Positions 1 to 53,579 of a DNA stretch of 53,579 nucleotides are shown here, one piece after another. The DNA comes from a virus. Numbering within the stretch: the first letter of the stretch is position 1; the number at the start of each line of letters is the position of its first letter. The stretch is taken from positions 1 through 53,579 of IMG/VR virus record IMGVR_UViG_3300046522_000740; one strand, given 5' to 3'. Below the pieces are notes generated by a model. That model saw nothing but the letters and a program-made list of their open reading frames with translations. It had not been told where the DNA came from and did not search any database. The position numbers and the translations under genes are program-made.

Positions 1-1179
1 TCATCCGATTTTCCTCTTCAGTATTGTCAGCACCGGCCCACGCGAGTCCGTTGTTGATACCATGTTCGCAGCCTCAATCAGCTTTCCCAGCTCAGCGCCG
101 GAGTAGTGGCTGGTGATGCTGCCGTTCTTGTGCCCGAGCAGTGACTTCCGATCCTCTTCAGTAACGCCTGCTGCCCGCAGTCGTCGACCGAAGGTGTGCT
201 TCAAGTCGTGAATCCTGATCGAGGCATATCCAGGGTGAGCGGGGCGAAGGTTTTCCTCCTGCCAGAGTTTCGCCGCTCTCACCCGCGCCTTCTTCCATGC
301 CGAGTCGTTCATCCGGTGCATCGCGGTGCCGTTGTATGGGAATACCCATTCCTTGCTGATCCCGCGCTGCCTTTCAATAATCGACTTGGCCACGTTGTTC
401 AGCACCACCAGACGCTCGTCGCCGTTCTTTACGCCCGACCGGGCGTGTCTCCCGCCGAAGTCAGCGGGGATCAGGAAAACACTGGTCCCAAGTTCCGGCA
501 CAGAAATCTCCCAATCCCACCTCAGCTTGCACACCTCCTGCTCGCGGCAGCCCGTGTTCACCTTGAACAAGGCCATCGTCTGCAGGTGCCCGGGCAGCTC
601 GTTGAAGAGGATCGACTGCTCTTCCCATGACATCGGGTAGGGCTTGCGGCTCGACTTCTTCTCCTCCAGCTTTTTCAGCATCGGCACACTATCCAGCCAT
701 GGCCGGCGATCATCATCACGCCACTTTCTTGCGCAGAGGGTCAGAACCCGAACTGCGCGCTCGATCGCGATGTTGATTGTCCGGTTGCTCACCGCCTTCT
801 CGATGGAACCGTCTGGCAGCACCTTTTCCGTTTGGCGGTCCCGGATGAAGGGCTCCAGCGCCTGGTCGTCAATGTGCGTCAGTGGCAAATGCCCGAGGTA
901 TGGGTGTAGCTGCTTCATGCACAATGCGGTGAGGTGAATTGATGGCTGATCCTTGACCTCAAGGAGGTAGCGCATTGCCGCTTCCTCGAATGTCCGTATC
1001 TGCCGTACGCCGTACACCTTCTGCTGTCGCAGCTTTTCCAGCTTATGGATCAGGTACTGCTCTGCCTCTTCCCGGTCACCAGTTCCAGTACTTTCTCGAA
1101 TTCGCTCCCCTTTGTAGACTTTGTCGATTTGCCAGACACCGCCCTTCTCGTAGAGGCCGGTGATCGTTTTTCGCGCCAT
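1..1179 (-). CDS. int: Phage tyrosine-recombinase integrase
   Basis: Site-specific recombinase of 392 aa that would integrate and excise the prophage. The C-terminal catalytic domain shows R212 (TGCREQE), a likely K251, H324 in HDLKHTF, H350 in LLGH and the nucleophile Y359 (SHYSG). The second box reads HxxK where most family members have HxxR; I believe this variant occurs in some phage integrases, so the enzyme is not necessarily inactive. The start ATG at 1179 has GGAG about 8 bases upstream. The stop codon is the first triplet of the window, so attL lies just outside. The target is inferred to be tRNA-Pro from the tRNA fragment at 52929-52975. Confidence 0.95.
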   Translation of the reverse strand: MARKTITGLYEKGGVWQIDKVYKGERIRESTGTGDREEAEQYLIHKLEKLRQQKVYGVRQIRTFEEAAMRYLLEVKDQPSIHLTALCMKQLHPYLGHLPLTHIDDQALEPFIRDRQTEKVLPDGSIEKAVSNRTINIAIERAVRVLTLCARKWRDDDRRPWLDSVPMLKKLEEKKSSRKPYPMSWEEQSILFNELPGHLQTMALFKVNTGCREQEVCKLRWDWEISVPELGTSVFLIPADFGGRHARSGVKNGDERLVVLNNVAKSIIERQRGISKEWVFPYNGTAMHRMNDSAWKKARVRAAKLWQEENLRPAHPGYASIRIHDLKHTFGRRLRAAGVTEEDRKSLLGHKNGSITSHYSGAELGKLIEAANMVSTTDSRGPVLTILKRKIG

Positions 1180-1451
1180 GTATCATCTCCTCGGCGCTCG
1201 CTGCGGGGCCGATTGTTGTCCTGTCCGGTGGCTTTTTCAATTGCCCTGGCTTCGATGTAGGCGTCAGCCCACTCGTCGAGCTCCTGGCGGTCGAAGGCTA
1301 CGCCCTGTTTTCCGATAGGGAATTCACGCACGTTCGGCCTGACCGTCTTGTTGAACTCATCCCGACACATGCCGAGATACCCAGGCGCATCGCCAAACCG
1401 GATGAACCGCGGCTGAATGCTTGAAGGCTTTGCTGCTGTGGCATTCGCCAT
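1050..1451 (-). CDS. Excisionase-like DNA-binding protein
   Basis: Predicted 133-aa protein directly upstream of the integrase and overlapping its first 130 bases in another frame. Residues about 15-60 (IRFGDAPGYLGM, then GVAFDRQELDEWADAY) have the layout of AlpA/excisionase-type winged helix proteins that help integrase during excision. I chose ATG 1451 because GGAG lies 7 bases upstream; an earlier ATG at 1511 would overlap the HNH gene. The C-terminal tail is basic and Ser/Thr-rich. The role is inferred from position and the HTH-like stretch; a general regulator is an alternative. Confidence 0.7.
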   Translation of the reverse strand: MANATAAKPSSIQPRFIRFGDAPGYLGMCRDEFNKTVRPNVREFPIGKQGVAFDRQELDEWADAYIEARAIEKATGQDNNRPRSERRGDDTWREKRSPASTRRAVSGKSTKSTKGSEFEKVLELVTGKRQSST

Positions 1452-1488
1452 GTGGGTCTCCACGCCGCCGGTAGCGGCAGGTTGGTGG

Positions 1489-1980
1489 TTAGGCTGCGGC
1501 TTGCTGATCAAGCGTGGTGCGAAGTTCGTCCGCAGCTACTGCGGCGGCATCTATGGTGCTGTGGTAACCGCCGTAGTGAACCTTGCGGTTTCGAAATATC
1601 TGAACGACCCACTTGTTCTTGCGGCCATCCCAGTACACGCCTGTAACACCGCTCGCTGGCGGCTTCCTGGTAACAACTCGATGCGCTCGATTGTCTTCCG
1701 GTGTAAGCAGCCGCAGGTTTTTCCACCGGTTGTCATCGCGTGTGCGATTGATGTGGTCGACGTGCATGCTTTCGTCTGGATGCTCTCCCGTCATGTAAAG
1801 CCATGCCAGGCGCCCAGCACGGTGCTTTACTCGGTCGATTGCGATAGCCAGGTACCCATCCTTGTCGAGTCGACCAACCTTGCGGTTGTGATCAGGCCAA
1901 GTCCGTGTGAATTTTCCGGTTTCGGGGTCGTAGTGGATCTTCTCTTTCAGGCGCTCGTACGTGAGCTCTCGTGTTTTCAT
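1489..1980 (-). CDS. HNH endonuclease with C-terminal AP2 domain
   Basis: Free-standing phage endonuclease of 163 aa. The HNH nuclease core is visible as HVDHINRTRDDNRWKNLR (D75, H76, N84 and N88 in the metal-binding fold). It is followed at about residues 110-155 by an AP2-type DNA-binding domain (SGVTGVYWDGRKNKW, then YHSTIDAAAVAADE). This architecture is typical of homing-type endonucleases that move between phages. The gene sits between the excisionase-like gene and a block of small coupled genes, in line with the operon, as expected for an insertion that does not disrupt a neighbour. Confidence 0.92.
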   Translation of the reverse strand: MKTRELTYERLKEKIHYDPETGKFTRTWPDHNRKVGRLDKDGYLAIAIDRVKHRAGRLAWLYMTGEHPDESMHVDHINRTRDDNRWKNLRLLTPEDNRAHRVVTRKPPASGVTGVYWDGRKNKWVVQIFRNRKVHYGGYHSTIDAAAVAADELRTTLDQQAAA

Positions 1981-2036
1981 GAGTGCAAACGTCCTCGCCC
2001 GCGCATGTCGGCGGGCTTGAGTAGTAGGGGGAGGGG

Positions 2037-2237
2037 TTAGGCGAGCTCGGCGGCGAAAGCGTCGACCAAGGCCTGGCTGGTGAAGTTGAGTGGGAGAGCG
2101 TCAGTGCTCTTGCCGTCGCAGATCAGAACCCAGCCGTTCTTGTAGAGGGTGCAGGTGTTGCGGCCCAACTGAACCCGGGCGATCGGCAAGCTGCCGAGGG
2201 GGAGCCAGCGGTTGATGCGATAGATCAGCCTCCTCAT
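2037..2237 (-). CDS. Small phage protein, function unknown
   Basis: 66-aa protein starting MRRLIYRINRWL and overlapping the upstream NinX-like gene by four bases (ATGA), so it is probably translationally coupled. It is rich in hydrophobic and aromatic residues but has no clear membrane span. An in-frame extension to 2387 exists but would lie entirely within the neighbouring gene, so I reject it. I do not recognise the family. Confidence 0.6.
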   Translation of the reverse strand: MRRLIYRINRWLPLGSLPIARVQLGRNTCTLYKNGWVLICDGKSTDALPLNFTSQALVDAFAAELA

Positions 2238-2623
2238 GGAATCAGCTCCTTCGGTACCTGGACGGTATCGCCGAGCGTGGCGGCGACGATTGCGCGGCCA
2301 GAGGCAAGCAAGTGGGTTTCTGCGCGAGCCATTCCGACAGACTGACCGACCGAAACAACGGCCCTCAGCATTCCAGGGCGCGCCCATTGAAAGTCAGCCT
2401 CGTACTTATCGATCAGCGGTCCGCCCAGCGCCCAGTCTTCCCACGGGTTGAAGCGCTTGGTGTGCTCGATGGCTTGGCCCTGGTACCGGGCGAACACGCG
2501 CCAGGGCACGCCGTTGTAGCCGGGTGGTGCCAGGAACACGTCCAGATCTTCCGCCTTGCCCACGGCCCACCCCAGCGCCTCGCCGGCCAGGTCGGCCGTC
2601 TTCACTTCAATCAGGCCGGTCAT
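2234..2623 (-). CDS. NinX/DUF2591-family phage protein (copy 1)
   Basis: 129-aa member of the phage NinX (DUF2591) family, whose biochemical role is not known. Diagnostic features are an N-terminal segment on leaving or exploiting a 'GWAVGKAED' motif, a central WEDWALGGPLIDKYEAD block, and a C-terminal ASGRAIVAATLGDTVQVPKEL block. The same blocks recur in the protein at 21419-21838, making these two diverged paralogues in one prophage. It is ATGA-coupled to genes on both sides in the leftward operon. Confidence 0.8.
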   Translation of the reverse strand: MTGLIEVKTADLAGEALGWAVGKAEDLDVFLAPPGYNGVPWRVFARYQGQAIEHTKRFNPWEDWALGGPLIDKYEADFQWARPGMLRAVVSVGQSVGMARAETHLLASGRAIVAATLGDTVQVPKELIP

Positions 2624-2847
2624 GGCCGCGCTACCTTTGCTGCATCACGATCCGTCACGGAAAACAGCCGATAGCCGTCCGGCGTATTCTCCGGTGAGCG
2701 GGCGGCATCCAATACAGCGAGGATGTCGGTTGACCCGATGTCATCTGAGCTGACGCTGAAAATCCGCTTGCCTGCTTTGGGGTTGGTCGAAAAAGCATGC
2801 GCAAGCGAATAGCCGATTACCCGGTATTCCATGATGAACGTCGTCAC
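2620..2847 (-). CDS. Small phage protein, function unknown
   Basis: 75-aa protein reading from GTG 2847, overlapping the upstream stop by GTGA, with GAGG about 8 bases before the start. An internal ATG follows after five codons and is an alternative. The sequence is soluble-looking with no motif I recognise (contains DDIGSTDILAVLDAARS). Coupled overlaps on both sides support that it is translated. Confidence 0.6.
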   Translation of the reverse strand: MTTFIMEYRVIGYSLAHAFSTNPKAGKRIFSVSSDDIGSTDILAVLDAARSPENTPDGYRLFSVTDRDAAKVARP

Positions 2848-3095
2848 AGCTGATACCTCTCATCAATCCAGCGCCCAGGCGCCAGAGCGGGTGTAGGTTC
2901 GGGTTGGGTTTCGCGCGGGGAGAGCTGGCGCTCGTTGTCGGCCTGCAGCTGGCTGTCGGGGATGCAACTGATGCCGACCCCGTTCAGCAGGTAGCAGGTG
3001 ACGCCGCGCTGGCCGTCGTGCTGCACGTCGATGACGTTCTCGGTTGTGCTGGCGCCGGTGGCCAGCAGCAGGAGGCAGAGGGCGAGGCGGGTCAT
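2844..3095 (-). CDS. Small secreted protein
   Basis: 83-aa protein with an apparent signal peptide (MTRLALCLLLLATGAS) followed by a short mature region with two cysteines (TCYLLNGVGISC) that could form a disulfide, and a Pro-rich tail. It is ATGA-coupled to genes on both sides, with GAGG upstream of the chosen ATG. A longer reading to 3206 would overlap the upstream gene and remove the signal peptide, so it is rejected. Function is unknown; a periplasmic location is inferred. Confidence 0.62.
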   Translation of the reverse strand: MTRLALCLLLLATGASTTENVIDVQHDGQRGVTCYLLNGVGISCIPDSQLQADNERQLSPRETQPEPTPALAPGRWIDERYQL

Positions 3096-3421
3096 GGCAG
3101 AACCTCGCGGCGCGCCCACCAGCACACAGGGCCGTCGTCGGTGTCGTGAATAGCCAGGCAGAACCAACCGTCGCCTTCTGGTTTCCCGGGCTCCCAGTAG
3201 CCGCAATGCGGCTCATCGGATGCGTAGTACCGATCAGCGATCTCGTCAGGCGCCTCGGTCTCCAGATGGACCATGACGAGCATCAGGCCCTGCTGAGCAA
3301 TCCAGGCCTTGCACTTCTCGCCGTCGCCCTCGTCGAAGTCAGGGAGGTCAGGGTGCTGGAACATTCCGTATTCGTCGCGCACGACCGGCGCCGGCTGGAT
3401 CAGCTTGATTTCTTCAGGCAT
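3092..3421 (-). CDS. Hypothetical phage protein
   Basis: 109-aa acidic, aromatic-rich soluble protein (DDGPVCWWARREVLP at the C-terminus). It has AAGGA about 6 bases before ATG 3421 and is the first gene of a coupled cluster of five running to 2037. No recognised domain. The cluster lies between the HNH gene and a plus-strand gene. Confidence 0.7.
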   Translation of the reverse strand: MPEEIKLIQPAPVVRDEYGMFQHPDLPDFDEGDGEKCKAWIAQQGLMLVMVHLETEAPDEIADRYYASDEPHCGYWEPGKPEGDGWFCLAIHDTDDGPVCWWARREVLP

Positions 3422-3645
3422 GACGATTCCTTGGCCGCCATATCGCGGCAGTGAATAGAGGGGAGAGGGGGCAGCTGGGTGGTGCGGGTGGCCGCCACGT
3501 TTTCGAGCAAGCTCTGCAGGTTTAGTGGTGCTGATAAATCCAGCTGCACCATTGCCTGAGCTTCATGCATTTGTGATGATGTCGTTTCGATGGCGCAACC
3601 TTAGAGGGTGCTGGTCTTGAAAGTTGAGTATCAAGGTGGGAAGCC
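3422..3645. other. Intergenic divergent region
   Basis: No gene is visible between the start of the minus-strand hypothetical gene and the start of the plus-strand membrane protein. Base composition becomes AT-richer toward the right. Because the two genes diverge, promoters for both should lie here, but I could not settle on convincing -35/-10 pairs by eye. AAGGTGGG precedes the ATG at 3646. Confidence 0.5.
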
Positions 3646-4620
3646 ATGAAATTGGGCGATGTCGCACGCAACCCGCTGGGTATAATCGGGCTATTCATTT
3701 CTCTTATCTATGGTTTTGCTAACTGGATGTTGGGTAGTACGGCAAATACACTTATTCCGTGTGAGCGGGTAATTATAATCTGGTTCATAGTTTTGTTTCC
3801 TGTACTAATTCTAGCGACTTTTTGTTATCTGGTTGTCAAGCATCATGGCAAGCTATATGCGCCAAAGGATTACAATAAGGATGAGTCTTTTCTACAGACT
3901 CTAAGTCCATTTGATAGCTTTGTTCGTCTATCAGCTGAGACTTTTGGTCTTGATCAAGACGGATTAATAGAAGTTGCAAAAGCACCTAATGACGTGCATG
4001 GGGAGCAAGATCGAAATGTCGAGCCAAAACCTGTTGCAGAGGGTCAAACTGATCCAGCCGATGCACCTGTTCTTCATCCTGATAGCCCCGCGCCTGTTCC
4101 GTTAAACGCTGAAGGTGCAGATCCATATGTCGATTCTGAGGGTTTAGGAACTGCGACTGCTGTCGCAGCGCCAACTACTGGGAATGACTTGGATCTAATT
4201 GAGCACGCCAAAAACCAAAAAAAGCTTTCACAGATGAAGGAGTTGTTTGAGCTAACTCAACATTTCATTAGGATTGATGATCGCTTCGCTGGAGTAGATG
4301 TAAAGCCTGATGTGAAAATGGGTGGAACTGGGGTTGTATACGATGCCGCTGCATATACAGACTCAGGGCTCCAATGTTTAGAGGTTAAGTATGTTCGATC
4401 TCCGTTAGGTTTTAAGAATCTGCTGATAAAATCTATCAATGAAGCACGCGTTGTAAAGGTGGCTGTTTCTCCTGCGGACTTTTATCTGAAGCTAGTAATT
4501 GTTTATGATTGGGATCTCAATTTACAAAGAGATTTAAGGATGACATTGAAGTCGGTCAGCCCTATGCTCCAAGACTTTGTCAAGGTCGAGTTGGTTCCTC
4601 GATCGTCAGTTAACGTCTAA
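3646..4620 (+). CDS. Two-TM protein with possible PD-(D/E)XK nuclease domain
   Basis: 324-aa protein I do not recognise as a named family. It has two membrane spans (about residues 11-29 and 42-64), an acidic, Pro-rich linker (about 115-180) and a C-terminal domain. That domain contains VVYDAAAYTDSGLQCLEVKY, with D233, E246 and K248 spaced as in the D...ExK core of PD-(D/E)XK nucleases, between hydrophobic predicted strands. The gene is on the plus strand inside a minus-strand operon and is AT-rich: two sampled 60-base lines have only 28 and 21 G+C. These are marks of an acquired accessory gene. A membrane-tethered antiphage effector is a guess; it may be a different fold. Confidence 0.8.
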   Translation: MKLGDVARNPLGIIGLFISLIYGFANWMLGSTANTLIPCERVIIIWFIVLFPVLILATFCYLVVKHHGKLYAPKDYNKDESFLQTLSPFDSFVRLSAETFGLDQDGLIEVAKAPNDVHGEQDRNVEPKPVAEGQTDPADAPVLHPDSPAPVPLNAEGADPYVDSEGLGTATAVAAPTTGNDLDLIEHAKNQKKLSQMKELFELTQHFIRIDDRFAGVDVKPDVKMGGTGVVYDAAAYTDSGLQCLEVKYVRSPLGFKNLLIKSINEARVVKVAVSPADFYLKLVIVYDWDLNLQRDLRMTLKSVSPMLQDFVKVELVPRSSVNV

Positions 4621-4648
4621 ACGTTGTTTTAGGTGGGGCGGACGGGCA

Positions 4649-6490
4649 TTAGGCGGCAGCGGCTGCCTGCTTACGTCTCCTCCATGGGTCATTGGCCTTG
4701 GCTATGGCTGCCATCGGAGGTGGGCTGACGCTGTTGCCGCACATGTGCACCTGCTCGGTCTTGGTGAACGGCTTGCCGTCGGCGCCCTTGTCAATGATGT
4801 AGCTAGCCGGGAAGCCTTGGGCGCGATAGAGCTCGTGCGGCTGCAGCATGCGCAGACAAATGTCGACGATCACGTATGGAGTGCCCTTCACGAACACCGT
4901 GACCAAGCCTAGACGATCCTTGGTGGTGACCGTTGGCGCTGGCGCGTCGGCTGCGCTGGTGTTTTCGGTGCCGTAGTAGCTGATCAGGAATGCCGCGACG
5001 CGCAGGGCGCCTTCCTCGTGCTCCGGCGACAGCTTGAACTCGACCAGCGCGTGGTGCTCGGCGCCGGCGGTCATGGTCGGTACGGGCTCATCTACGGCTC
5101 GCCCTATACAGTTTCGGCGGAGTGTGGCCAGGCTGGCGCAGACCAGCTGCTGTTGGCTGCCGGTGTTGGTCACCGTAGTCATAGGCTCACCCATGCCCTT
5201 GGCGTGGGTGGTATTGAATCCGCCGTTAGCCTGGGCCATGAACGCGGTGGCTAAAGCATGCCCGCCGCTGGCAGTAATCGTGCCCAGTGGTACCGCCGAA
5301 TTCTTGCATCCGTCACCCCAGCGCTGGACCCCGTCTGGACGCCCTTGCCCATGCGCTGCAGTGATCATCACCGGGCTGGCCATCATCAGCTCGCCACGGT
5401 TGGCTGCAGTTACCGTTGGTAGTGGATCGGCAGGGTTGTTCACTCGGTCGGCGCCCTGGTGTGTTGCTGGAAGAATCACCGGGCTTGCCATGGCAAAGGA
5501 CCCGCCGCGCGGCCAGGATGTGACGGTGCGCAGCGGCTCACCGGCAGATTGGGCCAGCTCTCCGGACCAGTTCGCGATCGGCACGATGAAGGGCTGCGGG
5601 TTGTCCAGGACAAACTTCTTCATGCCCTTGGCCACACGGCGCAAGGTAGCCTCGGCTAGCGCTTTCTTGCGCCCAAAAATGCTTTTGCTCGGCACGGTCC
5701 AGTCTATGCAGTCTGCAGCTGTGCGCCACTTCTGCTGGCCCTTGGCTGGGTGTTTGGCGTGGGTGGGCTCGGGCCACACGATCGGCTGGCCATCGCACCT
5801 GGCGATCATGAACAATCGCTCGCGGCTGGTCGGCGCGCCGAAGTCGCAGGCCTTGATGATGCGCCATTCCACTTGGTAGCCCATGCCTTCAAGCAGGAGT
5901 ACGAACCGGCGCCAGGTGATGCCGCGACGTTTCGGGTCGGGCACCAGGAACTGCTGCTGCACTGGCACGCGCTCGCCGATGGCAGCCACGGTCCCGTCCA
6001 GCTTCATCACCCGCCCGGTAGTCTTGTCGCGCTTGGCGATCAGCGGCCCCCACTGCAAAATCTGCTTCACGTTCTCCAGGCTCATGACTCGGGGCTTCTT
6101 CTTCCCGCCCCACTTGAGGCCAATCCACGACAGGTTGCGAATCTCGCGCTTGCGCGGTTGGCCGCCGGCAGCTTGGCTGTGGTGGGTGCAGTCCGGGCTC
6201 ATGTGGAACCAGCCAACCGGCCGGCCCTGGCATTCCTCATCTGGGTCACCGTCGAAGACATCGGTGTTGAAGTGGCGCGCCGCCGGATGGTTGGCGGTGT
6301 GCATGCTGATGGCCGCCGGGCTGTGGTTCTTGGCCACGGTCACCGGCCTGCCCAAGCCCATCTCCAGCCCGGTACCGGCGCCGCCGCCACCGCAGAAGAA
6401 GTCCACTACGATCTCATCGTCTTGCGGATCGAAGCCAAGGCCGTACTGGGTTTTGAAGTCGAGAGGGTTCTTTTTCTGAAATGCAGACAT
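4649..6490 (-). CDS. C5 cytosine-specific DNA methyltransferase
   Basis: 613-aa enzyme that transfers a methyl group from SAM to cytosine C5. Motif I is VVDFFCGGGGAGTGLE (about 28-43). The catalytic Cys is C101 in MSPDCTHHS, with PDC in place of the usual PPC. ENV lies at 139-141, the RERLFMIAR region near 240, and the final GNSVSPPP motif near 585. The middle carries six spaced repeats of a P-x-x-T-[VIM]-T element (for example EPLRTVTS, DPLPTVTA, EPVPTMTA) where the target-recognition region is expected. GAGGA precedes ATG 6490. In phages such enzymes usually protect DNA from host restriction. No cognate endonuclease is adjacent unless the protein at 3646 plays that part. Confidence 0.94.
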   Translation of the reverse strand: MSAFQKKNPLDFKTQYGLGFDPQDDEIVVDFFCGGGGAGTGLEMGLGRPVTVAKNHSPAAISMHTANHPAARHFNTDVFDGDPDEECQGRPVGWFHMSPDCTHHSQAAGGQPRKREIRNLSWIGLKWGGKKKPRVMSLENVKQILQWGPLIAKRDKTTGRVMKLDGTVAAIGERVPVQQQFLVPDPKRRGITWRRFVLLLEGMGYQVEWRIIKACDFGAPTSRERLFMIARCDGQPIVWPEPTHAKHPAKGQQKWRTAADCIDWTVPSKSIFGRKKALAEATLRRVAKGMKKFVLDNPQPFIVPIANWSGELAQSAGEPLRTVTSWPRGGSFAMASPVILPATHQGADRVNNPADPLPTVTAANRGELMMASPVMITAAHGQGRPDGVQRWGDGCKNSAVPLGTITASGGHALATAFMAQANGGFNTTHAKGMGEPMTTVTNTGSQQQLVCASLATLRRNCIGRAVDEPVPTMTAGAEHHALVEFKLSPEHEEGALRVAAFLISYYGTENTSAADAPAPTVTTKDRLGLVTVFVKGTPYVIVDICLRMLQPHELYRAQGFPASYIIDKGADGKPFTKTEQVHMCGNSVSPPPMAAIAKANDPWRRRKQAAAAA

Positions 6491-6573
6491 GGGCGGTCCT
6501 CGCCGGGTGGCGTTATTCGTTTAAGTTGGGTATCAATCTGCAGCTCAATTCAAAGCTGATAAGGGGAAGAAAC

Positions 6574-6795
6574 TTGGTTATCCATGATGTAGTGCGAATT
6601 ATTCTCAGGATCCCTGAAGCGCATGAGTTCCGTAGCCATGATGGAATCATCAACATTACGACCGGTGAGGACGTTCGAGACTATTACCAGCGTGATGAGA
6701 CGGGAAAATTGATTGCCCGATATCGAGTTGCCATCGAGGCGGCGATGGATGGAAGTGGCTCTATTACCTGGACCAAACAAAAAATTGACCGGTGA
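6574..6795 (+). CDS. Small hypothetical protein, TTG start
   Basis: 73-aa reading frame divergent from the methyltransferase. I place the start at TTG 6574 because a strong ribosome site (AAGGGGAAG) ends about five bases before it. The only in-frame ATG (6481) lies inside the methyltransferase start region and lacks such a site. The protein reads LVIHDVVRIILRIPEAHEF, then GEDVRDYYQRDETGKLIARYRV, and is soluble-looking with no recognised domain. It is AT-rich compared with its neighbours and may be an accessory gene. Confidence 0.5.
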   Translation: MVIHDVVRIILRIPEAHEFRSHDGIINITTGEDVRDYYQRDETGKLIARYRVAIEAAMDGSGSITWTKQKIDR

Positions 6796-6863
6796 TGAAG
6801 GTACCGCCCTCGGCGGGGAGGCGTTATCGTTGAATAGGGGAAGGCGCTGGCGGGCGGCGCGGG

Positions 6864-7622
6864 TCAGGCGGCTTTCGCTTCAGATTGCTGAGCGACGATC
6901 GCCTTGGCGGCATGGTTGATCAGATAAAGCCGGTTGATCAGGCTGTCGCGCGGCTTGTCGATGGTGATCTCCCAGTAGTCGCAGCCCAGGCCAAGCTCTT
7001 CGTGGTGCTCGCCCATGAAAATGCTGGCTTGCTCGACGTAGCTGATGTCCTCGGCCTCGCTCAGGAGGTCATTCAGCGAGTCCCAGAAGTCGCGTCCGTC
7101 CCCTCCATATTCAATGGCTGCGAGACGCTCTTTAACCAGACTCCGGAGCTCGTCCCAGCGCCCGGCCTCGTGGCGCCCGCCGTCGTTGCGCATCCACTCG
7201 GGCAGGGCGCTGTACTGGTCCTCGTCGACTTGCTCGCAGACCTGGCTGCATACGCCAGCCACCAGTGCCGCGCGGAAAGCTTGCTCGTCAAACTCACGCT
7301 CGCGGCAGTGCTCTTCAAGCTTCGAATGGATGTAGTAGCCGATGTCGTCGCCGGCCAGGAACTCGATGCCGTAGGACAGGCCGACGTTGAAGGTCAGGCC
7401 GTCGATGTCACCGATCGTGGCGATTCCGAAACGGGTGATCAGGATGTCGAATGCGTAACTGGTGGTGCGCGGGGCCTTGCAACGCCATGCTTTCAGCTGG
7501 TCGGTGTCAGCAATGACGGTGTATTCGTGGTCTTTCAAGCACTCGGCGGCCCGCTCGCGGCGCTTGACCTTTTCGGCTTTTCGCTGAGCGATCCATTCTT
7601 GGTGGCGTTGTTCGTCGTTCAT
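6864..7622 (-). CDS. Hypothetical phage protein
   Basis: 252-aa soluble protein with a basic, charged N-terminus (EWIAQRKAEKVKRRERAAEC), then a mixed domain, and a C-terminus ending INHAAKAIVAQQSEAKAA. Possible starts are at 7622, 7634 and 7667. I prefer ATG 7622 because GGAG lies 6 bases upstream. It resembles large uncharacterised early proteins of Pseudomonas prophages, but I cannot assign a function. Confidence 0.75.
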   Translation of the reverse strand: MNDEQRHQEWIAQRKAEKVKRRERAAECLKDHEYTVIADTDQLKAWRCKAPRTTSYAFDILITRFGIATIGDIDGLTFNVGLSYGIEFLAGDDIGYYIHSKLEEHCREREFDEQAFRAALVAGVCSQVCEQVDEDQYSALPEWMRNDGGRHEAGRWDELRSLVKERLAAIEYGGDGRDFWDSLNDLLSEAEDISYVEQASIFMGEHHEELGLGCDYWEITIDKPRDSLINRLYLINHAAKAIVAQQSEAKAA

Positions 7623-7734
7623 GGCTTTCTCCATGCATGCGCCGCCCTCCGTGGCCGGATGCGGCATGGTGGCTATTTGGTTTGGGATGGGGTATTACGG
7701 GTGACCGGCATAGGGCCGGGCACAAGGAGATTTC

Positions 7735-8004
7735 ATGTCATTCGAGCCGACTTATCTCGAGAACTTCGAAGACTATCTAGATCATGAAATCAGGACCCGA
7801 GTAACCGGGCCGATCAAGACGCATCCAGAGAGGGCAGCCTGTAAAATGGCCCACTATTCGGTGACGCTTGCGATATTCCGTGGTGGGAAAGAGATTCCTG
7901 GAACCAGGGAAAGCCTGCGCGGTGAATATGCTGACGGGTATCAGGCGCAAAACTCAGCGTTCTCCCGTGGACGAGATCTCGTCGACAGGATCATGGCGCT
8001 ATAA
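7735..8004 (+). CDS. Small hypothetical protein
   Basis: 89-aa soluble protein with a strong ribosome site (AAGGAGA) before ATG 7735. It is on the plus strand, against the direction of the operon, and its 3' end overlaps the convergent gene at 7991 by 14 bases. The sequence (FEDYLDHEIRTRVTGPIK, then RGRDLVDRIMAL) shows no known motif. The separate orientation suggests expression independent of the lytic operon. Confidence 0.7.
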   Translation: MSFEPTYLENFEDYLDHEIRTRVTGPIKTHPERAACKMAHYSVTLAIFRGGKEIPGTRESLRGEYADGYQAQNSAFSRGRDLVDRIMAL

Positions 8005-8500
8005 CTTCATCACCCGGATCCTGCTGAATCATCAGCATGCTCTTCCGGTCGAAGGCCAGGGCCAGGCGCGGGGATATGCTGATCTGATGCCGCGGCGGTG
8101 TGATGAACTTGGCGGCGTGCTTCTCTCCCAGTGAGCGGATGCCGTGGATCAGGGCCTCCATCAGCCGCCCCGCGTTCAGATCTGCCCATCCGCAGATCGC
8201 GGCCAGGTGCTGGGAAGTACGTAGACGAGCGTTCAGACGTAGCACCTCACTGCGCGCCACATCTCGGTTAGCCTCGATTTCGTGGCGCGCGATCCGGAAC
8301 AGTGCGTGATGCCCGAGCGCCTCGATGTGATGAATCATCAGCGTCATAGCCTCGCCCTGCTCCTCGATGTCGGCCCATTCCATCAGTTCCAGCAGGGCCT
8401 GCTTAGTCCCTGGTCGAACCTTCAAGCGCAGATCTTCTTCCAGCAGGCGCTCGGCCTTGGCCCTGCGCTTCTCATCACGCTGCTGCTGCGTCAGAGCCAT
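7991..8500 (-). CDS. Possible tandem ribbon-helix-helix protein
   Basis: 169-aa protein with two similar halves. One is LRLKVRPGTKQALLELMEWADIEEQG followed by LMIHHIEALG. The other is LRLNARLRTSQHLAAICGWADLNAGR followed by ALIHGIRSLG. Each has a short strand followed by two helices, as in ribbon-helix-helix DNA-binding units, so this may be a single-chain pseudo-dimer. ATG 8500 is chosen because GAGG lies just upstream; 8503 and 8512 are alternatives. It overlaps the 3' end of the upstream gene. DNA binding is inferred. Confidence 0.7.
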   Translation of the reverse strand: MALTQQQRDEKRRAKAERLLEEDLRLKVRPGTKQALLELMEWADIEEQGEAMTLMIHHIEALGHHALFRIARHEIEANRDVARSEVLRLNARLRTSQHLAAICGWADLNAGRLMEALIHGIRSLGEKHAAKFITPPRHQISISPRLALAFDRKSMLMIQQDPGDEVIAP

Positions 8501-8840
8501 CATCGCCTCCATTGCGCACGAAGGTGGTACCCGGCCCGATGTCGAGCAGGTCGCACACCCGGTTGATGATCTTGAGCGCTGCAGCAAACACCTTGGCGTC
8601 GTCCGGCTCGCGGGCCAGGCGCTTCATGTTGGGTTGATGCTCCAGACAGACCTTGTCGACCAGGCGGCGGGCCAGCCTGCGCAGGTGGTCGGCGCTGTCG
8701 TGTACGCGCAGGCTGAGCGCAAAGGCCAAGGCCACATCGTCAGGCCGGTACTGGCCGCCGCTGCGGGTGTTGTACAGCTTCTTCACTGGCCGATTCATCC
8801 AGGCCGGCAGGGTTACGACTCCAGAGGGTGCTTTCTGCAT
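8475..8840 (-). CDS. Hypothetical phage protein
   Basis: 121-aa protein with GGAG 7 bases before ATG 8840. It has a helical middle (DDVALAFALSLRVHDSADHLRRLARRLVDK) and a Gly/Asp/Ala-rich tail. It overlaps the next gene by about 26 bases, indicating coupled expression in the early operon. No function recognised. Confidence 0.7.
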   Translation of the reverse strand: MQKAPSGVVTLPAWMNRPVKKLYNTRSGGQYRPDDVALAFALSLRVHDSADHLRRLARRLVDKVCLEHQPNMKRLAREPDDAKVFAAALKIINRVCDLLDIGPGTTFVRNGGDDGSDAAAA

Positions 8841-8912
8841 GTCTGTGCTCCGAGAGGCCGCTTGGCGGCAGGTGGAACTGTTCTTGCCGCCGGCGCTGGC
8901 GGACCTGATTTT

Positions 8913-9431
8913 TCAAACTGGCCCGTCGCATCGCTTCCCCTCAACCTTCGGGTATTCGACGCCGAATAGGTGGATGACCCGGCAGAATTTGCGGTCAGAG
9001 ATGCCCAGCTTGGCCTTGGCCTGGGCTCGGTTTAGGCCTGCATCACGAAGCTCGGCGATCTTGGCGGCAAGAGCTTTGTCCTCGGCGGGGTCTGCATAGG
9101 CCCTGTTCTTTTCGCCACGGAAACGGCGAGGGTCGGGCTGGAACGCAAACCCTCCGTCCTGGGCGGCGCGGTACAGCGTTGTTTGTGCCAGACCGGTTCG
9201 CTCCATAGCTTGGGCGTAGGTCATGGTCTTGGCCATTTCCCGAAGCTCGGCCAGCTGCTTCTGCCGTTTCAGGGCCTTCTGGCTCGGCGGCTTTGGCTGG
9301 GTAGCTCGTACCTGTTCAAGGTCGCGGTGTGGGCGGTGCGGTGCGTACTGGAAGCCGTCGAGAACGATGATGCTGCCTCCAGAGGCCAAGAAGGCCGCTT
9401 GTGCGGCCTCCAGGTCGATTGATGGGTTCAT
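8913..9431 (-). CDS. Phage regulator with two helix-turn-helix-like segments
   Basis: 172-aa basic protein with two HTH-like stretches: MTYAQAMERTGLAQTTLYRAA (about 70-90) and LNRAQAKAKLGISDRKFCRVI (about 138-158). It is ATGA-coupled to the upstream exonuclease gene, with GGAGGC before ATG 9431. A DNA-binding regulatory role is likely from the motifs; the target is not visible. The longer reading to 9707 lies inside the exonuclease gene and is rejected. Confidence 0.72.
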   Translation of the reverse strand: MNPSIDLEAAQAAFLASGGSIIVLDGFQYAPHRPHRDLEQVRATQPKPPSQKALKRQKQLAELREMAKTMTYAQAMERTGLAQTTLYRAAQDGGFAFQPDPRRFRGEKNRAYADPAEDKALAAKIAELRDAGLNRAQAKAKLGISDRKFCRVIHLFGVEYPKVEGKRCDGPV

Positions 9432-10057
9432 GCTGCCTCCTTCATCCGCTCGCGCATTTCCTTCTCCAGGTCGCCGAGCTCTTCCAGAAACGCCTTGATC
9501 TCGGCCTCCATTTCGCGGATGCGCTTGAAATCTCGCTCGAAGCGGTGGCACACGTACTGCAGTTGCTCGGGCAGCCTGTCGTCGTAGCTGACGAAGTCTG
9601 CCCAGGACCTGCCGGTGCAGGCCATCTGGGCGAGCATCTGCCACTCGTACTGCGGGTCGTGCCGTTCGGACTGCATTGTGGCGATGTGGGTGGCTGTGTT
9701 CGGGCACTTGATCTCCAACACACCATCATCACCGACCAGACCGTCCGGCGAAGCGCCGAAGCCCGGAATGGTCGGGTGCATGACCAGTCCGGTTTCAGCC
9801 ACCATCAGGCCCTTGTCAGCCTCGTAGGCCATGCACGCAAAAGGCTCAAGTTCTACGCCGCGCTGCACTGCAGCATTGCGGGAAAGGTCGGCGCCGCCCG
9901 ATTGACCGGTGAGGCGCTCACACAGAAGCTCCATCATGTAGTTCTTCCGGGTAGCTGACGGCGCGCCGCCACGGCCGCTGGCCATCACGTCTTTAACTCG
10001 GCTGGCGGTCACGCACCCAAGGCGTGCCGCGAACCATTCAGCGCTACGCTGCTCCAT
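9428..10057 (-). CDS. YqaJ/lambda-Exo family exonuclease
   Basis: 209-aa 5'-3' double-strand exonuclease that would create 3' single-strand tails for the RecT-like partner upstream. The N-terminus has RSAEWFAARLGCVTASR. The metal site is GASPDGLVGDDGVLEIKCP with D105, E115 and K117, and GVELEPFA is an upstream conserved block. A C-terminal coiled coil follows. AGGAGG precedes ATG 10057. It overlaps recT by 14 bases, so the pair forms a Red-type recombination module. Confidence 0.93.
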   Translation of the reverse strand: MEQRSAEWFAARLGCVTASRVKDVMASGRGGAPSATRKNYMMELLCERLTGQSGGADLSRNAAVQRGVELEPFACMAYEADKGLMVAETGLVMHPTIPGFGASPDGLVGDDGVLEIKCPNTATHIATMQSERHDPQYEWQMLAQMACTGRSWADFVSYDDRLPEQLQYVCHRFERDFKRIREMEAEIKAFLEELGDLEKEMRERMKEAA

Positions 10058-10988
10058 CTAACACCTCCTCAGATTCGCCATCGATGGGCGCCGATTCTGC
10101 CTTGATGGCATCGGCGCGCTTTGTGACCTCGGCCTTGAATCGGGCATGGCCTGTCGCGTCCTTGGTCTGCCTCATTGCTGCGGTTCCCTGCTGGTACACG
10201 TCGGTCAGTGCCTCCAGGCTCCCGGCCTTCTGTGCCAGCGAGATCCAGTTGTTCACCATCTCTGGGTCGGTAGGCGCCGAGCCAGCCACGCTGGCCAGGC
10301 CCTCGCCGCCATCGGTGTTCAAGTGGTGAATGGCTTGCTCCAGGCGCTCGGTCTTTGGCCAGTATTTGTAACCGCGTTTCACCACGGTCTTCTTGGCCAT
10401 CTCGCCCGGGTCGGTGACCCATGGGCAGGACTTGTTCTTGCTGACCCAGGCCTTCCAGGCACTGGAACGATCGCGAATCGCATTCACGTCCTCCATGCTC
10501 ATGGTCTCGGTGAGGTAATCGCCGTCTGCAGTCTTCACGACCACGTATACGCCGATCACTTCGCCGCGGTCTTTGGCGAACGGGTTGTAGGAGTGGGTGG
10601 GTGGCTTATCGAAACCGTTCAGGCTGAAGGCATCGGCGGCGTACACCAGCTCAGCCTGAGCCCAACGGATGGCGCCGGTCGACATGGCCAGGTCCATCAA
10701 ACCGATGTAGCTGATGTCCAAGCAGATGCGGCCGTCGCGCGGAACCAAGTAGGCCTGCTTCTTGGCCGGATTCAGGCTGATGCCGATGGCGGCGATGTTG
10801 GTTATCGCGTTAGCCACCGACTGCCGATTCTGCATTGCAATCTTGGTGGCGTACTCGCTCGAGGTGATCACCTGTATGGCGAATTCAGCCTCACGCTCGA
10901 AGTTCAGCGAGCGGTCGGTCAGCACGTTGGCGAACTGGTTCCGCTGCGCGTAAATGTCCTGCGAGATAATGGCTACTGCTTGGCTCAT
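10044..10988 (-). CDS. recT: RecT-family single-strand annealing protein
   Basis: 314-aa recombinase that anneals complementary single strands made by the adjacent exonuclease. The family core is clear: NAITNIAAIGISLNPAKKQAYLVPRDG, LDISYIGLMDLA, then ARGEVIGVY-like and MAKKTVVKRGYKYWPKTERL segments. The C-terminus is acidic and variable. GAGG precedes ATG 10988. With the Exo gene it supports phage recombination and replication during the lytic cycle. Confidence 0.95.
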   Translation of the reverse strand: MSQAVAIISQDIYAQRNQFANVLTDRSLNFEREAEFAIQVITSSEYATKIAMQNRQSVANAITNIAAIGISLNPAKKQAYLVPRDGRICLDISYIGLMDLAMSTGAIRWAQAELVYAADAFSLNGFDKPPTHSYNPFAKDRGEVIGVYVVVKTADGDYLTETMSMEDVNAIRDRSSAWKAWVSKNKSCPWVTDPGEMAKKTVVKRGYKYWPKTERLEQAIHHLNTDGGEGLASVAGSAPTDPEMVNNWISLAQKAGSLEALTDVYQQGTAAMRQTKDATGHARFKAEVTKRADAIKAESAPIDGESEEVLDGAA

Positions 10989-10995
10989 GGCGACC

Positions 10996-12120
10996 TCAGT
11001 AGGAGATGGCGATATTCGGGATCTTGCGCTGAGCGATTAGCTTGACCGCCTGCTTGGCGCAAGACTCAGGCATGCCCTCGGCCATAAAAGCTTCAAGAGC
11101 AGCACGGTTGATGCTGCGGCGGTGCGCTTCGTCGCGCTCGCGGGCTTCTTGCTGGCGCACGATCTCGGCGGCAGCTGCATCGGCGCGGCGGCGTTCTTCC
11201 TGGCGCGCCTGCTCGGTTGCCTCCTCTTGCCGTCGAGCGGCGTCCTGGCGCTCCTGCTCCATCCGCTGCTCGGCGGCAACGCGGTCGGCCTCGGCCTGAA
11301 TGCGAGCGCGCTCGGCTTGTTCGGCCTGCAGCTTGAGTTGCAGGCGCTGGTTCTCGGCTTCGCGCTCTTGCGCGGCCGCCTGGTCGATAAGATCCTGCTC
11401 GCGCTTGGCAGCTGCGTCGCGCTCGGCTTGCTGCTCCTGAGCCACGCGCTGGCGCTCAGCCTCGACAGCGGCTTCTTGTGCCAGGCGAATGCGGTCTTGC
11501 TCGGCGCGCTCTTCTGCTTCGCGGCGCAGGCGGGCCAGTTCGGCCTGTTCGGCTTCGTACTTCTGTTTTGCCGCCAAGGCTTCGCGCAGCGCGGCAAGTA
11601 CCTGATCTTTAGCCTGGCCAGCCTCGGCTGCGAACTCTTCCCAGGATTCATCCAGGGGGACGGCCTCTACTCTGGCAATGCTGCTCATTAACTCATCGCT
11701 GCTGAGGGAGCCGAGATCAGAGGCTTCTGCACGAAGGCCAAGCATTCGCATCTCATGGCCTTTAACTCGCTCGGCCTCAGCCTGCTCCCACTCGGTGAGC
11801 GGTCGGCGCGTCTCATCCCGCAGTGTGTCCATCTTGGTCACGAAGTCGCGAAGCTCGGCCTCGACCACCTTCGGCATTTCCTTCAGGCGGCGCAGGTAGT
11901 CGCGGCCCGGCTTCTCGACAGCGGTCTTCGACTTGCTGACCTTGGCGGCCAGGCTGGCGATGCGTTCGCGGCCCTTGCGGGTGGTGAGGTCGGGCACTTC
12001 GCCTTCGACCTCGATCTTCACCAGGTCGATGAATTGCTTCAGGCCACCGGCCACGTAGATGGCTGGAGCGTTCTCTTCGCTGATCTGCTCGATCGTGATC
12101 AGTTGCTGTTCTGCGGACAT
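10996..12120 (-). CDS. Long coiled-coil phage protein
   Basis: 374-aa protein whose residues about 165-340 form an almost unbroken charged coiled coil (repeated EQAERARIQAEADRVAAEQ-type segments). It has a globular N-terminus (LKQFIDLVKIEVEGEVPDL) and a C-terminal cap (EGMPESCAKQAVKLIAQRKIPNIAIS). ATG 12120 has GGGAG six bases upstream; the ATG at 12138 is weaker. Such proteins lie beside recT in many Pseudomonas prophages, and a recombination or scaffolding role is possible but unproven. Confidence 0.82.
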   Translation of the reverse strand: MSAEQQLITIEQISEENAPAIYVAGGLKQFIDLVKIEVEGEVPDLTTRKGRERIASLAAKVSKSKTAVEKPGRDYLRRLKEMPKVVEAELRDFVTKMDTLRDETRRPLTEWEQAEAERVKGHEMRMLGLRAEASDLGSLSSDELMSSIARVEAVPLDESWEEFAAEAGQAKDQVLAALREALAAKQKYEAEQAELARLRREAEERAEQDRIRLAQEAAVEAERQRVAQEQQAERDAAAKREQDLIDQAAAQEREAENQRLQLKLQAEQAERARIQAEADRVAAEQRMEQERQDAARRQEEATEQARQEERRRADAAAAEIVRQQEARERDEAHRRSINRAALEAFMAEGMPESCAKQAVKLIAQRKIPNIAISY

Positions 12121-12164
12121 GCGAAACTCCCGCGCCATCCATGCGGTGGGCGCTGATTATGTGG

Positions 12165-12281
12165 TTACTGGGTGATGGTGCCGGCCAGGGCGCTCAGGAG
12201 GAGCCAGCCGGTGCAGAAGGTGAGGGCGATGAAGGAGCCGCGCAAAGTTGCGATGCGGCGGGCTCGCTGGTAGCTGGTCAT
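12165..12281 (-). CDS. Very small membrane protein
   Basis: 38-aa protein with a basic start (MTSYQRARRIATLRG) and a single membrane span (SFIALTFCTGWLLLSALAG). GGAG precedes ATG 12281, which overlaps the upstream stop by four bases. Coupling on the 5' side and the clean TM pattern support it. Function unknown. Confidence 0.55.
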   Translation of the reverse strand: MTSYQRARRIATLRGSFIALTFCTGWLLLSALAGTITQ

Positions 12282-12481
12282 CCAGAGCTCCCCATCATGT
12301 CGTCGCCAGCGCACTGACCGTTGCAGTCGATATCCCCGCAATCTGAACATGCGTCTTCGGAGCACTCATCACGCTGGCAATTCTGGCCGCCGCAGTGCGG
12401 GCATTTAGTTCCTGTTAGATTTCCGTAGGGGCCAACCCAGTGGATCCCGATACGGTTGCAGTTTCCGCAAACCATGGTCAT
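12278..12481 (-). CDS. Cysteine-rich zinc-binding-like protein
   Basis: 67-aa protein with at least ten cysteines: CGNCNR near the start, CPHCGGQNC in the middle, then CSEDACSDCGDIDCNGQC. The first four make a plausible zinc ribbon; the second cluster may bind another metal. It is ATGA-coupled on both sides. A nucleic-acid or protein adaptor role is a guess from the ribbon only. Confidence 0.65.
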   Translation of the reverse strand: MTMVCGNCNRIGIHWVGPYGNLTGTKCPHCGGQNCQRDECSEDACSDCGDIDCNGQCAGDDMMGSSG

Positions 12482-12648
12482 GGCGCCGGCCTCACTGCGA
12501 TCTGTCCGGCCTTGAGCGCGGCGACGATCTCCGGGGGCAGTTTCTGCGCTGGCCACTCACGAGGAAGGCCAGCGCCGATGATCGCCAGGCTGCGCTCGAT
12601 CTGCTCAAGCTGCTCGTCAATCAGGGATTTAACCGGTGCCGTACTCAT
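12478..12648 (-). CDS. Small phage protein, function unknown
   Basis: 56-aa protein starting MSTAPVKSLIDEQLEQIERS and ending IAVRPAP. The ATG at 12648 has GGAGG five bases upstream and overlaps the upstream stop, and its own stop overlaps the ATG of the Cys-rich gene. This perfect coupling in a row of tiny genes is the main support. An amphipathic helix is likely in the first 25 residues. Confidence 0.65.
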   Translation of the reverse strand: MSTAPVKSLIDEQLEQIERSLAIIGAGLPREWPAQKLPPEIVAALKAGQIAVRPAP

Positions 12649-12839
12649 GCAACCTCCTTGCGCCCATCAACGATCTTGTTGAGGCGCCCGCAGTAGTGGT
12701 TGAACTCTTCGATGGTGATGCGCTGGTCGGCCAGCATTTCGGTGAGGAGCTTGAGGACCATGGCCTGCCAGGACAGTGGCGTCTCAGGGTGAGCCATGGC
12801 CTCAAGCTCTTCGTCGATCAGTACGTGAGGGCTTTTCAT
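12645..12839 (-). CDS. Small phage protein, function unknown
   Basis: 64-aa mostly helical protein (MAMVLKLLTEMLADQRITIEEFNHYCGRLNKI-like central part). GGAGG precedes ATG 12839 and both ends overlap neighbouring genes by four bases. No recognised domain. Confidence 0.65.
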   Translation of the reverse strand: MKSPHVLIDEELEAMAHPETPLSWQAMVLKLLTEMLADQRITIEEFNHYCGRLNKIVDGRKEVA

Positions 12840-13252
12840 TGAGCCTCCTCGGCCTGGGCCAGCACCCCTTCTTTGGCGAAGGGGGTGAGCAGCTGGCGTG
12901 CGATCTCTTCCAGCGCTGCCTCGGGGCTGGCGACGCTCATGATCTCGTCGGCTGCTGCCTTTGCGTCGCTGGTGACCTTGGAGCGTGCCGCCAGGACCAG
13001 CCGGCCCAGCACCGAACCGCTGACCTCTGGCAAGCCAAGCTGGCCCATCACGAACTCATCCACCGCCTGGGCGAAGCGCTCGAAGGTGACACCCTGTTTC
13101 GGGCGCATCCGGCGCTGGAAGACCACATCACGGCGCGCCATCAGCTCAGCGATGCCGTCGTCGATCCAAGTGGATTCCGCGTCGGCTACTTCGCTCACCG
13201 CCGGCGGCATCCGGTTGTCGTACTCAAACTGTGCTGCTCGAAGTGCGCCCAT
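12836..13252 (-). CDS. Hypothetical phage protein
   Basis: 138-aa soluble, helix-rich protein (PKQGVTFERFAQAVDEFV, then SPEAALEEIARQLLTPFAKEG). GGAGG lies five bases before ATG 13252. It is coupled to the downstream gene by an ATGA overlap. No function recognised. Confidence 0.7.
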   Translation of the reverse strand: MGALRAAQFEYDNRMPPAVSEVADAESTWIDDGIAELMARRDVVFQRRMRPKQGVTFERFAQAVDEFVMGQLGLPEVSGSVLGRLVLAARSKVTSDAKAAADEIMSVASPEAALEEIARQLLTPFAKEGVLAQAEEAQ

Positions 13253-13273
13253 GGTCGCCTCCAGGTGGTGGGT

Positions 13274-13687
13274 TCAGTCGGTGTATGCGATGTACTTGAA
13301 GCGGCCATTGCCGAATTGCTCGAAGCGGCCGCCGAAGGTGCCAATGACCTCGCGCTCAACCTCCTCGCGGGTCATGTGCGGTGGATATACCCCTTCCTTG
13401 ATCATCGAGAAGTGGGTGTGAGGCACGAACCGCCAATCGACCTTGCTAGGGTCCAGCGGGCGCGGCTCTGGCGGCTGCCATGGCTTGCCCTTGTATGCCT
13501 CAGGCGCTGGCGGCGGGTCTTCCGACTCTTCCCAGCCACAAGCCTCGCAGTAGCCGCGTGGCGCGGTGCATGCCCCGCAGGGTGGGTTGATATGGCAGCT
13601 GCAGTTCTGCACATCGTGCGATTCGATGACGCCCTCGCAGCCGTCACGGCCGCAGGTATCGCCCTCGCAATATCCGAGTTCGCTCAT
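13274..13687 (-). CDS. Cysteine-rich putative metal-binding protein
   Basis: 137-aa protein with a cysteine-rich N-terminal half: CEGDTCGRDGCEG, then CSCHINPPCGACTAPRGYC and CEACGWEE, followed by a Pro-rich linker and a C-terminal domain (MTREEVEREVIGTFGG). The cysteines suggest two zinc sites. Start ATG 13687 is the first that excludes a basic upstream stretch with no coding character; its ribosome site is weak. It lies just downstream of the hairpin-rich segment at 13.7-14.1 kb. Confidence 0.65.
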   Translation of the reverse strand: MSELGYCEGDTCGRDGCEGVIESHDVQNCSCHINPPCGACTAPRGYCEACGWEESEDPPPAPEAYKGKPWQPPEPRPLDPSKVDWRFVPHTHFSMIKEGVYPPHMTREEVEREVIGTFGGRFEQFGNGRFKYIAYTD

Positions 13688-13707
13688 GTTCGTTTGCTCG
13701 CGTGATA

Positions 13708-13781
13708 ACCGCATTGGTCGGGCGCCAGGCGCAGTGACCAAACTGGGCGTGAAAAGCCAGCCTGGCACCCGCCAATGCGGT
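13708..13781. repeat. Long imperfect hairpin in non-coding DNA
   Basis: The left arm, beginning ACCGCATTGG then GGGCGCCAGGC (13708-13730), pairs with the right arm GCCTGGCACCC then GCCAATGCGGT (13760-13781). The stem is about 21 bp with one bulge and one G-T type mismatch, and the loop is 29 bases. It lies in the 5' region of the Cys-rich gene at 13274. There is no T-run, so it is not a simple terminator. Confidence 0.8.
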
Positions 13782-13940
13782 CGAAGTGAAGGGAATGGGT
13801 GCAGGCGCCCGGAGCTGCCCGGGAAGCATCTGGTCTGGCCGGGTAGGCCCCGGATTCGCCTGCGTGTACGTCGATTAATGTTTACTGCAGTGAGCATTAA
13901 CCTGCATAAGACTCACGTCGATGAGCTTTAAATCGATGAA

Positions 13941-14073
13941 GGCTGCATCGGAGTGTGATCTGGCCGGCGCTGATCTCCGGCATTGGCGCCTAACTCGATA
14001 TGCCTCAGTAGCTGCCAAACGAGGTTCGATTTGCGCATCAGCCTGCGCATTCAGATCACACTCCGATGCAGCC
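13941..14073. repeat. Perfect 22-bp inverted repeat around 89 bp
   Basis: The arm starting GGCTGCATCGG at 13941-13962 is the exact reverse complement of 14052-14073. The 89-base interior has its own short repeats (TGCGCA twice). No protein is supported: the minus-strand frame across it has no ribosome site and no protein-like composition. It could be a mobile palindromic unit, a transcribed RNA stem or a protein-binding pair. The rest of 13690-14194 holds further short GC stems (near 13802 and 13831) but no gene. Confidence 0.85.
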
Positions 14074-14194
14074 TGCGATGGGGAGCAGGGCGTCTGAGTA
14101 GACTTTTCCTGAGAGTGACGGCGGGCATGAAGCATTGAAATGTCATGATGGCACTGTGATACTTAGCTGCTATCAATCACAGGAGCATTACAAA

Positions 14195-14455
14195 ATGGAT
14201 TTGATGCATGGCCTCTGTCATGACGAGTTCATAGCGGCAATTACTCACCTTGAGGAAATGGCGAGCCATCCAGCTGCTGCCGGAATTTGTCGTCAAATTC
14301 TGGCCTTAGGACTAGAAAGCCTGAGCAGAGCTCAGCTTGAGGTTTATAAGGCGTATATCTGGCCAAATTTAGTGGAAAAGTGCGCTACCTGCCCTACCTT
14401 GGTGCCTGCGGGATTTGATTACTGCCCTGTGTGTGCGATTGAGTACGCCGGGTAA
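14195..14455 (+). CDS. Small protein with C-terminal zinc ribbon
   Basis: 86-aa protein from ATG 14195 (AGGAG about 9 bases upstream). The N-terminal part is helical (DEFIAAITHLEEMA), and the C-terminus has paired CATC and CPVC knuckles that should bind zinc. It is on the plus strand, opposite the early operon, like several other accessory-looking genes here. An upstream ATG at 14135 has no ribosome site. Function unknown. Confidence 0.6.
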   Translation: MDLMHGLCHDEFIAAITHLEEMASHPAAAGICRQILALGLESLSRAQLEVYKAYIWPNLVEKCATCPTLVPAGFDYCPVCAIEYAG

Positions 14456-14574
14456 TCTATTGTCCACTGATGCGCGTAGGTGACATGGCTGCCGTCCGGG
14501 CTTCGGTCACCTGCTCCCATTCACGGGCATCGGGCAGTTTTCGTCAGGCTGACGTGGCGCTGGTTGTTCCTAAA

Positions 14575-14853
14575 TCACCGCCATGGGTAACCTGGGTAAG
14601 GCTCTCCAGAAAGGCGGTATTGAGCTTGTTCTCCAAGCTTTTCCCAGAGCTTTTTGAGCCGCATCCTGCCAGCCTTTGTTTGCTGATCAGGAATGACAGT
14701 TTTTGCAAGCTTCAGCCCGCATTCATCGCTACAACAGGCAAAGCTGTGACCCCATGTGGAGCTCGTCATCCTTGCTCCGCCCCATGCATCCTGAGCGTCT
14801 TTCGCTCCGCATTGAGGGCAGTCATGCGCCAGAAGGTACTGTCTGAATCTCAT
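14575..14853 (-). CDS. Small protein with possible zinc ribbon
   Basis: 92-aa protein starting MRFRQYLLAHDCPQC, with GAGG 8 bases upstream of ATG 14853. CPQC and CCSDEC pairs separated by about 25 residues could form a zinc ribbon. The C-terminal half is basic (QQTKAGRMRLKKLWEKLGEQ). No known family. It is in the leftward operon, downstream of the candidate PL promoter. Confidence 0.55.
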   Translation of the reverse strand: MRFRQYLLAHDCPQCGAKDAQDAWGGARMTSSTWGHSFACCSDECGLKLAKTVIPDQQTKAGRMRLKKLWEKLGEQAQYRLSGEPYPGYPWR

Positions 14854-14913
14854 AACGCTGGCCTCGGTTGATTTCCCGTCTGGCCCTGTCGCCAAGGCCA
14901 GCCAGTGAAGTCG

Positions 14914-15168
14914 TCATGCTGCGAATAGCTCTTGCTGGGCTGGCTGTGGTGCGCAGCGCCGTAGGCCTGCTGTTACTGCTGACTCAAGCAGGTGAGCGTC
15001 ATGCTCCAGATCTGCACAGCTATCCGAGGCTAGGTTGATGGCCTGACGAAGACCGGCTGCGCGCTCGTGCAGGGCCGGAATCACGATGGATCGCATGTTG
15101 CCAATGGTGCGCAGATCAAGGCTGCAATGCCGGCAAAGCCAGATGTAGTCGAGGATGAATTTCGGCAT
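14914..15168 (-). CDS. Small hypothetical protein
   Basis: 84-aa protein with a CRHC pair near the N-terminus and a helical middle (HERAAGLRQAINLASDSCADLEHDAHLLESAV). GGAG lies about 9 bases before ATG 15168. It is an early-operon gene with no recognised function. The 177 bases between it and the plus-strand GhoS-like gene hold no gene; CCACAGTCGAG occurs twice there (15286 and 15320). Confidence 0.6.
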   Translation of the reverse strand: MPKFILDYIWLCRHCSLDLRTIGNMRSIVIPALHERAAGLRQAINLASDSCADLEHDAHLLESAVTAGLRRCAPQPAQQELFAA

Positions 15169-15345
15169 TTCTATTTTCTCCAGTGGATTCCCCCTGATGC
15201 GCCCCGCTTAAGGCGCACCGGGGAATCGGCTGCGATGTTGTGATTGCCTGTTTTTGCAGGGGCAGGCTCCCTGTTTCCTCGCTTTCCACAGTCGAGGGAA
15301 GCGGGCTAGGATCTTGGATCCACAGTCGAGATAAGGAATATCGGT

Positions 15346-15630
15346 ATGTCGCAGTATTTAGTGCGTGTTGAGCTATTTGGGGCGGACGGGGAAAACTATG
15401 AAATCCTTCATGAAAAAATGAAGCTTCTTGGCTTCTCAAGGACCGTCACTTTCACAGATGGGAAAAAGTATGCGCTTCCAATCGGCACCTACTTCGGCTC
15501 AAACCCATCCAACGCCACGCAAGTTCGCGACGCTGTTCGAAACGCTGCAAACCCACAATCTCCCCACAAGGGAGCTTCTGTTTTTATTTGTCAGTCTGCC
15601 GACTGGTCGGCTTGGCTATACGAAGACTGA
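15346..15630 (+). CDS. GhoS-like (DUF2622) protein
   Basis: 94-aa protein resembling the GhoS/DUF2622 family. It has a YLVRVELFGADGENYEILHEKM start, then GFSRTVTFTDGKKYALPIGTY, and a C-terminal VFICQSADWSAW strand, matching a ferredoxin-like Cas2-type fold. In Escherichia coli, GhoS is an endoribonuclease antitoxin that cleaves ghoT mRNA. No GhoT-like small membrane toxin follows here, so the role may be different or act on another RNA. AAGGA precedes ATG 15346. It lies on the plus strand against the operon and its 3' end overlaps the convergent gene by 40 bases. Confidence 0.7.
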   Translation: MSQYLVRVELFGADGENYEILHEKMKLLGFSRTVTFTDGKKYALPIGTYFGSNPSNATQVRDAVRNAANPQSPHKGASVFICQSADWSAWLYED

Positions 15631-15791
15631 TGCGAACCACAACCCATTGCCTGTCGGCCTTTAGGTATCTCGCTGGCCCAGTAGGCAAGGTGATTTGAAG
15701 CAATGGCGAAGGCTTCATCAAAGCTGATGCCTTCGTCCGTTGCGATCTCTTGAACGATATGGCGGAAGCGTTCAATCTGTTTTTCGTTCAT
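15591..15791 (-). CDS. Small hypothetical protein, first gene after PL leader
   Basis: 66-aa protein starting MNEKQIERFRHIVQEIATDEG, a helical N-terminal half followed by a Ser/Gln-rich tail. It would be the first gene transcribed from the candidate PL promoter, after a leader of about 365 bases, the position of lambda N. It is not obviously N-like, being only weakly basic. Its tail overlaps the convergent GhoS-like gene by 40 bases. Confidence 0.5.
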   Translation of the reverse strand: MNEKQIERFRHIVQEIATDEGISFDEAFAIASNHLAYWASEIPKGRQAMGCGSHQSSYSQADQSAD

Positions 15792-16157
15792 CTGCTGTAC
15801 CTGCTCTCCGCGTGGTCCTGAAGTAGGGCCACCTGGAGAGCATCCGGCCCACACTCGGCGGGCCGGTAATCTCTTCTCTTGCACAGGCCGACGGTCGCCT
15901 TCCCGTCAGTAGCTTCCAGCGCGACACGGGATCATGGTCCCAAGGCCAAACGCTTACTCGCCACCACGCAGCCTCTCCAGCTACGCCCTCCGAATGAGGT
16001 GTCCTGTGCCCAGCGCCGACATGAGGTCGAATCGCTGCATACCGTTGCGCGGTACGTCCGCTGGCTATGCATCGGCCAGCTCGGCGTTCATCTGGTTTTT
16101 AAAGAGCGGTGAGGCTTGAGGGCCTCCCGAGGGGCTGTGTAGCTTGCCGTCTCGATG
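15792..16157 (-). ncRNA. Candidate structured leader RNA of the PL transcript
   Basis: About 365 bases without a convincing gene, transcribed leftward if the PL assignment is right. On the minus strand I see several hairpins: GGCCC with GGGCC (15849-15867), GACGG with CCGTC (near 15885-15905), and GGGA with TCCC around CATGA (15929-15942). A boxA-like element lies upstream at 16091-16110. This layout suggests an antitermination leader of the nut or put type. The plus-strand frame here has no ribosome site. Confidence 0.45.
16091..16110 (-). promoter_or_regulatory. boxA-like antitermination element
   Basis: The minus strand reads CCGCTCTTTAAAAACC, close to the ribosomal-operon boxA (GCTCTTTAA core) bound by NusB/NusE. 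It lies about 50 bases downstream of the predicted PL start, as nutL does in lambda. A clear boxB hairpin right after it is not obvious. Confidence 0.5.
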
Positions 16158-16163
16158 GATGTA

Positions 16164-16192
16164 AATATGTACCACTGGTTCACAGTCGTCAA
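16164..16192 (-). promoter_or_regulatory. Candidate leftward early promoter PL
   Basis: On the minus strand -35 TTGACG (16192-16187) and -10 CATATT (16169-16164) are separated by 17 bases. The -10 box and the region just beyond -35 are covered by operator-like sites that match those at the cI/cro promoter. Transcription would start near 16157 and run toward the recombination genes and integrase. Confidence 0.65.
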
Positions 16193-16206
16193 GTACCAAA
16201 AGTACA
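16168..16206. promoter_or_regulatory. Two CI/Cro operator-like sites (OL)
   Basis: TGTAC-cactg-GTTCA (16168-16182) and AGTAC-caaaa-GTACA (16192-16206) fit the TGNAC-N5-GTNCA pattern seen at the cI/cro promoter and are centred 24 bp apart, the same spacing as there. They overlap the candidate PL promoter. They were recognised by comparison within this sequence only. Confidence 0.65.
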
Positions 16207-16224
16207 CAATTTTCTCGCGCCCAC

Positions 16225-16249
16225 AAAAAAGCCCGCGCTAGGCGGGCTT
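16225..16249 (-). terminator. Intrinsic terminator after the BamE-like gene
   Basis: On the minus strand AAGCCCGCC and GCGGGCTT form a stem with a short loop followed by TTTTTT. It would end transcripts coming from the cI side, separating the lysogenic unit from PL. Confidence 0.8.
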
Positions 16250-16265
16250 CAATGGGACGGCTGAA

Positions 16266-16574
16266 TCACTCGTCAGGGCTTGGCTTGGCGATGAAATCCT
16301 TTGGAATGTACGGAACTTTGGTCACCTTGCCGTCCTTCGTCTCGAAGGAAACGGTTTTGGCGCCACTGAAGGCGGTGGCATGGCTGTAGATCCACATCTG
16401 GCCTTCTTCCCTGGATGTGACCATATAGGGGTTGCCCATGATCTCGTAGAGCTGGTCTTCGGTCATGCCGACCTTGACCTGGCTCGCCTGGCCAAAGGTG
16501 AATGGCGTTCCCGCGCATCCGGCCAGGACGACCACGACAGCGGCGAGAAGGAATCGATGGAACTGGCGAATCAT
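16266..16574 (-). CDS. BamE/SmpA-like small outer-membrane lipoprotein
   Basis: 102-aa lipoprotein with a signal peptide and lipobox LAGC (Cys at about 20). Its mature domain has the SmpA/OmlA (BamE-like) pattern SQVKVGMTEDQLYEIMGNPY. Cellular BamE supports outer-membrane protein assembly; stand-alone small relatives occur in phages with unknown roles. It is the last gene before a terminator, downstream of cI on the same strand, so it may be made in the lysogen. Superinfection exclusion at the envelope is possible but not shown. Confidence 0.8.
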   Translation of the reverse strand: MIRQFHRFLLAAVVVVLAGCAGTPFTFGQASQVKVGMTEDQLYEIMGNPYMVTSREEGQMWIYSHATAFSGAKTVSFETKDGKVTKVPYIPKDFIAKPSPDE

Positions 16575-16737
16575 GGGTGACCTCCCTGTGAGTTAGGTCG
16601 CCATCCTACCACTCTGGCCATCCGCCATCACGCAGGCAAAGAAAAGCACGCGCTCGGCGGGCTTTCTGTAGATGGGGCCAAATCCCTTTGGCCTGGTCAT
16701 ATTGGCCAAGAAGCGTGACGGGGGGGTGACAGGCATG

Positions 16738-16763
16738 AAAAATCCCGCCGAGGCGGGCTTTTT
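16738..16763 (-). terminator. Intrinsic terminator after DUF4760 gene
   Basis: CCCGCC and GGCGGG with a two-base loop are flanked by an A-run on one side and a T-run on the other, so this stem could stop transcription in either direction. A related, weaker stem without a good T-run lies near 16640. Readthrough or a separate promoter would be needed for the lipoprotein gene. Confidence 0.7.
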
Positions 16764-16788
16764 GGCGAGGCGTAGCTGTGATTTTAAG

Positions 16789-17337
16789 CTACTTGGCTAG
16801 GAGAGGGGCAGCCCGCCACCGTGTGACCATTGCCTCGAAATCTTGATACGGCGTCTGAGAGCGTTTCTCGACTCTCACTGCATTGATGTACGGCTGCGAG
16901 CGCTGGAACATGTCCATTACCGTCGTGTACATGCTGTCCTTGATTATTTTTTCACAATAGATTCCGTGGCTTACGCACACCGAGACGCGCTCCCAGAAAT
17001 TCAATGTGTACCGAATTTTGTCTGCCAAGTCTGATTTACGTTTTTCATCATCAGTGGCATAGCTCACAATGTTGTCAGTGTTTGAGCTATGGATCTCGCG
17101 GATCGTCTGATAGCCCTCGATCAGATTTCCGTCCGACCGGGAATTGAACATGAAGAGGGCAGTTTCGGTCTGCTTTGCTATTTCTCTGGTGTGGGTGATA
17201 GCGGCGACGGCCGCCTCCCTGGCGCTCTTGATGGCTAGGAGGGTAGCTATAACGCCACCGAGCAGGATGACGTTGTTTATGGATGCTGCAGAGAAAAGGT
17301 TGCCGACCAGTTCACAAGCCTGAGGAGATACGTCCAT
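16789..17337 (-). CDS. DUF4760-like membrane protein in rex position
   Basis: 182-aa protein with one membrane span (about 20-37), a short coiled segment, and a C-terminal helical domain with RYTLNFWERVSVCVSHGIY and DMFQRSQPYINAVR blocks typical of DUF4760 proteins. It lies downstream of cI on the same strand, where lambda has rexAB, and its base composition is lower in G+C than the early genes. No strong ribosome site is seen before ATG 17337. A role in lysogen-expressed exclusion is inferred from position only. Confidence 0.75.
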   Translation of the reverse strand: MDVSPQACELVGNLFSAASINNVILLGGVIATLLAIKSAREAAVAAITHTREIAKQTETALFMFNSRSDGNLIEGYQTIREIHSSNTDNIVSYATDDEKRKSDLADKIRYTLNFWERVSVCVSHGIYCEKIIKDSMYTTVMDMFQRSQPYINAVRVEKRSQTPYQDFEAMVTRWRAAPLLAK

Positions 17338-17409
17338 TTCGATTTGCTGTCCTACTCGCAGATACCAGAAAGGAGGCCTTAGCCCCCTTTCGCTTGATGT
17401 TCGACCATC

Positions 17410-17448
17410 TTACAGGTCGTCGTGCTCATCGCGCTTATAGATGTTCAT
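17410..17448 (-). CDS. Micro-ORF, 12 codons
   Basis: MNIYKRDEHDDL with GGAG six bases before the ATG, located between cI and the DUF4760 gene. The ribosome site is better than that of DUF4760, so this may be a translated micropeptide or a leader. Very short frames like this often arise by chance. Confidence 0.3.
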   Translation of the reverse strand: MNIYKRDEHDDL

Positions 17449-17529
17449 TTCTAGCTCCACGCTAATTTTTCGCTTGGATACAGCCTACAAGATAGGCTGG
17501 AAAAACTGGTACCGGGTAAATTAACCCTA

Positions 17530-17598
17530 TCAGACGCCTGGATAGCCAGACCAGGTGCCTAGACGTTCTTCCTGAAGCGTGGTCATAAACTGTTTCAT
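17530..17598 (-). CDS. Micro-ORF, 22 codons
   Basis: MKQFMTTLQEERLGTWSGYPGV, with GGGAGG seven bases before the ATG. It is the second short frame with a strong ribosome site in the gap upstream of the DUF4760 gene. The peptide is not hydrophobic. Support is the ribosome site and spacing only. Confidence 0.35.
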   Translation of the reverse strand: MKQFMTTLQEERLGTWSGYPGV

Positions 17599-17895
17599 TT
17601 CAGACCCTCCCTGTATGCAGCGCTTGGTCCTGCGCCGTCATGCTATTTGTACAAAACCCTGTGGATAAGTTCAATATTGACACGAGCACCGATAAATGCA
17701 GGTTAAGTTAATTTTGCGGTTTTCCACAAAATTTACACAGATCCTAACGGATTTCAGAAAGATAGCCGAGTGTCAAGACCTAGCATCGAAGGCCTGCCGC
17801 GTGTACGCATAGAGCATCACAGCAGTACCGAGCGCCAAAATACCTTGCCCAGTACGATGATCCCACTCTCGGCCATCCGCTGACCTGCTCCCATA
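17599..17895. other. AT-rich gap with a DnaA-box-like 9-mer
   Basis: No gene seen. The segment contains TGTGGATAA (17660-17668), an exact DnaA-box consensus in reverse, within AT-rich DNA, and a TTGACA at 17677 without a matching -10. It may hold the promoter for the micro-ORF/DUF4760 unit. A single DnaA 9-mer is weak evidence for an origin. Confidence 0.4.
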
Positions 17896-18144
17896 TCACT
17901 GTGCTTTTTCTGGCTGCGTTCTTGAAATGCCTCCCACCTTCACCTCATCCCCATACCCCACCAACCGATCCTCCCCAGCCTGCATCACCTGGCAGATCCT
18001 GATCACTGCCTGGGCGTCGTGCTCGTTTCCGGCCTCGCTCAGGCGTACCGCAATGCGCATCAGCTCGACCGCCGACCACTTCAGGTCGGAGGCTAGCCCC
18101 TGGAGGTCGCGGTGTAGTTCTTGGTTGGTCTTGGTTAGGGGCAT
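17896..18144 (-). CDS. Small hypothetical protein downstream of cI
   Basis: 82-aa helical protein (MPLTKTNQELHRDLQGLASD, then DAQAVIRICQVMQAGEDRLV). It starts three bases after the cI stop, with GGAG about 10 bases before the ATG, so it is probably cotranscribed with cI and made in the lysogen. No recognised family. Confidence 0.7.
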   Translation of the reverse strand: MPLTKTNQELHRDLQGLASDLKWSAVELMRIAVRLSEAGNEHDAQAVIRICQVMQAGEDRLVGYGDEVKVGGISRTQPEKAQ

Positions 18145-18146
18145 GG

Positions 18147-18899
18147 CTAGAGGACTCCGCCACGCCAAATTACGCGACCCAGGATTCGGTGCTCATGGAT
18201 CTCGCCGTCCGGCACCTTAAGATCCGCATAGAGTGCTTTGTCTGGGTTATCGCTGCGAATTATCCAACCCTCGAGGTCGGAGAAGATCAGACGCTTGACG
18301 ATGGCGCCCTTATTCTCGCTGAAGAGCGCGAAAACCTGGCCGTCCACAGGATCGACGTGTGACTCATCAATCAGCAAAACGTCGCGGTCACTTATGGTTG
18401 GCTCCATGCTTGAACCCTGCGCGTAAATTACCTTCAGGTTCTTCGGGTTTAGCGCCATGAACCGGATCCACTCGCGCTTGAATGCAAGCGTCCCCCTAAC
18501 CTCGACATGGTCGTTGGATTGACCTGGCCCCGCCGAAACAAGGGCGGTGTACTGCTTGATGTGGACGTACGCGTCTTCTTCGTCATCCTCAGTAGGGAAG
18601 GCGGGGATGTCGGCTGGCTGTGCCGCCAATGGCTTCAGGGTTTCATGATCGCCATCCCGCATTCCGCCGCGCCCGTACTCCAGCCACTCAACCCGGACCT
18701 TGAGCGCGGATGCCAGGGCAAGCATCTTGGCCCCGCCTGGCATCGACTCTCCGTTTAGCCACTTGCTACTGGCCTTGGGTGTGACCCCGGCCAGTTTCGC
18801 AAGGCGAGCACCACCGCCCCACGACGGAATATCGTTGGCAAGCAGGGCTTCTCTCAAGCGCGCCGCGAAGGCCGCTCGTATTTCTTCTATCTGAACCAT
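18147..18899 (-). CDS. cI: CI-type phage repressor (LexA/S24 family)
   Basis: 250-aa lysogeny repressor. The N-terminal HTH is GGARLAKLAGVTPKASSKWL (about 29-48). The C-terminal S24 domain has the cleavage site A123-G124 in VSAGPG, catalytic S164 in GSSMEPT and K202 in GAIVKRL, so it should self-cleave with activated RecA during the SOS response. I place the start at ATG 18899: a GATATT -10 box ends six bases before it, which would give a leaderless mRNA as for lambda cI. An upstream ATG at 18944 also lacks a ribosome site and lies within the operator region. Confidence 0.93.
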   Translation of the reverse strand: MVQIEEIRAAFAARLREALLANDIPSWGGGARLAKLAGVTPKASSKWLNGESMPGGAKMLALASALKVRVEWLEYGRGGMRDGDHETLKPLAAQPADIPAFPTEDDEEDAYVHIKQYTALVSAGPGQSNDHVEVRGTLAFKREWIRFMALNPKNLKVIYAQGSSMEPTISDRDVLLIDESHVDPVDGQVFALFSENKGAIVKRLIFSDLEGWIIRSDNPDKALYADLKVPDGEIHEHRILGRVIWRGGVL

Positions 18900-18905
18900 A
18901 GGTTC

Positions 18906-18935
18906 AATATCGCACGCGCTTGCATGTACTTTCAG
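18906..18935 (-). promoter_or_regulatory. Candidate PRM promoter for cI
   Basis: On the minus strand the -10 box is GATATT (18911-18906), with a weak -35 CTGAAA about 18 bases upstream. The predicted start falls on the A of ATG 18899. A weak -35 suggests dependence on activation by bound CI, as in lambda. Confidence 0.5.
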
Positions 18936-18947
18936 TTCCGACATAAT
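18920..18947 (+). promoter_or_regulatory. Candidate PR promoter for cro
   Basis: -35 TTGCAT (18920-18925) and -10 CATAAT (18942-18947) are separated by 16 bases. One operator lies in the spacer and another begins immediately at and after the -10 box, so repressor binding would block it. Confidence 0.65.
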
Positions 18948-18982
18948 ATGTACTGACAGTTCATATTTCGTTTGGAGGCCCC

Positions 18983-19222
18983 ATGCAGGAGCTCAAGAAG
19001 GCAATCGATGATGCAGGTGGCGTAACTGCCGTTGCTCTCGCTTGCGGGAAAACGCCGCGCGCCGTCTACAAGTGGCTCACCGCTGGCTGCCTCCCGCGCA
19101 CCGAATACACCGGCGAAACAACCTACGCCGAAAAAATCGCAGTCTTGGCAAAGGCCAATGGCAAGCCATTCAAGGCTCAGCGCCTTCTGGCTACCACTGC
19201 GCCAGCCAAGACCGCCGCCTAA
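18983..19222 (+). CDS. cro: Cro-like repressor (YdaS-type HTH)
   Basis: 79-aa DNA-binding protein divergent from cI. The HTH is [21 protein letters not shown] (about 12-32), of the Cro/YdaS type that compares with Cro of lambdoid phages. TTTGGAGG precedes ATG 18983, and PR with two operators lies immediately upstream. It should compete with CI for the same sites and favour lytic growth. Confidence 0.88.
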
Positions 19223-19252
19223 CCCATCCCAACCGCAAGGAGCAGTACAGCA

Positions 19253-19447
19253 ATGAGCGACCTGTCTCGACCCAGTGAAAAGAACATCAACCAGATGAAG
19301 GTCCTGCTGGACGACAAGTACGACGGGCTTCTGGAGTACGCCGCCCAGATCCATGGGACCAAAAAGGCGGTGCTGGCCCGCGAGGTGTTGAAGTCCTGGC
19401 TGCTCGATCTTGTTGGCAATTCTATCCGCGACGACCGCGCGGCCTGA
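19253..19447 (+). CDS. Small protein in CII position
   Basis: 64-aa protein following cro by 30 bases, with AGGAG about 10 bases before the ATG. It is helical (NINQMKVLLDDKYDGLLEYAAQ, split by KKAVLAREVLKSWLLDL). Its place is that of lambda cII, but I see no CII homology; the composition might suit a small ribbon-helix-helix protein. Function unknown. Confidence 0.65.
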   Translation: MSDLSRPSEKNINQMKVLLDDKYDGLLEYAAQIHGTKKAVLAREVLKSWLLDLVGNSIRDDRAA

Positions 19448-19459
19448 AGCGAAACCGTA

Positions 19460-19503
19460 GGGACCCAGCAGGGACCCAGCAGGGACCCGACAGGGACCGG
19501 AGG
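19460..19503. repeat. Four 11-bp direct repeats
   Basis: GGGACCCAGCA occurs at 19460 and 19471, GGGACCCGACA at 19482 and GGGACCGGAGG at 19493, a period of 11 bp, one helical turn. The last copy supplies the ribosome site of the gene at 19508. The array could be a protein-binding or RNA element in the early right transcript. Confidence 0.85.
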
Positions 19504-19507
19504 CCAT

Positions 19508-19705
19508 ATGCCAGACGAACAGAAAGGCATGGACCTTGATGAATTGCTTGATCCGCATGAGTTGCGATTGCTGGAGGCAGAGGCGGCGCGAAGGGGGATG
19601 ACCTCGGTAGAGCTGGCGAAGCTGGGGATTCAGCAGGAGCTGACCAGAAGGACCAGGCCAAGGGCCATGAGCGGAACGATTCAAGCGTTCCGCAAGCGAG
19701 AGTAA
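19508..19705 (+). CDS. Small helical protein
   Basis: 65-aa charged protein (DELLDPHELRLLEAEAARRG, then MTSVELAKLGIQQELTRRTR) with GGAGG four bases before ATG 19508. The MTSVELAKLGIQQEL segment looks like the helical part of a ribbon-helix-helix or Arc-type protein, so DNA binding is possible. It lies between the 11-bp repeats and the replication genes. Confidence 0.65.
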   Translation: MPDEQKGMDLDELLDPHELRLLEAEAARRGMTSVELAKLGIQQELTRRTRPRAMSGTIQAFRKRE

Positions 19706-19729
19706 AGCCCGTAGTCCGGGCACAAAAAA

Positions 19730-19753
19730 GCCGACGGGCAAGGTCGGCGATTT
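19730..19753 (+). terminator. Weak terminator-like hairpin
   Basis: GCCGAC and GTCGGC form a 6-bp stem followed only by GATTT. It could act as an early attenuator like lambda tR1, but the T-run is poor. Confidence 0.3.
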
Positions 19754-19780
19754 CGGTACAGCAGCTGTGTGAGAGGAACT

Positions 19781-20623
19781 ATGACAAACATCATCCAACT
19801 TGACAAGTCCAGGGGGTTCACCCGAATGGACAATCAGCTGATGGATGGCCTGATGGCTATCGACCTGTCCGCTCGTGAAATGAAGATCGTGCTGTACGTG
19901 GCCAAGGCCACCCTGAACTTCAACGAGGGCGCCCAGCGCATCCCGGCCACCGCCATCGCCAAGGCCACCAACATTCACCCCGACACGGTCTCCAAGGCTA
20001 TCTCTAGCCTGCTGCGACGCCGAGTGCTGTTCCGTGAGGGTGGTGCCCGTGGCGATATCGGCCTGTGCGACCCGAAGGAGTGGGTATTTGTTGAGCATCC
20101 GAATCAGACCATATCGTCTGATTCGGCTCAAATCGTCCGAATCGGATCTGCTGCGAAACAGACCGAAACCGACGACTCCCTTCTCTATTCCAAGAAAGAA
20201 CCCCTATTAACTCTTTCTTCGAAAGAGATTAATCCCCCCCAAGAGCCAACCGAACCGCCGAAGCCTGAGCGCAAAGCCCCGTTCGGCATGGCCCAGTTGC
20301 TGGCTGACAACCCCCACCAAGTGCCTGAGCAGCTTCTGACCGACTGGCTGGCCCAGCGTAAGGCGAAGAAAGCCGCAGTGACCGCCACTGTTTGGTCGAC
20401 CGTGAACGTCGAACTGGCCAAGTGCGCCGAGGCCGGGGTCACCGCGACCGCCGCGATCACCGAAGCCCTGTCCGCTGGCTGGCAGGGGTTCAAGGCCCAG
20501 TGGGTGATCAACCGAATCCGTGATAGCCGCCAGCAGTCAGCCCAATCCCGCCACCACGGCTTCCAAGACATCGATTACACGCAGGGCATGACCGCCCGCG
20601 GGGACGGTTCGTATGATTTCTAA
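19781..20623 (+). CDS. Lambda O-like replication initiator
   Basis: 280-aa protein. The N-terminal winged-helix domain (FTRMDNQLMDGLMAIDLSARE, then ATNIHPDTVSKAISSLLRR) matches the phage replication protein O family that binds origin iterons. A variable linker follows, then a C-terminal domain thought to recruit the helicase loader. GAGG lies four to five bases before ATG 19781; a GTG at 19769 is less likely. Inverted and direct repeats inside the gene look like its own binding sites. It overlaps the DnaC-like gene by 11 bases. Confidence 0.88.
   Translation: MTNIIQLDKSRGFTRMDNQLMDGLMAIDLSAREMKIVLYVAKATLNFNEGAQRIPATAIAKATNIHPDTVSKAISSLLRRRVLFREGGARGDIGLCDPKEWVFVEHPNQTISSDSAQIVRIGSAAKQTETDDSLLYSKKEPLLTLSSKEINPPQEPTEPPKPERKAPFGMAQLLADNPHQVPEQLLTDWLAQRKAKKAAVTATVWSTVNVELAKCAEAGVTATAAITEALSAGWQGFKAQWVINRIRDSRQQSAQSRHHGFQDIDYTQGMTARGDGSYDF
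20099..20236. promoter_or_regulatory. Candidate phage replication origin inside the O-like gene
   Basis: A perfect 11-bp inverted repeat CCGAATCAGAC / GTCTGATTCGG with a 6-base spacer (20099-20126) is followed by a third related copy TCCGAATCGGA (20136-20146). About 35 bases later comes an AT-rich stretch (about 20178-20236) with a TCTTTC/GAAAGA palindrome. Iterons plus an AT-rich unwinding region within the O gene match the arrangement of lambda ori. Confidence 0.7.
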
Positions 20624-21419
20624 GGCCATCGATCTCGCTGTGAACGACATCGAACGCCGCATGGGCGTGATCGCCAAGCAGGAAGGCCAGTGCGAGCAGC
20701 ATGGGCCCTTCGCAGTGATCATCCGCAAGTCCGGACAGAGCGGTTGCCCGAAGTGCGCACAGGAAGCCCGTGACGCCCAGGAAGTTGCCGAAAAGAAGGC
20801 CGAATGGGAGCGCGGCGCCGCTGCACGTCTTGAGCGCAAGTTGGGCGCTGCGCTGATCCCGCGCCGCTTCCAGGGCAAGACCTTCGCCAACTACCGCGCA
20901 GAAACCGACGCACAGGAGCGCAACCTGGCCAGATGCCGTGAATACGCCGACCAGTTCGCCCGCCACCGGGATGATGGCCGCTGCATCGTGATGACCGGCA
21001 CGCCCGGTACCGGGAAGACCCACCTGGCTGCCGCCATCGCGTCGCAGGTGGCGACCACCACCAGCATGACCGCCGTATACCGCACCGTCAGCAGCATGCT
21101 CCAGTTCATCAAGGGCAGCTATGGCGACAAGGCTGAGTACACCGAGTCCCAAGCCTTCGCCAGCCTGGTAGAGCCTGACCTGCTGATCCTCGACGAGGTA
21201 GGAGCCACCAAGCCTAGCGAGTACGAACTGGCCACCCTGTTCAACGTGATCAATGGCCGATACGAAGACTTGCGCCCGACAATCGTGATTTCCAACCTCG
21301 ACGCCGCGCGCCTTGGCGAGGTGCTGGGCGAGCGTTCTGTCGATCGCCTGCGCGAAGGCCGCGGCATAGGCCTGGTCTTTGATGGCGAATCGCACCGCCT
21401 GCGCAAGGAGGGAGTGTGA
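20613..21419 (+). CDS. DnaC-like helicase loader ATPase
   Basis: 268-aa AAA+ ATPase that should load the host DnaB helicase at the phage origin. The N-terminus has a probable zinc site (C27, H30, C45, C48). Walker A is GTPGTGKT (129-136), Walker B is LLILDEVG near 190, followed by VISNLD as sensor I and RSVDRLREG as an arginine-finger region. It overlaps the O-like gene, giving an O/P-type replication module that uses a DnaC homologue in place of lambda P. Confidence 0.92.
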   Translation: MISKAIDLAVNDIERRMGVIAKQEGQCEQHGPFAVIIRKSGQSGCPKCAQEARDAQEVAEKKAEWERGAAARLERKLGAALIPRRFQGKTFANYRAETDAQERNLARCREYADQFARHRDDGRCIVMTGTPGTGKTHLAAAIASQVATTTSMTAVYRTVSSMLQFIKGSYGDKAEYTESQAFASLVEPDLLILDEVGATKPSEYELATLFNVINGRYEDLRPTIVISNLDAARLGEVLGERSVDRLREGRGIGLVFDGESHRLRKEGV

Positions 21420-21838
21420 TGCGTGATCTAGTCGAATTGAGAACCGCTGCACTGAAAGGCGTTGAGCTGAACTGGGCAACATTCTGCGCCGTATACAAGG
21501 GCCTGGAGTCCAAGATCAATGTTGTTGAAGCCTGCACTCATGAGGTGCGAGGCCTGCTTAAGCCAATTGAATTTCCTCGGGCTGTCAGCCTGAGCTATCT
21601 CGGCGCGTACGGTGCTGAGTATCACTGGAACCCTTCGGGGGATTGGGAGTGCGCGGGGCCGCTGATCGACCGCTTCGAGGTTGAAATATTGCGCGCTGGC
21701 TCATGCGTGCACGCAAAGCTCTACGGGAAAACAGATTCATCCGGCGATGGCGAAACGGCTTTGGTTTCGGTTTGCCGAGCAATAGTCGCTTCGATTTTCG
21801 GCGAGAAGGTGAGCGTGCCCAAGGAGCTTACTCAATGA
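21419..21838 (+). CDS. NinX/DUF2591-family phage protein (copy 2)
   Basis: 139-aa protein with the NinX blocks SGDWECAGPLIDRFEVE and CRAIVASIFGEKVSVPKEL, matching those of the protein at 2234-2623. The N-terminal part differs more. AAGGAGG precedes ATG 21419, which overlaps the DnaC-like stop codon. It is in the right early operon, while copy 1 is in the left operon. Confidence 0.78.
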   Translation: MRDLVELRTAALKGVELNWATFCAVYKGLESKINVVEACTHEVRGLLKPIEFPRAVSLSYLGAYGAEYHWNPSGDWECAGPLIDRFEVEILRAGSCVHAKLYGKTDSSGDGETALVSVCRAIVASIFGEKVSVPKELTQ

Positions 21839-22026
21839 CCCCCGCACAAGAAATCACAGTTGCCCAGCTCAAGAGCCAGGGCTTTGCGCAGATCGTGGAA
21901 GGCCGGGAAATCGTCCGCATGACCAAGGGCGCAGACCGCCGTGTCGTGATGGCCGATGGCAGCCAGAAGCGCGGGTATCACGTTGAGTTCGAGCGCGCCG
22001 GGCAGCCGGCCGGGGAGGGGGTGTGA
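21835..22026 (+). CDS. Small phage protein
   Basis: 63-aa protein (MTPAQEITVAQLKSQGFAQI, then IVRMTKGADRRVVMADGSQK) overlapping the upstream stop by ATGA. It looks like a compact alpha/beta phage protein of unknown role, common beside nin-like genes. Confidence 0.68.
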   Translation: MTPAQEITVAQLKSQGFAQIVEGREIVRMTKGADRRVVMADGSQKRGYHVEFERAGQPAGEGV

Positions 22027-22391
22027 CCGATCAACAACTGTTGGAGCTGGCGGCGAAGGCTGCGGGGGTATGTCTGCACCCGGAAGAAAAACTGGTCCGC
22101 AGCTATGGAAACTGGGGGTGCGACACAACCTGCACGGCCTGCAAAAAAGACCCGTCTGAGGCCGCTTGGGATCCCCTGGGCAGCGACGGCGATGCACTGC
22201 GCCTGGCCATGAAGCTTGGCATCTGCATCCAGTTCATCCCTCAGTGCGACACGGTCCAGGTGTACCAAGAGCGCGAGTTCACCGCCGAGCCGTTCAACGT
22301 GCACGTCGCCGGTCTGGGCGACATCGAGACCCGCCGCGTCATCACGCAGGCGGCCGCCGAGATCGGCAAAGCGTTGCAGGAGAAGCACTGA
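22023..22391 (+). CDS. Hypothetical phage protein, GTG start
   Basis: 122-aa protein starting at GTG 22023 and overlapping the upstream stop. It contains a CDTTCTACKK cluster near residue 33-42 that may bind metal, and a C-terminal helix (TRRVITQAAAEIGKALQEK). It is one of a row of coupled nin-region genes. No function recognised. Confidence 0.68.
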   Translation: MTDQQLLELAAKAAGVCLHPEEKLVRSYGNWGCDTTCTACKKDPSEAAWDPLGSDGDALRLAMKLGICIQFIPQCDTVQVYQEREFTAEPFNVHVAGLGDIETRRVITQAAAEIGKALQEKH

Positions 22392-22654
22392 TGGACACCA
22401 ACAAGATGCGCGACATCAGCCGCGAGCAGTTCGAAGCCGTCTTCAACGAGAAGTACCCGCTGACCTTCGCCGCAGCCAAGGCCGGCGAGTCAGAGGCCCA
22501 TGGCGCTGTGTCGATTGCCTGGTGGGGCTGGCAGGCCTCCCGCGAGGCCGTGGTGATCGACCTGACTCAAGCAAAGATTCCAGGCGGTGGTTATCTGGAG
22601 GATCAGGACGCCATTGCAGCGATCGAAGCTCACGGCCTGAAGGTGGCGCCATGA
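22391..22654 (+). CDS. Hypothetical phage protein
   Basis: 87-aa protein (SREQFEAVFNEKYPLTFAAA, then AWWGWQASREAVVIDL). The pattern of an FE..F segment followed by WWGWQASR is typical of small uncharacterised proteins in phage nin regions. AGGAG precedes ATG 22391, which overlaps the previous stop by one base. Confidence 0.7.
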   Translation: MDTNKMRDISREQFEAVFNEKYPLTFAAAKAGESEAHGAVSIAWWGWQASREAVVIDLTQAKIPGGGYLEDQDAIAAIEAHGLKVAP

Positions 22655-23001
22655 ACCTGAGCAGAGAAAGGATCGATTCGATCCGGGGAAAGGCTCAGCA
22701 CGAGGCCCTGCTCGCTCCCGGCGAGGTAGCCGACTTGATCGGCCACAACGACCACCTAACCAATCTTTGCGAGGCGCGCGCTCGACTGCTGATCTCTGCC
22801 GAGGCGGAAATCGATCGGCTCAAGTCCGAAAACGAGGCGCTGCGCTCGGCGGCGTTGGCTGCGGGTGAGTTCATCATGCACGAAGCCGAGGTTCGCGGGC
22901 TTCTGGATGACAGGGGGCAGGTTTCACACCGCCATCCTAGGCGACAGCAAACCATCGCCCGAATCCAAGCGGCCATGGTCAAGGAGGCAAGCCATGACTG
23001 A
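22651..23001 (+). CDS. Hypothetical phage protein with coiled coil
   Basis: 116-aa protein with a predicted coiled-coil segment (LLISAEAEIDRLKSENEALRS, about 47-67). It is ATGA-coupled to the upstream gene and overlaps the NinB-like gene by eight bases. Function unknown. Confidence 0.68.
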   Translation: MNLSRERIDSIRGKAQHEALLAPGEVADLIGHNDHLTNLCEARARLLISAEAEIDRLKSENEALRSAALAAGEFIMHEAEVRGLLDDRGQVSHRHPRRQQTIARIQAAMVKEASHD

Positions 23002-23464
23002 GAAAATCAGCGTCAACTGCCAGGCCAAGCTCTCCGAGGCCGTGACCATGCTCACCAGCCTGTACCGCGACAAGAAGTTCGTAGTGGTCAGCATGCGCCC
23101 GGGCAAGGACCGCACCCTGGATCAAAACGCATTGTGGTTCGCGTTTTACAAGCGCATCTCCGAGATGACCCAGATCGGCGACCCGTCGGACGCCCGCAAG
23201 TACTGCAAGCTGCACCACGGCGTGCAAATCCTGCTGAACGAAGACCAGGACTTCCAAGCGGCCTGGTACCGGGTAATGCGTCACCTGTCCTACGAGGAGA
23301 AGCTGGACATGATGGGCGACTGCAAGCTGTTCGGGCCGGATGGCATGCCTGTGACCAGCCTGTTCAACCGCGCGCAGGGCATCGCCTATACCGAGCGGGT
23401 GGTGGCGGATTTCTCGTCCCGCGGCGTGGTGTTTGGGGATTTGCTGGGCGAGGTGGCGGCATGA
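22994..23464 (+). CDS. NinB-like recombination protein
   Basis: 156-aa protein with a RTLDQNALWFAFYKRIS block near residues 38-54, comparable to the SLDQN core of NinB/lambda Orf, which binds single-stranded DNA and helps RecA-type recombination. The rest (FQAAWYRVMRHLSYEEKLDM) is more divergent, so the assignment is moderate. AAGGAGG precedes ATG 22994. The nin-region position agrees. Confidence 0.65.
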   Translation: MTEKISVNCQAKLSEAVTMLTSLYRDKKFVVVSMRPGKDRTLDQNALWFAFYKRISEMTQIGDPSDARKYCKLHHGVQILLNEDQDFQAAWYRVMRHLSYEEKLDMMGDCKLFGPDGMPVTSLFNRAQGIAYTERVVADFSSRGVVFGDLLGEVAA

Positions 23465-23772
23465 GTCATCAATTCAAGCCGGGCGACCTGGCGCTTGTAA
23501 TCGCCTCTCCCCGCAAAGAAAACCCGAATGTAGGCCGATGTGTTGAGCTTCTGTGCCTTGTCATGCCTGACGAAACGGTTCCAATGCCATCTGGTCACGG
23601 CCTCCATAACGTCGGCGATAGAGGTGCGTGGATGTGCTATGCCCCCGGCCTGCTGCTCGGTGATCTGGATGCTGGGGGCATCGACCTGATACTTCCAGAG
23701 CGCCTGTCACCCCTGCGCGGCGACTTCGAGCCCGAGCAGCAGAAAGCCCAGGAGGCCGAGCCATGCGCGTAG
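23461..23772 (+). CDS. Hypothetical phage protein
   Basis: 103-aa protein with a start like small beta-rich phage proteins (FKPGDLALVIASPRKENPNV) and an acidic tail. It overlaps neighbours at both ends (ATGA upstream; 10 bases with ninG). No recognised function. Confidence 0.68.
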   Translation: MSHQFKPGDLALVIASPRKENPNVGRCVELLCLVMPDETVPMPSGHGLHNVGDRGAWMCYAPGLLLGDLDAGGIDLILPERLSPLRGDFEPEQQKAQEAEPCA

Positions 23773-24359
23773 CCGAGATCAAACCGAAGAAGTGCAAGGC
23801 ACCAGGTTGCGGCCAGCGCTTCAAGCCGTCCATGACCACGCAGAAGGTGTGCAGCATCACCTGTGCGCTGGCCGTGTCGAAGGATTCGAAGGTGCAGAAG
23901 GTCGCGGCCAGGGCCATCACCAAGCAGGCCCGCCAGGAGCTCCAGGCGCGTCGTGAGAAGCTGAAGACAAAGGGTGACCACCTACGGGAGGCCCAACAGG
24001 CGTTCAACGCGTATATCCGCGAGCGGGACCGTTTGGCGGGGTATCGCTGCATCTCCAGCGGGCGACCGCTCGACTGGAACGGCAACGCCGTAGATGCCGG
24101 TCACTATCGCAGCACCGGTGCCGCCCCGCACCTGCGCTTCGACGAGAACAACTGCCACGCCCAGTCGAAGCACGACAACCGATACCTGTCCGGGAATGTC
24201 GCGGACTACCGGATCGGCCTCATAGAGCGCATCGGCCTGGAAGCTGTAGAGACCCTGGAAAGGGACCAATCAGCCCGGCGCTACACCATCGAAGACCTGC
24301 AGGCCATCAAGGCACTGTACAGGCAGAAGCTAAAAGACCTGAGGAGGACTGCAGCATGA
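23763..24359 (+). CDS. ninG: NinG/Rap recombination protein
   Basis: 198-aa homologue of lambda NinG (Rap), a structure-specific endonuclease acting on recombination intermediates. The N-terminus has a CxxxC...C...C zinc cluster (KCKAPGCGQRF, then VCSITCA). The middle is a coiled coil. The conserved core is CISSGRPLDW, DAGHYRSTGAAPHLRF and NNCHAQSKHDN. CAGGAGG precedes ATG 23763. It completes a recombination set with Exo, RecT and the NinB-like protein. Confidence 0.92.
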   Translation: MRVAEIKPKKCKAPGCGQRFKPSMTTQKVCSITCALAVSKDSKVQKVAARAITKQARQELQARREKLKTKGDHLREAQQAFNAYIRERDRLAGYRCISSGRPLDWNGNAVDAGHYRSTGAAPHLRFDENNCHAQSKHDNRYLSGNVADYRIGLIERIGLEAVETLERDQSARRYTIEDLQAIKALYRQKLKDLRRTAA

Positions 24360-24502
24360 CACCAGCATGGGGATTCCTGATTTTGGCCACCCTCATGGTG
24401 GTGGGTGGTGTGGCGTTGTCCTGGGCTGGGGCAGTGCGCCGCAAGCGCAGCTACGAAGAATTCATTTTGAGCGAGGCCAAGCGGACAGGGGGTGGGCAAT
24501 GA
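24356..24502 (+). CDS. Small single-TM protein
   Basis: 48-aa protein with one N-terminal membrane span (TPAWGFLILATLMVVGGVAL) and a charged cytoplasmic tail (RRKRSYEEFILSEAKR). GAGGAGG precedes the ATG, which overlaps the ninG stop by four bases. Its own stop overlaps the next gene in the same way. Function unknown. Confidence 0.7.
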   Translation: MTPAWGFLILATLMVVGGVALSWAGAVRRKRSYEEFILSEAKRTGGGQ

Positions 24503-25188
24503 ACTATCAGAACGTGGTATCGGCAGTGGTTCGCGCTCTGGCGGCTGAGACCATGAGCGGTGTGGGTGGTGGCGACTTCGAACCAAAGGTCCAGGCGTCG
24601 AAGCTGAAGGGCGAGATCACCGGGAAGGATGCGGCGATGCTGGTGGACTGCTGGGTGCACGCTCGCCTGCACAGCAAGCTGATCCCCCGCCACTGGAATG
24701 CTCTGACGGCCAGGTTCTCGACCCACAAGGCCAAGAAGGTGGATGCGATCGGCAAGCTGGTGCCGCTGATCGCCACTCAGGCTCCGAACCTGTTCCGGTA
24801 CAAGGCGGTGACGGCCTGGGCCATCCCTCCGGTCAAAGGCGTGCAGGCGCAGTCCGGCAATGAGGTGGCCAGCCGCTCTGCCCGTGAACGTGCTGAGTTC
24901 GATTCGTTGCACGCTGGTGTGGTCAAGCAACTGGCTGGCGGCGAGATGCCCGAGGACGCAGGCCAGGCGCGCCGCGAGCAGTACGTGAAGCGCTCCACCG
25001 ACATGATCGTGCTACCGGCCGAGTTCTACGACATCAACACCTGGGATGGGCAGGGACTGAACCGGACCACTTACTGGCGCTGGAAGAAGGCCATCGAGAA
25101 GGTGCTGGATGAGATGGTGGCCGAGGCTCTGGCTGCCTCCAGCAAGATTCTGGAAGAGGAAGGCGTTTTGATGGCAACTGCCGCTTGA
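24499..25188 (+). CDS. DUF1133-like protein in Q antiterminator position
   Basis: 229-aa protein ending the early right operon, where lambda Q sits. The C-terminal part VLPAEFYDINTWDGQGLNRTTYWRWKKAIEKVL resembles the DUF1133 phage family, suspected to be late-gene antiterminators; a helix-turn-helix-like turn is visible there. Two strong terminators follow it. The antitermination role is inferred from position and family, not from a known active site. Confidence 0.65.
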   Translation: MNYQNVVSAVVRALAAETMSGVGGGDFEPKVQASKLKGEITGKDAAMLVDCWVHARLHSKLIPRHWNALTARFSTHKAKKVDAIGKLVPLIATQAPNLFRYKAVTAWAIPPVKGVQAQSGNEVASRSARERAEFDSLHAGVVKQLAGGEMPEDAGQARREQYVKRSTDMIVLPAEFYDINTWDGQGLNRTTYWRWKKAIEKVLDEMVAEALAASSKILEEEGVLMATAA

Positions 25189-25261
25189 CAACTCTGCAAC
25201 GGTGCAACAAAATTCTTGCATCCTGTCATTCCTGCGCGTGTTGAGGAGTGACCCAAAAGAG

Positions 25262-25337
25262 CCCGGCCAAGTGCCGGGTTTTTTATTGGCCCCACGAGGG
25301 CCTCAAGAGTCCCGGCCATTGAGCCGGGATTTTTGTT
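25262..25337 (+). terminator. Two tandem intrinsic terminators
   Basis: CCCGGC/GCCGGG followed by TTTTTT (25262-25286) and TCCCGGC/GCCGGGA followed by TTTTT (25310-25337) close the early right operon. Between the Q-like stop and hicB (25189-25555) I see no gene; a late promoter is expected but not clearly visible. Confidence 0.85.
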
Positions 25338-25555
25338 TCAGCAGTAAACGCAACTGCAGCCAGGGCAGGCCCTAACAGGACAGCCTGGACACTGCTAGCC
25401 GGTAGTGTGGTGTACGGAAAAACACCGGCAGCCCGCGCATCCACTCCCTCACTATGCAGGTGGATGGCGCGAGACTGGACCGGCGAGACTGGTGCATCAG
25501 GGTGCCAGCGCTGGAATGGTCTTCGGCGGACAGGTGGGGAAAGACCCACGCAAAT

Positions 25556-25981
25556 TCAGGCCGGCTCGACAGACACCACCAGGCGTTTTCCGAGCGCGGC
25601 CAGGGCGCTTTCCAGGGCCTCAAGCTTCGTGCCGTGCATGAAGTCAACCAGTCGGTCACCCTGGCTCTGGCTTACGCCGAGCAAACGACACAGATCGGCC
25701 TTTCGCATGCCTTTCTCAACCATCGAGTTCCACAACTCGATTTTTGCCACTGTGAGTGCGGACAGCGCTACTACTGGCTGACCCTCTTCAGGTGCTGGCG
25801 CTCTCGGGATTGCTCGACGTTGATCCACGTAAATCGAAAGTGCGGCAGGCATCAGGATGCCGGCCTCTGCCAAGGCTTCGCCCAGGTCATCCCCGGCGGC
25901 GTTGAACTCCGGGATGGTGTCGCAGGTAAGCGCAACACCTGGGGTGTCTTCGGTGTGCACTGTTACCGGGTAGTCAAACAT
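25556..25981 (-). CDS. hicB: HicB-family antitoxin
   Basis: 141-aa antitoxin. The N-terminal partial RNase-H-like domain (FDYPVTVHTEDTPGVALTC, then GDDLGEALAEAGILM) neutralises HicA. The C-terminal HTH (KADLCRLLGVSQSQGDRLVDF) should bind the operator upstream of hicA. GGGAGG precedes ATG 25981. It is the second gene of the minus-strand hicAB pair, embedded between the early and late phage operons. Confidence 0.92.
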   Translation of the reverse strand: MFDYPVTVHTEDTPGVALTCDTIPEFNAAGDDLGEALAEAGILMPAALSIYVDQRRAIPRAPAPEEGQPVVALSALTVAKIELWNSMVEKGMRKADLCRLLGVSQSQGDRLVDFMHGTKLEALESALAALGKRLVVSVEPA

Positions 25982-26060
25982 TTCTAGCCCTCCCTCGGGC
26001 GGCTCTCTGAGTGATGTTCGCCAGGCGAGGCGATGAATCGGTTTAAACGGTGGTAGGGGC

Positions 26061-26243
26061 TCATTTGAGCCCCAGTTGCTTGATGATTCCTTTCCGGGTT
26101 CCTTCTTTCATTTCCTTTGCACCGTGATCCGGAAAGATCGTTTGTTTGCCTTCGAAGTAGATTTTGAAATGGCTCGTTCCGTTTAACGATTCGAACCTTA
26201 CTCCTCTGGCTTTCAGCCACCGTTTGAACTCGTTGTAACTCAT
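26061..26243 (-). CDS. hicA: HicA-family mRNA interferase toxin
   Basis: 60-aa toxin of double-stranded RNA-binding fold that cleaves mRNA. The conserved core is LKARGVRFESLNGTSHFKIY with the catalytic His at residue 27 or so, followed by PDHGAKEMKEGTRKGIIKQL. ATG 26243 has GAGG upstream and is preferred over 26282. The pair may stabilise the prophage or act in defence; only the family is certain. Confidence 0.92.
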   Translation of the reverse strand: MSYNEFKRWLKARGVRFESLNGTSHFKIYFEGKQTIFPDHGAKEMKEGTRKGIIKQLGLK

Positions 26244-26270
26244 CACCTCGCCTCGTTGTTGTGCGAGTTC

Positions 26271-26312
26271 AGTATACAGCAAATTTGCTATGTGTATAGC
26301 AAATTTGGGATA
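26271..26312. promoter_or_regulatory. HicAB promoter/operator region with repeats
   Basis: AGCAAATTTG occurs at 26278 and again at 26298 (20 bp apart) in AT-rich DNA, and GTATAC-type palindromes with a minus-strand TATACT -10 box (26276-26271) lie next to the first copy. The repeats are good candidates for HicB binding. The spacing to a clear -35 could not be fixed. Confidence 0.5.
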
Positions 26313-26341
26313 TTTATTTCGTGCCGCCCGGAGTCGAGTGC

Positions 26342-26671
26342 ATGGAGAGTTTTCATCGCCTGCTCGACAGGCTTGATCTGCTGATTGCAGGCCTATTCGG
26401 GGTCATAGTCGCCAGTTGGTGGCACAAAGACGACCTGACCGACTGGCGCGCCTGGATGATCTTCCTGATCACCGGCGTTGCCTGCGCCCTGTACCTGACG
26501 GGCATGGTCAGCGCCTACTTGGGCGTCACCGAGCCGAACACCGTAGCTGGCGTTGGCTTCCTGCTCGGCACCTTCGGCGGCTCCCTACTTGCCGCCATCA
26601 ACCGGGCAATCAAAGCCGCTGACCTGTGGGCGCTCATCCGCCAGAGGTTCGGGGGAGGCAACCAGCCATGA
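26342..26671 (+). CDS. Putative holin
   Basis: 109-aa membrane protein with three likely spans (about 14-28, 38-60 and 66-86) separated by short polar turns (HKDDLTDWRAW), the shape of class I holins or HP1/LydA-type holins. Such proteins make inner-membrane holes that release endolysin. GGAG lies about 10 bases before ATG 26342. It overlaps the next membrane protein by four bases. The endolysin itself is far away at 50845. Confidence 0.7.
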   Translation: MESFHRLLDRLDLLIAGLFGVIVASWWHKDDLTDWRAWMIFLITGVACALYLTGMVSAYLGVTEPNTVAGVGFLLGTFGGSLLAAINRAIKAADLWALIRQRFGGGNQP

Positions 26672-27015
26672 ACCTTGAAACCATCAACACCATCGCCTGC
26701 GGCCTGATCGCCTTCTGGGCAACCTGGTGCGTGCTGAGCGGCAGGGTGCGCGACGGGGTGATCGGAAAGCTGATCTATTCAGCGATCGCTATCAGCGGGT
26801 TTGTCGTGACGGCCCGCAACCAAAGCCTGTTCTTCGGCCAGACCACTGCGGTGCTCACCTTGCACGTCACGCTGGCCATGGCTGGGGCGCGGCACATCTT
26901 CATGGTCACCTGGTGGCAGCGTGTGAAGGCCTGGCTCTGCCGCACGCTAAATTGCGAGCACTGCCTGAAGGACTGCCGGTATGGCCCTGGCGGTATTGAT
27001 CGGCGCAAGCAGTAG
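26668..27015 (+). CDS. Putative antiholin or second holin
   Basis: 115-aa protein with three predicted spans (about 4-22, 32-48, 56-80) and a short cysteine-rich C-terminal tail (CRTLNCEHCLKDC). GGGGGAGG precedes ATG 26668 and it is ATGA-coupled to the holin candidate, typical of holin/antiholin pairs. Which is holin and which regulator cannot be told from sequence. Confidence 0.6.
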   Translation: MNLETINTIACGLIAFWATWCVLSGRVRDGVIGKLIYSAIAISGFVVTARNQSLFFGQTTAVLTLHVTLAMAGARHIFMVTWWQRVKAWLCRTLNCEHCLKDCRYGPGGIDRRKQ

Positions 27016-27155
27016 GCCGCGCCACAAAATCGATATGCGCTGTTTCGTGGTGCGTCGACCTGAACTCCCCCTAGGTTAACGAGGTAGCGATTGTGCGCCG
27101 CCTGCTTCTCCGGCACGATGCCGTCGGCTACTAATCAACTCAAGGAATGAGATGC

Positions 27156-27611
27156 ATGGGAAGTGGGGTCAGGGCGGTTTGCGTAGCGGCATTGATGGCG
27201 ACGGGCATGGCCCATGCTGATGTTGGCCGGGAGGCAGCACTCGACGCGGCGGTGCGTCAGCTTGCAGAGAAGCTGGAGGCCGATTGGCAGCAGTGCTTGA
27301 AGAAGCCGGAGACGAAAACCACACATGACTCCGGCTTGTGCGCATATGCGATGCGAGAGGCCGCGAAGGACGCAGTAAACGAAAAGTATCTAAAGACTCT
27401 TGCTCGCGTTCAGGAAGACGCCGACAAGAGCTGGCTTCCGAAAGACGTACCCGCGATGCTGCCGCAGGCACAGGCGGCGTGGGAACAGTACGTGAAGATG
27501 GATTGCGGTGTGGTCGGGGCGCTGGTAACTGGGACCGCGAGCGCTAACTATCAGACTGTGTGCGAGTACAAGCACCAGATACAGCGTCTGCACGCCTTGG
27601 ATGAGTGGTGA
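27156..27611 (+). CDS. Secreted LprI/DUF1311-like protein (copy 1)
   Basis: 151-aa protein with a signal peptide (cleavage after AHA, about 21) and a mature domain of the lysozyme-inhibitor LprI (DUF1311) type. It has ADVGREAALDAAVRQLAEKL, a QQCLKK segment, then YVKMDC and CEYKHQIQRLHALD with paired cysteines. AAGGA precedes ATG 27156. It is followed by a clear paralogue. LprI proteins of other bacteria inhibit lysozyme; its role in a phage lysis region is unknown. Confidence 0.68.
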   Translation: MGSGVRAVCVAALMATGMAHADVGREAALDAAVRQLAEKLEADWQQCLKKPETKTTHDSGLCAYAMREAAKDAVNEKYLKTLARVQEDADKSWLPKDVPAMLPQAQAAWEQYVKMDCGVVGALVTGTASANYQTVCEYKHQIQRLHALDEW

Positions 27612-27651
27612 ATCAGCGTCAGTAGTTTTGTCAACTCAAGGAGCGAGGCCT

Positions 27652-28122
27652 GTGAAGCGTTTGTTTAAAACAGTTTGTGTTGGATCTCTGCTGGTAATGG
27701 GTGCTGCCCATGCTGATGTAGGGCGCGAGGAAGAATTGGACGAAGCAGTTCGTCAGTTCGCTGCCAAGGTAGAGGCTGTCTGGCAAGAATGCCTACGGAG
27801 CCCAGAGGTTCGTACAACAAACGACAGCGATTCGTGTCTATTCGAGATGGTGCGCGCTGCAAACGAGAAAGTAGAGACGAAGTACCAAGAAAAAATGTCA
27901 AAGGCCCGGCAGATGACTGAGCATCCCGACAGGTACTCGTCTTATGAGCAGGTTCCCATCCTACTCAAGGCCTCCCAGTCCCAATGGAAAGGGTACGTAA
28001 AATCGGATTGTGACGGAATTTACGAGGAGAGCGTGGCAGGAACCGCCCGGTCTGGCTACGCCCTCATGTGCCAGTACAAGCATGCGCTTCAGCGCCTTCG
28101 TGCGCTTGATGGGTGGTACTGA
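27652..28122 (+). CDS. Secreted LprI/DUF1311-like protein (copy 2)
   Basis: 156-aa paralogue of the preceding gene: GREEELDEAVRQFAAKVEAVW, QECLRS, YVKSDC and CQYKHALQRLRALDGW align block for block, and the cysteines match. It starts at GTG 27652 with AAGGAG upstream and has a signal peptide ending AHA. Divergence shows the duplication is not recent. G+C is lower than in neighbouring morphogenesis genes. Confidence 0.68.
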   Translation: MKRLFKTVCVGSLLVMGAAHADVGREEELDEAVRQFAAKVEAVWQECLRSPEVRTTNDSDSCLFEMVRAANEKVETKYQEKMSKARQMTEHPDRYSSYEQVPILLKASQSQWKGYVKSDCDGIYEESVAGTARSGYALMCQYKHALQRLRALDGWY

Positions 28123-28184
28123 TCCACTTGAGCTTCTGGCGGTCAAAATAATGGGTCGTTAGTAGCGTTCCTCGAAGATCCAGC

Positions 28185-28355
28185 ATGAGCAACGTGACGC
28201 GACTGCGCCACGTCTTGCCGCTTCCGGCCGATGTGGTGGCCGCTACCAGGGCGTCAGGCACGGCGCATATCAAGGCGATTGATACTCAGGGGCTGCTCGT
28301 CGCCATCCTGCACGGGCATGCACATGCCGAGACGCACAGGATGGTCGCCAGGTAA
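28185..28355 (+). CDS. Small hypothetical protein
   Basis: 56-aa protein (MSNVTRLRHVLPLPADVVAA, then KAIDTQGLLVAILHGHAHAE). It resembles short proteins of similar layout in Pseudomonas prophages, but I cannot name a family. The ribosome site is weak (GAAGAT), so the start is uncertain. It converges on the GNAT gene. Confidence 0.5.
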   Translation: MSNVTRLRHVLPLPADVVAATRASGTAHIKAIDTQGLLVAILHGHAHAETHRMVAR

Positions 28356-28361
28356 AAAAGG

Positions 28362-28847
28362 TTACGAGATTTTTGCGCTAGTGCTTGCCAGGAGTCGATA
28401 GCGTGCGAAGGGCGTACCGTCGATATCAACGTCTCCGTCGTGAACAAAACCTAGGCGAAGTACACCTTTGATACGAGTTCTGGTTGGTGGGAGCAGTATG
28501 GTAATCGAGTCCAGGCCCAACTCTTGGAAAGCGCGCCGCACTATTTCATCGAAAATTACTCTACCCAGCCCCCAGTAATCCGGGTGAAGCACTAAAGCAA
28601 GATCAGCGTCACCGTCTTCATGCTGCAGGCCACCCCAGCCGGCGAATTCATCTTCCACGAAAAAAGCCCAGGGACCGTATCCATTAAGAGCCCATTGGGC
28701 CTCTTTTTGAGCGACCCATGCCTTGCACTTGCTTTCGTCAAAGTCGGGACGCCCCAAGGGCATTTGGCGTAAGACATCTGGGTTATTGTTGAGCGCGATG
28801 ATGTCCTCGGTGGAAACGTCGCTGAGATGCCTGAAATGAAGCTGCAT
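28362..28847 (-). CDS. GNAT-family acetyltransferase
   Basis: 161-aa acyltransferase of the RimJ/RimL-like GNAT type. The acetyl-CoA site is ALVLHPDYWGLGRVIFDEIV, and the rest follows the fold (GPWAFFVEDEFAGWGGLQ; RLGFVHDGDV). ATG 28847 has AAGG six bases upstream; 28889 is an alternative. It is on the minus strand inside the rightward late region and AT-richer than its neighbours, so it looks like an acquired accessory gene expressed in lysogens. The substrate is unknown. Confidence 0.85.
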   Translation of the reverse strand: MQLHFRHLSDVSTEDIIALNNNPDVLRQMPLGRPDFDESKCKAWVAQKEAQWALNGYGPWAFFVEDEFAGWGGLQHEDGDADLALVLHPDYWGLGRVIFDEIVRRAFQELGLDSITILLPPTRTRIKGVLRLGFVHDGDVDIDGTPFARYRLLASTSAKIS

Positions 28848-28919
28848 GATTGGCCTTTCGGGTGAGCTGATCTCAACCAATACCTTCAACGCGCCACCAT
28901 TTCAAGGTGCAGGTGATCT

Positions 28920-29528
28920 ATGAGCAGACCAATGCCGCCGGCTGACCTGCTCGAATCACTGTGGCTAACCCTACGCCCGGCTACCGGTGTTTGGGATTGG
29001 ATACAGAGCGAGATCCTCGCCGACATCGGCAGCATCCACAACCCAGATCACGCCCACCTGATAGACGCCAACATCGGCGTCCTGTGGGCGTCGAGCGGAT
29101 TCGGTAAGCAGGGGCGGGTGGTGCTTGGCCAGGCCGAGCAGTTGATGTTCCGAGCTGGCGGATGGCAGAAGGCTCGCCAAGAGCAGCAAATGCGTGACTG
29201 GTTCGGCGAAGAGCCCCAGTTCCTCATCACCCTGGCGGGTGACTACTGCGCCCAGTGCACCGAGGCCGAGTTCTGCGCCCTGGTCGAGCACGAGCTCTAT
29301 CACATCGGCCACAAGCTCGATAAGTACGGTGCCCCGGCATTCGGCGATGACGGCATGCCCAAGCTTGAGATGCGTGGACATGACGTCGAGGAGTTCGTCG
29401 GAGTGGTCCGCCGGTATGGTCCGAGCCACGACGTACAGCAGCTGATCGACGCTGCAAGCCGGCCGCCTGAGGTGGCCAAGATCAACATTGCGAGGGCCTG
29501 TGGAACCTGCCTGCTTAAGTCGGCTTGA
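28920..29528 (+). CDS. Putative phage metallopeptidase
   Basis: 202-aa protein with the zinc-protease signature HELYH (within CALVEHELYHIGHKLD, about 121-135), a following EMRGHDVEEFVGV segment that could supply a third ligand, and a Cys pair CAQC upstream. It resembles the putative phage metallopeptidase family found just before terminase genes in Pseudomonas prophages. Whether it processes capsid proteins or a host target is unknown. Confidence 0.75.
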   Translation: MSRPMPPADLLESLWLTLRPATGVWDWIQSEILADIGSIHNPDHAHLIDANIGVLWASSGFGKQGRVVLGQAEQLMFRAGGWQKARQEQQMRDWFGEEPQFLITLAGDYCAQCTEAEFCALVEHELYHIGHKLDKYGAPAFGDDGMPKLEMRGHDVEEFVGVVRRYGPSHDVQQLIDAASRPPEVAKINIARACGTCLLKSA

Positions 29529-29559
29529 TGTTTGACAGGCAATTGACGGAATCCAATTT

Positions 29560-30036
29560 ATGGCAGCCCTGAGCAACGAGGTGAAGGCCTTCATCGTTCA
29601 GGCGTTGGCCTGCTTCGATACACCGTCTCAGGTGGCCGAGGCCGTCAACAAAGAATTCGGCATTGAGATCAGTCGCCAGACGGCGGAAAGCCATGACCCA
29701 ACCAAGCGGCAGGGGCGCAACCTGGCAAAGCGCTGGGTGACCCTCTTCGAAGACACTCGAGCGCGATTCCGCGAAGAGACAGCCGAGATACCCATAGCGA
29801 ACCGGGCCTATCGGCTCCGTACGCTGGGCAGGCTGGCCGAAAAGGTCGAAGGGATGCGCAACTACGGGCTGACCCTCCAAATCCTTGAGCAGGCCGCCAA
29901 GGAAGTCGGCGACGTGTACGTGAATCGCCAGACCAAGAACGAAAATCCCCACGACAACGTGCCGCCAACCCGTGTGCAGGTCGACGTGGTGGACGCGAGG
30001 AAGCCTGATGCCGTCGTTGAACGTTCCACAGGCTAA
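29560..30036 (+). CDS. Small terminase subunit-like protein (DUF2280)
   Basis: 158-aa protein of the DUF2280 type. An N-terminal HTH-like domain (ALACFDTPSQVAEAVNKEFG, then ISRQTAESHDP) is followed by a helical region. Its place directly before, and overlapping, the large terminase supports the role of recognising phage DNA for packaging. The ribosome site is weak. Confidence 0.75.
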   Translation: MAALSNEVKAFIVQALACFDTPSQVAEAVNKEFGIEISRQTAESHDPTKRQGRNLAKRWVTLFEDTRARFREETAEIPIANRAYRLRTLGRLAEKVEGMRNYGLTLQILEQAAKEVGDVYVNRQTKNENPHDNVPPTRVQVDVVDARKPDAVVERSTG

Positions 30037-31309
30037 CTTCCTGCGGATGGAGAACAAGTTCCGTGGCTTCGTGGCCGGGTTCGGCTCAGGCAAGACCTGG
30101 GTAGGTTGCGCGGCACTGTGCAAGCACGTGTGGGAATGGCCCCGGATCGACTCCGGCTACTTCGCCCCGACGTACCCGCAGATCCGCGACATCTTCTTCC
30201 CGACGATCGAGGAAGTGGCCTTCGATTGGGGCCTGAAGGTCAAGACGAAGGAGAGCGACAAGGAGGTCGAATTCTACAGCGGCGGCCAGTACCGCAGCAC
30301 GACCATCTGCCGATCGATGGAGAAGCCGCAGACCATCGTGGGCTTCAAGATTGGGCACGCCCTGGTCGATGAGCTCGATGTTCTGCCCGCGCTGAAGGCT
30401 GAGCACGCCTGGCGCAAGATCATTGCCCGGATGCGCTACAACGTGCCCGGGTTGAAGAACGGCGTGGACGTGACCACGACCCCTGAGGGGTTCAAGTTCG
30501 TCTATCAGCAGTTCGTGAAGCAACTGCGCGAGAAGCCAGCGCTGCAGGGCATGTATGGCCTGGTGCAGGCCAGTACGTTCGACAACGAGCTGAACCTGCC
30601 CCCGGACTACATCCCGTCGCTGATGGAATCGTACCCGGCCCAGTTGATCCTGGCGTACCTGAATGGCCAGTTCGTCAACCTGAACGCCGGCTCGATCTAC
30701 CACGCCTACGATCGCAAGCTGAACTCCTGCTTCGACACGGTCGAGGCGGGCGAGCCGCTTTTCATCGGCATGGACTTCAACGTCGGCAAGATGGCGGCTA
30801 TCACGCACGTGAAGCGGCCAGACGGCAAGCCAAGGGCGGTGGATGAGCTGATCGACGGCTTCGATACACCGGACATGATCCGGCGCATCAAGGAGCGCTA
30901 CTGGCGTCACAACGGCCGCGACTACGAGAAGACCTGCGAGATCAGGATCTATCCCGACGCCTCTGGCGGCTCGCGCAAGTCGGTTAATGCCAGCGAGACG
31001 GACATCGCCATCCTGCGCCAGGCAGGCTTTTCCGTGATCGCGCCCGACGCCAACCCACCGGTGAAAGACCGCATCAACGCCATGAATGCGATGTTCTGCA
31101 ATGCGAATGGCGAGCGCCGCTACCTAATCAACCCGCTGCGCTGCCCGACCTATGCGGATGGCCTGGAGCAGCAGGTGTGGGCACCAAACGGCGAGCCCGA
31201 CAAGAAGTCCGGGGTGGACCACGCGAACGACGCGGGCGGCTACTTCATCCACCACGACTACCCGATCAGCAGGCCGGTCACTCACGTACCGATCTCGTTC
31301 ACTTTCTGA
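30008..31309 (+). CDS. Terminase large subunit
   Basis: 433-aa DNA-packaging motor. Walker A is GFGSGKT (24-30), Walker B is HALVDELDV near residue 120, and the C-terminal nuclease has GMDFNVGKM, YPDASG and DHANDAGGY. GAGGA precedes ATG 30008; the 12-residue upstream extension overlaps the small subunit and is rejected. It cuts and translocates phage DNA into procapsids. Confidence 0.95.
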   Translation: MPSLNVPQANFLRMENKFRGFVAGFGSGKTWVGCAALCKHVWEWPRIDSGYFAPTYPQIRDIFFPTIEEVAFDWGLKVKTKESDKEVEFYSGGQYRSTTICRSMEKPQTIVGFKIGHALVDELDVLPALKAEHAWRKIIARMRYNVPGLKNGVDVTTTPEGFKFVYQQFVKQLREKPALQGMYGLVQASTFDNELNLPPDYIPSLMESYPAQLILAYLNGQFVNLNAGSIYHAYDRKLNSCFDTVEAGEPLFIGMDFNVGKMAAITHVKRPDGKPRAVDELIDGFDTPDMIRRIKERYWRHNGRDYEKTCEIRIYPDASGGSRKSVNASETDIAILRQAGFSVIAPDANPPVKDRINAMNAMFCNANGERRYLINPLRCPTYADGLEQQVWAPNGEPDKKSGVDHANDAGGYFIHHDYPISRPVTHVPISFTF

Positions 31310-31317
31310 GGCCATCC

Positions 31318-32742
31318 ATGCCTAACTTCCTCCCCCGGGCAGAGTACTCGGAGGCCTTGCCTGGCTGGCAGCTGGTCAAGCGCTGTGTGGCGGGCGCCCG
31401 CGAGGTGCGCAAGCACGATATCTATCTGCCGATGCCGGACCCGGAGAACAAGTCTCCCGAGAACCAGGCGCGGTACAAGCAGTACAAGAAGCGAGCGATG
31501 TTCCTGAACATCACCGGGCGTACGCGTACCGGCCTGCTGGGTGCGGTGTTTCGCAAGACTGCAGAGCTGGAGTTGCCCGCCGGGGTCGAGTACCTCAAGG
31601 AGAACGCCAGCGGTGACGGCACCAGCCTGGAGCAGCTGTCCAAGGACGCCGTGGGCGAATGCCTGGACGCTGGCCGGGGCGGGTTCCTCGTTGACTTCCC
31701 TGCGGTTGAGGGCGTGTCCTCGATGGCTGACATGCAGGGCCGCAGCGCGCTGATTCACCACTACGGCGCCGAGTCGATCATCGACTGGGACGAGCAGGTG
31801 GTCGATGGCGTGAAGCGCCTGGTCTATGTCTGCTTGCTGGAGTGCGTGTCGGTGTTCAGCCCGGACAGCCTGGAGCGCACAACGAGCACCCAATATCGCG
31901 TGCTGCTGCTGGTTGAGGGCCGCTACGTCCAGCGCGTCTACGCCGAAGACGGCAACAGCTACAGCGAGGTCGCGCCACTCGACAAGAACGGCCAGCCCTT
32001 CAATCACATCCTGTTCAGCTTCTACGGCGCCCAGAACAACGACGCGAGCATCGACAAGTCGCCTCTGGAAGACCTGGCTGACGTCAACATCCTGCACTAC
32101 GGCAACAGCGCCACGGTGGAGGAGAGCGGCTTCATCAGCAGCCAGCCCACGCTGTTCATCACGACCGACATCACCGCCGACGAGTTCGCCAAGGTGAACC
32201 CGAACGGCATGCACATCGGCTCGACGCGGGGTTACAACCTGGGTAAGTCCGGTGATGCAAAGCTTGTCCAGGCAACCGAAAGCCAACTGGCCCGCACGCT
32301 GATGAAGGACAAGGAAGAACAGATGCTGATGATCGGCGCGCGCATCGTCCAGAAGGCGGGTGGCGCCGAGACTGCTGAGGCCGTGCGCATCCGCTACAGC
32401 TCGGACAACAGTGTCCTGGGCACCATTGCTGGCAACGTGTCCGAGGCCCTGAAGCGGGCCATCCTCGACGCCGAGCGCTTCATGCTGGGTGAGCCGGACG
32501 AGGCCGGTACCGTTTTCTGGCTCAACCAATCGTTCTTCGACGAGACGATGACTGCCCAGGACATCTTGGCGCAGATCCAGCTTTGGCAGCAGGGCTTCAT
32601 CGCCAAGAAGGATGTGCGGGTCAACCTGCGCCAGGGCGGCGTGCTTGAAGCAGACCGCACTGACGAGCTGATCGACGACGACTTGGCCCAGCAACCGCCG
32701 GTGATCGGCAACGACACCGGAGAGGGCGGCGATGAGCAGTGA
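31318..32742 (+). CDS. Portal protein (DUF4055-like)
   Basis: 474-aa protein following the terminase by nine bases. Its length, order and content (YKQYKKRAMFLNITGRTRTG, then FLVDFPAVEGVSS) agree with the DUF4055 type of portal proteins, which form the dodecameric ring at the capsid vertex. The tail (DDDLAQQPPVIGNDTGEGGD) is acidic. It overlaps the MuF gene by 11 bases. Confidence 0.82.
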   Translation: MPNFLPRAEYSEALPGWQLVKRCVAGAREVRKHDIYLPMPDPENKSPENQARYKQYKKRAMFLNITGRTRTGLLGAVFRKTAELELPAGVEYLKENASGDGTSLEQLSKDAVGECLDAGRGGFLVDFPAVEGVSSMADMQGRSALIHHYGAESIIDWDEQVVDGVKRLVYVCLLECVSVFSPDSLERTTSTQYRVLLLVEGRYVQRVYAEDGNSYSEVAPLDKNGQPFNHILFSFYGAQNNDASIDKSPLEDLADVNILHYGNSATVEESGFISSQPTLFITTDITADEFAKVNPNGMHIGSTRGYNLGKSGDAKLVQATESQLARTLMKDKEEQMLMIGARIVQKAGGAETAEAVRIRYSSDNSVLGTIAGNVSEALKRAILDAERFMLGEPDEAGTVFWLNQSFFDETMTAQDILAQIQLWQQGFIAKKDVRVNLRQGGVLEADRTDELIDDDLAQQPPVIGNDTGEGGDEQ

Positions 32743-34306
32743 CGGCTACCTGTCCGACGCGGCGACTCGCCACCAGGTGCACGTGCAGCGCTACGCCGGG
32801 GGAAGCCTCAAGCGCCTGGCCAAGTTCATCACCAAGGCCATCAGCACCGCCAAATCGCGCGTATCAGAAGGATTGAGCCGTTACGGCACCCAACGGTACG
32901 AAAAGCAGATTCAAGAGCTACAGGGCGAGCTGGCGGGCGTATACGGCGAGATGAAGCAGCAGGCCGTGCTCGACCTGACCGAATTCGGCGGCTACGAGGC
33001 CGAGTTCAATATGACCCTGCTGGGCAAGGTCGTGAATGCGGTCGTCCAGCTGAACAGGCCGAGCATCGAGCAGGTCGCCGCGGCTGCACTGGCTGATCCA
33101 CTCGACCTGGAGGTCGGCAAAGGCCGCCAGCGCATCAGCATCAACGGCGCGCTCGACCAATACGGCACCAAGAAGAGCGCTGAGATCATCAGCGAGATCC
33201 GCATGGGTTCCGCGCTGGGCGAGACGTCCGGCCAAATCAGTCGCCGCTTGACCTCATTGGGCGTCCAGCAGCGCGATCAGGCGCATGCCCTCGTCAACAC
33301 CATGACCAACCACATCGCCACCACGGCGCGCGTGGAAGTGCTCAAGGACAACGACGACATCCTCAAAGGGATGCGCCGGATTGCCACCCTGGATAGCCGC
33401 ACAACGCTGTTCTGCATGAGCATCGACCAGACGATCATTCCGCTGGATGGGCCTAAGCCGCCGTATCACTGGCGATGCCGGACCACGCTCATCCCGGTGC
33501 TGAAAGACGAGTTCGCCCGCGAAGTCCCCGGCTCCACCAGGCCGGCTATTGGCCCGAATGGCGTCGAGCAGGTGAGCAGCAAGACGAGCTACGGCGAATG
33601 GCTGGCGCGGCAGCCTGCATCGTTCCAAAAGGACGTGCTCGGCCCGGCCCGCTATGAGTTGTTCAGCAAGGGCGAGCTGACGCTGGACAAGTTCGTAGAC
33701 GACAACGGAAAGACGCTCACCCTACAGCAGCTGCGGCAACGCGAAGCGGTTACCTTCAGGCAACCGACCGGCGAGTTCACGGTGTATGACATTGGTTATC
33801 CCATCAGAAAACCGGATGTCTCCACGCCTGCGCGGCGTGCCGCAGTCGAGATCGAAAATCGGATTCGTGGGGACGCACTGGAAACGGGGGCGTTCATTGG
33901 TGACGACGGCTCGATCCTGCTTCAGCGCCAGGGCCAGCCTGATCGTGTTGGCTTCCCAGAGAGCGAGTTTGGCAAGCTGAGGGGGACGACATTCACGCAC
34001 AATCACCCGGGCAATAGCCCGTTCTCGATTGAGGATGTTGAGCTGGCATCCTACATTGGTCTTCATGAGCTGCGAGCTGTTGGCCCAACCCTGCGCTATA
34101 CCATGGTTGCTGAAAAGGGATGGCCAAGTGGCGAGGTCGTCGACAAGCTGTCAGACCAGGTCGAGCAAGAAGCCATCAAACGTGTGTATGATTTGGTCAA
34201 TCGAGGCGAGCTTGAACGCGAGCACACTCAGTCAGAAGCTGAACACCAGTTCTGGAGTATTCTGAGCGGTAGGGTGGGCTTGAAATACAGTCGGGAGCGA
34301 TCATGA
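32732..34306 (+). CDS. MuF head protein with C-terminal JAB-like domain
   Basis: 524-aa protein in two parts. Residues 1-270 are the head morphogenesis MuF/gp7 domain, with GMRRIATLDSRTTLFCMSID and YHWRCRTTLIP. After a linker, residues about 345-524 are AT-richer and contain a GAFIGDDGSILLQ strand and FTHNHPGNSPFSIEDVELAS. Within this, H423, H425, S432 and D435 resemble the JAMM zinc-protease signature with one residue fewer than usual. MuF proteins fused to variable toxin domains are known in temperate phages. A small gene overlaps the end and may encode immunity. Toxic activity is inferred. Confidence 0.85.
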   Translation: MSSDGYLSDAATRHQVHVQRYAGGSLKRLAKFITKAISTAKSRVSEGLSRYGTQRYEKQIQELQGELAGVYGEMKQQAVLDLTEFGGYEAEFNMTLLGKVVNAVVQLNRPSIEQVAAAALADPLDLEVGKGRQRISINGALDQYGTKKSAEIISEIRMGSALGETSGQISRRLTSLGVQQRDQAHALVNTMTNHIATTARVEVLKDNDDILKGMRRIATLDSRTTLFCMSIDQTIIPLDGPKPPYHWRCRTTLIPVLKDEFAREVPGSTRPAIGPNGVEQVSSKTSYGEWLARQPASFQKDVLGPARYELFSKGELTLDKFVDDNGKTLTLQQLRQREAVTFRQPTGEFTVYDIGYPIRKPDVSTPARRAAVEIENRIRGDALETGAFIGDDGSILLQRQGQPDRVGFPESEFGKLRGTTFTHNHPGNSPFSIEDVELASYIGLHELRAVGPTLRYTMVAEKGWPSGEVVDKLSDQVEQEAIKRVYDLVNRGELEREHTQSEAEHQFWSILSGRVGLKYSRERS

Positions 34307-34479
34307 CGACCAACGAAAAAAGCGCGAAGGAGTTGATTCAAGAGGCTCGGCGTGAGCATCAGGCAAATCTTGCCCAAGGCGTTGGCGTTTTTGACGGCGG
34401 AAAAGCCTGGAAAGAATTCAGCAAGAAAATGGCAGATGCAGTACTGCAAAAGCTCGAAGACGACTTCGACAAACCCTGA
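34303..34479 (+). CDS. Small protein after MuF, candidate immunity partner
   Basis: 58-aa charged helical protein (MTTNEKSAKELIQEARREHQ, then GGKAWKEFSKKMADAVLQKL), ATGA-coupled to the MuF-JAB gene and of the same lower G+C. GGGAG lies upstream. Position suggests a cognate immunity protein or adaptor, but small size and simple composition make this tentative. Confidence 0.6.
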   Translation: MTTNEKSAKELIQEARREHQANLAQGVGVFDGGKAWKEFSKKMADAVLQKLEDDFDKP

Positions 34480-34497
34480 GCTGCAGACATCAACGAA

Positions 34498-34523
34498 AGC
34501 CCTGGCATCCGCCGGGGCTTTTT
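34498..34523 (+). terminator. Intrinsic terminator
   Basis: GCCCTGGC and GCCGGGGC pair fully (one G-U) around a 4-base loop, followed by TTTTT. It ends the MuF unit. Confidence 0.7.
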
Positions 34524-34582
34524 CGTTATGAGCTGCCGCGCCACAAAACGCTGCCTCGTTGAACGTGGCGCGCAATTCCAAG

Positions 34583-34607
34583 GCCTCGCCCAGTGCGGGG
34601 CTTTTTT
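34583..34607 (+). terminator. Second intrinsic terminator or processing hairpin
   Basis: GCCTCGC and GCGGGGC with a 5-base loop are followed by TTTTTT, 40 bases before the scaffold gene. Late transcripts must read through it, as antiterminated transcripts would. Confidence 0.7.
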
Positions 34608-34650
34608 ATGCCCGCAGGCAGGGCCTGCACCAAGTCTCTGGGAGACAGCA

Positions 34651-35361
34651 ATGACCTTGAAATTCCAACTGGACAGCCTCGAAGGCGTCGACGAATCCAT
34701 CCAGGCCCTTTATGTCGAGAAGGACGGCAAGTTCGTCCTCGGCATCGACGGGCTCCCGCAGCAGGAAGACGTCACCGGCCTGAAGGCCAAGGTCGACGAA
34801 CTGCTCGGCGAGAAGAAGGCGGCCGAGAAGGCGCGCAAGGAGGCCGAGGAAACCGCTCGCCTCGAGCGCGAAGAGGCGGCCCGCAAGTCGGGCAACGTCG
34901 AGGAGCTCGAAAGATCCTGGTCCGAGAAGTACGCGCGCCGTGAGGCAGAACTGACCGGCCAGCTCGAAAGCACCAACAGCACCCTGCAAGGCCAGATCCG
35001 GGATCTGACCGTGGGCCGCACCGCTACCGAGATCGCGACCACCCTGGCTGTCCCTGGCAGCGCCAAGGCATTGCTTCCCCACATCGAGCGCCGGCTGAGC
35101 GTCGAGCAGCGCGACGGCAGACCCACCGTCGTCGTTCTCGACGCGGCCGGTAAGCTCTCAGCGGCAACGCTGGACGAGCTGAAAGCAGAATTCACCAACG
35201 ATCCGGCCTTTGGCCCGCTGATCGCTGGTAGCAAGGCATCCGGCGGCGGGGCCGGGGGTGCTGGAAAAGGCGGCGGGGCCGCAAGAGGCAACATCGGCGG
35301 CACCAAAGAGGAACGCACGGCGGCACTGGCCAGCCGGTTCCCAGACCTCCCATTGAAATAA
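34651..35361 (+). CDS. Capsid scaffold-like protein
   Basis: 236-aa protein with a long charged coiled coil (KAAEKARKEAEETARLEREE, about 52-90) and a Gly-rich segment (SGGGAGGAGKGGGAARG). It lies directly upstream of the major capsid gene, as scaffolds do. ATG 34651 is preferred because the upstream extension runs through the terminator hairpin. Confidence 0.75.
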   Translation: MTLKFQLDSLEGVDESIQALYVEKDGKFVLGIDGLPQQEDVTGLKAKVDELLGEKKAAEKARKEAEETARLEREEAARKSGNVEELERSWSEKYARREAELTGQLESTNSTLQGQIRDLTVGRTATEIATTLAVPGSAKALLPHIERRLSVEQRDGRPTVVVLDAAGKLSAATLDELKAEFTNDPAFGPLIAGSKASGGGAGGAGKGGGAARGNIGGTKEERTAALASRFPDLPLK

Positions 35362-35373
35362 GGAAATACTCCC

Positions 35374-36342
35374 ATGTCCCTGTCGCAAATGCAGGTTTTC
35401 AACGAATACATCATGCCGGCGACCATCGAGACGCTGGATCAGATGCTCGTTGCGTTCAACGCCGCCAGCCGCGGCGCGATTGTGCTGTCCCCGGACGGCT
35501 TCACCGGCGACTTCCTGCAGGAATCGTTCTTCCAGACCCTGGCCGCTGCCCAACGCCGAGTGGACCGCTACGCCGCCAACGGCGCCGCACCGATCACCGA
35601 CCTGACTGAGCTGAAAAACACCTCGGTGAAGGTTGCCGGTGGCTTCGGCCCGATCCGTTACGAGCCTTCGCAGATGACCTGGCTGGAGCGCCCGACCGCT
35701 CAAGGCATCGAGGTCGCGTCCCGCGCGTTCGCCGAGATCCTGCTGAAGGACCAGCTGAACACCGCGATCGCCGCCCTGGTCGCCGCGATCACTGCCCAGG
35801 CCGCTGCCGTCAACGACGTGTCGGCCACCGCCGGCATCACGTACGCCGGCCTGAACAACGCTCACGCGAAGTTCGGCGATGCGAGCCAGAACCTGGTCAC
35901 CCAGGTGATGCAGGGCACCACCTACCACAAGCTGGTAGGCCAGAACCTTGCCAACCAGCAGCAACTGTTCCAGGCCGGTAACGTTCGGGTGATCGACATT
36001 CTCGGCAAGGTGTCGGTTGTGACCGATGCCCCGGCCCTGATGCAGGATGGCACCCCGGACAAGGAAATCATCCTGTCCCTGGTCCAGGGTGCGGCTCTGG
36101 TGCACGACGGTCGCGACATCATCAGCAACGTCCAGACCACCAACGGCAAAGAGCGGATCGAGACCACTCTGCAGACCGATTACACCTTCGGTCTGGGCCT
36201 CAAGGGCTACACCTGGGATGTGACCGCCGGCGGTAAGTCTCCGACCGATGCCGAACTGGCCACTGGTACGAACTGGGACAAGACCGCCACCAGCATCAAG
36301 CACACTGCCGGTGTAGCTCTGATCGGTGACGCCTCCAAGTAA
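35374..36342 (+). CDS. Major capsid protein
   Basis: 322-aa protein after the scaffold-like gene. AAGGA precedes ATG 35374. It begins MSLSQMQVFNEYIMPATIET and includes YAGLNNAHAKFGDASQNLVT and KERIETTLQTDYTFGLGLKG blocks typical of capsid proteins of this class of Pseudomonas siphophages. Position between scaffold and connector genes supports the call. Confidence 0.85.
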   Translation: MSLSQMQVFNEYIMPATIETLDQMLVAFNAASRGAIVLSPDGFTGDFLQESFFQTLAAAQRRVDRYAANGAAPITDLTELKNTSVKVAGGFGPIRYEPSQMTWLERPTAQGIEVASRAFAEILLKDQLNTAIAALVAAITAQAAAVNDVSATAGITYAGLNNAHAKFGDASQNLVTQVMQGTTYHKLVGQNLANQQQLFQAGNVRVIDILGKVSVVTDAPALMQDGTPDKEIILSLVQGAALVHDGRDIISNVQTTNGKERIETTLQTDYTFGLGLKGYTWDVTAGGKSPTDAELATGTNWDKTATSIKHTAGVALIGDASK

Positions 36343-36391
36343 TCCCTGACGGTGGGCTGGGCATATGGCCCGGCCTGCTGAGGACAAGCTC

Positions 36392-36973
36392 ATGAGCAAG
36401 AACAACATCTGGTACCTGGCCGGCCCGTTCCACCAGTACCAGGAAGATGTGAAGGCATTGGCCAAAGAGCATGGCCTGGTCATCCTCGACGCCAACGCCG
36501 CCACCAGCCGCAAGGGAGAGGCCAAGGACGTCCCGGAGGTGACCATTCGCCCCGAACTGAAGGCCGTGGCCGTTGTTGTCGAGGCTGGCGGGATGAGCCA
36601 GGACGTGGTCGATCAATTGACTGCTGAACTGGCCGCCATTGGCGTAATCGTTGAATCGTTCGCAGTGCAGAGCCTGGAGCACCCAGAGGGTGAGCTTGGC
36701 GAAACAGCCGGCCGCCTGTTCCAGGTGCTGGAAGCGGTTAATGCCGGCATCGCAAGCTTGCAGCGCGAGCGCGACGGCGAAGTCCAGAAGGTAATCGACC
36801 TAGAGCAAGAGAAGGCCGACTTGCTGAAGCAGATCGAGGCCCTAAAAGCTGCTGCCGCCGACCCTGAGGTCGAGGCGCTGAAGGCTGCCCTAGACAAGGC
36901 CGGCGTGACTTACCGCGCCAACGCCTCGAAAGAGTCGCTCCAGAAACAGGTCGCCGAGCTCGACAAGCAGTAA
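36392..36973 (+). CDS. Hypothetical virion-region protein with coiled coil
   Basis: 193-aa protein starting MSKNNIWYLAGPFHQYQED with GAGGA upstream of ATG 36392. A central coiled coil (IASLQRERDGEVQKVIDLEQ, then LLKQIEALKAAAADPEVEAL) precedes a short C-terminal fold (GVTYRANASKESLQKQVAEL) like a small binding domain. It is in the head module just after the capsid gene; a decoration or accessory role is possible. Confidence 0.72.
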   Translation: MSKNNIWYLAGPFHQYQEDVKALAKEHGLVILDANAATSRKGEAKDVPEVTIRPELKAVAVVVEAGGMSQDVVDQLTAELAAIGVIVESFAVQSLEHPEGELGETAGRLFQVLEAVNAGIASLQRERDGEVQKVIDLEQEKADLLKQIEALKAAAADPEVEALKAALDKAGVTYRANASKESLQKQVAELDKQ

Positions 36974-37013
36974 TCCCGGGGCCTTGGCCCCACTTAACTC
37001 AAGCGGAGGCCGG

Positions 37014-37406
37014 ATGGCTACCTACATCACCGTGGCCGACGTGGATTCTATCCTCGGGGCTGGCTGGGCGCCTGACGCCGACAAGGAAGAAGCGGTCTTC
37101 GAGGCGAATGCCTACCTGACCGCGCTCAACCTAGTTGGCATCGACCTGGACGACATCCCCGACGACGTGAAGGAGGCCGGCGCCCGGCTGGCCAAGTGCG
37201 CATCCCAGGGCAAGCTGTACCAACAGCAGACCGAGGGATCGCTCGAGGCCAAAACGGTCAAGGCTGGCTCGGTATCCACCAGCAAGACCTTCGGCTCGAT
37301 CGACAAGACCAGCACGGCCGCCCAGCCAGCCTGTGTGCAGCTGGCACTGGCGCTGCTAACGCCCTGGCGCAGCAACCCCTTCGCCTTTGCTGTGAGAAGG
37401 GGGTAG
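37014..37406 (+). CDS. Head-tail connector (DnaT-like) protein
   Basis: 130-aa protein beginning MATYITVADVDSILGAGWAP with GGAGG before the ATG. Proteins with this start are often labelled DnaT-like in databases because of a weak helical similarity, but their position between capsid and tail genes favours a head completion role. Confidence 0.72.
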   Translation: MATYITVADVDSILGAGWAPDADKEEAVFEANAYLTALNLVGIDLDDIPDDVKEAGARLAKCASQGKLYQQQTEGSLEAKTVKAGSVSTSKTFGSIDKTSTAAQPACVQLALALLTPWRSNPFAFAVRRG

Positions 37407-37408
37407 GC

Positions 37409-37789
37409 ATGGGTCTTCGTGAAGATATCCAGATCGACCTGGCTGCGGCTTTCGATGATGACTTGGCTGATGCTGTTGTTCCATTCACCGGGACCTATAT
37501 GGGTCCTGGCGTGCGGGATCCGATCAGCGAAACGACGACTGCCCAGCCGGTCACCTACACCGGTCGCGGCGTGCTCGACAGCTACGACAGCCGACGCATC
37601 GACGGCGTGAACATCCTGGTGGGCGACGTTCTGCTGATCTGCCTAGCCAACGAAGTAACCGACAAGCCTGCAGTTGGGCACCAGATCACAGCAGACGATC
37701 TGATCACAGGCGAGCCTGTGAAATACCGCATCGTCAGCCCCGGCATTGACCCGGCCAAGGCCCATTACGAGATTCAGCTGAGGAAGTAG
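37409..37789 (+). CDS. Head closure/connector protein
   Basis: 126-aa protein two bases after the preceding gene. Sequence VTYTGRGVLDSYDSRRIDG and EPVKYRIVSPGIDPAKAHYE is beta-rich, as for head-closure proteins that seal the portal after packaging. Assigned by position and shape. Confidence 0.68.
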   Translation: MGLREDIQIDLAAAFDDDLADAVVPFTGTYMGPGVRDPISETTTAQPVTYTGRGVLDSYDSRRIDGVNILVGDVLLICLANEVTDKPAVGHQITADDLITGEPVKYRIVSPGIDPAKAHYEIQLRK

Positions 37790-37791
37790 CC

Positions 37792-38178
37792 ATGGCCAAG
37801 CGAGGATGGAGTACGCCGCCAAGCCTGTTCGCCGGCGTGGTCGAAGAGGCACTGAGTCAGCGCGTCCGCGTCATCGCCATGGCCATGCTCAACGAGATCG
37901 TCCTGCGGTCGCCGGTAGATACCGGGCGGTTCCGAGGCAACAACATCGTGAGTGTTGGCGCGCCGGTCTACACGACCACCGAGAACCTGGACAAGGTCGG
38001 CGGCGAGACGATCCAGCGCGGCCTGTCCGCCATGAGCGGGCTTGAGCCGTACACACAGGTGTTCATCCAGAACAACCTCCCATATGCCCAGGCCCTCGAA
38101 GATGGCCATTCCAAGCAAGCGCCTCCGAAGGGTATCTACGAAGCCAGCTTCCATGGCGTCACGCAGGCCTATTCATGA
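37792..38178 (+). CDS. Neck/tail completion protein (gp10-like)
   Basis: 128-aa protein with RSPVDTGRFRGNNIVSVGAP and LPYAQALEDGHSKQAPPKGI, a pattern of the HK97 gp10/Z-type tail completion family. It overlaps the next gene by four bases. It should join head and tail. Confidence 0.78.
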   Translation: MAKRGWSTPPSLFAGVVEEALSQRVRVIAMAMLNEIVLRSPVDTGRFRGNNIVSVGAPVYTTTENLDKVGGETIQRGLSAMSGLEPYTQVFIQNNLPYAQALEDGHSKQAPPKGIYEASFHGVTQAYS

Positions 38179-38582
38179 CCTTCGAACAGATCCGCGCCAT
38201 CATCATCAGCCGTATGCAGCAGTGGGCCGGCATTCCGGCGGAAGATGTTGACCTAGAGCCAAACGGCGATACGCCATTCAATCCTGCTGGAAGGGCTATC
38301 TGGGCCAGGCTGGCGGACATCCCGGGCTTGAGCAGCACGCCAGAGGTCGGAATCGGACCGTGCGTGCGCCAGACCGGCATCGTCGTCATCCAGCTGTTCG
38401 TTCCAAGCTACAGCGGCACCCTGGCCATCACCAGAGCCGTAGACACGCTGGTCACACAGTTCCAGCACTACAGCGCGCCGGAAGGGCCGTTCGACTTCTT
38501 CGAAGCATCTCCTCAGGTCGTAGGGGACGACGGACACAACTGGTACCAGGTCAACGTCCGGGTTCCATACCGGGCCTACTGA
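38175..38582 (+). CDS. Tail terminator protein (gpU-like)
   Basis: 135-aa protein following the gp10-like gene and preceding the tail tube. The pattern MTFEQIRAIIISRMQQWAGI and ending HNWYQVNVRVPYRAY fits DUF4128-type tail terminators, which cap the tail at its head end. Confidence rests largely on gene order. Confidence 0.75.
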   Translation: MTFEQIRAIIISRMQQWAGIPAEDVDLEPNGDTPFNPAGRAIWARLADIPGLSSTPEVGIGPCVRQTGIVVIQLFVPSYSGTLAITRAVDTLVTQFQHYSAPEGPFDFFEASPQVVGDDGHNWYQVNVRVPYRAY

Positions 38583-38595
38583 GCCCTAAGCATCC

Positions 38596-38617
38596 ACCGC
38601 CACATGGCGGTTTTTTT
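38596..38617 (+). terminator. Intrinsic terminator before the tail tube gene
   Basis: ACCGCC and GGCGGT around CACAT, followed by seven T. It may reduce transcription from the head genes and implies readthrough or a local promoter for the tail module. Confidence 0.75.
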
Positions 38618-38642
38618 ACGCCTACTCATAGGAGAAACACCC

Positions 38643-39812
38643 ATGTCGAGCGGTGCAAAAGTACAGCTTGCCTCCATCAAAGAGGTGACGCCAGGCGTAA
38701 CGCCAGCTGGTGATTGGAAGGTGCTAACCCGCATCAGCAACGGCCTGATGCCTACCTTCAACTCGGAAGAGAACAACGAAATCGGCTTCACCCGCATGTC
38801 TCAGGGCACCGCCCAGACCACCGTGGACGTAGGCGGCGATATCGAAACCAAGTGGCGCTTTGGCGCGCTGGACGATTTCATGGCCTCCTGCTTCGGCAAG
38901 GCCTGGGCGGGCAATACCCTGACCATGGGTGACGACCGTATCACCTTCTCGATTGCCTCCTACGCTACCGACATCGGCGTGTCGGCCATCGCCCGCGGCG
39001 TTCAAGTCGCCAACATGAACTTCGATTTCCCGGGCGACAACGAGGTCACGGTCACCATGACCATGGCGGCGCGCTCCTGGGACGACAAGGGCGACAACAC
39101 GTCGTTCATCATCAACGCCCAACCCGAGGCCAGCCAGCGCCGTTTCAGCTTCAAGGACATCAGCGGCCTGAAGATCAACGGCGTCCAGGTGGGCGAGGAC
39201 AACGCCTGCGTCGACAGCTTCAACCTGCAGTTCGACAACAACGTGCAGACCCAGCGCTGTATCGGCAACGGCAACCCATACCCGGGCAACATCATCGCCA
39301 CCACGTTCACCCCGTCCGGCTCGATCACCATCAGCTGGTCGAAGATGGCCTACGAGCTGTGGAAAGCCCAGAAGGGTAATGACGCGATCAGCCTGGAATT
39401 CACCATCGGCAACGCCGACGGCGGGTACAACTTCCTGATCCCCGAGATGGAAGTGACCGCTGACTGGCCTGACGGCGGCTCGACCGACATCATCCAAGTT
39501 GAGCTGAACTACACCGCCCGCCGCGTGGCCCCGACCATCACCCGCCTGCCGGCGCCGATCGTTGTGGCTGCGGTTGATGTCACCCCGGCCACCGTGAGCC
39601 TGGCCGTTGGCGCAACTCGCGACCTGGAAGTTGTGGTCACCCCGGTCGGTGCCAGCCAGCAAGTCACCTGGACCAGTTCCGCCCCGGCCATCGCGAGCGT
39701 GAGCGAGACCGGTCTGCTCAAGGGCCTGACAGTGGGCACCGCCACCATCACGGCCACCAGCGACGCAGACGGTACCAAGACCGACACCTGCGCTGTCACC
39801 GTCACCGCTTAA
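38643..39812 (+). CDS. Major tail tube protein with Big_2 domain
   Basis: 389-aa tail tube subunit. The N-terminal about 300 residues are tube-like (SKGA-type start MSSGAKVQLASIKEVTPGVT; DVGGDIETKWRFGALDDFMA). The C-terminal about 80 residues form a bacterial Ig-like domain of the Big_2 type (VTPATVSLAVGATRDLEVVV, then GTATITATSDADG). As in lambda gpV, the Ig domain would decorate the tail surface and may bind host cell-wall sugars weakly. AGGAG precedes ATG 38643. Confidence 0.87.
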   Translation: MSSGAKVQLASIKEVTPGVTPAGDWKVLTRISNGLMPTFNSEENNEIGFTRMSQGTAQTTVDVGGDIETKWRFGALDDFMASCFGKAWAGNTLTMGDDRITFSIASYATDIGVSAIARGVQVANMNFDFPGDNEVTVTMTMAARSWDDKGDNTSFIINAQPEASQRRFSFKDISGLKINGVQVGEDNACVDSFNLQFDNNVQTQRCIGNGNPYPGNIIATTFTPSGSITISWSKMAYELWKAQKGNDAISLEFTIGNADGGYNFLIPEMEVTADWPDGGSTDIIQVELNYTARRVAPTITRLPAPIVVAAVDVTPATVSLAVGATRDLEVVVTPVGASQQVTWTSSAPAIASVSETGLLKGLTVGTATITATSDADGTKTDTCAVTVTA

Positions 39813-39869
39813 CCATTTGCCCGGCGCGCCCTGCGGTGTGCGTCGGGCCTTTTACCGCAGAGGAATACC

Positions 39870-40313
39870 ATGGCCTTTACCATTGCCAAAAAGCCCGAGC
39901 TGGACATCAACGGCACGCGCTGGGTTGAGTTCGCACCGGGCGCCGAGATCCTCGTTGGTTCGATTGCCAGCCCGATCTACAAGTCGCACCAGGCTCTGAT
40001 CAATCGCCACCTGGCCCTGATCAACCAGCAGGCCCGTGTCGGCACCACCGAGTTCAGCCTGAGCAACATCCCTGATGTCGAGCTGGAGACCGATGACGAC
40101 CTATTCATCGAGCTCGCAGCAAAGCACCTGATCAAGGACTGGAGGGGTGTGGATGTGGAGGATCGGCCAGGCGAGCCTGTCCCTTATAGTCCTGAGCTGT
40201 GCGCGCAGCTGATCAAGCAGATGAACAGCGTCTATTTCCTGGCGCTCCGCACCGGCACCGACATCGCTCGACGCGTCGAGGAGCAGGCCGCAGCCACTGC
40301 GGAAAAGCAGTAG
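39870..40313 (+). CDS. Tail assembly chaperone (gpG-like)
   Basis: 147-aa protein between tail tube and tape measure, with GAGGA before ATG 39870. It is acidic and helical at the end (MNSVYFLALRTGTDIARRVE). By analogy with lambda G it should coat the tape-measure protein during tail assembly. The last codons GCG GAA AAG CAG TAG include a likely -1 slip site giving the longer GT product. Confidence 0.82.
   Translation: MAFTIAKKPELDINGTRWVEFAPGAEILVGSIASPIYKSHQALINRHLALINQQARVGTTEFSLSNIPDVELETDDDLFIELAAKHLIKDWRGVDVEDRPGEPVPYSPELCAQLIKQMNSVYFLALRTGTDIARRVEEQAAATAEKQ
40301..40307 (+). promoter_or_regulatory. Probable -1 ribosomal frameshift site
   Basis: GGAAAAG lies three codons before the G-frame stop. 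Slipping back by one places Lys tRNA on AAA and continues in the frame that reads AVAAYLWGREWAGPQ. It is not a perfect X-XXY-YYZ heptamer, so the exact slip site is uncertain. Confidence 0.55.
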
Positions 40314-40675
40314 CGGCATATCTCTGGGGTAGGGAGTGGGCCGGGCCGCAGAACGAGAAGAAGCGCTGGAAGCACGAGCGCCTCGGGCTGAAGGCTCAGG
40401 AGCCACCAGATATCGACGGTGTCGTCGCTGAGATCCTTGAGGCGTATGCCCACATCAGCCGATCTCGCCAGTACGTCGGCATGGTCGGCGCGCCGGCGCC
40501 AATCTCGCCATCGTCGGTCACCGAGTACCTTGACCGATACCCATCGGCGATATGCCGCGAAGAGTTCGACGCCGCGGTCTTTGCTTTGGACGACCAGTTT
40601 CGCAAGGCCTGGGATGAGGAGCACGAGAAGGCACAGGCAGAAGCCGAGCGCAAGAGCGGGCCGAGGAAGCGCTAA
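40307..40675 (+). CDS. gpT-like part of the tail chaperone, by frameshift
   Basis: About 122 residues in the -1 frame with no start codon of their own near the beginning, so they are likely made only as a GT fusion, as in lambda. The sequence (AYLWGREWAGPQNEKKRWKH, then EEFDAAVFALDDQFRKAWDE) resembles DUF1799-type T domains that bind the tape measure. The start coordinate is the first base read after the slip, not an initiation site. Confidence 0.72.
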   Translation, partial: AVAAYLWGREWAGPQNEKKRWKHERLGLKAQEPPDIDGVVAEILEAYAHISRSRQYVGMVGAPAPISPSSVTEYLDRYPSAICREEFDAAVFALDDQFRKAWDEEHEKAQAEAERKSGPRKR

Positions 40676-40722
40676 GCCTGGCGGGGGTGTGTTAGATTCG
40701 GGCGATCTTTAAGGAGGAAGCC

Positions 40723-41034
40723 ATGAATCGACTGATCCTGATCACCGCCCTTGCGTGCCTGTCTGGGCAAGTTTTCGCCGCGAGCAGCGAGGAGACCTGC
40801 AAGAAAATTTCAGCAATGGCTGGAAAGGCTATGGAGGCCCGGCAGGATGGTGATCTTCTGGAGGACGCCATGTCATCCGTAGGTGACCAAAGCAAATTCT
40901 CGGACGCGATGGTCGTGAAGGCCTACACCGCGCCTGTTGCCGTCAGCACTGCGGGGAAGAAGAAAGTCGTCTCTGACTTCAGGAACGCAGCTTACGCAGA
41001 GTGTTACAGGAACCTAATTGAGCCAATGAAATAA
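40723..41034 (+). CDS. Small secreted protein inserted in the tail module
   Basis: 103-aa protein with a signal peptide (MNRLILITALACLSGQVFAA, cleaved about 19-20), and a mature part with two cysteines (SSEETCKKISAMAGKAMEAR; YAECYRNL). A very strong ribosome site (AAGGAGGAAG) precedes ATG 40723 and its own terminator follows. This gene is absent from the standard lambda tail order, so it is probably an accessory gene acting in the periplasm; superinfection exclusion is one possibility. Confidence 0.75.
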   Translation: MNRLILITALACLSGQVFAASSEETCKKISAMAGKAMEARQDGDLLEDAMSSVGDQSKFSDAMVVKAYTAPVAVSTAGKKKVVSDFRNAAYAECYRNLIEPMK

Positions 41035-41039
41035 CAGAG

Positions 41040-41060
41040 CCCGCTCCGGCGGGTTTTTTT
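41040..41060 (+). terminator. Intrinsic terminator after the secreted protein
   Basis: CCCGC and GCGGG around TCCG are followed by seven T, sixteen bases before the tape-measure ATG. Confidence 0.8.
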
Positions 41061-41076
41061 ACGCCCGGAGAAAGGT

Positions 41077-44000
41077 ATGACGCAGGAATCCCGCCTCGCG
41101 GTAACGATCGACTCGCGCGGGGCCAAGCGCAACGCAGATGAACTGACTGGGTCGCTTGAGGGGATGACGCGGGCCGGGGATGCGGCATCAGCATCGGCGG
41201 ATGGCGTATCTGGAAGCCTGGAGGATCAGCGCAAGGCTCTCACCCAACTGCTGGGTCAGATCAATCCGACCACAGCAGCCCTGGGTCGTCTGGACGACAT
41301 GCAGGAGCGACTCGCCAAGTTCAAAAAAGCCGGGATCGTAGAGAGCGACACCTTCGTTGAATACACCCAGCGCATCAACACCATGCGTGATGCGCTCGGC
41401 GAAACCTCCGAGGGCATGAACAAAGCCGGAATGTCGGCGAAGGCCTATCAGGCTGCTCTGCGCGGCGTTCCTGCCCAGTTCACTGACATCGCAGTCAGCC
41501 TCCAGGGCGGGCAGGCCCCGCTCACGGTACTGCTGCAGCAGGGCGGCCAGCTGAAAGATATGTTCGGCGGCATCGGCCCAGCGGCGCAGGCTCTTGGTGG
41601 ATACATCCTTGGCCTGGTCAGTCCGTTCACTGTTGCCGCGGCTGCCGCCGGCGCACTGGCCTTGGCGTACTACAAGGGGTCGGAACAGTCTGACGCGCTT
41701 CGCAACAGCCTCATCCTCACCGGTAATTTCTCAAAGGCATCAGAGGCGCAGCTGATCGCGCTGGCTGAATCCGCTGATCAGGTAACCGGGACATTTGGCC
41801 AGGCGGCAGGAGCACTGGCTCAACTCACGTCAGCAGGGGTGAACACCAGCGGCAATTTGAAGCTGATCACCACAACTGCAGTCGAGATGCAGAGGGTCAC
41901 CGGAAAAGCGGTCGAGGATACCGTTGCCGAATTCATCAAGCTGGGCAAGGACCCGGTTGCCGGAATCCTTGATCTGGACGAGAAATATCGGTTCCTGACG
42001 GCATCGGTTTACGCCCAGATCAAAGCCCTCACCGATCAGGGCAATGCAGTTGCAGCTGCCGATCTTGCAGAGCGTACCTATGCCGAAGCAATGGGCCAGC
42101 GTACGTCCAAGATTCGCGAAAACCTTGGCACTATCGAGCGCGGATGGCTCAACATTAAAGATGCGACGAACGAGGTTTTCGACGCATTTGCGAGCATAGG
42201 GCGCCGGAGCGCAGAAAGTGAGCAATCTGCGATTACCCGATTGCAGCAAGAGCTTGCATATCGGACCAGCCTGCTCAATACCGGCTATGAGGACGACACG
42301 ACTAAATCGCGCATCGCAGAGATTGAGCAGGAGCTTAGCAAGCGCAAAGAGATACTCAGCGTCAACCAGAAGACCCTCGAGGAAGAGGAGAAGCGTCGCA
42401 GGATTCAGGAAGAGGGCCGGAAAGGCCTGCAGGACCTGGACACCAGTTACAAGAGTGCACTCACACAGACGCAGCGCCTGAACAAAGAGCTGACCGATCT
42501 CGACAAGGCACGGGCAAAGGCCGTGGCTGCCGGCGTTTTCACTGCCGCCGAGGAAGCGAAGTACGCGCAGTCACGCAAAAATATCGAGAAAGAAATCGCC
42601 GACATCAAGGAGCGGGAGGCGAAGAAGACCGCGCCGAAGAACGTTAATCGCGGCGTGGCCGAGGCGGAAAACACCTTCGCTCGCCTGTACAACCAGTATG
42701 ACCCAGCAGCCCAGGCCGCCCGCGCGCTTACCAAAGAGCAAACCCAGCTCGACCTGGCATTAAGCAAGGGCAAGATCAGCCAGGAGGAATACGGCAAGGC
42801 GCTGGCTCAGGCCTCGCTGAACTACGCCGCCGCCATCAAGGGCGCCCAAGGCCTCACTCAGGCCGAGCAGTACCGGTCGCAGTTGGAGCGGCAGCTGGCA
42901 GCGCAGCGCAGCGAGTACAGCATCGCGGCCGCCGGCGTGGGCATGGGTGACCAGCAAACCCAGCGCATGCAGCAGCGCGTGCAGTTGGAGCAGCAGACCA
43001 ACGACCGCATCCTGCAGCTGAGAACCGAACTGGCCAACGCCACGACGGAGAAGCAGCGGCAGGAGCTGCAGGCGCAGATCGACCTGGAGCAGGAGTACCT
43101 ACCCAAGCGCCTGGAGGCATTGCAGTCAGGCTTCGCCCAGTACGACGCGGCCATCTCCAGCCCGCTGAATGGCTGGAACGCAGCACTCGCCAACTTCCAG
43201 GTGAGCGCGGCGAACGTGGCAGGCCAGACGCAGGCCCTGTTCAGTGGCGCCTTCGGCAGCATCCAATCCAGTGTCGGCAGCGCCTTCGAGAGCATGACTC
43301 TGGACGGCCAGACCTTCGGCGAATCGGTCTCGAATGTCACCCGCAGCCTGTTCGGCAGTGTCATCAACTCCCTGGGGCAGATGGCCGCTCAGTGGGGTGT
43401 GAACCAGGCAATGCAGTTGGCGTTCGGGCAGACTTCGGCTGCAGTCGCGGCTCAGCAGATCGCCCAGGTCGGGGCGGTGACGGCAGCAGAGACAACCGGA
43501 GCCGCGGCTGTGGCCACTGCCAAGGTCGCTGCCGACGGCGTTGCTACTGCGTCCAGCTTGGCGGCAACCGCCACTACCACCACAGCCCAAGTCGCAGCGG
43601 CTGGAACAACCCTCAGCGCTTGGCTGCCGGCGGCCCTGGTTGCTTCGGTAGGTTCGTTCGGTGCAGCAGCCATTGTCGGCGGTACCGCGCTGCTGGCTGC
43701 ATTTGCGCTATTCAAGGGCTTCGAGTCTGGCGGTTACACCGGTGGCGGCGGTCGCAAGAAGGTCGCTGGCGTGGTGCACGGCCAGGAGTTCGTAGTTAAC
43801 GCCGAGGGAACGAAGCGAAATCGGGCTCTGCTTGAGGCTATCAACGCGGGCGAACGGGTATCGGTTGCCGGCGGCGGCTCCATGGTCTCCGCCCGGCCAT
43901 CCAGCGGCAGTCAGGCGCCAGTCACAACCCAGACAAGCGTAACCGTGAACCTCATTGAGGACCGGTCCCGCGCCGGCGCAGTCGACCAGCGCACTGGCGA

Positions 44001-44106
44001 CAACGGCCAGCTTGAGATCGACGCCTTCGTGGCTGACATCTGGGGCGGTGGCGAGCGGGCGCAAGCCATTGAATCCGCATACGGCCTCAACCGCCAAGGC
44101 ACCTAA
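41077..44106 (+). CDS. Tail tape-measure protein
   Basis: 1009-aa protein whose length sets tail length. The N-terminus has the TMP_2 type start (SRLAVTIDSRGAKRNADELT). LRGVPAQFTDIAVSLQGGQA and a hydrophobic segment (about 178-202) follow, then coiled coils (about 420-510, 580-690), and a C-terminal lambda gpH-like part with Ala-rich helices, a GFESGGYTGGGGR motif and VVHGQEFVVNAEGTK. GGAG precedes ATG 41077. Confidence 0.93.
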   Translation: MTQESRLAVTIDSRGAKRNADELTGSLEGMTRAGDAASASADGVSGSLEDQRKALTQLLGQINPTTAALGRLDDMQERLAKFKKAGIVESDTFVEYTQRINTMRDALGETSEGMNKAGMSAKAYQAALRGVPAQFTDIAVSLQGGQAPLTVLLQQGGQLKDMFGGIGPAAQALGGYILGLVSPFTVAAAAAGALALAYYKGSEQSDALRNSLILTGNFSKASEAQLIALAESADQVTGTFGQAAGALAQLTSAGVNTSGNLKLITTTAVEMQRVTGKAVEDTVAEFIKLGKDPVAGILDLDEKYRFLTASVYAQIKALTDQGNAVAAADLAERTYAEAMGQRTSKIRENLGTIERGWLNIKDATNEVFDAFASIGRRSAESEQSAITRLQQELAYRTSLLNTGYEDDTTKSRIAEIEQELSKRKEILSVNQKTLEEEEKRRRIQEEGRKGLQDLDTSYKSALTQTQRLNKELTDLDKARAKAVAAGVFTAAEEAKYAQSRKNIEKEIADIKEREAKKTAPKNVNRGVAEAENTFARLYNQYDPAAQAARALTKEQTQLDLALSKGKISQEEYGKALAQASLNYAAAIKGAQGLTQAEQYRSQLERQLAAQRSEYSIAAAGVGMGDQQTQRMQQRVQLEQQTNDRILQLRTELANATTEKQRQELQAQIDLEQEYLPKRLEALQSGFAQYDAAISSPLNGWNAALANFQVSAANVAGQTQALFSGAFGSIQSSVGSAFESMTLDGQTFGESVSNVTRSLFGSVINSLGQMAAQWGVNQAMQLAFGQTSAAVAAQQIAQVGAVTAAETTGAAAVATAKVAADGVATASSLAATATTTTAQVAAAGTTLSAWLPAALVASVGSFGAAAIVGGTALLAAFALFKGFESGGYTGGGGRKKVAGVVHGQEFVVNAEGTKRNRALLEAINAGERVSVAGGGSMVSARPSSGSQAPVTTQTSVTVNLIEDRSRAGAVDQRTGDNGQLEIDAFVADIWGGGERAQAIESAYGLNRQGT

Positions 44107-44118
44107 CGAGGAGTGGCA

Positions 44119-44589
44119 ATGATTCAGTACCCGGCAGAATTGCCACTGCCCCTCCAAGAGGGCTATGGCCTGAGCACGGTTGACCCGATGCGGGCCACCC
44201 CGATGGTCACTGGGCGCACCCGTTATCGAGTCAGGCACCGGTACGTTCCAACCGAGGTGAAGGTCAACTTCAACTTCAGCGAGGCCGAGGCGGCGCAGTT
44301 CGAAGGCTGGTACGTCTGGGCCATCAACAACGGCCTTGACTGGTTCGAGATGCCCTTGCAGACGCCGGTCGGGTTCAAGACCTACATCGCGCACTTCAAG
44401 GGTATCTACCAGGGGCCGGACCTAACCCAGGTCAGCCGCTGGCGGTATTCGGCGGTGATGCAGCTGAAAGAGCGGCCTGTCCTGACAGAAGACCAGTACA
44501 TCGGTGTTTCGGTAGGCATGCCACTCGATCAGTTCAACAGCCAGCTCTCTGGCAGCCTGGACAAGTGGTACACGAGGTACTTCCTATGA
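44119..44589 (+). CDS. Minor tail protein (gpM position)
   Basis: 156-aa protein directly after the tape measure. It is beta-rich with TRYRVRHRYVPTEVKVNFNF and WYVWAINNGLDWFEMPLQTP. By order it corresponds to lambda gpM, part of the tail tip. GAGGAG precedes ATG 44119. It overlaps the next gene by four bases. Confidence 0.75.
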   Translation: MIQYPAELPLPLQEGYGLSTVDPMRATPMVTGRTRYRVRHRYVPTEVKVNFNFSEAEAAQFEGWYVWAINNGLDWFEMPLQTPVGFKTYIAHFKGIYQGPDLTQVSRWRYSAVMQLKERPVLTEDQYIGVSVGMPLDQFNSQLSGSLDKWYTRYFL

Positions 44590-45065
44590 GCCTGATCGAG
44601 GAGTGTTACGCCTCGGGCCGAGGAGAGCTGGTCGACACCATCGAGGCGCGCGAGGAGGGCGGCACCGTCTCCCACTTCTACTGCTCTGGGTGGGAGGACA
44701 GGGTTTGCACGACCGAAGACGGGCGAACGCTCACCTTCATCGCTATGGCCATGGACTACGCCCTTCCCAAGAACGACAACAGCGCCTTCCAGAACTTGGT
44801 GCTTGGCCTGGACAACGTTACCGGTGAGGTGCAGGAGGTGGTGGAGGCGGCCAAGGCGGCCGGCAAGCGATTCATCATTACCTTCCGCCGCTACCTGGCC
44901 GAAGACCTGTCATTTCCGAGCGAGCGGTACCGCATGGCGCTGCTCAGCCGGGAGTATGAAGACGACGTGGCCAAGCTCACCGCCGGCTTCTTCGACCTGC
45001 TCAACACAAATGGTCTGCGCACCATCCTGACCACCACCTTGGCTCCTGGCCTGAAGTACACCTAA
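44586..45065 (+). CDS. Minor tail protein (DUF1833, gpL position)
   Basis: 159-aa protein of the DUF1833 type (MSLIEECYASGRGELVDTIE, then EGRTLTFIAMAM-like block and FRRYLAEDLSFPSERYRMAL). It occupies the gpL place in the tail tip genes. ATG 44586 is coupled to the previous stop. Confidence 0.78.
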   Translation: MSLIEECYASGRGELVDTIEAREEGGTVSHFYCSGWEDRVCTTEDGRTLTFIAMAMDYALPKNDNSAFQNLVLGLDNVTGEVQEVVEAAKAAGKRFIITFRRYLAEDLSFPSERYRMALLSREYEDDVAKLTAGFFDLLNTNGLRTILTTTLAPGLKYT

Positions 45066-45067
45066 CC

Positions 45068-45475
45068 ATGATCGAGAAATTTAAGCGCGCCCCGTATCGC
45101 GAGGGTGCACGGGGGCCTTTTGCCTTCGATTGCTGGGGGCTGTGCATCGCTGTGCGTCACGAGGTGTTCGGCCTTCCCCTTTTGCCAAGCCTTGGCGCTG
45201 TGGGCAAGAACAAGCTCAGGGCCAACACCGAGGCCTATCACGACCTGCGCCAAGGCATGGAGGAGTGCCAGCCAGAACCCGGCGCCATTGCAGCCGTTTT
45301 CCGCGGCGCGCTGTGCCTGCATGTCGGCGTGGTCGTGGAAAGCGAAGGCCGACTAAAGGTGCTGGACACAAACCCTGGCGGCGCAAGCCTCTGGACAACA
45401 GGCGACTTCGAAGCCGCGCACCCAAGGGTGGTTTACTATCGTGACCGTCGAATTCTTCCCCAGCAAGCTCAGTGA
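45068..45475 (+). CDS. NlpC/P60-like tail tip peptidase (gpK position)
   Basis: 135-aa protein with the Cys-protease pattern FDCWGLCIAVR (C22) and a His strand LCLHVGVVVE (H85), followed by a polar residue near 100, as in NlpC/P60 enzymes. It could cleave cross-links in peptidoglycan during DNA injection. It overlaps the tail tip J gene by 35 bases. There is no gpI-like gene between them. Confidence 0.82.
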   Translation: MIEKFKRAPYREGARGPFAFDCWGLCIAVRHEVFGLPLLPSLGAVGKNKLRANTEAYHDLRQGMEECQPEPGAIAAVFRGALCLHVGVVVESEGRLKVLDTNPGGASLWTTGDFEAAHPRVVYYRDRRILPQQAQ

Positions 45476-48400
45476 CACAGCGCCCCTTGGCACCTGGAAG
45501 ACCGATCGCCGCCAGACGATCGAGGAGTGGCTGAAGAGCCAGGCCCCGTCGTATGAGCGCCGGGAAAGCCCGCCGATCAGCGCCGTGCTGAACGATGAGG
45601 TCATCGAGCAGACCGACTGGCACAAGGTTTCCTTCAAGCCCTCTGACCTGCTACAGATCTACCGCGAGCCGAAGGGTACCGACCCGTTCTCCATCACCTT
45701 CGCGCTTTTCAAGGGCGCCAAGGCCGTGCTTAAGGCCATCATGCCAAAGATGCCCGGCATGCCGTCCAATGGCGGCACGCAGCAGGGCGACCCGCTGATG
45801 GAGGCGAGCGCCAAGGGCAACAAGGTGAAACTGGGCGACCCCGTGCGCCAGATCGCGGGCCACCAGCGCACATACGGTTCGTACCTGGCCCAGCCCCGTC
45901 GCGCGCATGTCGACCCGCGTGACCAGCGCGTCGAGATGCTGCTCTACATCGGCGAGGGCGAGTACGACATCCCGCTGTCCAAGGTCAAAGTGGGCGAAAC
46001 TCCGCTGATCTCCCTGGGCTCTGACGCCACCTTCACTATCTATCCGCCAGGCGCTGACCTGTCGGCAGATCCAGCGCATATCAACTGGTTCAACGCCCCA
46101 GAGGTTGGGGCCAGTTCCAGCGGCTCTGCCGGTCTTGAATTGACCGTTACCACCGACCTGACTCGGTCTGCTACCGCCTCGGCGTATCAGTTCGTCAACG
46201 ACACGATCAGCGTGCCGGCCGGATCCGGCCAGTTCCCGGCCGACTGGACCAACGGGATCATCATCCGCGCGCTCGCCCCGTACACCTACACGGTGGTCGA
46301 CGGCGGCGCGGGGCGCGACATCATTCGTGGCCCGCTTGAGATGCTCAATCCCGTGCCGGGCATGCTGATTGAGGTCGCCGGGGCGAATGCCGGCCTGTAC
46401 GTCGTGCACACCTACACGCCATACAGCCCAGCAGTGCCAGCCAACCCGGGCACAGCCTCTACGCTCACTGGCTCGGCAGCGCCCAGTCGGTACGACTTCA
46501 ACGTCACGCCGCTCAGCTTCAACCTGGTTCGGGGCGCCTCGACCTACCCCTTGACGCTGAATACGGCGACCACAGACCTATCCGGCCTGGTGTCGGCGCT
46601 CAACACGCTGCTGGGTGGAACGCCGATCCAGGCGCAGCAGAGCAGCGGTCGTGTTCGCTTCGTGGAACTGACGCCATTCGCTGGCCAGGCCATCACTGCC
46701 ACCGGCGCATCCACCATCCTGGGTTCGTCTCCAGTTGGCGTCACCGGCACCGCCACCACCAGTGGCACGCCGGAGCAGCCAGCCGAGATGACGCTGGACT
46801 ACGACGGTGGTTCGCCTGTCGTGGGCCTGGCGCTGGGGCAAGGCCTGGCCACCATCGGCCCGCGCGGCCTGCGGTACCGGATCACGGCCTACAGCACAAA
46901 TCTGCTTGAGGTGGAGCGGCTGACGTCTGCCGGGGCGGTTGATTCTGGCTGGCCTGGGTTCAACAGCATGCAGACCGTCAACGGGCTGATCACGCTGGAC
47001 GCCTCTAATCTACAGGGCGGCTATCGCGGGCCGTTCGCCTGCTGCCCCGAGGGCGAGAAGGTTACGGCGCTGGAGTGGTCAGTCACCTACGCCAACGGCC
47101 TTTGCGGTATTGGCCGGGAAGGGCAGATTTACGAGATCCCGACGTACTACGTGTTCGAGTACCGGGATATGGACGCGGCGGGTGCCTGGACGGTCATCGA
47201 GAAGGTCAACTACGGCGGATCGTTGGACGCCCAGGGTTTCACCGCAAGCGTGATCCTGCCTTATCCAATGCGCGCCGAGGCCAGGATTCGCAAGCAGTTC
47301 GTAGACCGGCCGGGCCGGATCAACGATGAAGCCCGCGACGACGCCACCTGGACGGACCTGCGCGGGCGCATGCAGAACTCGCCCACCAGCTATCCCGGCC
47401 TGACGGTGATGACTTGCAACATCCGTGGCGGCGACCGTCTTTCTGCTCAGTCGGAGAGCCAGGTCAGTGTTGAGGCAACCCGCATCCTTCCCCTGATGGA
47501 GGGTGGTACCGGACCAAGCCGAGACATCGTGCCGTGGTGCATCTACCAGCTGAAGAAGCGCGGCTACACGGATGATGATCTGGACCTGCCCGAGTGGCAG
47601 GCCTTCCACGATATCTGCGTTGCGCGCGGCGACACCTACGACGAGACGCTGGATTCGACGATCACCGTCAAGGACATGATCAACAACGCGCTGGCGTGCG
47701 GGTTCGGCGAACTGGTGACCTTCCGGGGCCTGTTGCGCCCGGTTCGGGACGGTGCGCGGGCTGCATTCGACGTCTCCTACGGCCCGAAGACGCAGACCTA
47801 CTCGCCGCAGAACATGACCAAGATGCTCAAGATCAGCGGCGCCATGCCGTCGATCAACGACTTCGACGGCGTGGATGTCGAGTACTTCTCGCGCAGCACC
47901 TGGGCGTGGGAAACGGTCGAGTGCCGCTGGCCCGGCGACCTGGGCACCAAGGTCGAGAAGATCAAGATGCCTGGATTCAGCGACAAGATCAGGGCCTGGC
48001 GGTTCGGCATGCGCCGGCGCGGGCATCAGAAGTTCCGCACCGACGTTTACACCTGGGAAACCGAGATGGACGGCAGCAACAGCGGCTACCTGAGCTTTGC
48101 AGCCGTTGCCGATGACGCTCCCAAGCGGTGCCAGAGCGCGATCCTGCTGGCGTTCGAAGTCACCGGCTCCGGCACGCTGCTGCACTCTTCGGAGCCGCTG
48201 GACTTCAGCGCTGGTGGTGAGCACCGAATCGGCGTGCGCAAGCTGGACGGCACGCTGTCTGGTCCGTTCACCGCCACGCAGGTCGACCAGTACACCGCCA
48301 GGGTGGATGCCCTCGACTTCACGCCCGTGATCGGTGGACCGCTGGAGCAGCCGCACATCCTGTTCGGCCCGGCAGCGCGCTGGGCCTACCCGACCCTGAT

Positions 48401-48494
48401 CACCAGCTCAGACCCCGCAAACGGCAACGTCGCCATGAAGGGCATGCCCTACGACGCCCGTGTTTACACCTACGACGACCAGTCGCCCGCCTGA
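45441..48494 (+). CDS. Central tail tip protein J
   Basis: 1017-aa tail tip protein, the homologue of lambda gpJ that determines host specificity. It starts at GTG 45441 with MTVEFFPSKLSDTAPLGTWK. It contains YGSYLAQPRRAHVDPRDQRV and REGQIYEIPTYYVFEYRDMD blocks, a DLPEWQAFHDICVARGDTYD segment, then a tip domain. The C-terminus is shorter than in lambda J and the receptor-binding part may reside in the next gene. Confidence 0.9.
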   Translation: MTVEFFPSKLSDTAPLGTWKTDRRQTIEEWLKSQAPSYERRESPPISAVLNDEVIEQTDWHKVSFKPSDLLQIYREPKGTDPFSITFALFKGAKAVLKAIMPKMPGMPSNGGTQQGDPLMEASAKGNKVKLGDPVRQIAGHQRTYGSYLAQPRRAHVDPRDQRVEMLLYIGEGEYDIPLSKVKVGETPLISLGSDATFTIYPPGADLSADPAHINWFNAPEVGASSSGSAGLELTVTTDLTRSATASAYQFVNDTISVPAGSGQFPADWTNGIIIRALAPYTYTVVDGGAGRDIIRGPLEMLNPVPGMLIEVAGANAGLYVVHTYTPYSPAVPANPGTASTLTGSAAPSRYDFNVTPLSFNLVRGASTYPLTLNTATTDLSGLVSALNTLLGGTPIQAQQSSGRVRFVELTPFAGQAITATGASTILGSSPVGVTGTATTSGTPEQPAEMTLDYDGGSPVVGLALGQGLATIGPRGLRYRITAYSTNLLEVERLTSAGAVDSGWPGFNSMQTVNGLITLDASNLQGGYRGPFACCPEGEKVTALEWSVTYANGLCGIGREGQIYEIPTYYVFEYRDMDAAGAWTVIEKVNYGGSLDAQGFTASVILPYPMRAEARIRKQFVDRPGRINDEARDDATWTDLRGRMQNSPTSYPGLTVMTCNIRGGDRLSAQSESQVSVEATRILPLMEGGTGPSRDIVPWCIYQLKKRGYTDDDLDLPEWQAFHDICVARGDTYDETLDSTITVKDMINNALACGFGELVTFRGLLRPVRDGARAAFDVSYGPKTQTYSPQNMTKMLKISGAMPSINDFDGVDVEYFSRSTWAWETVECRWPGDLGTKVEKIKMPGFSDKIRAWRFGMRRRGHQKFRTDVYTWETEMDGSNSGYLSFAAVADDAPKRCQSAILLAFEVTGSGTLLHSSEPLDFSAGGEHRIGVRKLDGTLSGPFTATQVDQYTARVDALDFTPVIGGPLEQPHILFGPAARWAYPTLITSSDPANGNVAMKGMPYDARVYTYDDQSPA

Positions 48495-48535
48495 TTAAGA
48501 CCAGTCCCTGTTCAGGGATTTGAAGAGGAAGAACT

Positions 48536-50779
48536 ATGGCCACCGGCGCAGAATCTCTGCAGCTGTTCAACCAGCTTGTCGCCCTTGGCAACACGCTGTT
48601 TCTGTCCGATGAGGACTTCGTCACGATCAATGGCGTGACAAAGCCAACCCTCAAAAAGGTCTATGCCGAGTTTCTGGCCAGCATCAGTACCTACCCAACA
48701 GTTGCCGAAGGCCTGACGAAGACCAACGGCACCGGTACTGACAATCGTTTCTTCTCGGTGCCTGGGGCGGGCGACGTTTTCGAGACCCGCTACCGAAACG
48801 ATGCGGGCGTGGCTGTTGAAATTTCATCTCTGTTGTCCTGGAATTCGAACTCGCTGACCATCAACCGCGGCAAGGTCTATCCGCTGCGCAGGATGACCAG
48901 GAACGGTATCACCAGTGCAGAGCCCACCGCCTTCAGCAAGGCAATCCTGAACATCTGCATCATTGGCGCCAGGGCTGGCAAATACTACCGGCTGGCCTAC
49001 TACGTGAACGGATCCAGCGCGCTGGGGCCGACGGCCAAGCCCGATGGATGGATCGTCGAAGAGATCGATCAGGCGAACTACGCAACCGCGGCGAACCCAG
49101 TAACTACTGTCATCAACTACACGGATGCCGGAACTCCAACGATCACGCGAGACGGGATCCAGACAGTCGTATTGTCGAGCACCGTTGTCCCAGACTTGCG
49201 CATCCTGATCACCCTGGACACGGCAGCACTGCCTACGCTCGGTACAGCAATCGCCGCGAACAGCAGCGGGCAGAGCGGCTACAGCTACATCATTGATCCG
49301 AGCCGTTACATCCCGGCAAAGAGCGACATCACCAACTCAATCACCATCAACGCGGGGCAGATAGCCCCATTCAGGTCGGTGAGCCGTGGTGGTGGCGTTT
49401 CTACGCCGAATACGCTGCAGACCTTGGTCATTCTGAATGCCCGGGTGATCAATGCTAAGCCGGGCAAATACTACGGCCTGCGCTACTTTCAGAACGGCAA
49501 CGCCGCCGTGGTTCCGGCTGCTGATGGCTGGATCGTTGAGGAAGTCGACATCGTCGGCTATGACGCCTCGGTCATTACCAATGGCACCACCATCTCGGCC
49601 CTGGCCGACCCGCAGCCGACGATCGACCGAACGCTGGGTATCCAGACCCTACTGATCAACACCAAGACAGATGTTCGAATAGAGCTGGTGCTGGACGCCA
49701 CCAAGCTGCAGGCATATGGCAACCAGTACGGGATGAACTTCGTCCCACAGAACGGCTATTCGCAGGTAATCGACCCGGCCTGCTATGAGTTCCCTGTCGC
49801 AGGCAACGGGACCGGTCCGCGCGTCTCCTACACCCTCGACGCAGCGGGTAGGCTGACCCTGAGCTGGCCGGATGGTATCGGCACGCGGGGCTTCGTCTTC
49901 GGGCCGAATGGCGAGAACAGCCTGGCCAACTTCGCCCAGGTAATCCGCAACGGCGGTGCGATCAGCGCGTTCGGAACCGACTGGCTGCCTCCCATGATCT
50001 TCGACGCGGTCAACAACGGTGACGGGTGGCCGACTCTCGAATTCACGGGTGGCAACCACCTGGTAGACAACAAGCTGACCGCAGCTTCTGTCGCCTATGT
50101 GATCGAAGCTGACGGCGTGCCGCTGACAGGCCCTACCAGTGGTACGGCTGACCGGATCACCTGCCGCATCGTCAACAAGCTCATGGCGGGTAACACCGTG
50201 AGCCTGGGTCGGTACCCGTTACTGCAGTCCTTCCAGGTCGACTTCATGCCGGGTGTCTCCGGGGTCCATGCCGATATCATGGCGCTGGAGGACGTGGATA
50301 TTTACACCGACTACGCCTGCCAGATCGTGACCACCGGCGTCAACGACACGCTGTTCTACCTGGGCGGCCAGTTCCCACAGCCGATCCCATTCGACAGTAC
50401 GGTCAACTCGGGTTCCCCAGCAGATTACCCCGACGCCTGGGCGGTGCTCACCACCAGCGCGAATGGCCAGTTGGCGGCTTGGATCGACAGGAAGTATGGC
50501 GTTGCAGCCGAATCACAGATCTTCGAGAACTACGGGAAGATCATCGGTGGCGGTGGGACCTCGACCAAGCAGTACACGACGGCGATCAACAAGGAGCGTG
50601 TTCGCAACCCGGCCAACGCCATGCGGCTGCAGGCAGGCAAGAGCTACCAGTGGCGCGGTGGCTACTCGTGGGGGCCGGTAAGCCTGCCGGATGGCATGGT
50701 GGCCACCCTGCGCTACATGGATGAATGGCGAGTCCGAAGGGCCTTCGCTGTGTCGGCCAGCAGGGTGCTTAAGCCGTAA
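48536..50779 (+). CDS. Tail fibre/receptor-binding protein
   Basis: 747-aa protein following J. Two homologous segments of about 130 residues are visible: NSLTINRGKVYPLRRMTRNG ... KYYRLAYYVNG ... DGWIVEEID ... TITRDGIQTVVL, and NSITINAGQIAPFRSVSRGG ... KYYGLRYFQNG ... DGWIVEEVD ... TIDRTLGIQTLL. A separate C-terminal domain (RVSYTLDAAGRLTLSWPDG onward) ends the protein. The layout suits a fibre with repeated shaft or carbohydrate-binding units. AGAGGAAG precedes ATG 48536. Confidence 0.82.
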   Translation: MATGAESLQLFNQLVALGNTLFLSDEDFVTINGVTKPTLKKVYAEFLASISTYPTVAEGLTKTNGTGTDNRFFSVPGAGDVFETRYRNDAGVAVEISSLLSWNSNSLTINRGKVYPLRRMTRNGITSAEPTAFSKAILNICIIGARAGKYYRLAYYVNGSSALGPTAKPDGWIVEEIDQANYATAANPVTTVINYTDAGTPTITRDGIQTVVLSSTVVPDLRILITLDTAALPTLGTAIAANSSGQSGYSYIIDPSRYIPAKSDITNSITINAGQIAPFRSVSRGGGVSTPNTLQTLVILNARVINAKPGKYYGLRYFQNGNAAVVPAADGWIVEEVDIVGYDASVITNGTTISALADPQPTIDRTLGIQTLLINTKTDVRIELVLDATKLQAYGNQYGMNFVPQNGYSQVIDPACYEFPVAGNGTGPRVSYTLDAAGRLTLSWPDGIGTRGFVFGPNGENSLANFAQVIRNGGAISAFGTDWLPPMIFDAVNNGDGWPTLEFTGGNHLVDNKLTAASVAYVIEADGVPLTGPTSGTADRITCRIVNKLMAGNTVSLGRYPLLQSFQVDFMPGVSGVHADIMALEDVDIYTDYACQIVTTGVNDTLFYLGGQFPQPIPFDSTVNSGSPADYPDAWAVLTTSANGQLAAWIDRKYGVAAESQIFENYGKIIGGGGTSTKQYTTAINKERVRNPANAMRLQAGKSYQWRGGYSWGPVSLPDGMVATLRYMDEWRVRRAFAVSASRVLKP

Positions 50780-50806
50780 GGACAAGGATCTTGCTCTCAT
50801 ATCGAC

Positions 50807-50829
50807 GCCCGCCCAGTGCGGGCTTTTTT
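50807..50829 (+). terminator. Intrinsic terminator after the fibre gene
   Basis: GCCCGC and GCGGGC around CCAGT, followed by TTTTTT. Confidence 0.85.
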
Positions 50830-50844
50830 GTGCCTGGAGAAAAC

Positions 50845-51333
50845 ATGGCCAGACTCACCGAAACCCAGGCCGGAGGCGCGAACGTGCTCCGGTTTCTGGA
50901 TCTGATCGCTTTTTCTGAGGGGACGTCGACCGTCAAGGCCAGCGAAGACGGTTACAACGTGCTGTACGGCGGTGGTCTGTTCCAGGGCTATACCGATCAC
51001 CCGCGGCGCAAGTTGACCTTCCCCATCAACGGCAAGCCGGTGACCAGCTCAGCTGCCGGCCGGTATCAGCTGCTCGAGCGTTACTGGGATGCGTACCGTG
51101 CCAGCCTGCGCTTGTCGGGCGGCTTCACGCCGGAGAATCAGGATCGAATCGCCCTGCAGCAGATTCGCGAACGCCGGGCTTTGGACGACATCAAGGCGGG
51201 CCGCATTGAGCAGGCAATCGCCAAATGCTCGAACATCTGGGCGAGCTTTCCAGGCAACAGCTACGGGCAAAACCCGCACCGCCTGGAGAAGTTGCTGGCT
51301 CAGTGGCAGAAGCTCGGCGGGGCGCTGGCGTGA
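50845..51333 (+). CDS. Endolysin, lambda R-like lytic transglycosylase
   Basis: 162-aa peptidoglycan-degrading enzyme. The catalytic Glu is E25 in LIAFSEGT, followed by NVLYGGGLFQGYTDHPRRKL and SSAAGRYQLLERYWDAYR, as in lambda R. There is no signal peptide, so it needs a holin for export; the candidates are far upstream at 26342-27015. GGAG precedes ATG 50845. It overlaps Rz by four bases. Confidence 0.92.
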   Translation: MARLTETQAGGANVLRFLDLIAFSEGTSTVKASEDGYNVLYGGGLFQGYTDHPRRKLTFPINGKPVTSSAAGRYQLLERYWDAYRASLRLSGGFTPENQDRIALQQIRERRALDDIKAGRIEQAIAKCSNIWASFPGNSYGQNPHRLEKLLAQWQKLGGALA

Positions 51334-51860
51334 CCTGGCTCGGCACGGTGCCGGCCTGGTGCTGGTGGCTGATCGCCTTGGTGCTGGTCGCCGGCGGCCA
51401 GCAGTATCGGGTGGTGGTTGCCGATGGCGCGACTGCCGATGCCCTGGTGGAGGTTGCCAAGTCCGCCAAGGCCTTGGCCGACTACCGCCTTGAGGTATCC
51501 GAGCGCGACCGGCGCGCCGATGCCCAGGCTCGAGCCGAAGAACAACGCCGCCAGGCCCTGGCGGACGAGGAGGGAGAGAGTGCACGACAACAACTGGAAG
51601 TGGCTCAAGGCCGCGCCGCTGCTGCTGAGTCTGCTGCTGGCGGGCTGCGCGGCGAAATCGCCCGACTGCGCGCCGGCCGAACAGCAACCTGCGGTGCCAT
51701 CGCTGCCCAGCAGCGCCAGGCAGGAACCTCTGCCGTCGTGGTGCTCGGGGGATTGCTTGAAGACGCTGACCGAATGGCGGGCAGCTGCGCAGCAGCGCTT
51801 GAGCGAAGCCGAATAGCCGGCCTGGCGTGCGAGTCGATCTATAATGGCCTGACCAAGTGA
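51330..51860 (+). CDS. Rz-like inner-membrane spanin subunit
   Basis: 176-aa protein from GTG 51330. The N-terminal span is WCWWLIALVLVAGGQQY (about 10-26), followed by a long periplasmic coiled coil (ALADYRLEVSERDRRADAQA, ARAEEQRRQALADEEGESAR). A C-terminal region with four cysteines or so follows. It matches DUF2514-type Rz proteins, which join Rz1 to fuse inner and outer membranes at lysis. Confidence 0.85.
   Translation: MTWLGTVPAWCWWLIALVLVAGGQQYRVVVADGATADALVEVAKSAKALADYRLEVSERDRRADAQARAEEQRRQALADEEGESARQQLEVAQGRAAAAESAAGGLRGEIARLRAGRTATCGAIAAQQRQAGTSAVVVLGGLLEDADRMAGSCAAALERSRIAGLACESIYNGLTK
51580..51816 (+). CDS. Rz1-like outer-membrane spanin lipoprotein, nested in Rz
   Basis: 78-aa lipoprotein in the +1 frame inside the Rz gene, starting at GTG 51580 with GAGGGAGA upstream. 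The signal ends in LLLAGC, and the mature part is Pro-rich (SLPSSARQEPLPSW) as in lambda Rz1. Complete nesting within Rz is a known arrangement. Confidence 0.85.
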   Translation: MHDNNWKWLKAAPLLLSLLLAGCAAKSPDCAPAEQQPAVPSLPSSARQEPLPSWCSGDCLKTLTEWRAAAQQRLSEAE

Positions 51861-51873
51861 ACAGGTCATCGCA

Positions 51874-52098
51874 ATGGACAAGCGCACCTTTATAGGGATG
51901 GTCGAGGCAGGCGAGCCGATGATCCAGCAGGCTGTCGACGCATTCCGCTCCTTCCACGAGGCACAGGATTGTGGCGCACCGCCAGAAGAGGTTGAGCGCC
52001 TTCGCCTGCTCGCCGAGTCTCTGTTCCAGGCGGTCTCCGACTACCAGTTCCGGGTCATAGCCAAGGCTCGGGGAAAAGATCTGCCACCACTGCACTGA
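51874..52098 (+). CDS. Small hypothetical protein
   Basis: 74-aa helical protein (EPMIQQAVDAFRSFHEAQDC, then PPEEVERLRLLAESLFQAVS) after the lysis genes. AGG precedes ATG 51874. No recognised function. Confidence 0.65.
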   Translation: MDKRTFIGMVEAGEPMIQQAVDAFRSFHEAQDCGAPPEEVERLRLLAESLFQAVSDYQFRVIAKARGKDLPPLH

Positions 52099-52143
52099 CC
52101 CGCTGATCGGCAATTCCCCGCACCTGGATCCGTCTATAAGATA

Positions 52144-52159
52144 CTGTGTTTTTGTACAG
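52144..52159. promoter_or_regulatory. LexA (SOS) box
   Basis: CTGT-gtttttgt-ACAG fits the LexA consensus CTGT-N8-ACAG and lies 12 bases before the ATG of the next gene, where bound repressor would block transcription or RNA polymerase. TATAAGAT directly upstream may be the -10 region. Confidence 0.7.
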
Positions 52160-52171
52160 TGTCGGTGCCCT

Positions 52172-52465
52172 ATGTATTTCCTCCTCGTCCGCCGCCGCGT
52201 GAATGGCGTGGCCATCCCCACCAGTCAGCTCGGGAAGATCACTCCGCTCCGGGCTGACATCCACATCGGCGACCACCACAGCGAGCCGCTGGGCCGGGTC
52301 GCGACCCAGGCCTGGGTGTTCAACCCGACCCCCGGGCCTGATGTGATACCCCGGCTGCACGATGCCAGGGTCAACGGCATGGCTCAGCTCGGCATGAACA
52401 TCAACGGCATCGAGGAGATCGACGGCGTGATGTACGCGCAGTCGTGGTGGTGCAGGGCGGAATGA
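52172..52465 (+). CDS. Right-end protein under SOS control
   Basis: 97-aa soluble protein (VRRRVNGVAIPTSQLGKITP, then NGMAQLGMNINGIEEIDGVM) directly behind a LexA box. Right-end Pseudomonas prophage genes of similar look are common, but I know no function for them. SOS control suggests a link to induction, like Tum or DinI-type genes, without sequence similarity to them. It is coupled to the next gene. Confidence 0.7.
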   Translation: MYFLLVRRRVNGVAIPTSQLGKITPLRADIHIGDHHSEPLGRVATQAWVFNPTPGPDVIPRLHDARVNGMAQLGMNINGIEEIDGVMYAQSWWCRAE

Positions 52466-52764
52466 TGGCCGGGATACCTCGCGCTTGGCTTGATGAGCTG
52501 AACGACCAATGCGCCCTGGCTACCGACCCAGATGGCCGGGCCGCCGTCCTGGTCGAGATGGCCATGGCCGCCCACCGGCGCGGGGAGGTGGGCGCCGACC
52601 ACCTGTGCGAGATGCTGGAGTTTGCCGAGGAGGCGCGGCTCTACGGCCTGAACGAGCACGAAGACATGTACGCCTGCGGCCTGTTCGGCTACCACGACCC
52701 TCTGCCGGAATGGGGTATCGAGGTGATCAAGGGCCAGGGCAAGGAGCCGCCTGTCTGTGGGTAG
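52462..52764 (+). CDS. Right-end hypothetical protein
   Basis: 100-aa helical, acidic protein (LDELNDQCALATDPDGRAAV, then CEMLEFAEEARLYGLNEHED). It starts at ATG 52462 overlapping the previous stop, so it is in the same LexA-box operon. No recognised domain. Between it and attR (52765-52928) lie a stem GCGGGC/GCCCGT near 52803 with a short T-run, perhaps a terminator, and no gene. Confidence 0.65.
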   Translation: MMAGIPRAWLDELNDQCALATDPDGRAAVLVEMAMAAHRRGEVGADHLCEMLEFAEEARLYGLNEHEDMYACGLFGYHDPLPEWGIEVIKGQGKEPPVCG

Positions 52765-52928
52765 CTATATAAAGGAAGTGAGTCGGTCGGCAGAACGCCG
52801 GATGCGGGCCGGAGCCCGTGGGGAGTTTTTCGGGGGATGGTGAAAATTGGTTCTGCACAGTGCGGCACCGTTTGCAGCGAGCGCCCGCTCAATGCCTTGG
52901 ATTTAAAGGCGTTTCGTACATCCCGCAC

Positions 52929-52975
52929 GCATGGGGTGCAAGGGGTCGAGTGTTCGAATCACTCCGTCCCGACCA
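52929..52975 (+). other. attR: 3' half of tRNA-Pro(GGG)
   Basis: 47 bases match the 3' part of Pseudomonas tRNA-Pro(GGG): anticodon loop ATGGGGT with anticodon GGG, the closing GCAAG, variable loop, T-arm GAGTG-TTCGAAT-CACTC, acceptor CGTCCCG, then ACCA. The 5' half (starting CGGGACG) is missing upstream, where unrelated phage DNA stands instead. This is the usual sign of a prophage junction, with the intact tRNA expected beyond the left edge of the window. Confidence 0.85.
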
Positions 52976-52988
52976 AAATACTCCAAAG

Positions 52989-53020
52989 AATCCAGTCACT
53001 TAACGGTGGCTGGATTTTTT
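52989..53020 (+). terminator. tRNA-Pro transcription terminator
   Basis: AATCCAGTCAC and GTGGCTGGATT form an 11-bp stem with one mismatch, followed by a T-run. It is the bacterial terminator of the tRNA transcript. Confidence 0.8.
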
Positions 53021-53333
53021 TATGCCTGATCGATTTTAGCTGGCCAGCAATTTTGCCCCACTTTTTGCCCCACCGAGATGTCGATTGAATTCCCATGCTG
53101 GTTCCACATCAGAATCCGGGAGTAGGGTTGCTCAGAACCGTTTAGCTCTATGGGTTGATGGTTAGACGCTTGGACCGGTGAATCTTGAATGGCCGTTTTC
53201 GAACCAAAACGGCCGTTGGTGTATGGCGAGAGAAATGTTCGAAGCTGGAGTTTCACGTCCCCACGCTTTAGGCTACCGCCGGGCTCGAGGGAGCCCACCA
53301 CCAAGCTGAACGCTATGACCTAAGGATCACAAT
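53021..53333. other. Chromosomal spacer right of attR
   Basis: No convincing gene. A 95-codon minus-strand frame ends near 53020 but has no ribosome site; its last residues (KVGQNCWPAKIDQA) could be the tail of a decayed integrase from an older element at the same tRNA, which I cannot prove. GCCCCAC is repeated twice near 53055. Confidence 0.4.
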
Positions 53334-53579
53334 ATGGATATCAAATTGGCTCGGCTGGGTGCAGCCATGGGATTGGCCATGATTTTGGCAGCTTGCTCAG
53401 AGGAAAAAGTGCCCGAGCCGACAGCAGACAACTGTGCTCCGAAGATGTACGAAATGAATCTGGCGAGCTTATCGAAAGAATCGAACCGTAACGAGTTCAT
53501 CGCAAATTGCAAGAGTTTCCTCGCCGCGAAGAAGATGACCGAATGGGAATTCAAGAAAAGCCCAGAAGACAATTTCTGA
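53334..53579 (+). CDS. Small lipoprotein, TrbK-like
   Basis: 81-aa lipoprotein with signal peptide and lipobox LAAC (Cys about 21), two conserved cysteines in the mature part (DNCAPKMYEM; ANCKSF) and a C-terminal WEFKKSPEDNF. This resembles entry-exclusion lipoproteins called TrbK in annotations of Pseudomonas; the assignment is tentative. AAGGA precedes ATG 53334 and the stop is the last triplet of the window. It lies outside the prophage. Confidence 0.7.
   Translation: MDIKLARLGAAMGLAMILAACSEEKVPEPTADNCAPKMYEMNLASLSKESNRNEFIANCKSFLAAKKMTEWEFKKSPEDNF

Follow-up and report, generated by a model that had tools for sequence, protein, structure and literature searches.

A boxA-bearing, covarying leader RNA in Pseudomonas phages is a candidate antitermination element of the left operon

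Antitermination in rrn operons involves a boxB-boxA-boxC leader together with NusA, NusB, NusE, NusG, SuhB and S4. Among phages, lambda nutL combines boxA and boxB with the N protein, and antitermination by RNA alone is, to our knowledge, known chiefly from put of HK022. The put RNA, ~70 nt with two stem-loops, has one copy at PL and another at PR, and its binding partner is the beta' zinc-binding domain of RNA polymerase (PMC9378689). In rrn operons boxA is bound by NusB and has been described as both necessary and sufficient to recruit the factors, N protein is unneeded, and the presence of boxB has been called puzzling (PMC10250234).

We examined the left-operon leader of a temperate phage of Pseudomonas type held in IMG/VR (record IMGVR_UViG_3300046522_000740); the window is the whole 53,579-nt stretch analyzed. 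The left arm, on the minus strand, begins at the immunity region and continues through recombination genes (RecT-like and exonuclease); beyond these come a methyltransferase-like gene and, at 1-1179, an integrase-like gene, both recognized by sequence inspection only. From PL to the integrase-like gene, the left operon measures ~15 kb. The leader lies between a terminator-like hairpin and the first left gene (Table 1). No family in Rfam 15 matched the leader above its gathering score, and no paper describing this RNA was found in open full texts.

Table 1. Positions of the leader RNA elements and neighboring features in the window
Feature	Position	Strand	Remark
First left-operon gene	15591..15791	-	66 aa (MNEKQIER...), family unknown; unrelated genes replace it in other carriers
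3' hairpin module, exchangeable	15792..15874	-	precedes first gene; homologues have two or more alternative types
P4 3' strand CCUGUGC	15881..15887	-	alignment support
H8 CUGACGG (GAAGGCGA) CCGUCGG	15888..15909	-	inside P4; inner pairs conserved
H6 GCGUAGCU (GGAGA) GGCUGCGU	15966..15986	-	inside P4; five pairs with double changes
H5 CCUC (AUUCG) GAGG	15987..15999	-	inside P4; few changes, weakly tested
P4 5' strand GCACAGG	16003..16009	-	pairs with 15887-15881
H3 CAGCG..CGAC (CUCAU) GUCG.CGCUG	16011..16037	-	outer and inner helices both covary
H2 CGUACCG (CGCAA) CGGUAUG	16038..16056	-	four pairs with double changes among homologues
H1 GCUGGC (CGAUGCAUA) GCCAGC	16060..16080	-	GCAUA at loop end shared by classes A and C
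boxA GCTCTTTAAAAA	16096..16107	-	word match and conserved position in homologues
Hairpin GAGGC CCTCAA GCCTC	16111..16126	-	immediately precedes boxA, where rrn leaders have boxB
PL promoter, -35 TTGACG (16192-16187), 17 nt, -10 CATATT (16169-16164)	16164..16192	-	scan and conservation
Probable CI/Cro operator, GTAC-N5-GTTC, 13 bp	16169..16181	.	overlaps PL; pattern match
Terminator-like hairpin, intrinsic type (GCCCGCC TA GCGCGGGC TTTTTT)	16225..16247	-	directly upstream of PL; sequence
CI-like repressor (HTH, peptidase S24)	18147..18944	-	upstream of PL, same strand; PHROG/Pfam-type annotation
Two further GTAC-N5-GTTC sites	18926-18938, 18950-18962		at PR; pattern match
Cro-like gene	18983-19222		part of immunity region

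The initial annotation had placed a candidate PL promoter upstream of the leader and a boxA-like element near the ribosomal form within it, and comparison of homologous loci bears out both. Our promoter scan flags PL, yet promoter-like matches across the region stand at chance level only. When we searched homologous loci for a sigma-70-like promoter with at least 9 of 12 matches, no more than 130 nt upstream of boxA, one was present in 59% of 90 distinct loci compared to 1.5% of control stretches. The -10 box of these promoters mostly ends 45-57 nt before boxA. Because a promoter upstream of boxA is conserved across loci, a transcription start near 16157 is plausible, and boxA would appear ~50 nt into the transcript. 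Sites of the form GTAC-N5-GTTC number four in the window (0.55 expected); since the one overlapping PL recurs twice at PR, PL is very probably under CI control. We also inspected 20 phage records, whole or nearly whole and including the window. A CI-like repressor was detected in 18 (none in G420 or G408), and in all 18 it lies upstream of the element on the same strand, 0.2-6.7 kb away. Sequence similar to the terminator-like hairpin is likewise found upstream of the element in other phages (blastn pieces at ~16249-16222 in L001, L002, L003, L006 and L007).

The leader boxA matches the rrn type, GCTCTTTAA(A/C)AA, and shares its core with boxA of the E. coli rrnB leader, GCTCTTTAACAA. We used E. 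coli rrnB as the reference because a search for the host rrn boxA with TGCTCTTTAACAA gave no match in two Pseudomonas genomes. The boxA word with two mismatches is not rare (2 found, 2.9 expected), and the evidential weight of boxA is its conserved position, not the word itself. A hairpin of variable sequence sits just upstream of boxA in 61% of 84 loci, compared to 26% of shuffles. The leader resembles the rrn leader in its boxA core, and the hairpin often placed just before boxA may be a counterpart of boxB. Unlike the rrn leader, it adds a dedicated structured RNA, is driven by a phage PL promoter with a CI-type operator, and leads the left operon of phages and prophages rather than rRNA.

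The conserved part of the leader extends from boxA to about 15875 (~230 nt) and comprises H1, H2, H3 and a 3' domain closed by P4. P4 (helix 5) is a long-range helix that pairs GCAyAGG with CCUrUGC, or GCAUGGG with CCCAUGC in L001, and encloses the 3' domain; it is 99.4% paired, with double changes at four pairs. The outer pairs of H8 are kept only in part and are weakly tested. At least three hairpins had been proposed for the leader, and we find more than three. A single-sequence fold of the window leader yields the same helices as the alignments.

We counted compensatory changes in three alignments. The 114-nt core (43 sequences) has 22 pairs, 99.2% paired and 8 doubly changed; the longer element (24 sequences) has 48 pairs, 97.1% paired and 18 doubly changed; and class C, a sister class described below (17 sequences), has 33 pairs, 97.5% paired and 10 doubly changed. 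All three alignments exceeded shuffles on most measures and also surpassed every slid control; the count of further pair types was not above shuffles for class C. Alignments A3 and A4 were folded first and then counted on the same sequences and so lean towards structure, which is why slid and simulated controls were used. Since related sequences can mislead counts of pair changes, we added phylogeny-aware simulations in which the same substitutions were placed on a FastTree phylogeny, either at random or by column rate. In none of the three alignments did any of the 300 simulations match the observed level of pairing or the observed numbers of doubly changed pairs or cells. The covariation check proposed at the outset therefore gave a strong result, and we regard the covariation as decisive for a real RNA fold. 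The fold energy of the whole leader is below that of shuffles (z -2.67); for the conserved part with the 5' end it is unexceptional (z -0.81), and we rejected fold energy as evidence for the conserved part because it is too weak alone.

Judged by sequence comparison, the leader core is a new RNA family. By blastn, the stretch from about boxA onward is present in many Pseudomonas phages at ~77-86% identity. Exact-pattern scans of viral and bacterial contigs, after removal of unrelated matches without boxA, returned 113 boxA-bearing matches. Of these, 87 have the class A hairpin, L069 is a further class A variant, and the remaining 25 belong to class C. Two class C members added by hand bring that class to 27, and class A numbers up to 88; these counts are upper bounds on distinct phages because some matches are separate fetches of the same or a near-identical phage. 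The alignments were built from 43 different class A cores and 17 different sequences of class C. In class C the first hairpin reads GCCUGC AGGCAUA GCAGGC, so that the H1 stem becomes GCCUGC/GCAGGC between classes. Both classes keep boxA, which sits beside the conserved hairpin throughout; they also share the GCCGAGC that opens this hairpin and the GCAUA that ends its loop, and H1 and P4 are retained in class C as well.

Carriers are phages and prophages of Pseudomonas and Azotobacter, with a divergent class A copy in Azotobacter chroococcum. An R1 match (E <= 0.001) was found in 17 of 400 Pseudomonas species genomes, 14 of them strong; two weak matches (L138 and L139) are class C, and a third match, L140, lacks boxA and is probably a spurious chance match. 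Among 392 order-level and 369 class-level genomes sampled, only the Pseudomonas centre genome itself matched. One copy per phage is the rule. We found no convincing second copy at PR in the window, where other matches reach at most 14 bits, or in other carriers, where an extra 19-bit match on the other strand of G417 was judged to be chance. In L095 and L137, unrelated sequence cuts the leader off after H3, an arrangement that resembles a recombination joint or a prophage remnant. Seven further loci (L067, L068, L071, L073, L076, L077 and L078), which we call class B, have boxA followed by another conserved structured RNA (GATGAGCCTAGCCAGCCGTAGCGGGTAACGCC...); a CI-like gene precedes it on the same strand in six loci, and its R1 match is only marginal. 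In these other phages, the class B boxA-RNA occupies the same position as the leader described here and is either unrelated to it or a very remote relative.

Promoter context, boxA, fold, conservation and position of the element, and the lack of a detected shared protein, are all established by comparison among carriers. Building on these, we think it reasonably probable that the leader acts in cis as an antitermination RNA for the left operon and engages host Nus factors through boxA without a dedicated phage protein. In such a mechanism, the PL transcript would expose the rrn-type boxA ~50 nt in, followed by the conserved ~230-nt fold. boxA would bring host NusB-S10 to the elongating polymerase, together with NusA, NusG and perhaps SuhB. 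The structured RNA would contact polymerase or a Nus factor and so stabilize the boxA-Nus complex; the portion of this RNA best preserved between classes is H1, whose loop ends in GCAUA. We infer that the ~15-kb left operon would then be read through past Rho-dependent and perhaps intrinsic terminators, with host proteins as the only ligands needed. Resistance to intrinsic terminators is conjecture, since boxA alone acts mainly against Rho. Counting against the proposal, terminator-like sites in the left arm were not above chance in our scan (15 found, 14.9 expected), and we rejected strong left-arm terminators as readthrough targets.

boxA might instead only shield the long untranslated leader against Rho, as it does for rRNA, with the structured RNA serving another purpose, for example a trans-acting or anti-host one on induction. 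The RNA is large, conserved and modular, exceeds what put needs, and is independent of neighboring genes, all of which would suit such a role. However, CI and PL precede the element in every checkable carrier, no terminator is seen that would release a discrete RNA, and the 3' part is exchangeable right up to the first gene. We therefore consider this explanation unlikely.

If the leader were instead a nut-like site, a phage N-type protein would bind H1, as boxB, beside boxA. The order of boxA, spacer and hairpin in a PL leader adjoining the immunity region does resemble lambda nutL. To look for such a protein, we compared all ORFs of nine carriers to 20 records by tblastn. No protein was common to 14 of 14 class A carriers, although very small or fast-evolving N-like proteins could escape tblastn. 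The ORFs found in all 14 lie inside the RNA only, and the next most widespread is NinG (11 of 14). The first left gene product, described at the outset as not resembling lambda N, has no match in PHROG or Pfam, and first genes are unrelated between carriers. The RNA is also far larger and better conserved than an N-boxB pair requires and, in contrast to nutL, includes long-range pairing. A nut-like site is thus quite improbable. Because no protein is common to carriers, and a phage-encoded ligand would be expected in no fewer phages than the RNA, the ligand of the leader RNA is probably host-encoded. The initial annotation had left open whether the RNA itself or a distinct factor acts here; the same result favors the RNA itself, whereas the likeness to put that had been suggested with it holds only in part, as discussed below.

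A 273-aa protein of family phrog_3412 (unknown) is encoded at 24367-25188 (+) in the window, between NinG and the late region, which would be a fitting place for a Q-type regulator. Among carriers, 5 of 13 in class A and 5 of 6 in class C have this protein.

We also considered that the leader is a 5' UTR element controlling mRNA stability, processing or translation of the first gene. Its hairpins reach the ribosome-binding site, and the 3' module of some leaders resembles a hairpin before another left gene. Yet the first gene differs between carriers, being CsrA-like in some and a small MNEKQIER...-like protein in others, while the 5' 230 nt stay constant. The median pairwise identity of the core is 93.6%, whereas that of first-gene DNA is 60.0%, at chance level (59.3% in shuffled sequence), indicating that the element is under selection of its own. 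This explanation also leaves boxA unaccounted for, and we rate it as no more probable than a nut-like site. Protein-coding or DNA-level conservation (an antisense ORF or an operator array) is largely refuted and very improbable: one antisense frame is stop-free in 39 of 43 cores, but the compensatory changes across the 48-pair structure exceed all phylogenetic simulations, one clade has a 2-nt deletion in the H3 loop, and the start of the sense mini-ORF MNAELADA* is missing from L028, L039, L056 and class C. We rejected both frames; no sense frame stays open in the core of homologues, which agrees, for the conserved part, with the original description of the leader as gene-free.

The hairpin before another left gene lies at 14859-14912 (-) in the window, where GGCTGGCC..GGGCCAG is followed by GGGAAATCAACCG; it is 93-100% identical in phiPSA1, psageB2, Aurca01 and others, resembles the 3' module found in PL leaders L156 and L169, and is apparently a mobile RNA hairpin before early genes. 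In L014, L036, L102 and L124, the first left-operon gene after the leader encodes a phage CsrA-like protein (MLILTRRVGETIRI...).

Returning to antitermination by the leader RNA itself, the element, like HK022 put (putL/putR), is an RNA that leads a phage early operon, with neighboring hairpins following PL, and its proposed action is free of phage protein. Unlike put, it has boxA, is about three times longer at ~230 nt, forms at least seven helices including a long-range one, and is single-copy per phage rather than present at both PL and PR. No counterpart was found in HK022 20000-40751, where the best R1 match scores 8.4 bits (E 0.59). On size, the two stem-loops and two copies of put, and homology, we rejected the leader as a member of the put family; if the inference holds, it would be put-like in logic and outside that family. 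More tentatively, the leader may represent a third antitermination design, between lambda nut/N and HK022 put, in which the ribosomal boxA-Nus machinery would be locked by a large self-folding RNA with no antiterminator protein, in at least two related classes (A and C) plus class B.

Since only the left operon carries the element, the right operon must be served otherwise. A distinct structured RNA, Proteo-phage-1 (RF03044), is present in some of the same phages. In the window it lies in the right arm at 25354-25433 (+), just after a terminator-like hairpin (~25310-25335), and in five of five records above the cut-off it is on the strand opposite the PL leader, 9-11 kb away. It is possibly a late or right-operon counterpart of the PL leader.

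These findings describe a well-supported RNA family missed by annotation, and some phage records call hypothetical genes across the element. If the proposed mechanism is true, it would explain how a long left operon is expressed without N protein. How boxA-bound Nus factors form a stable N-free antitermination complex is not fully settled, and these Pseudomonas phages, a widespread group whose conserved RNA joins boxA to a large fold, would offer a natural test system open to mutation.
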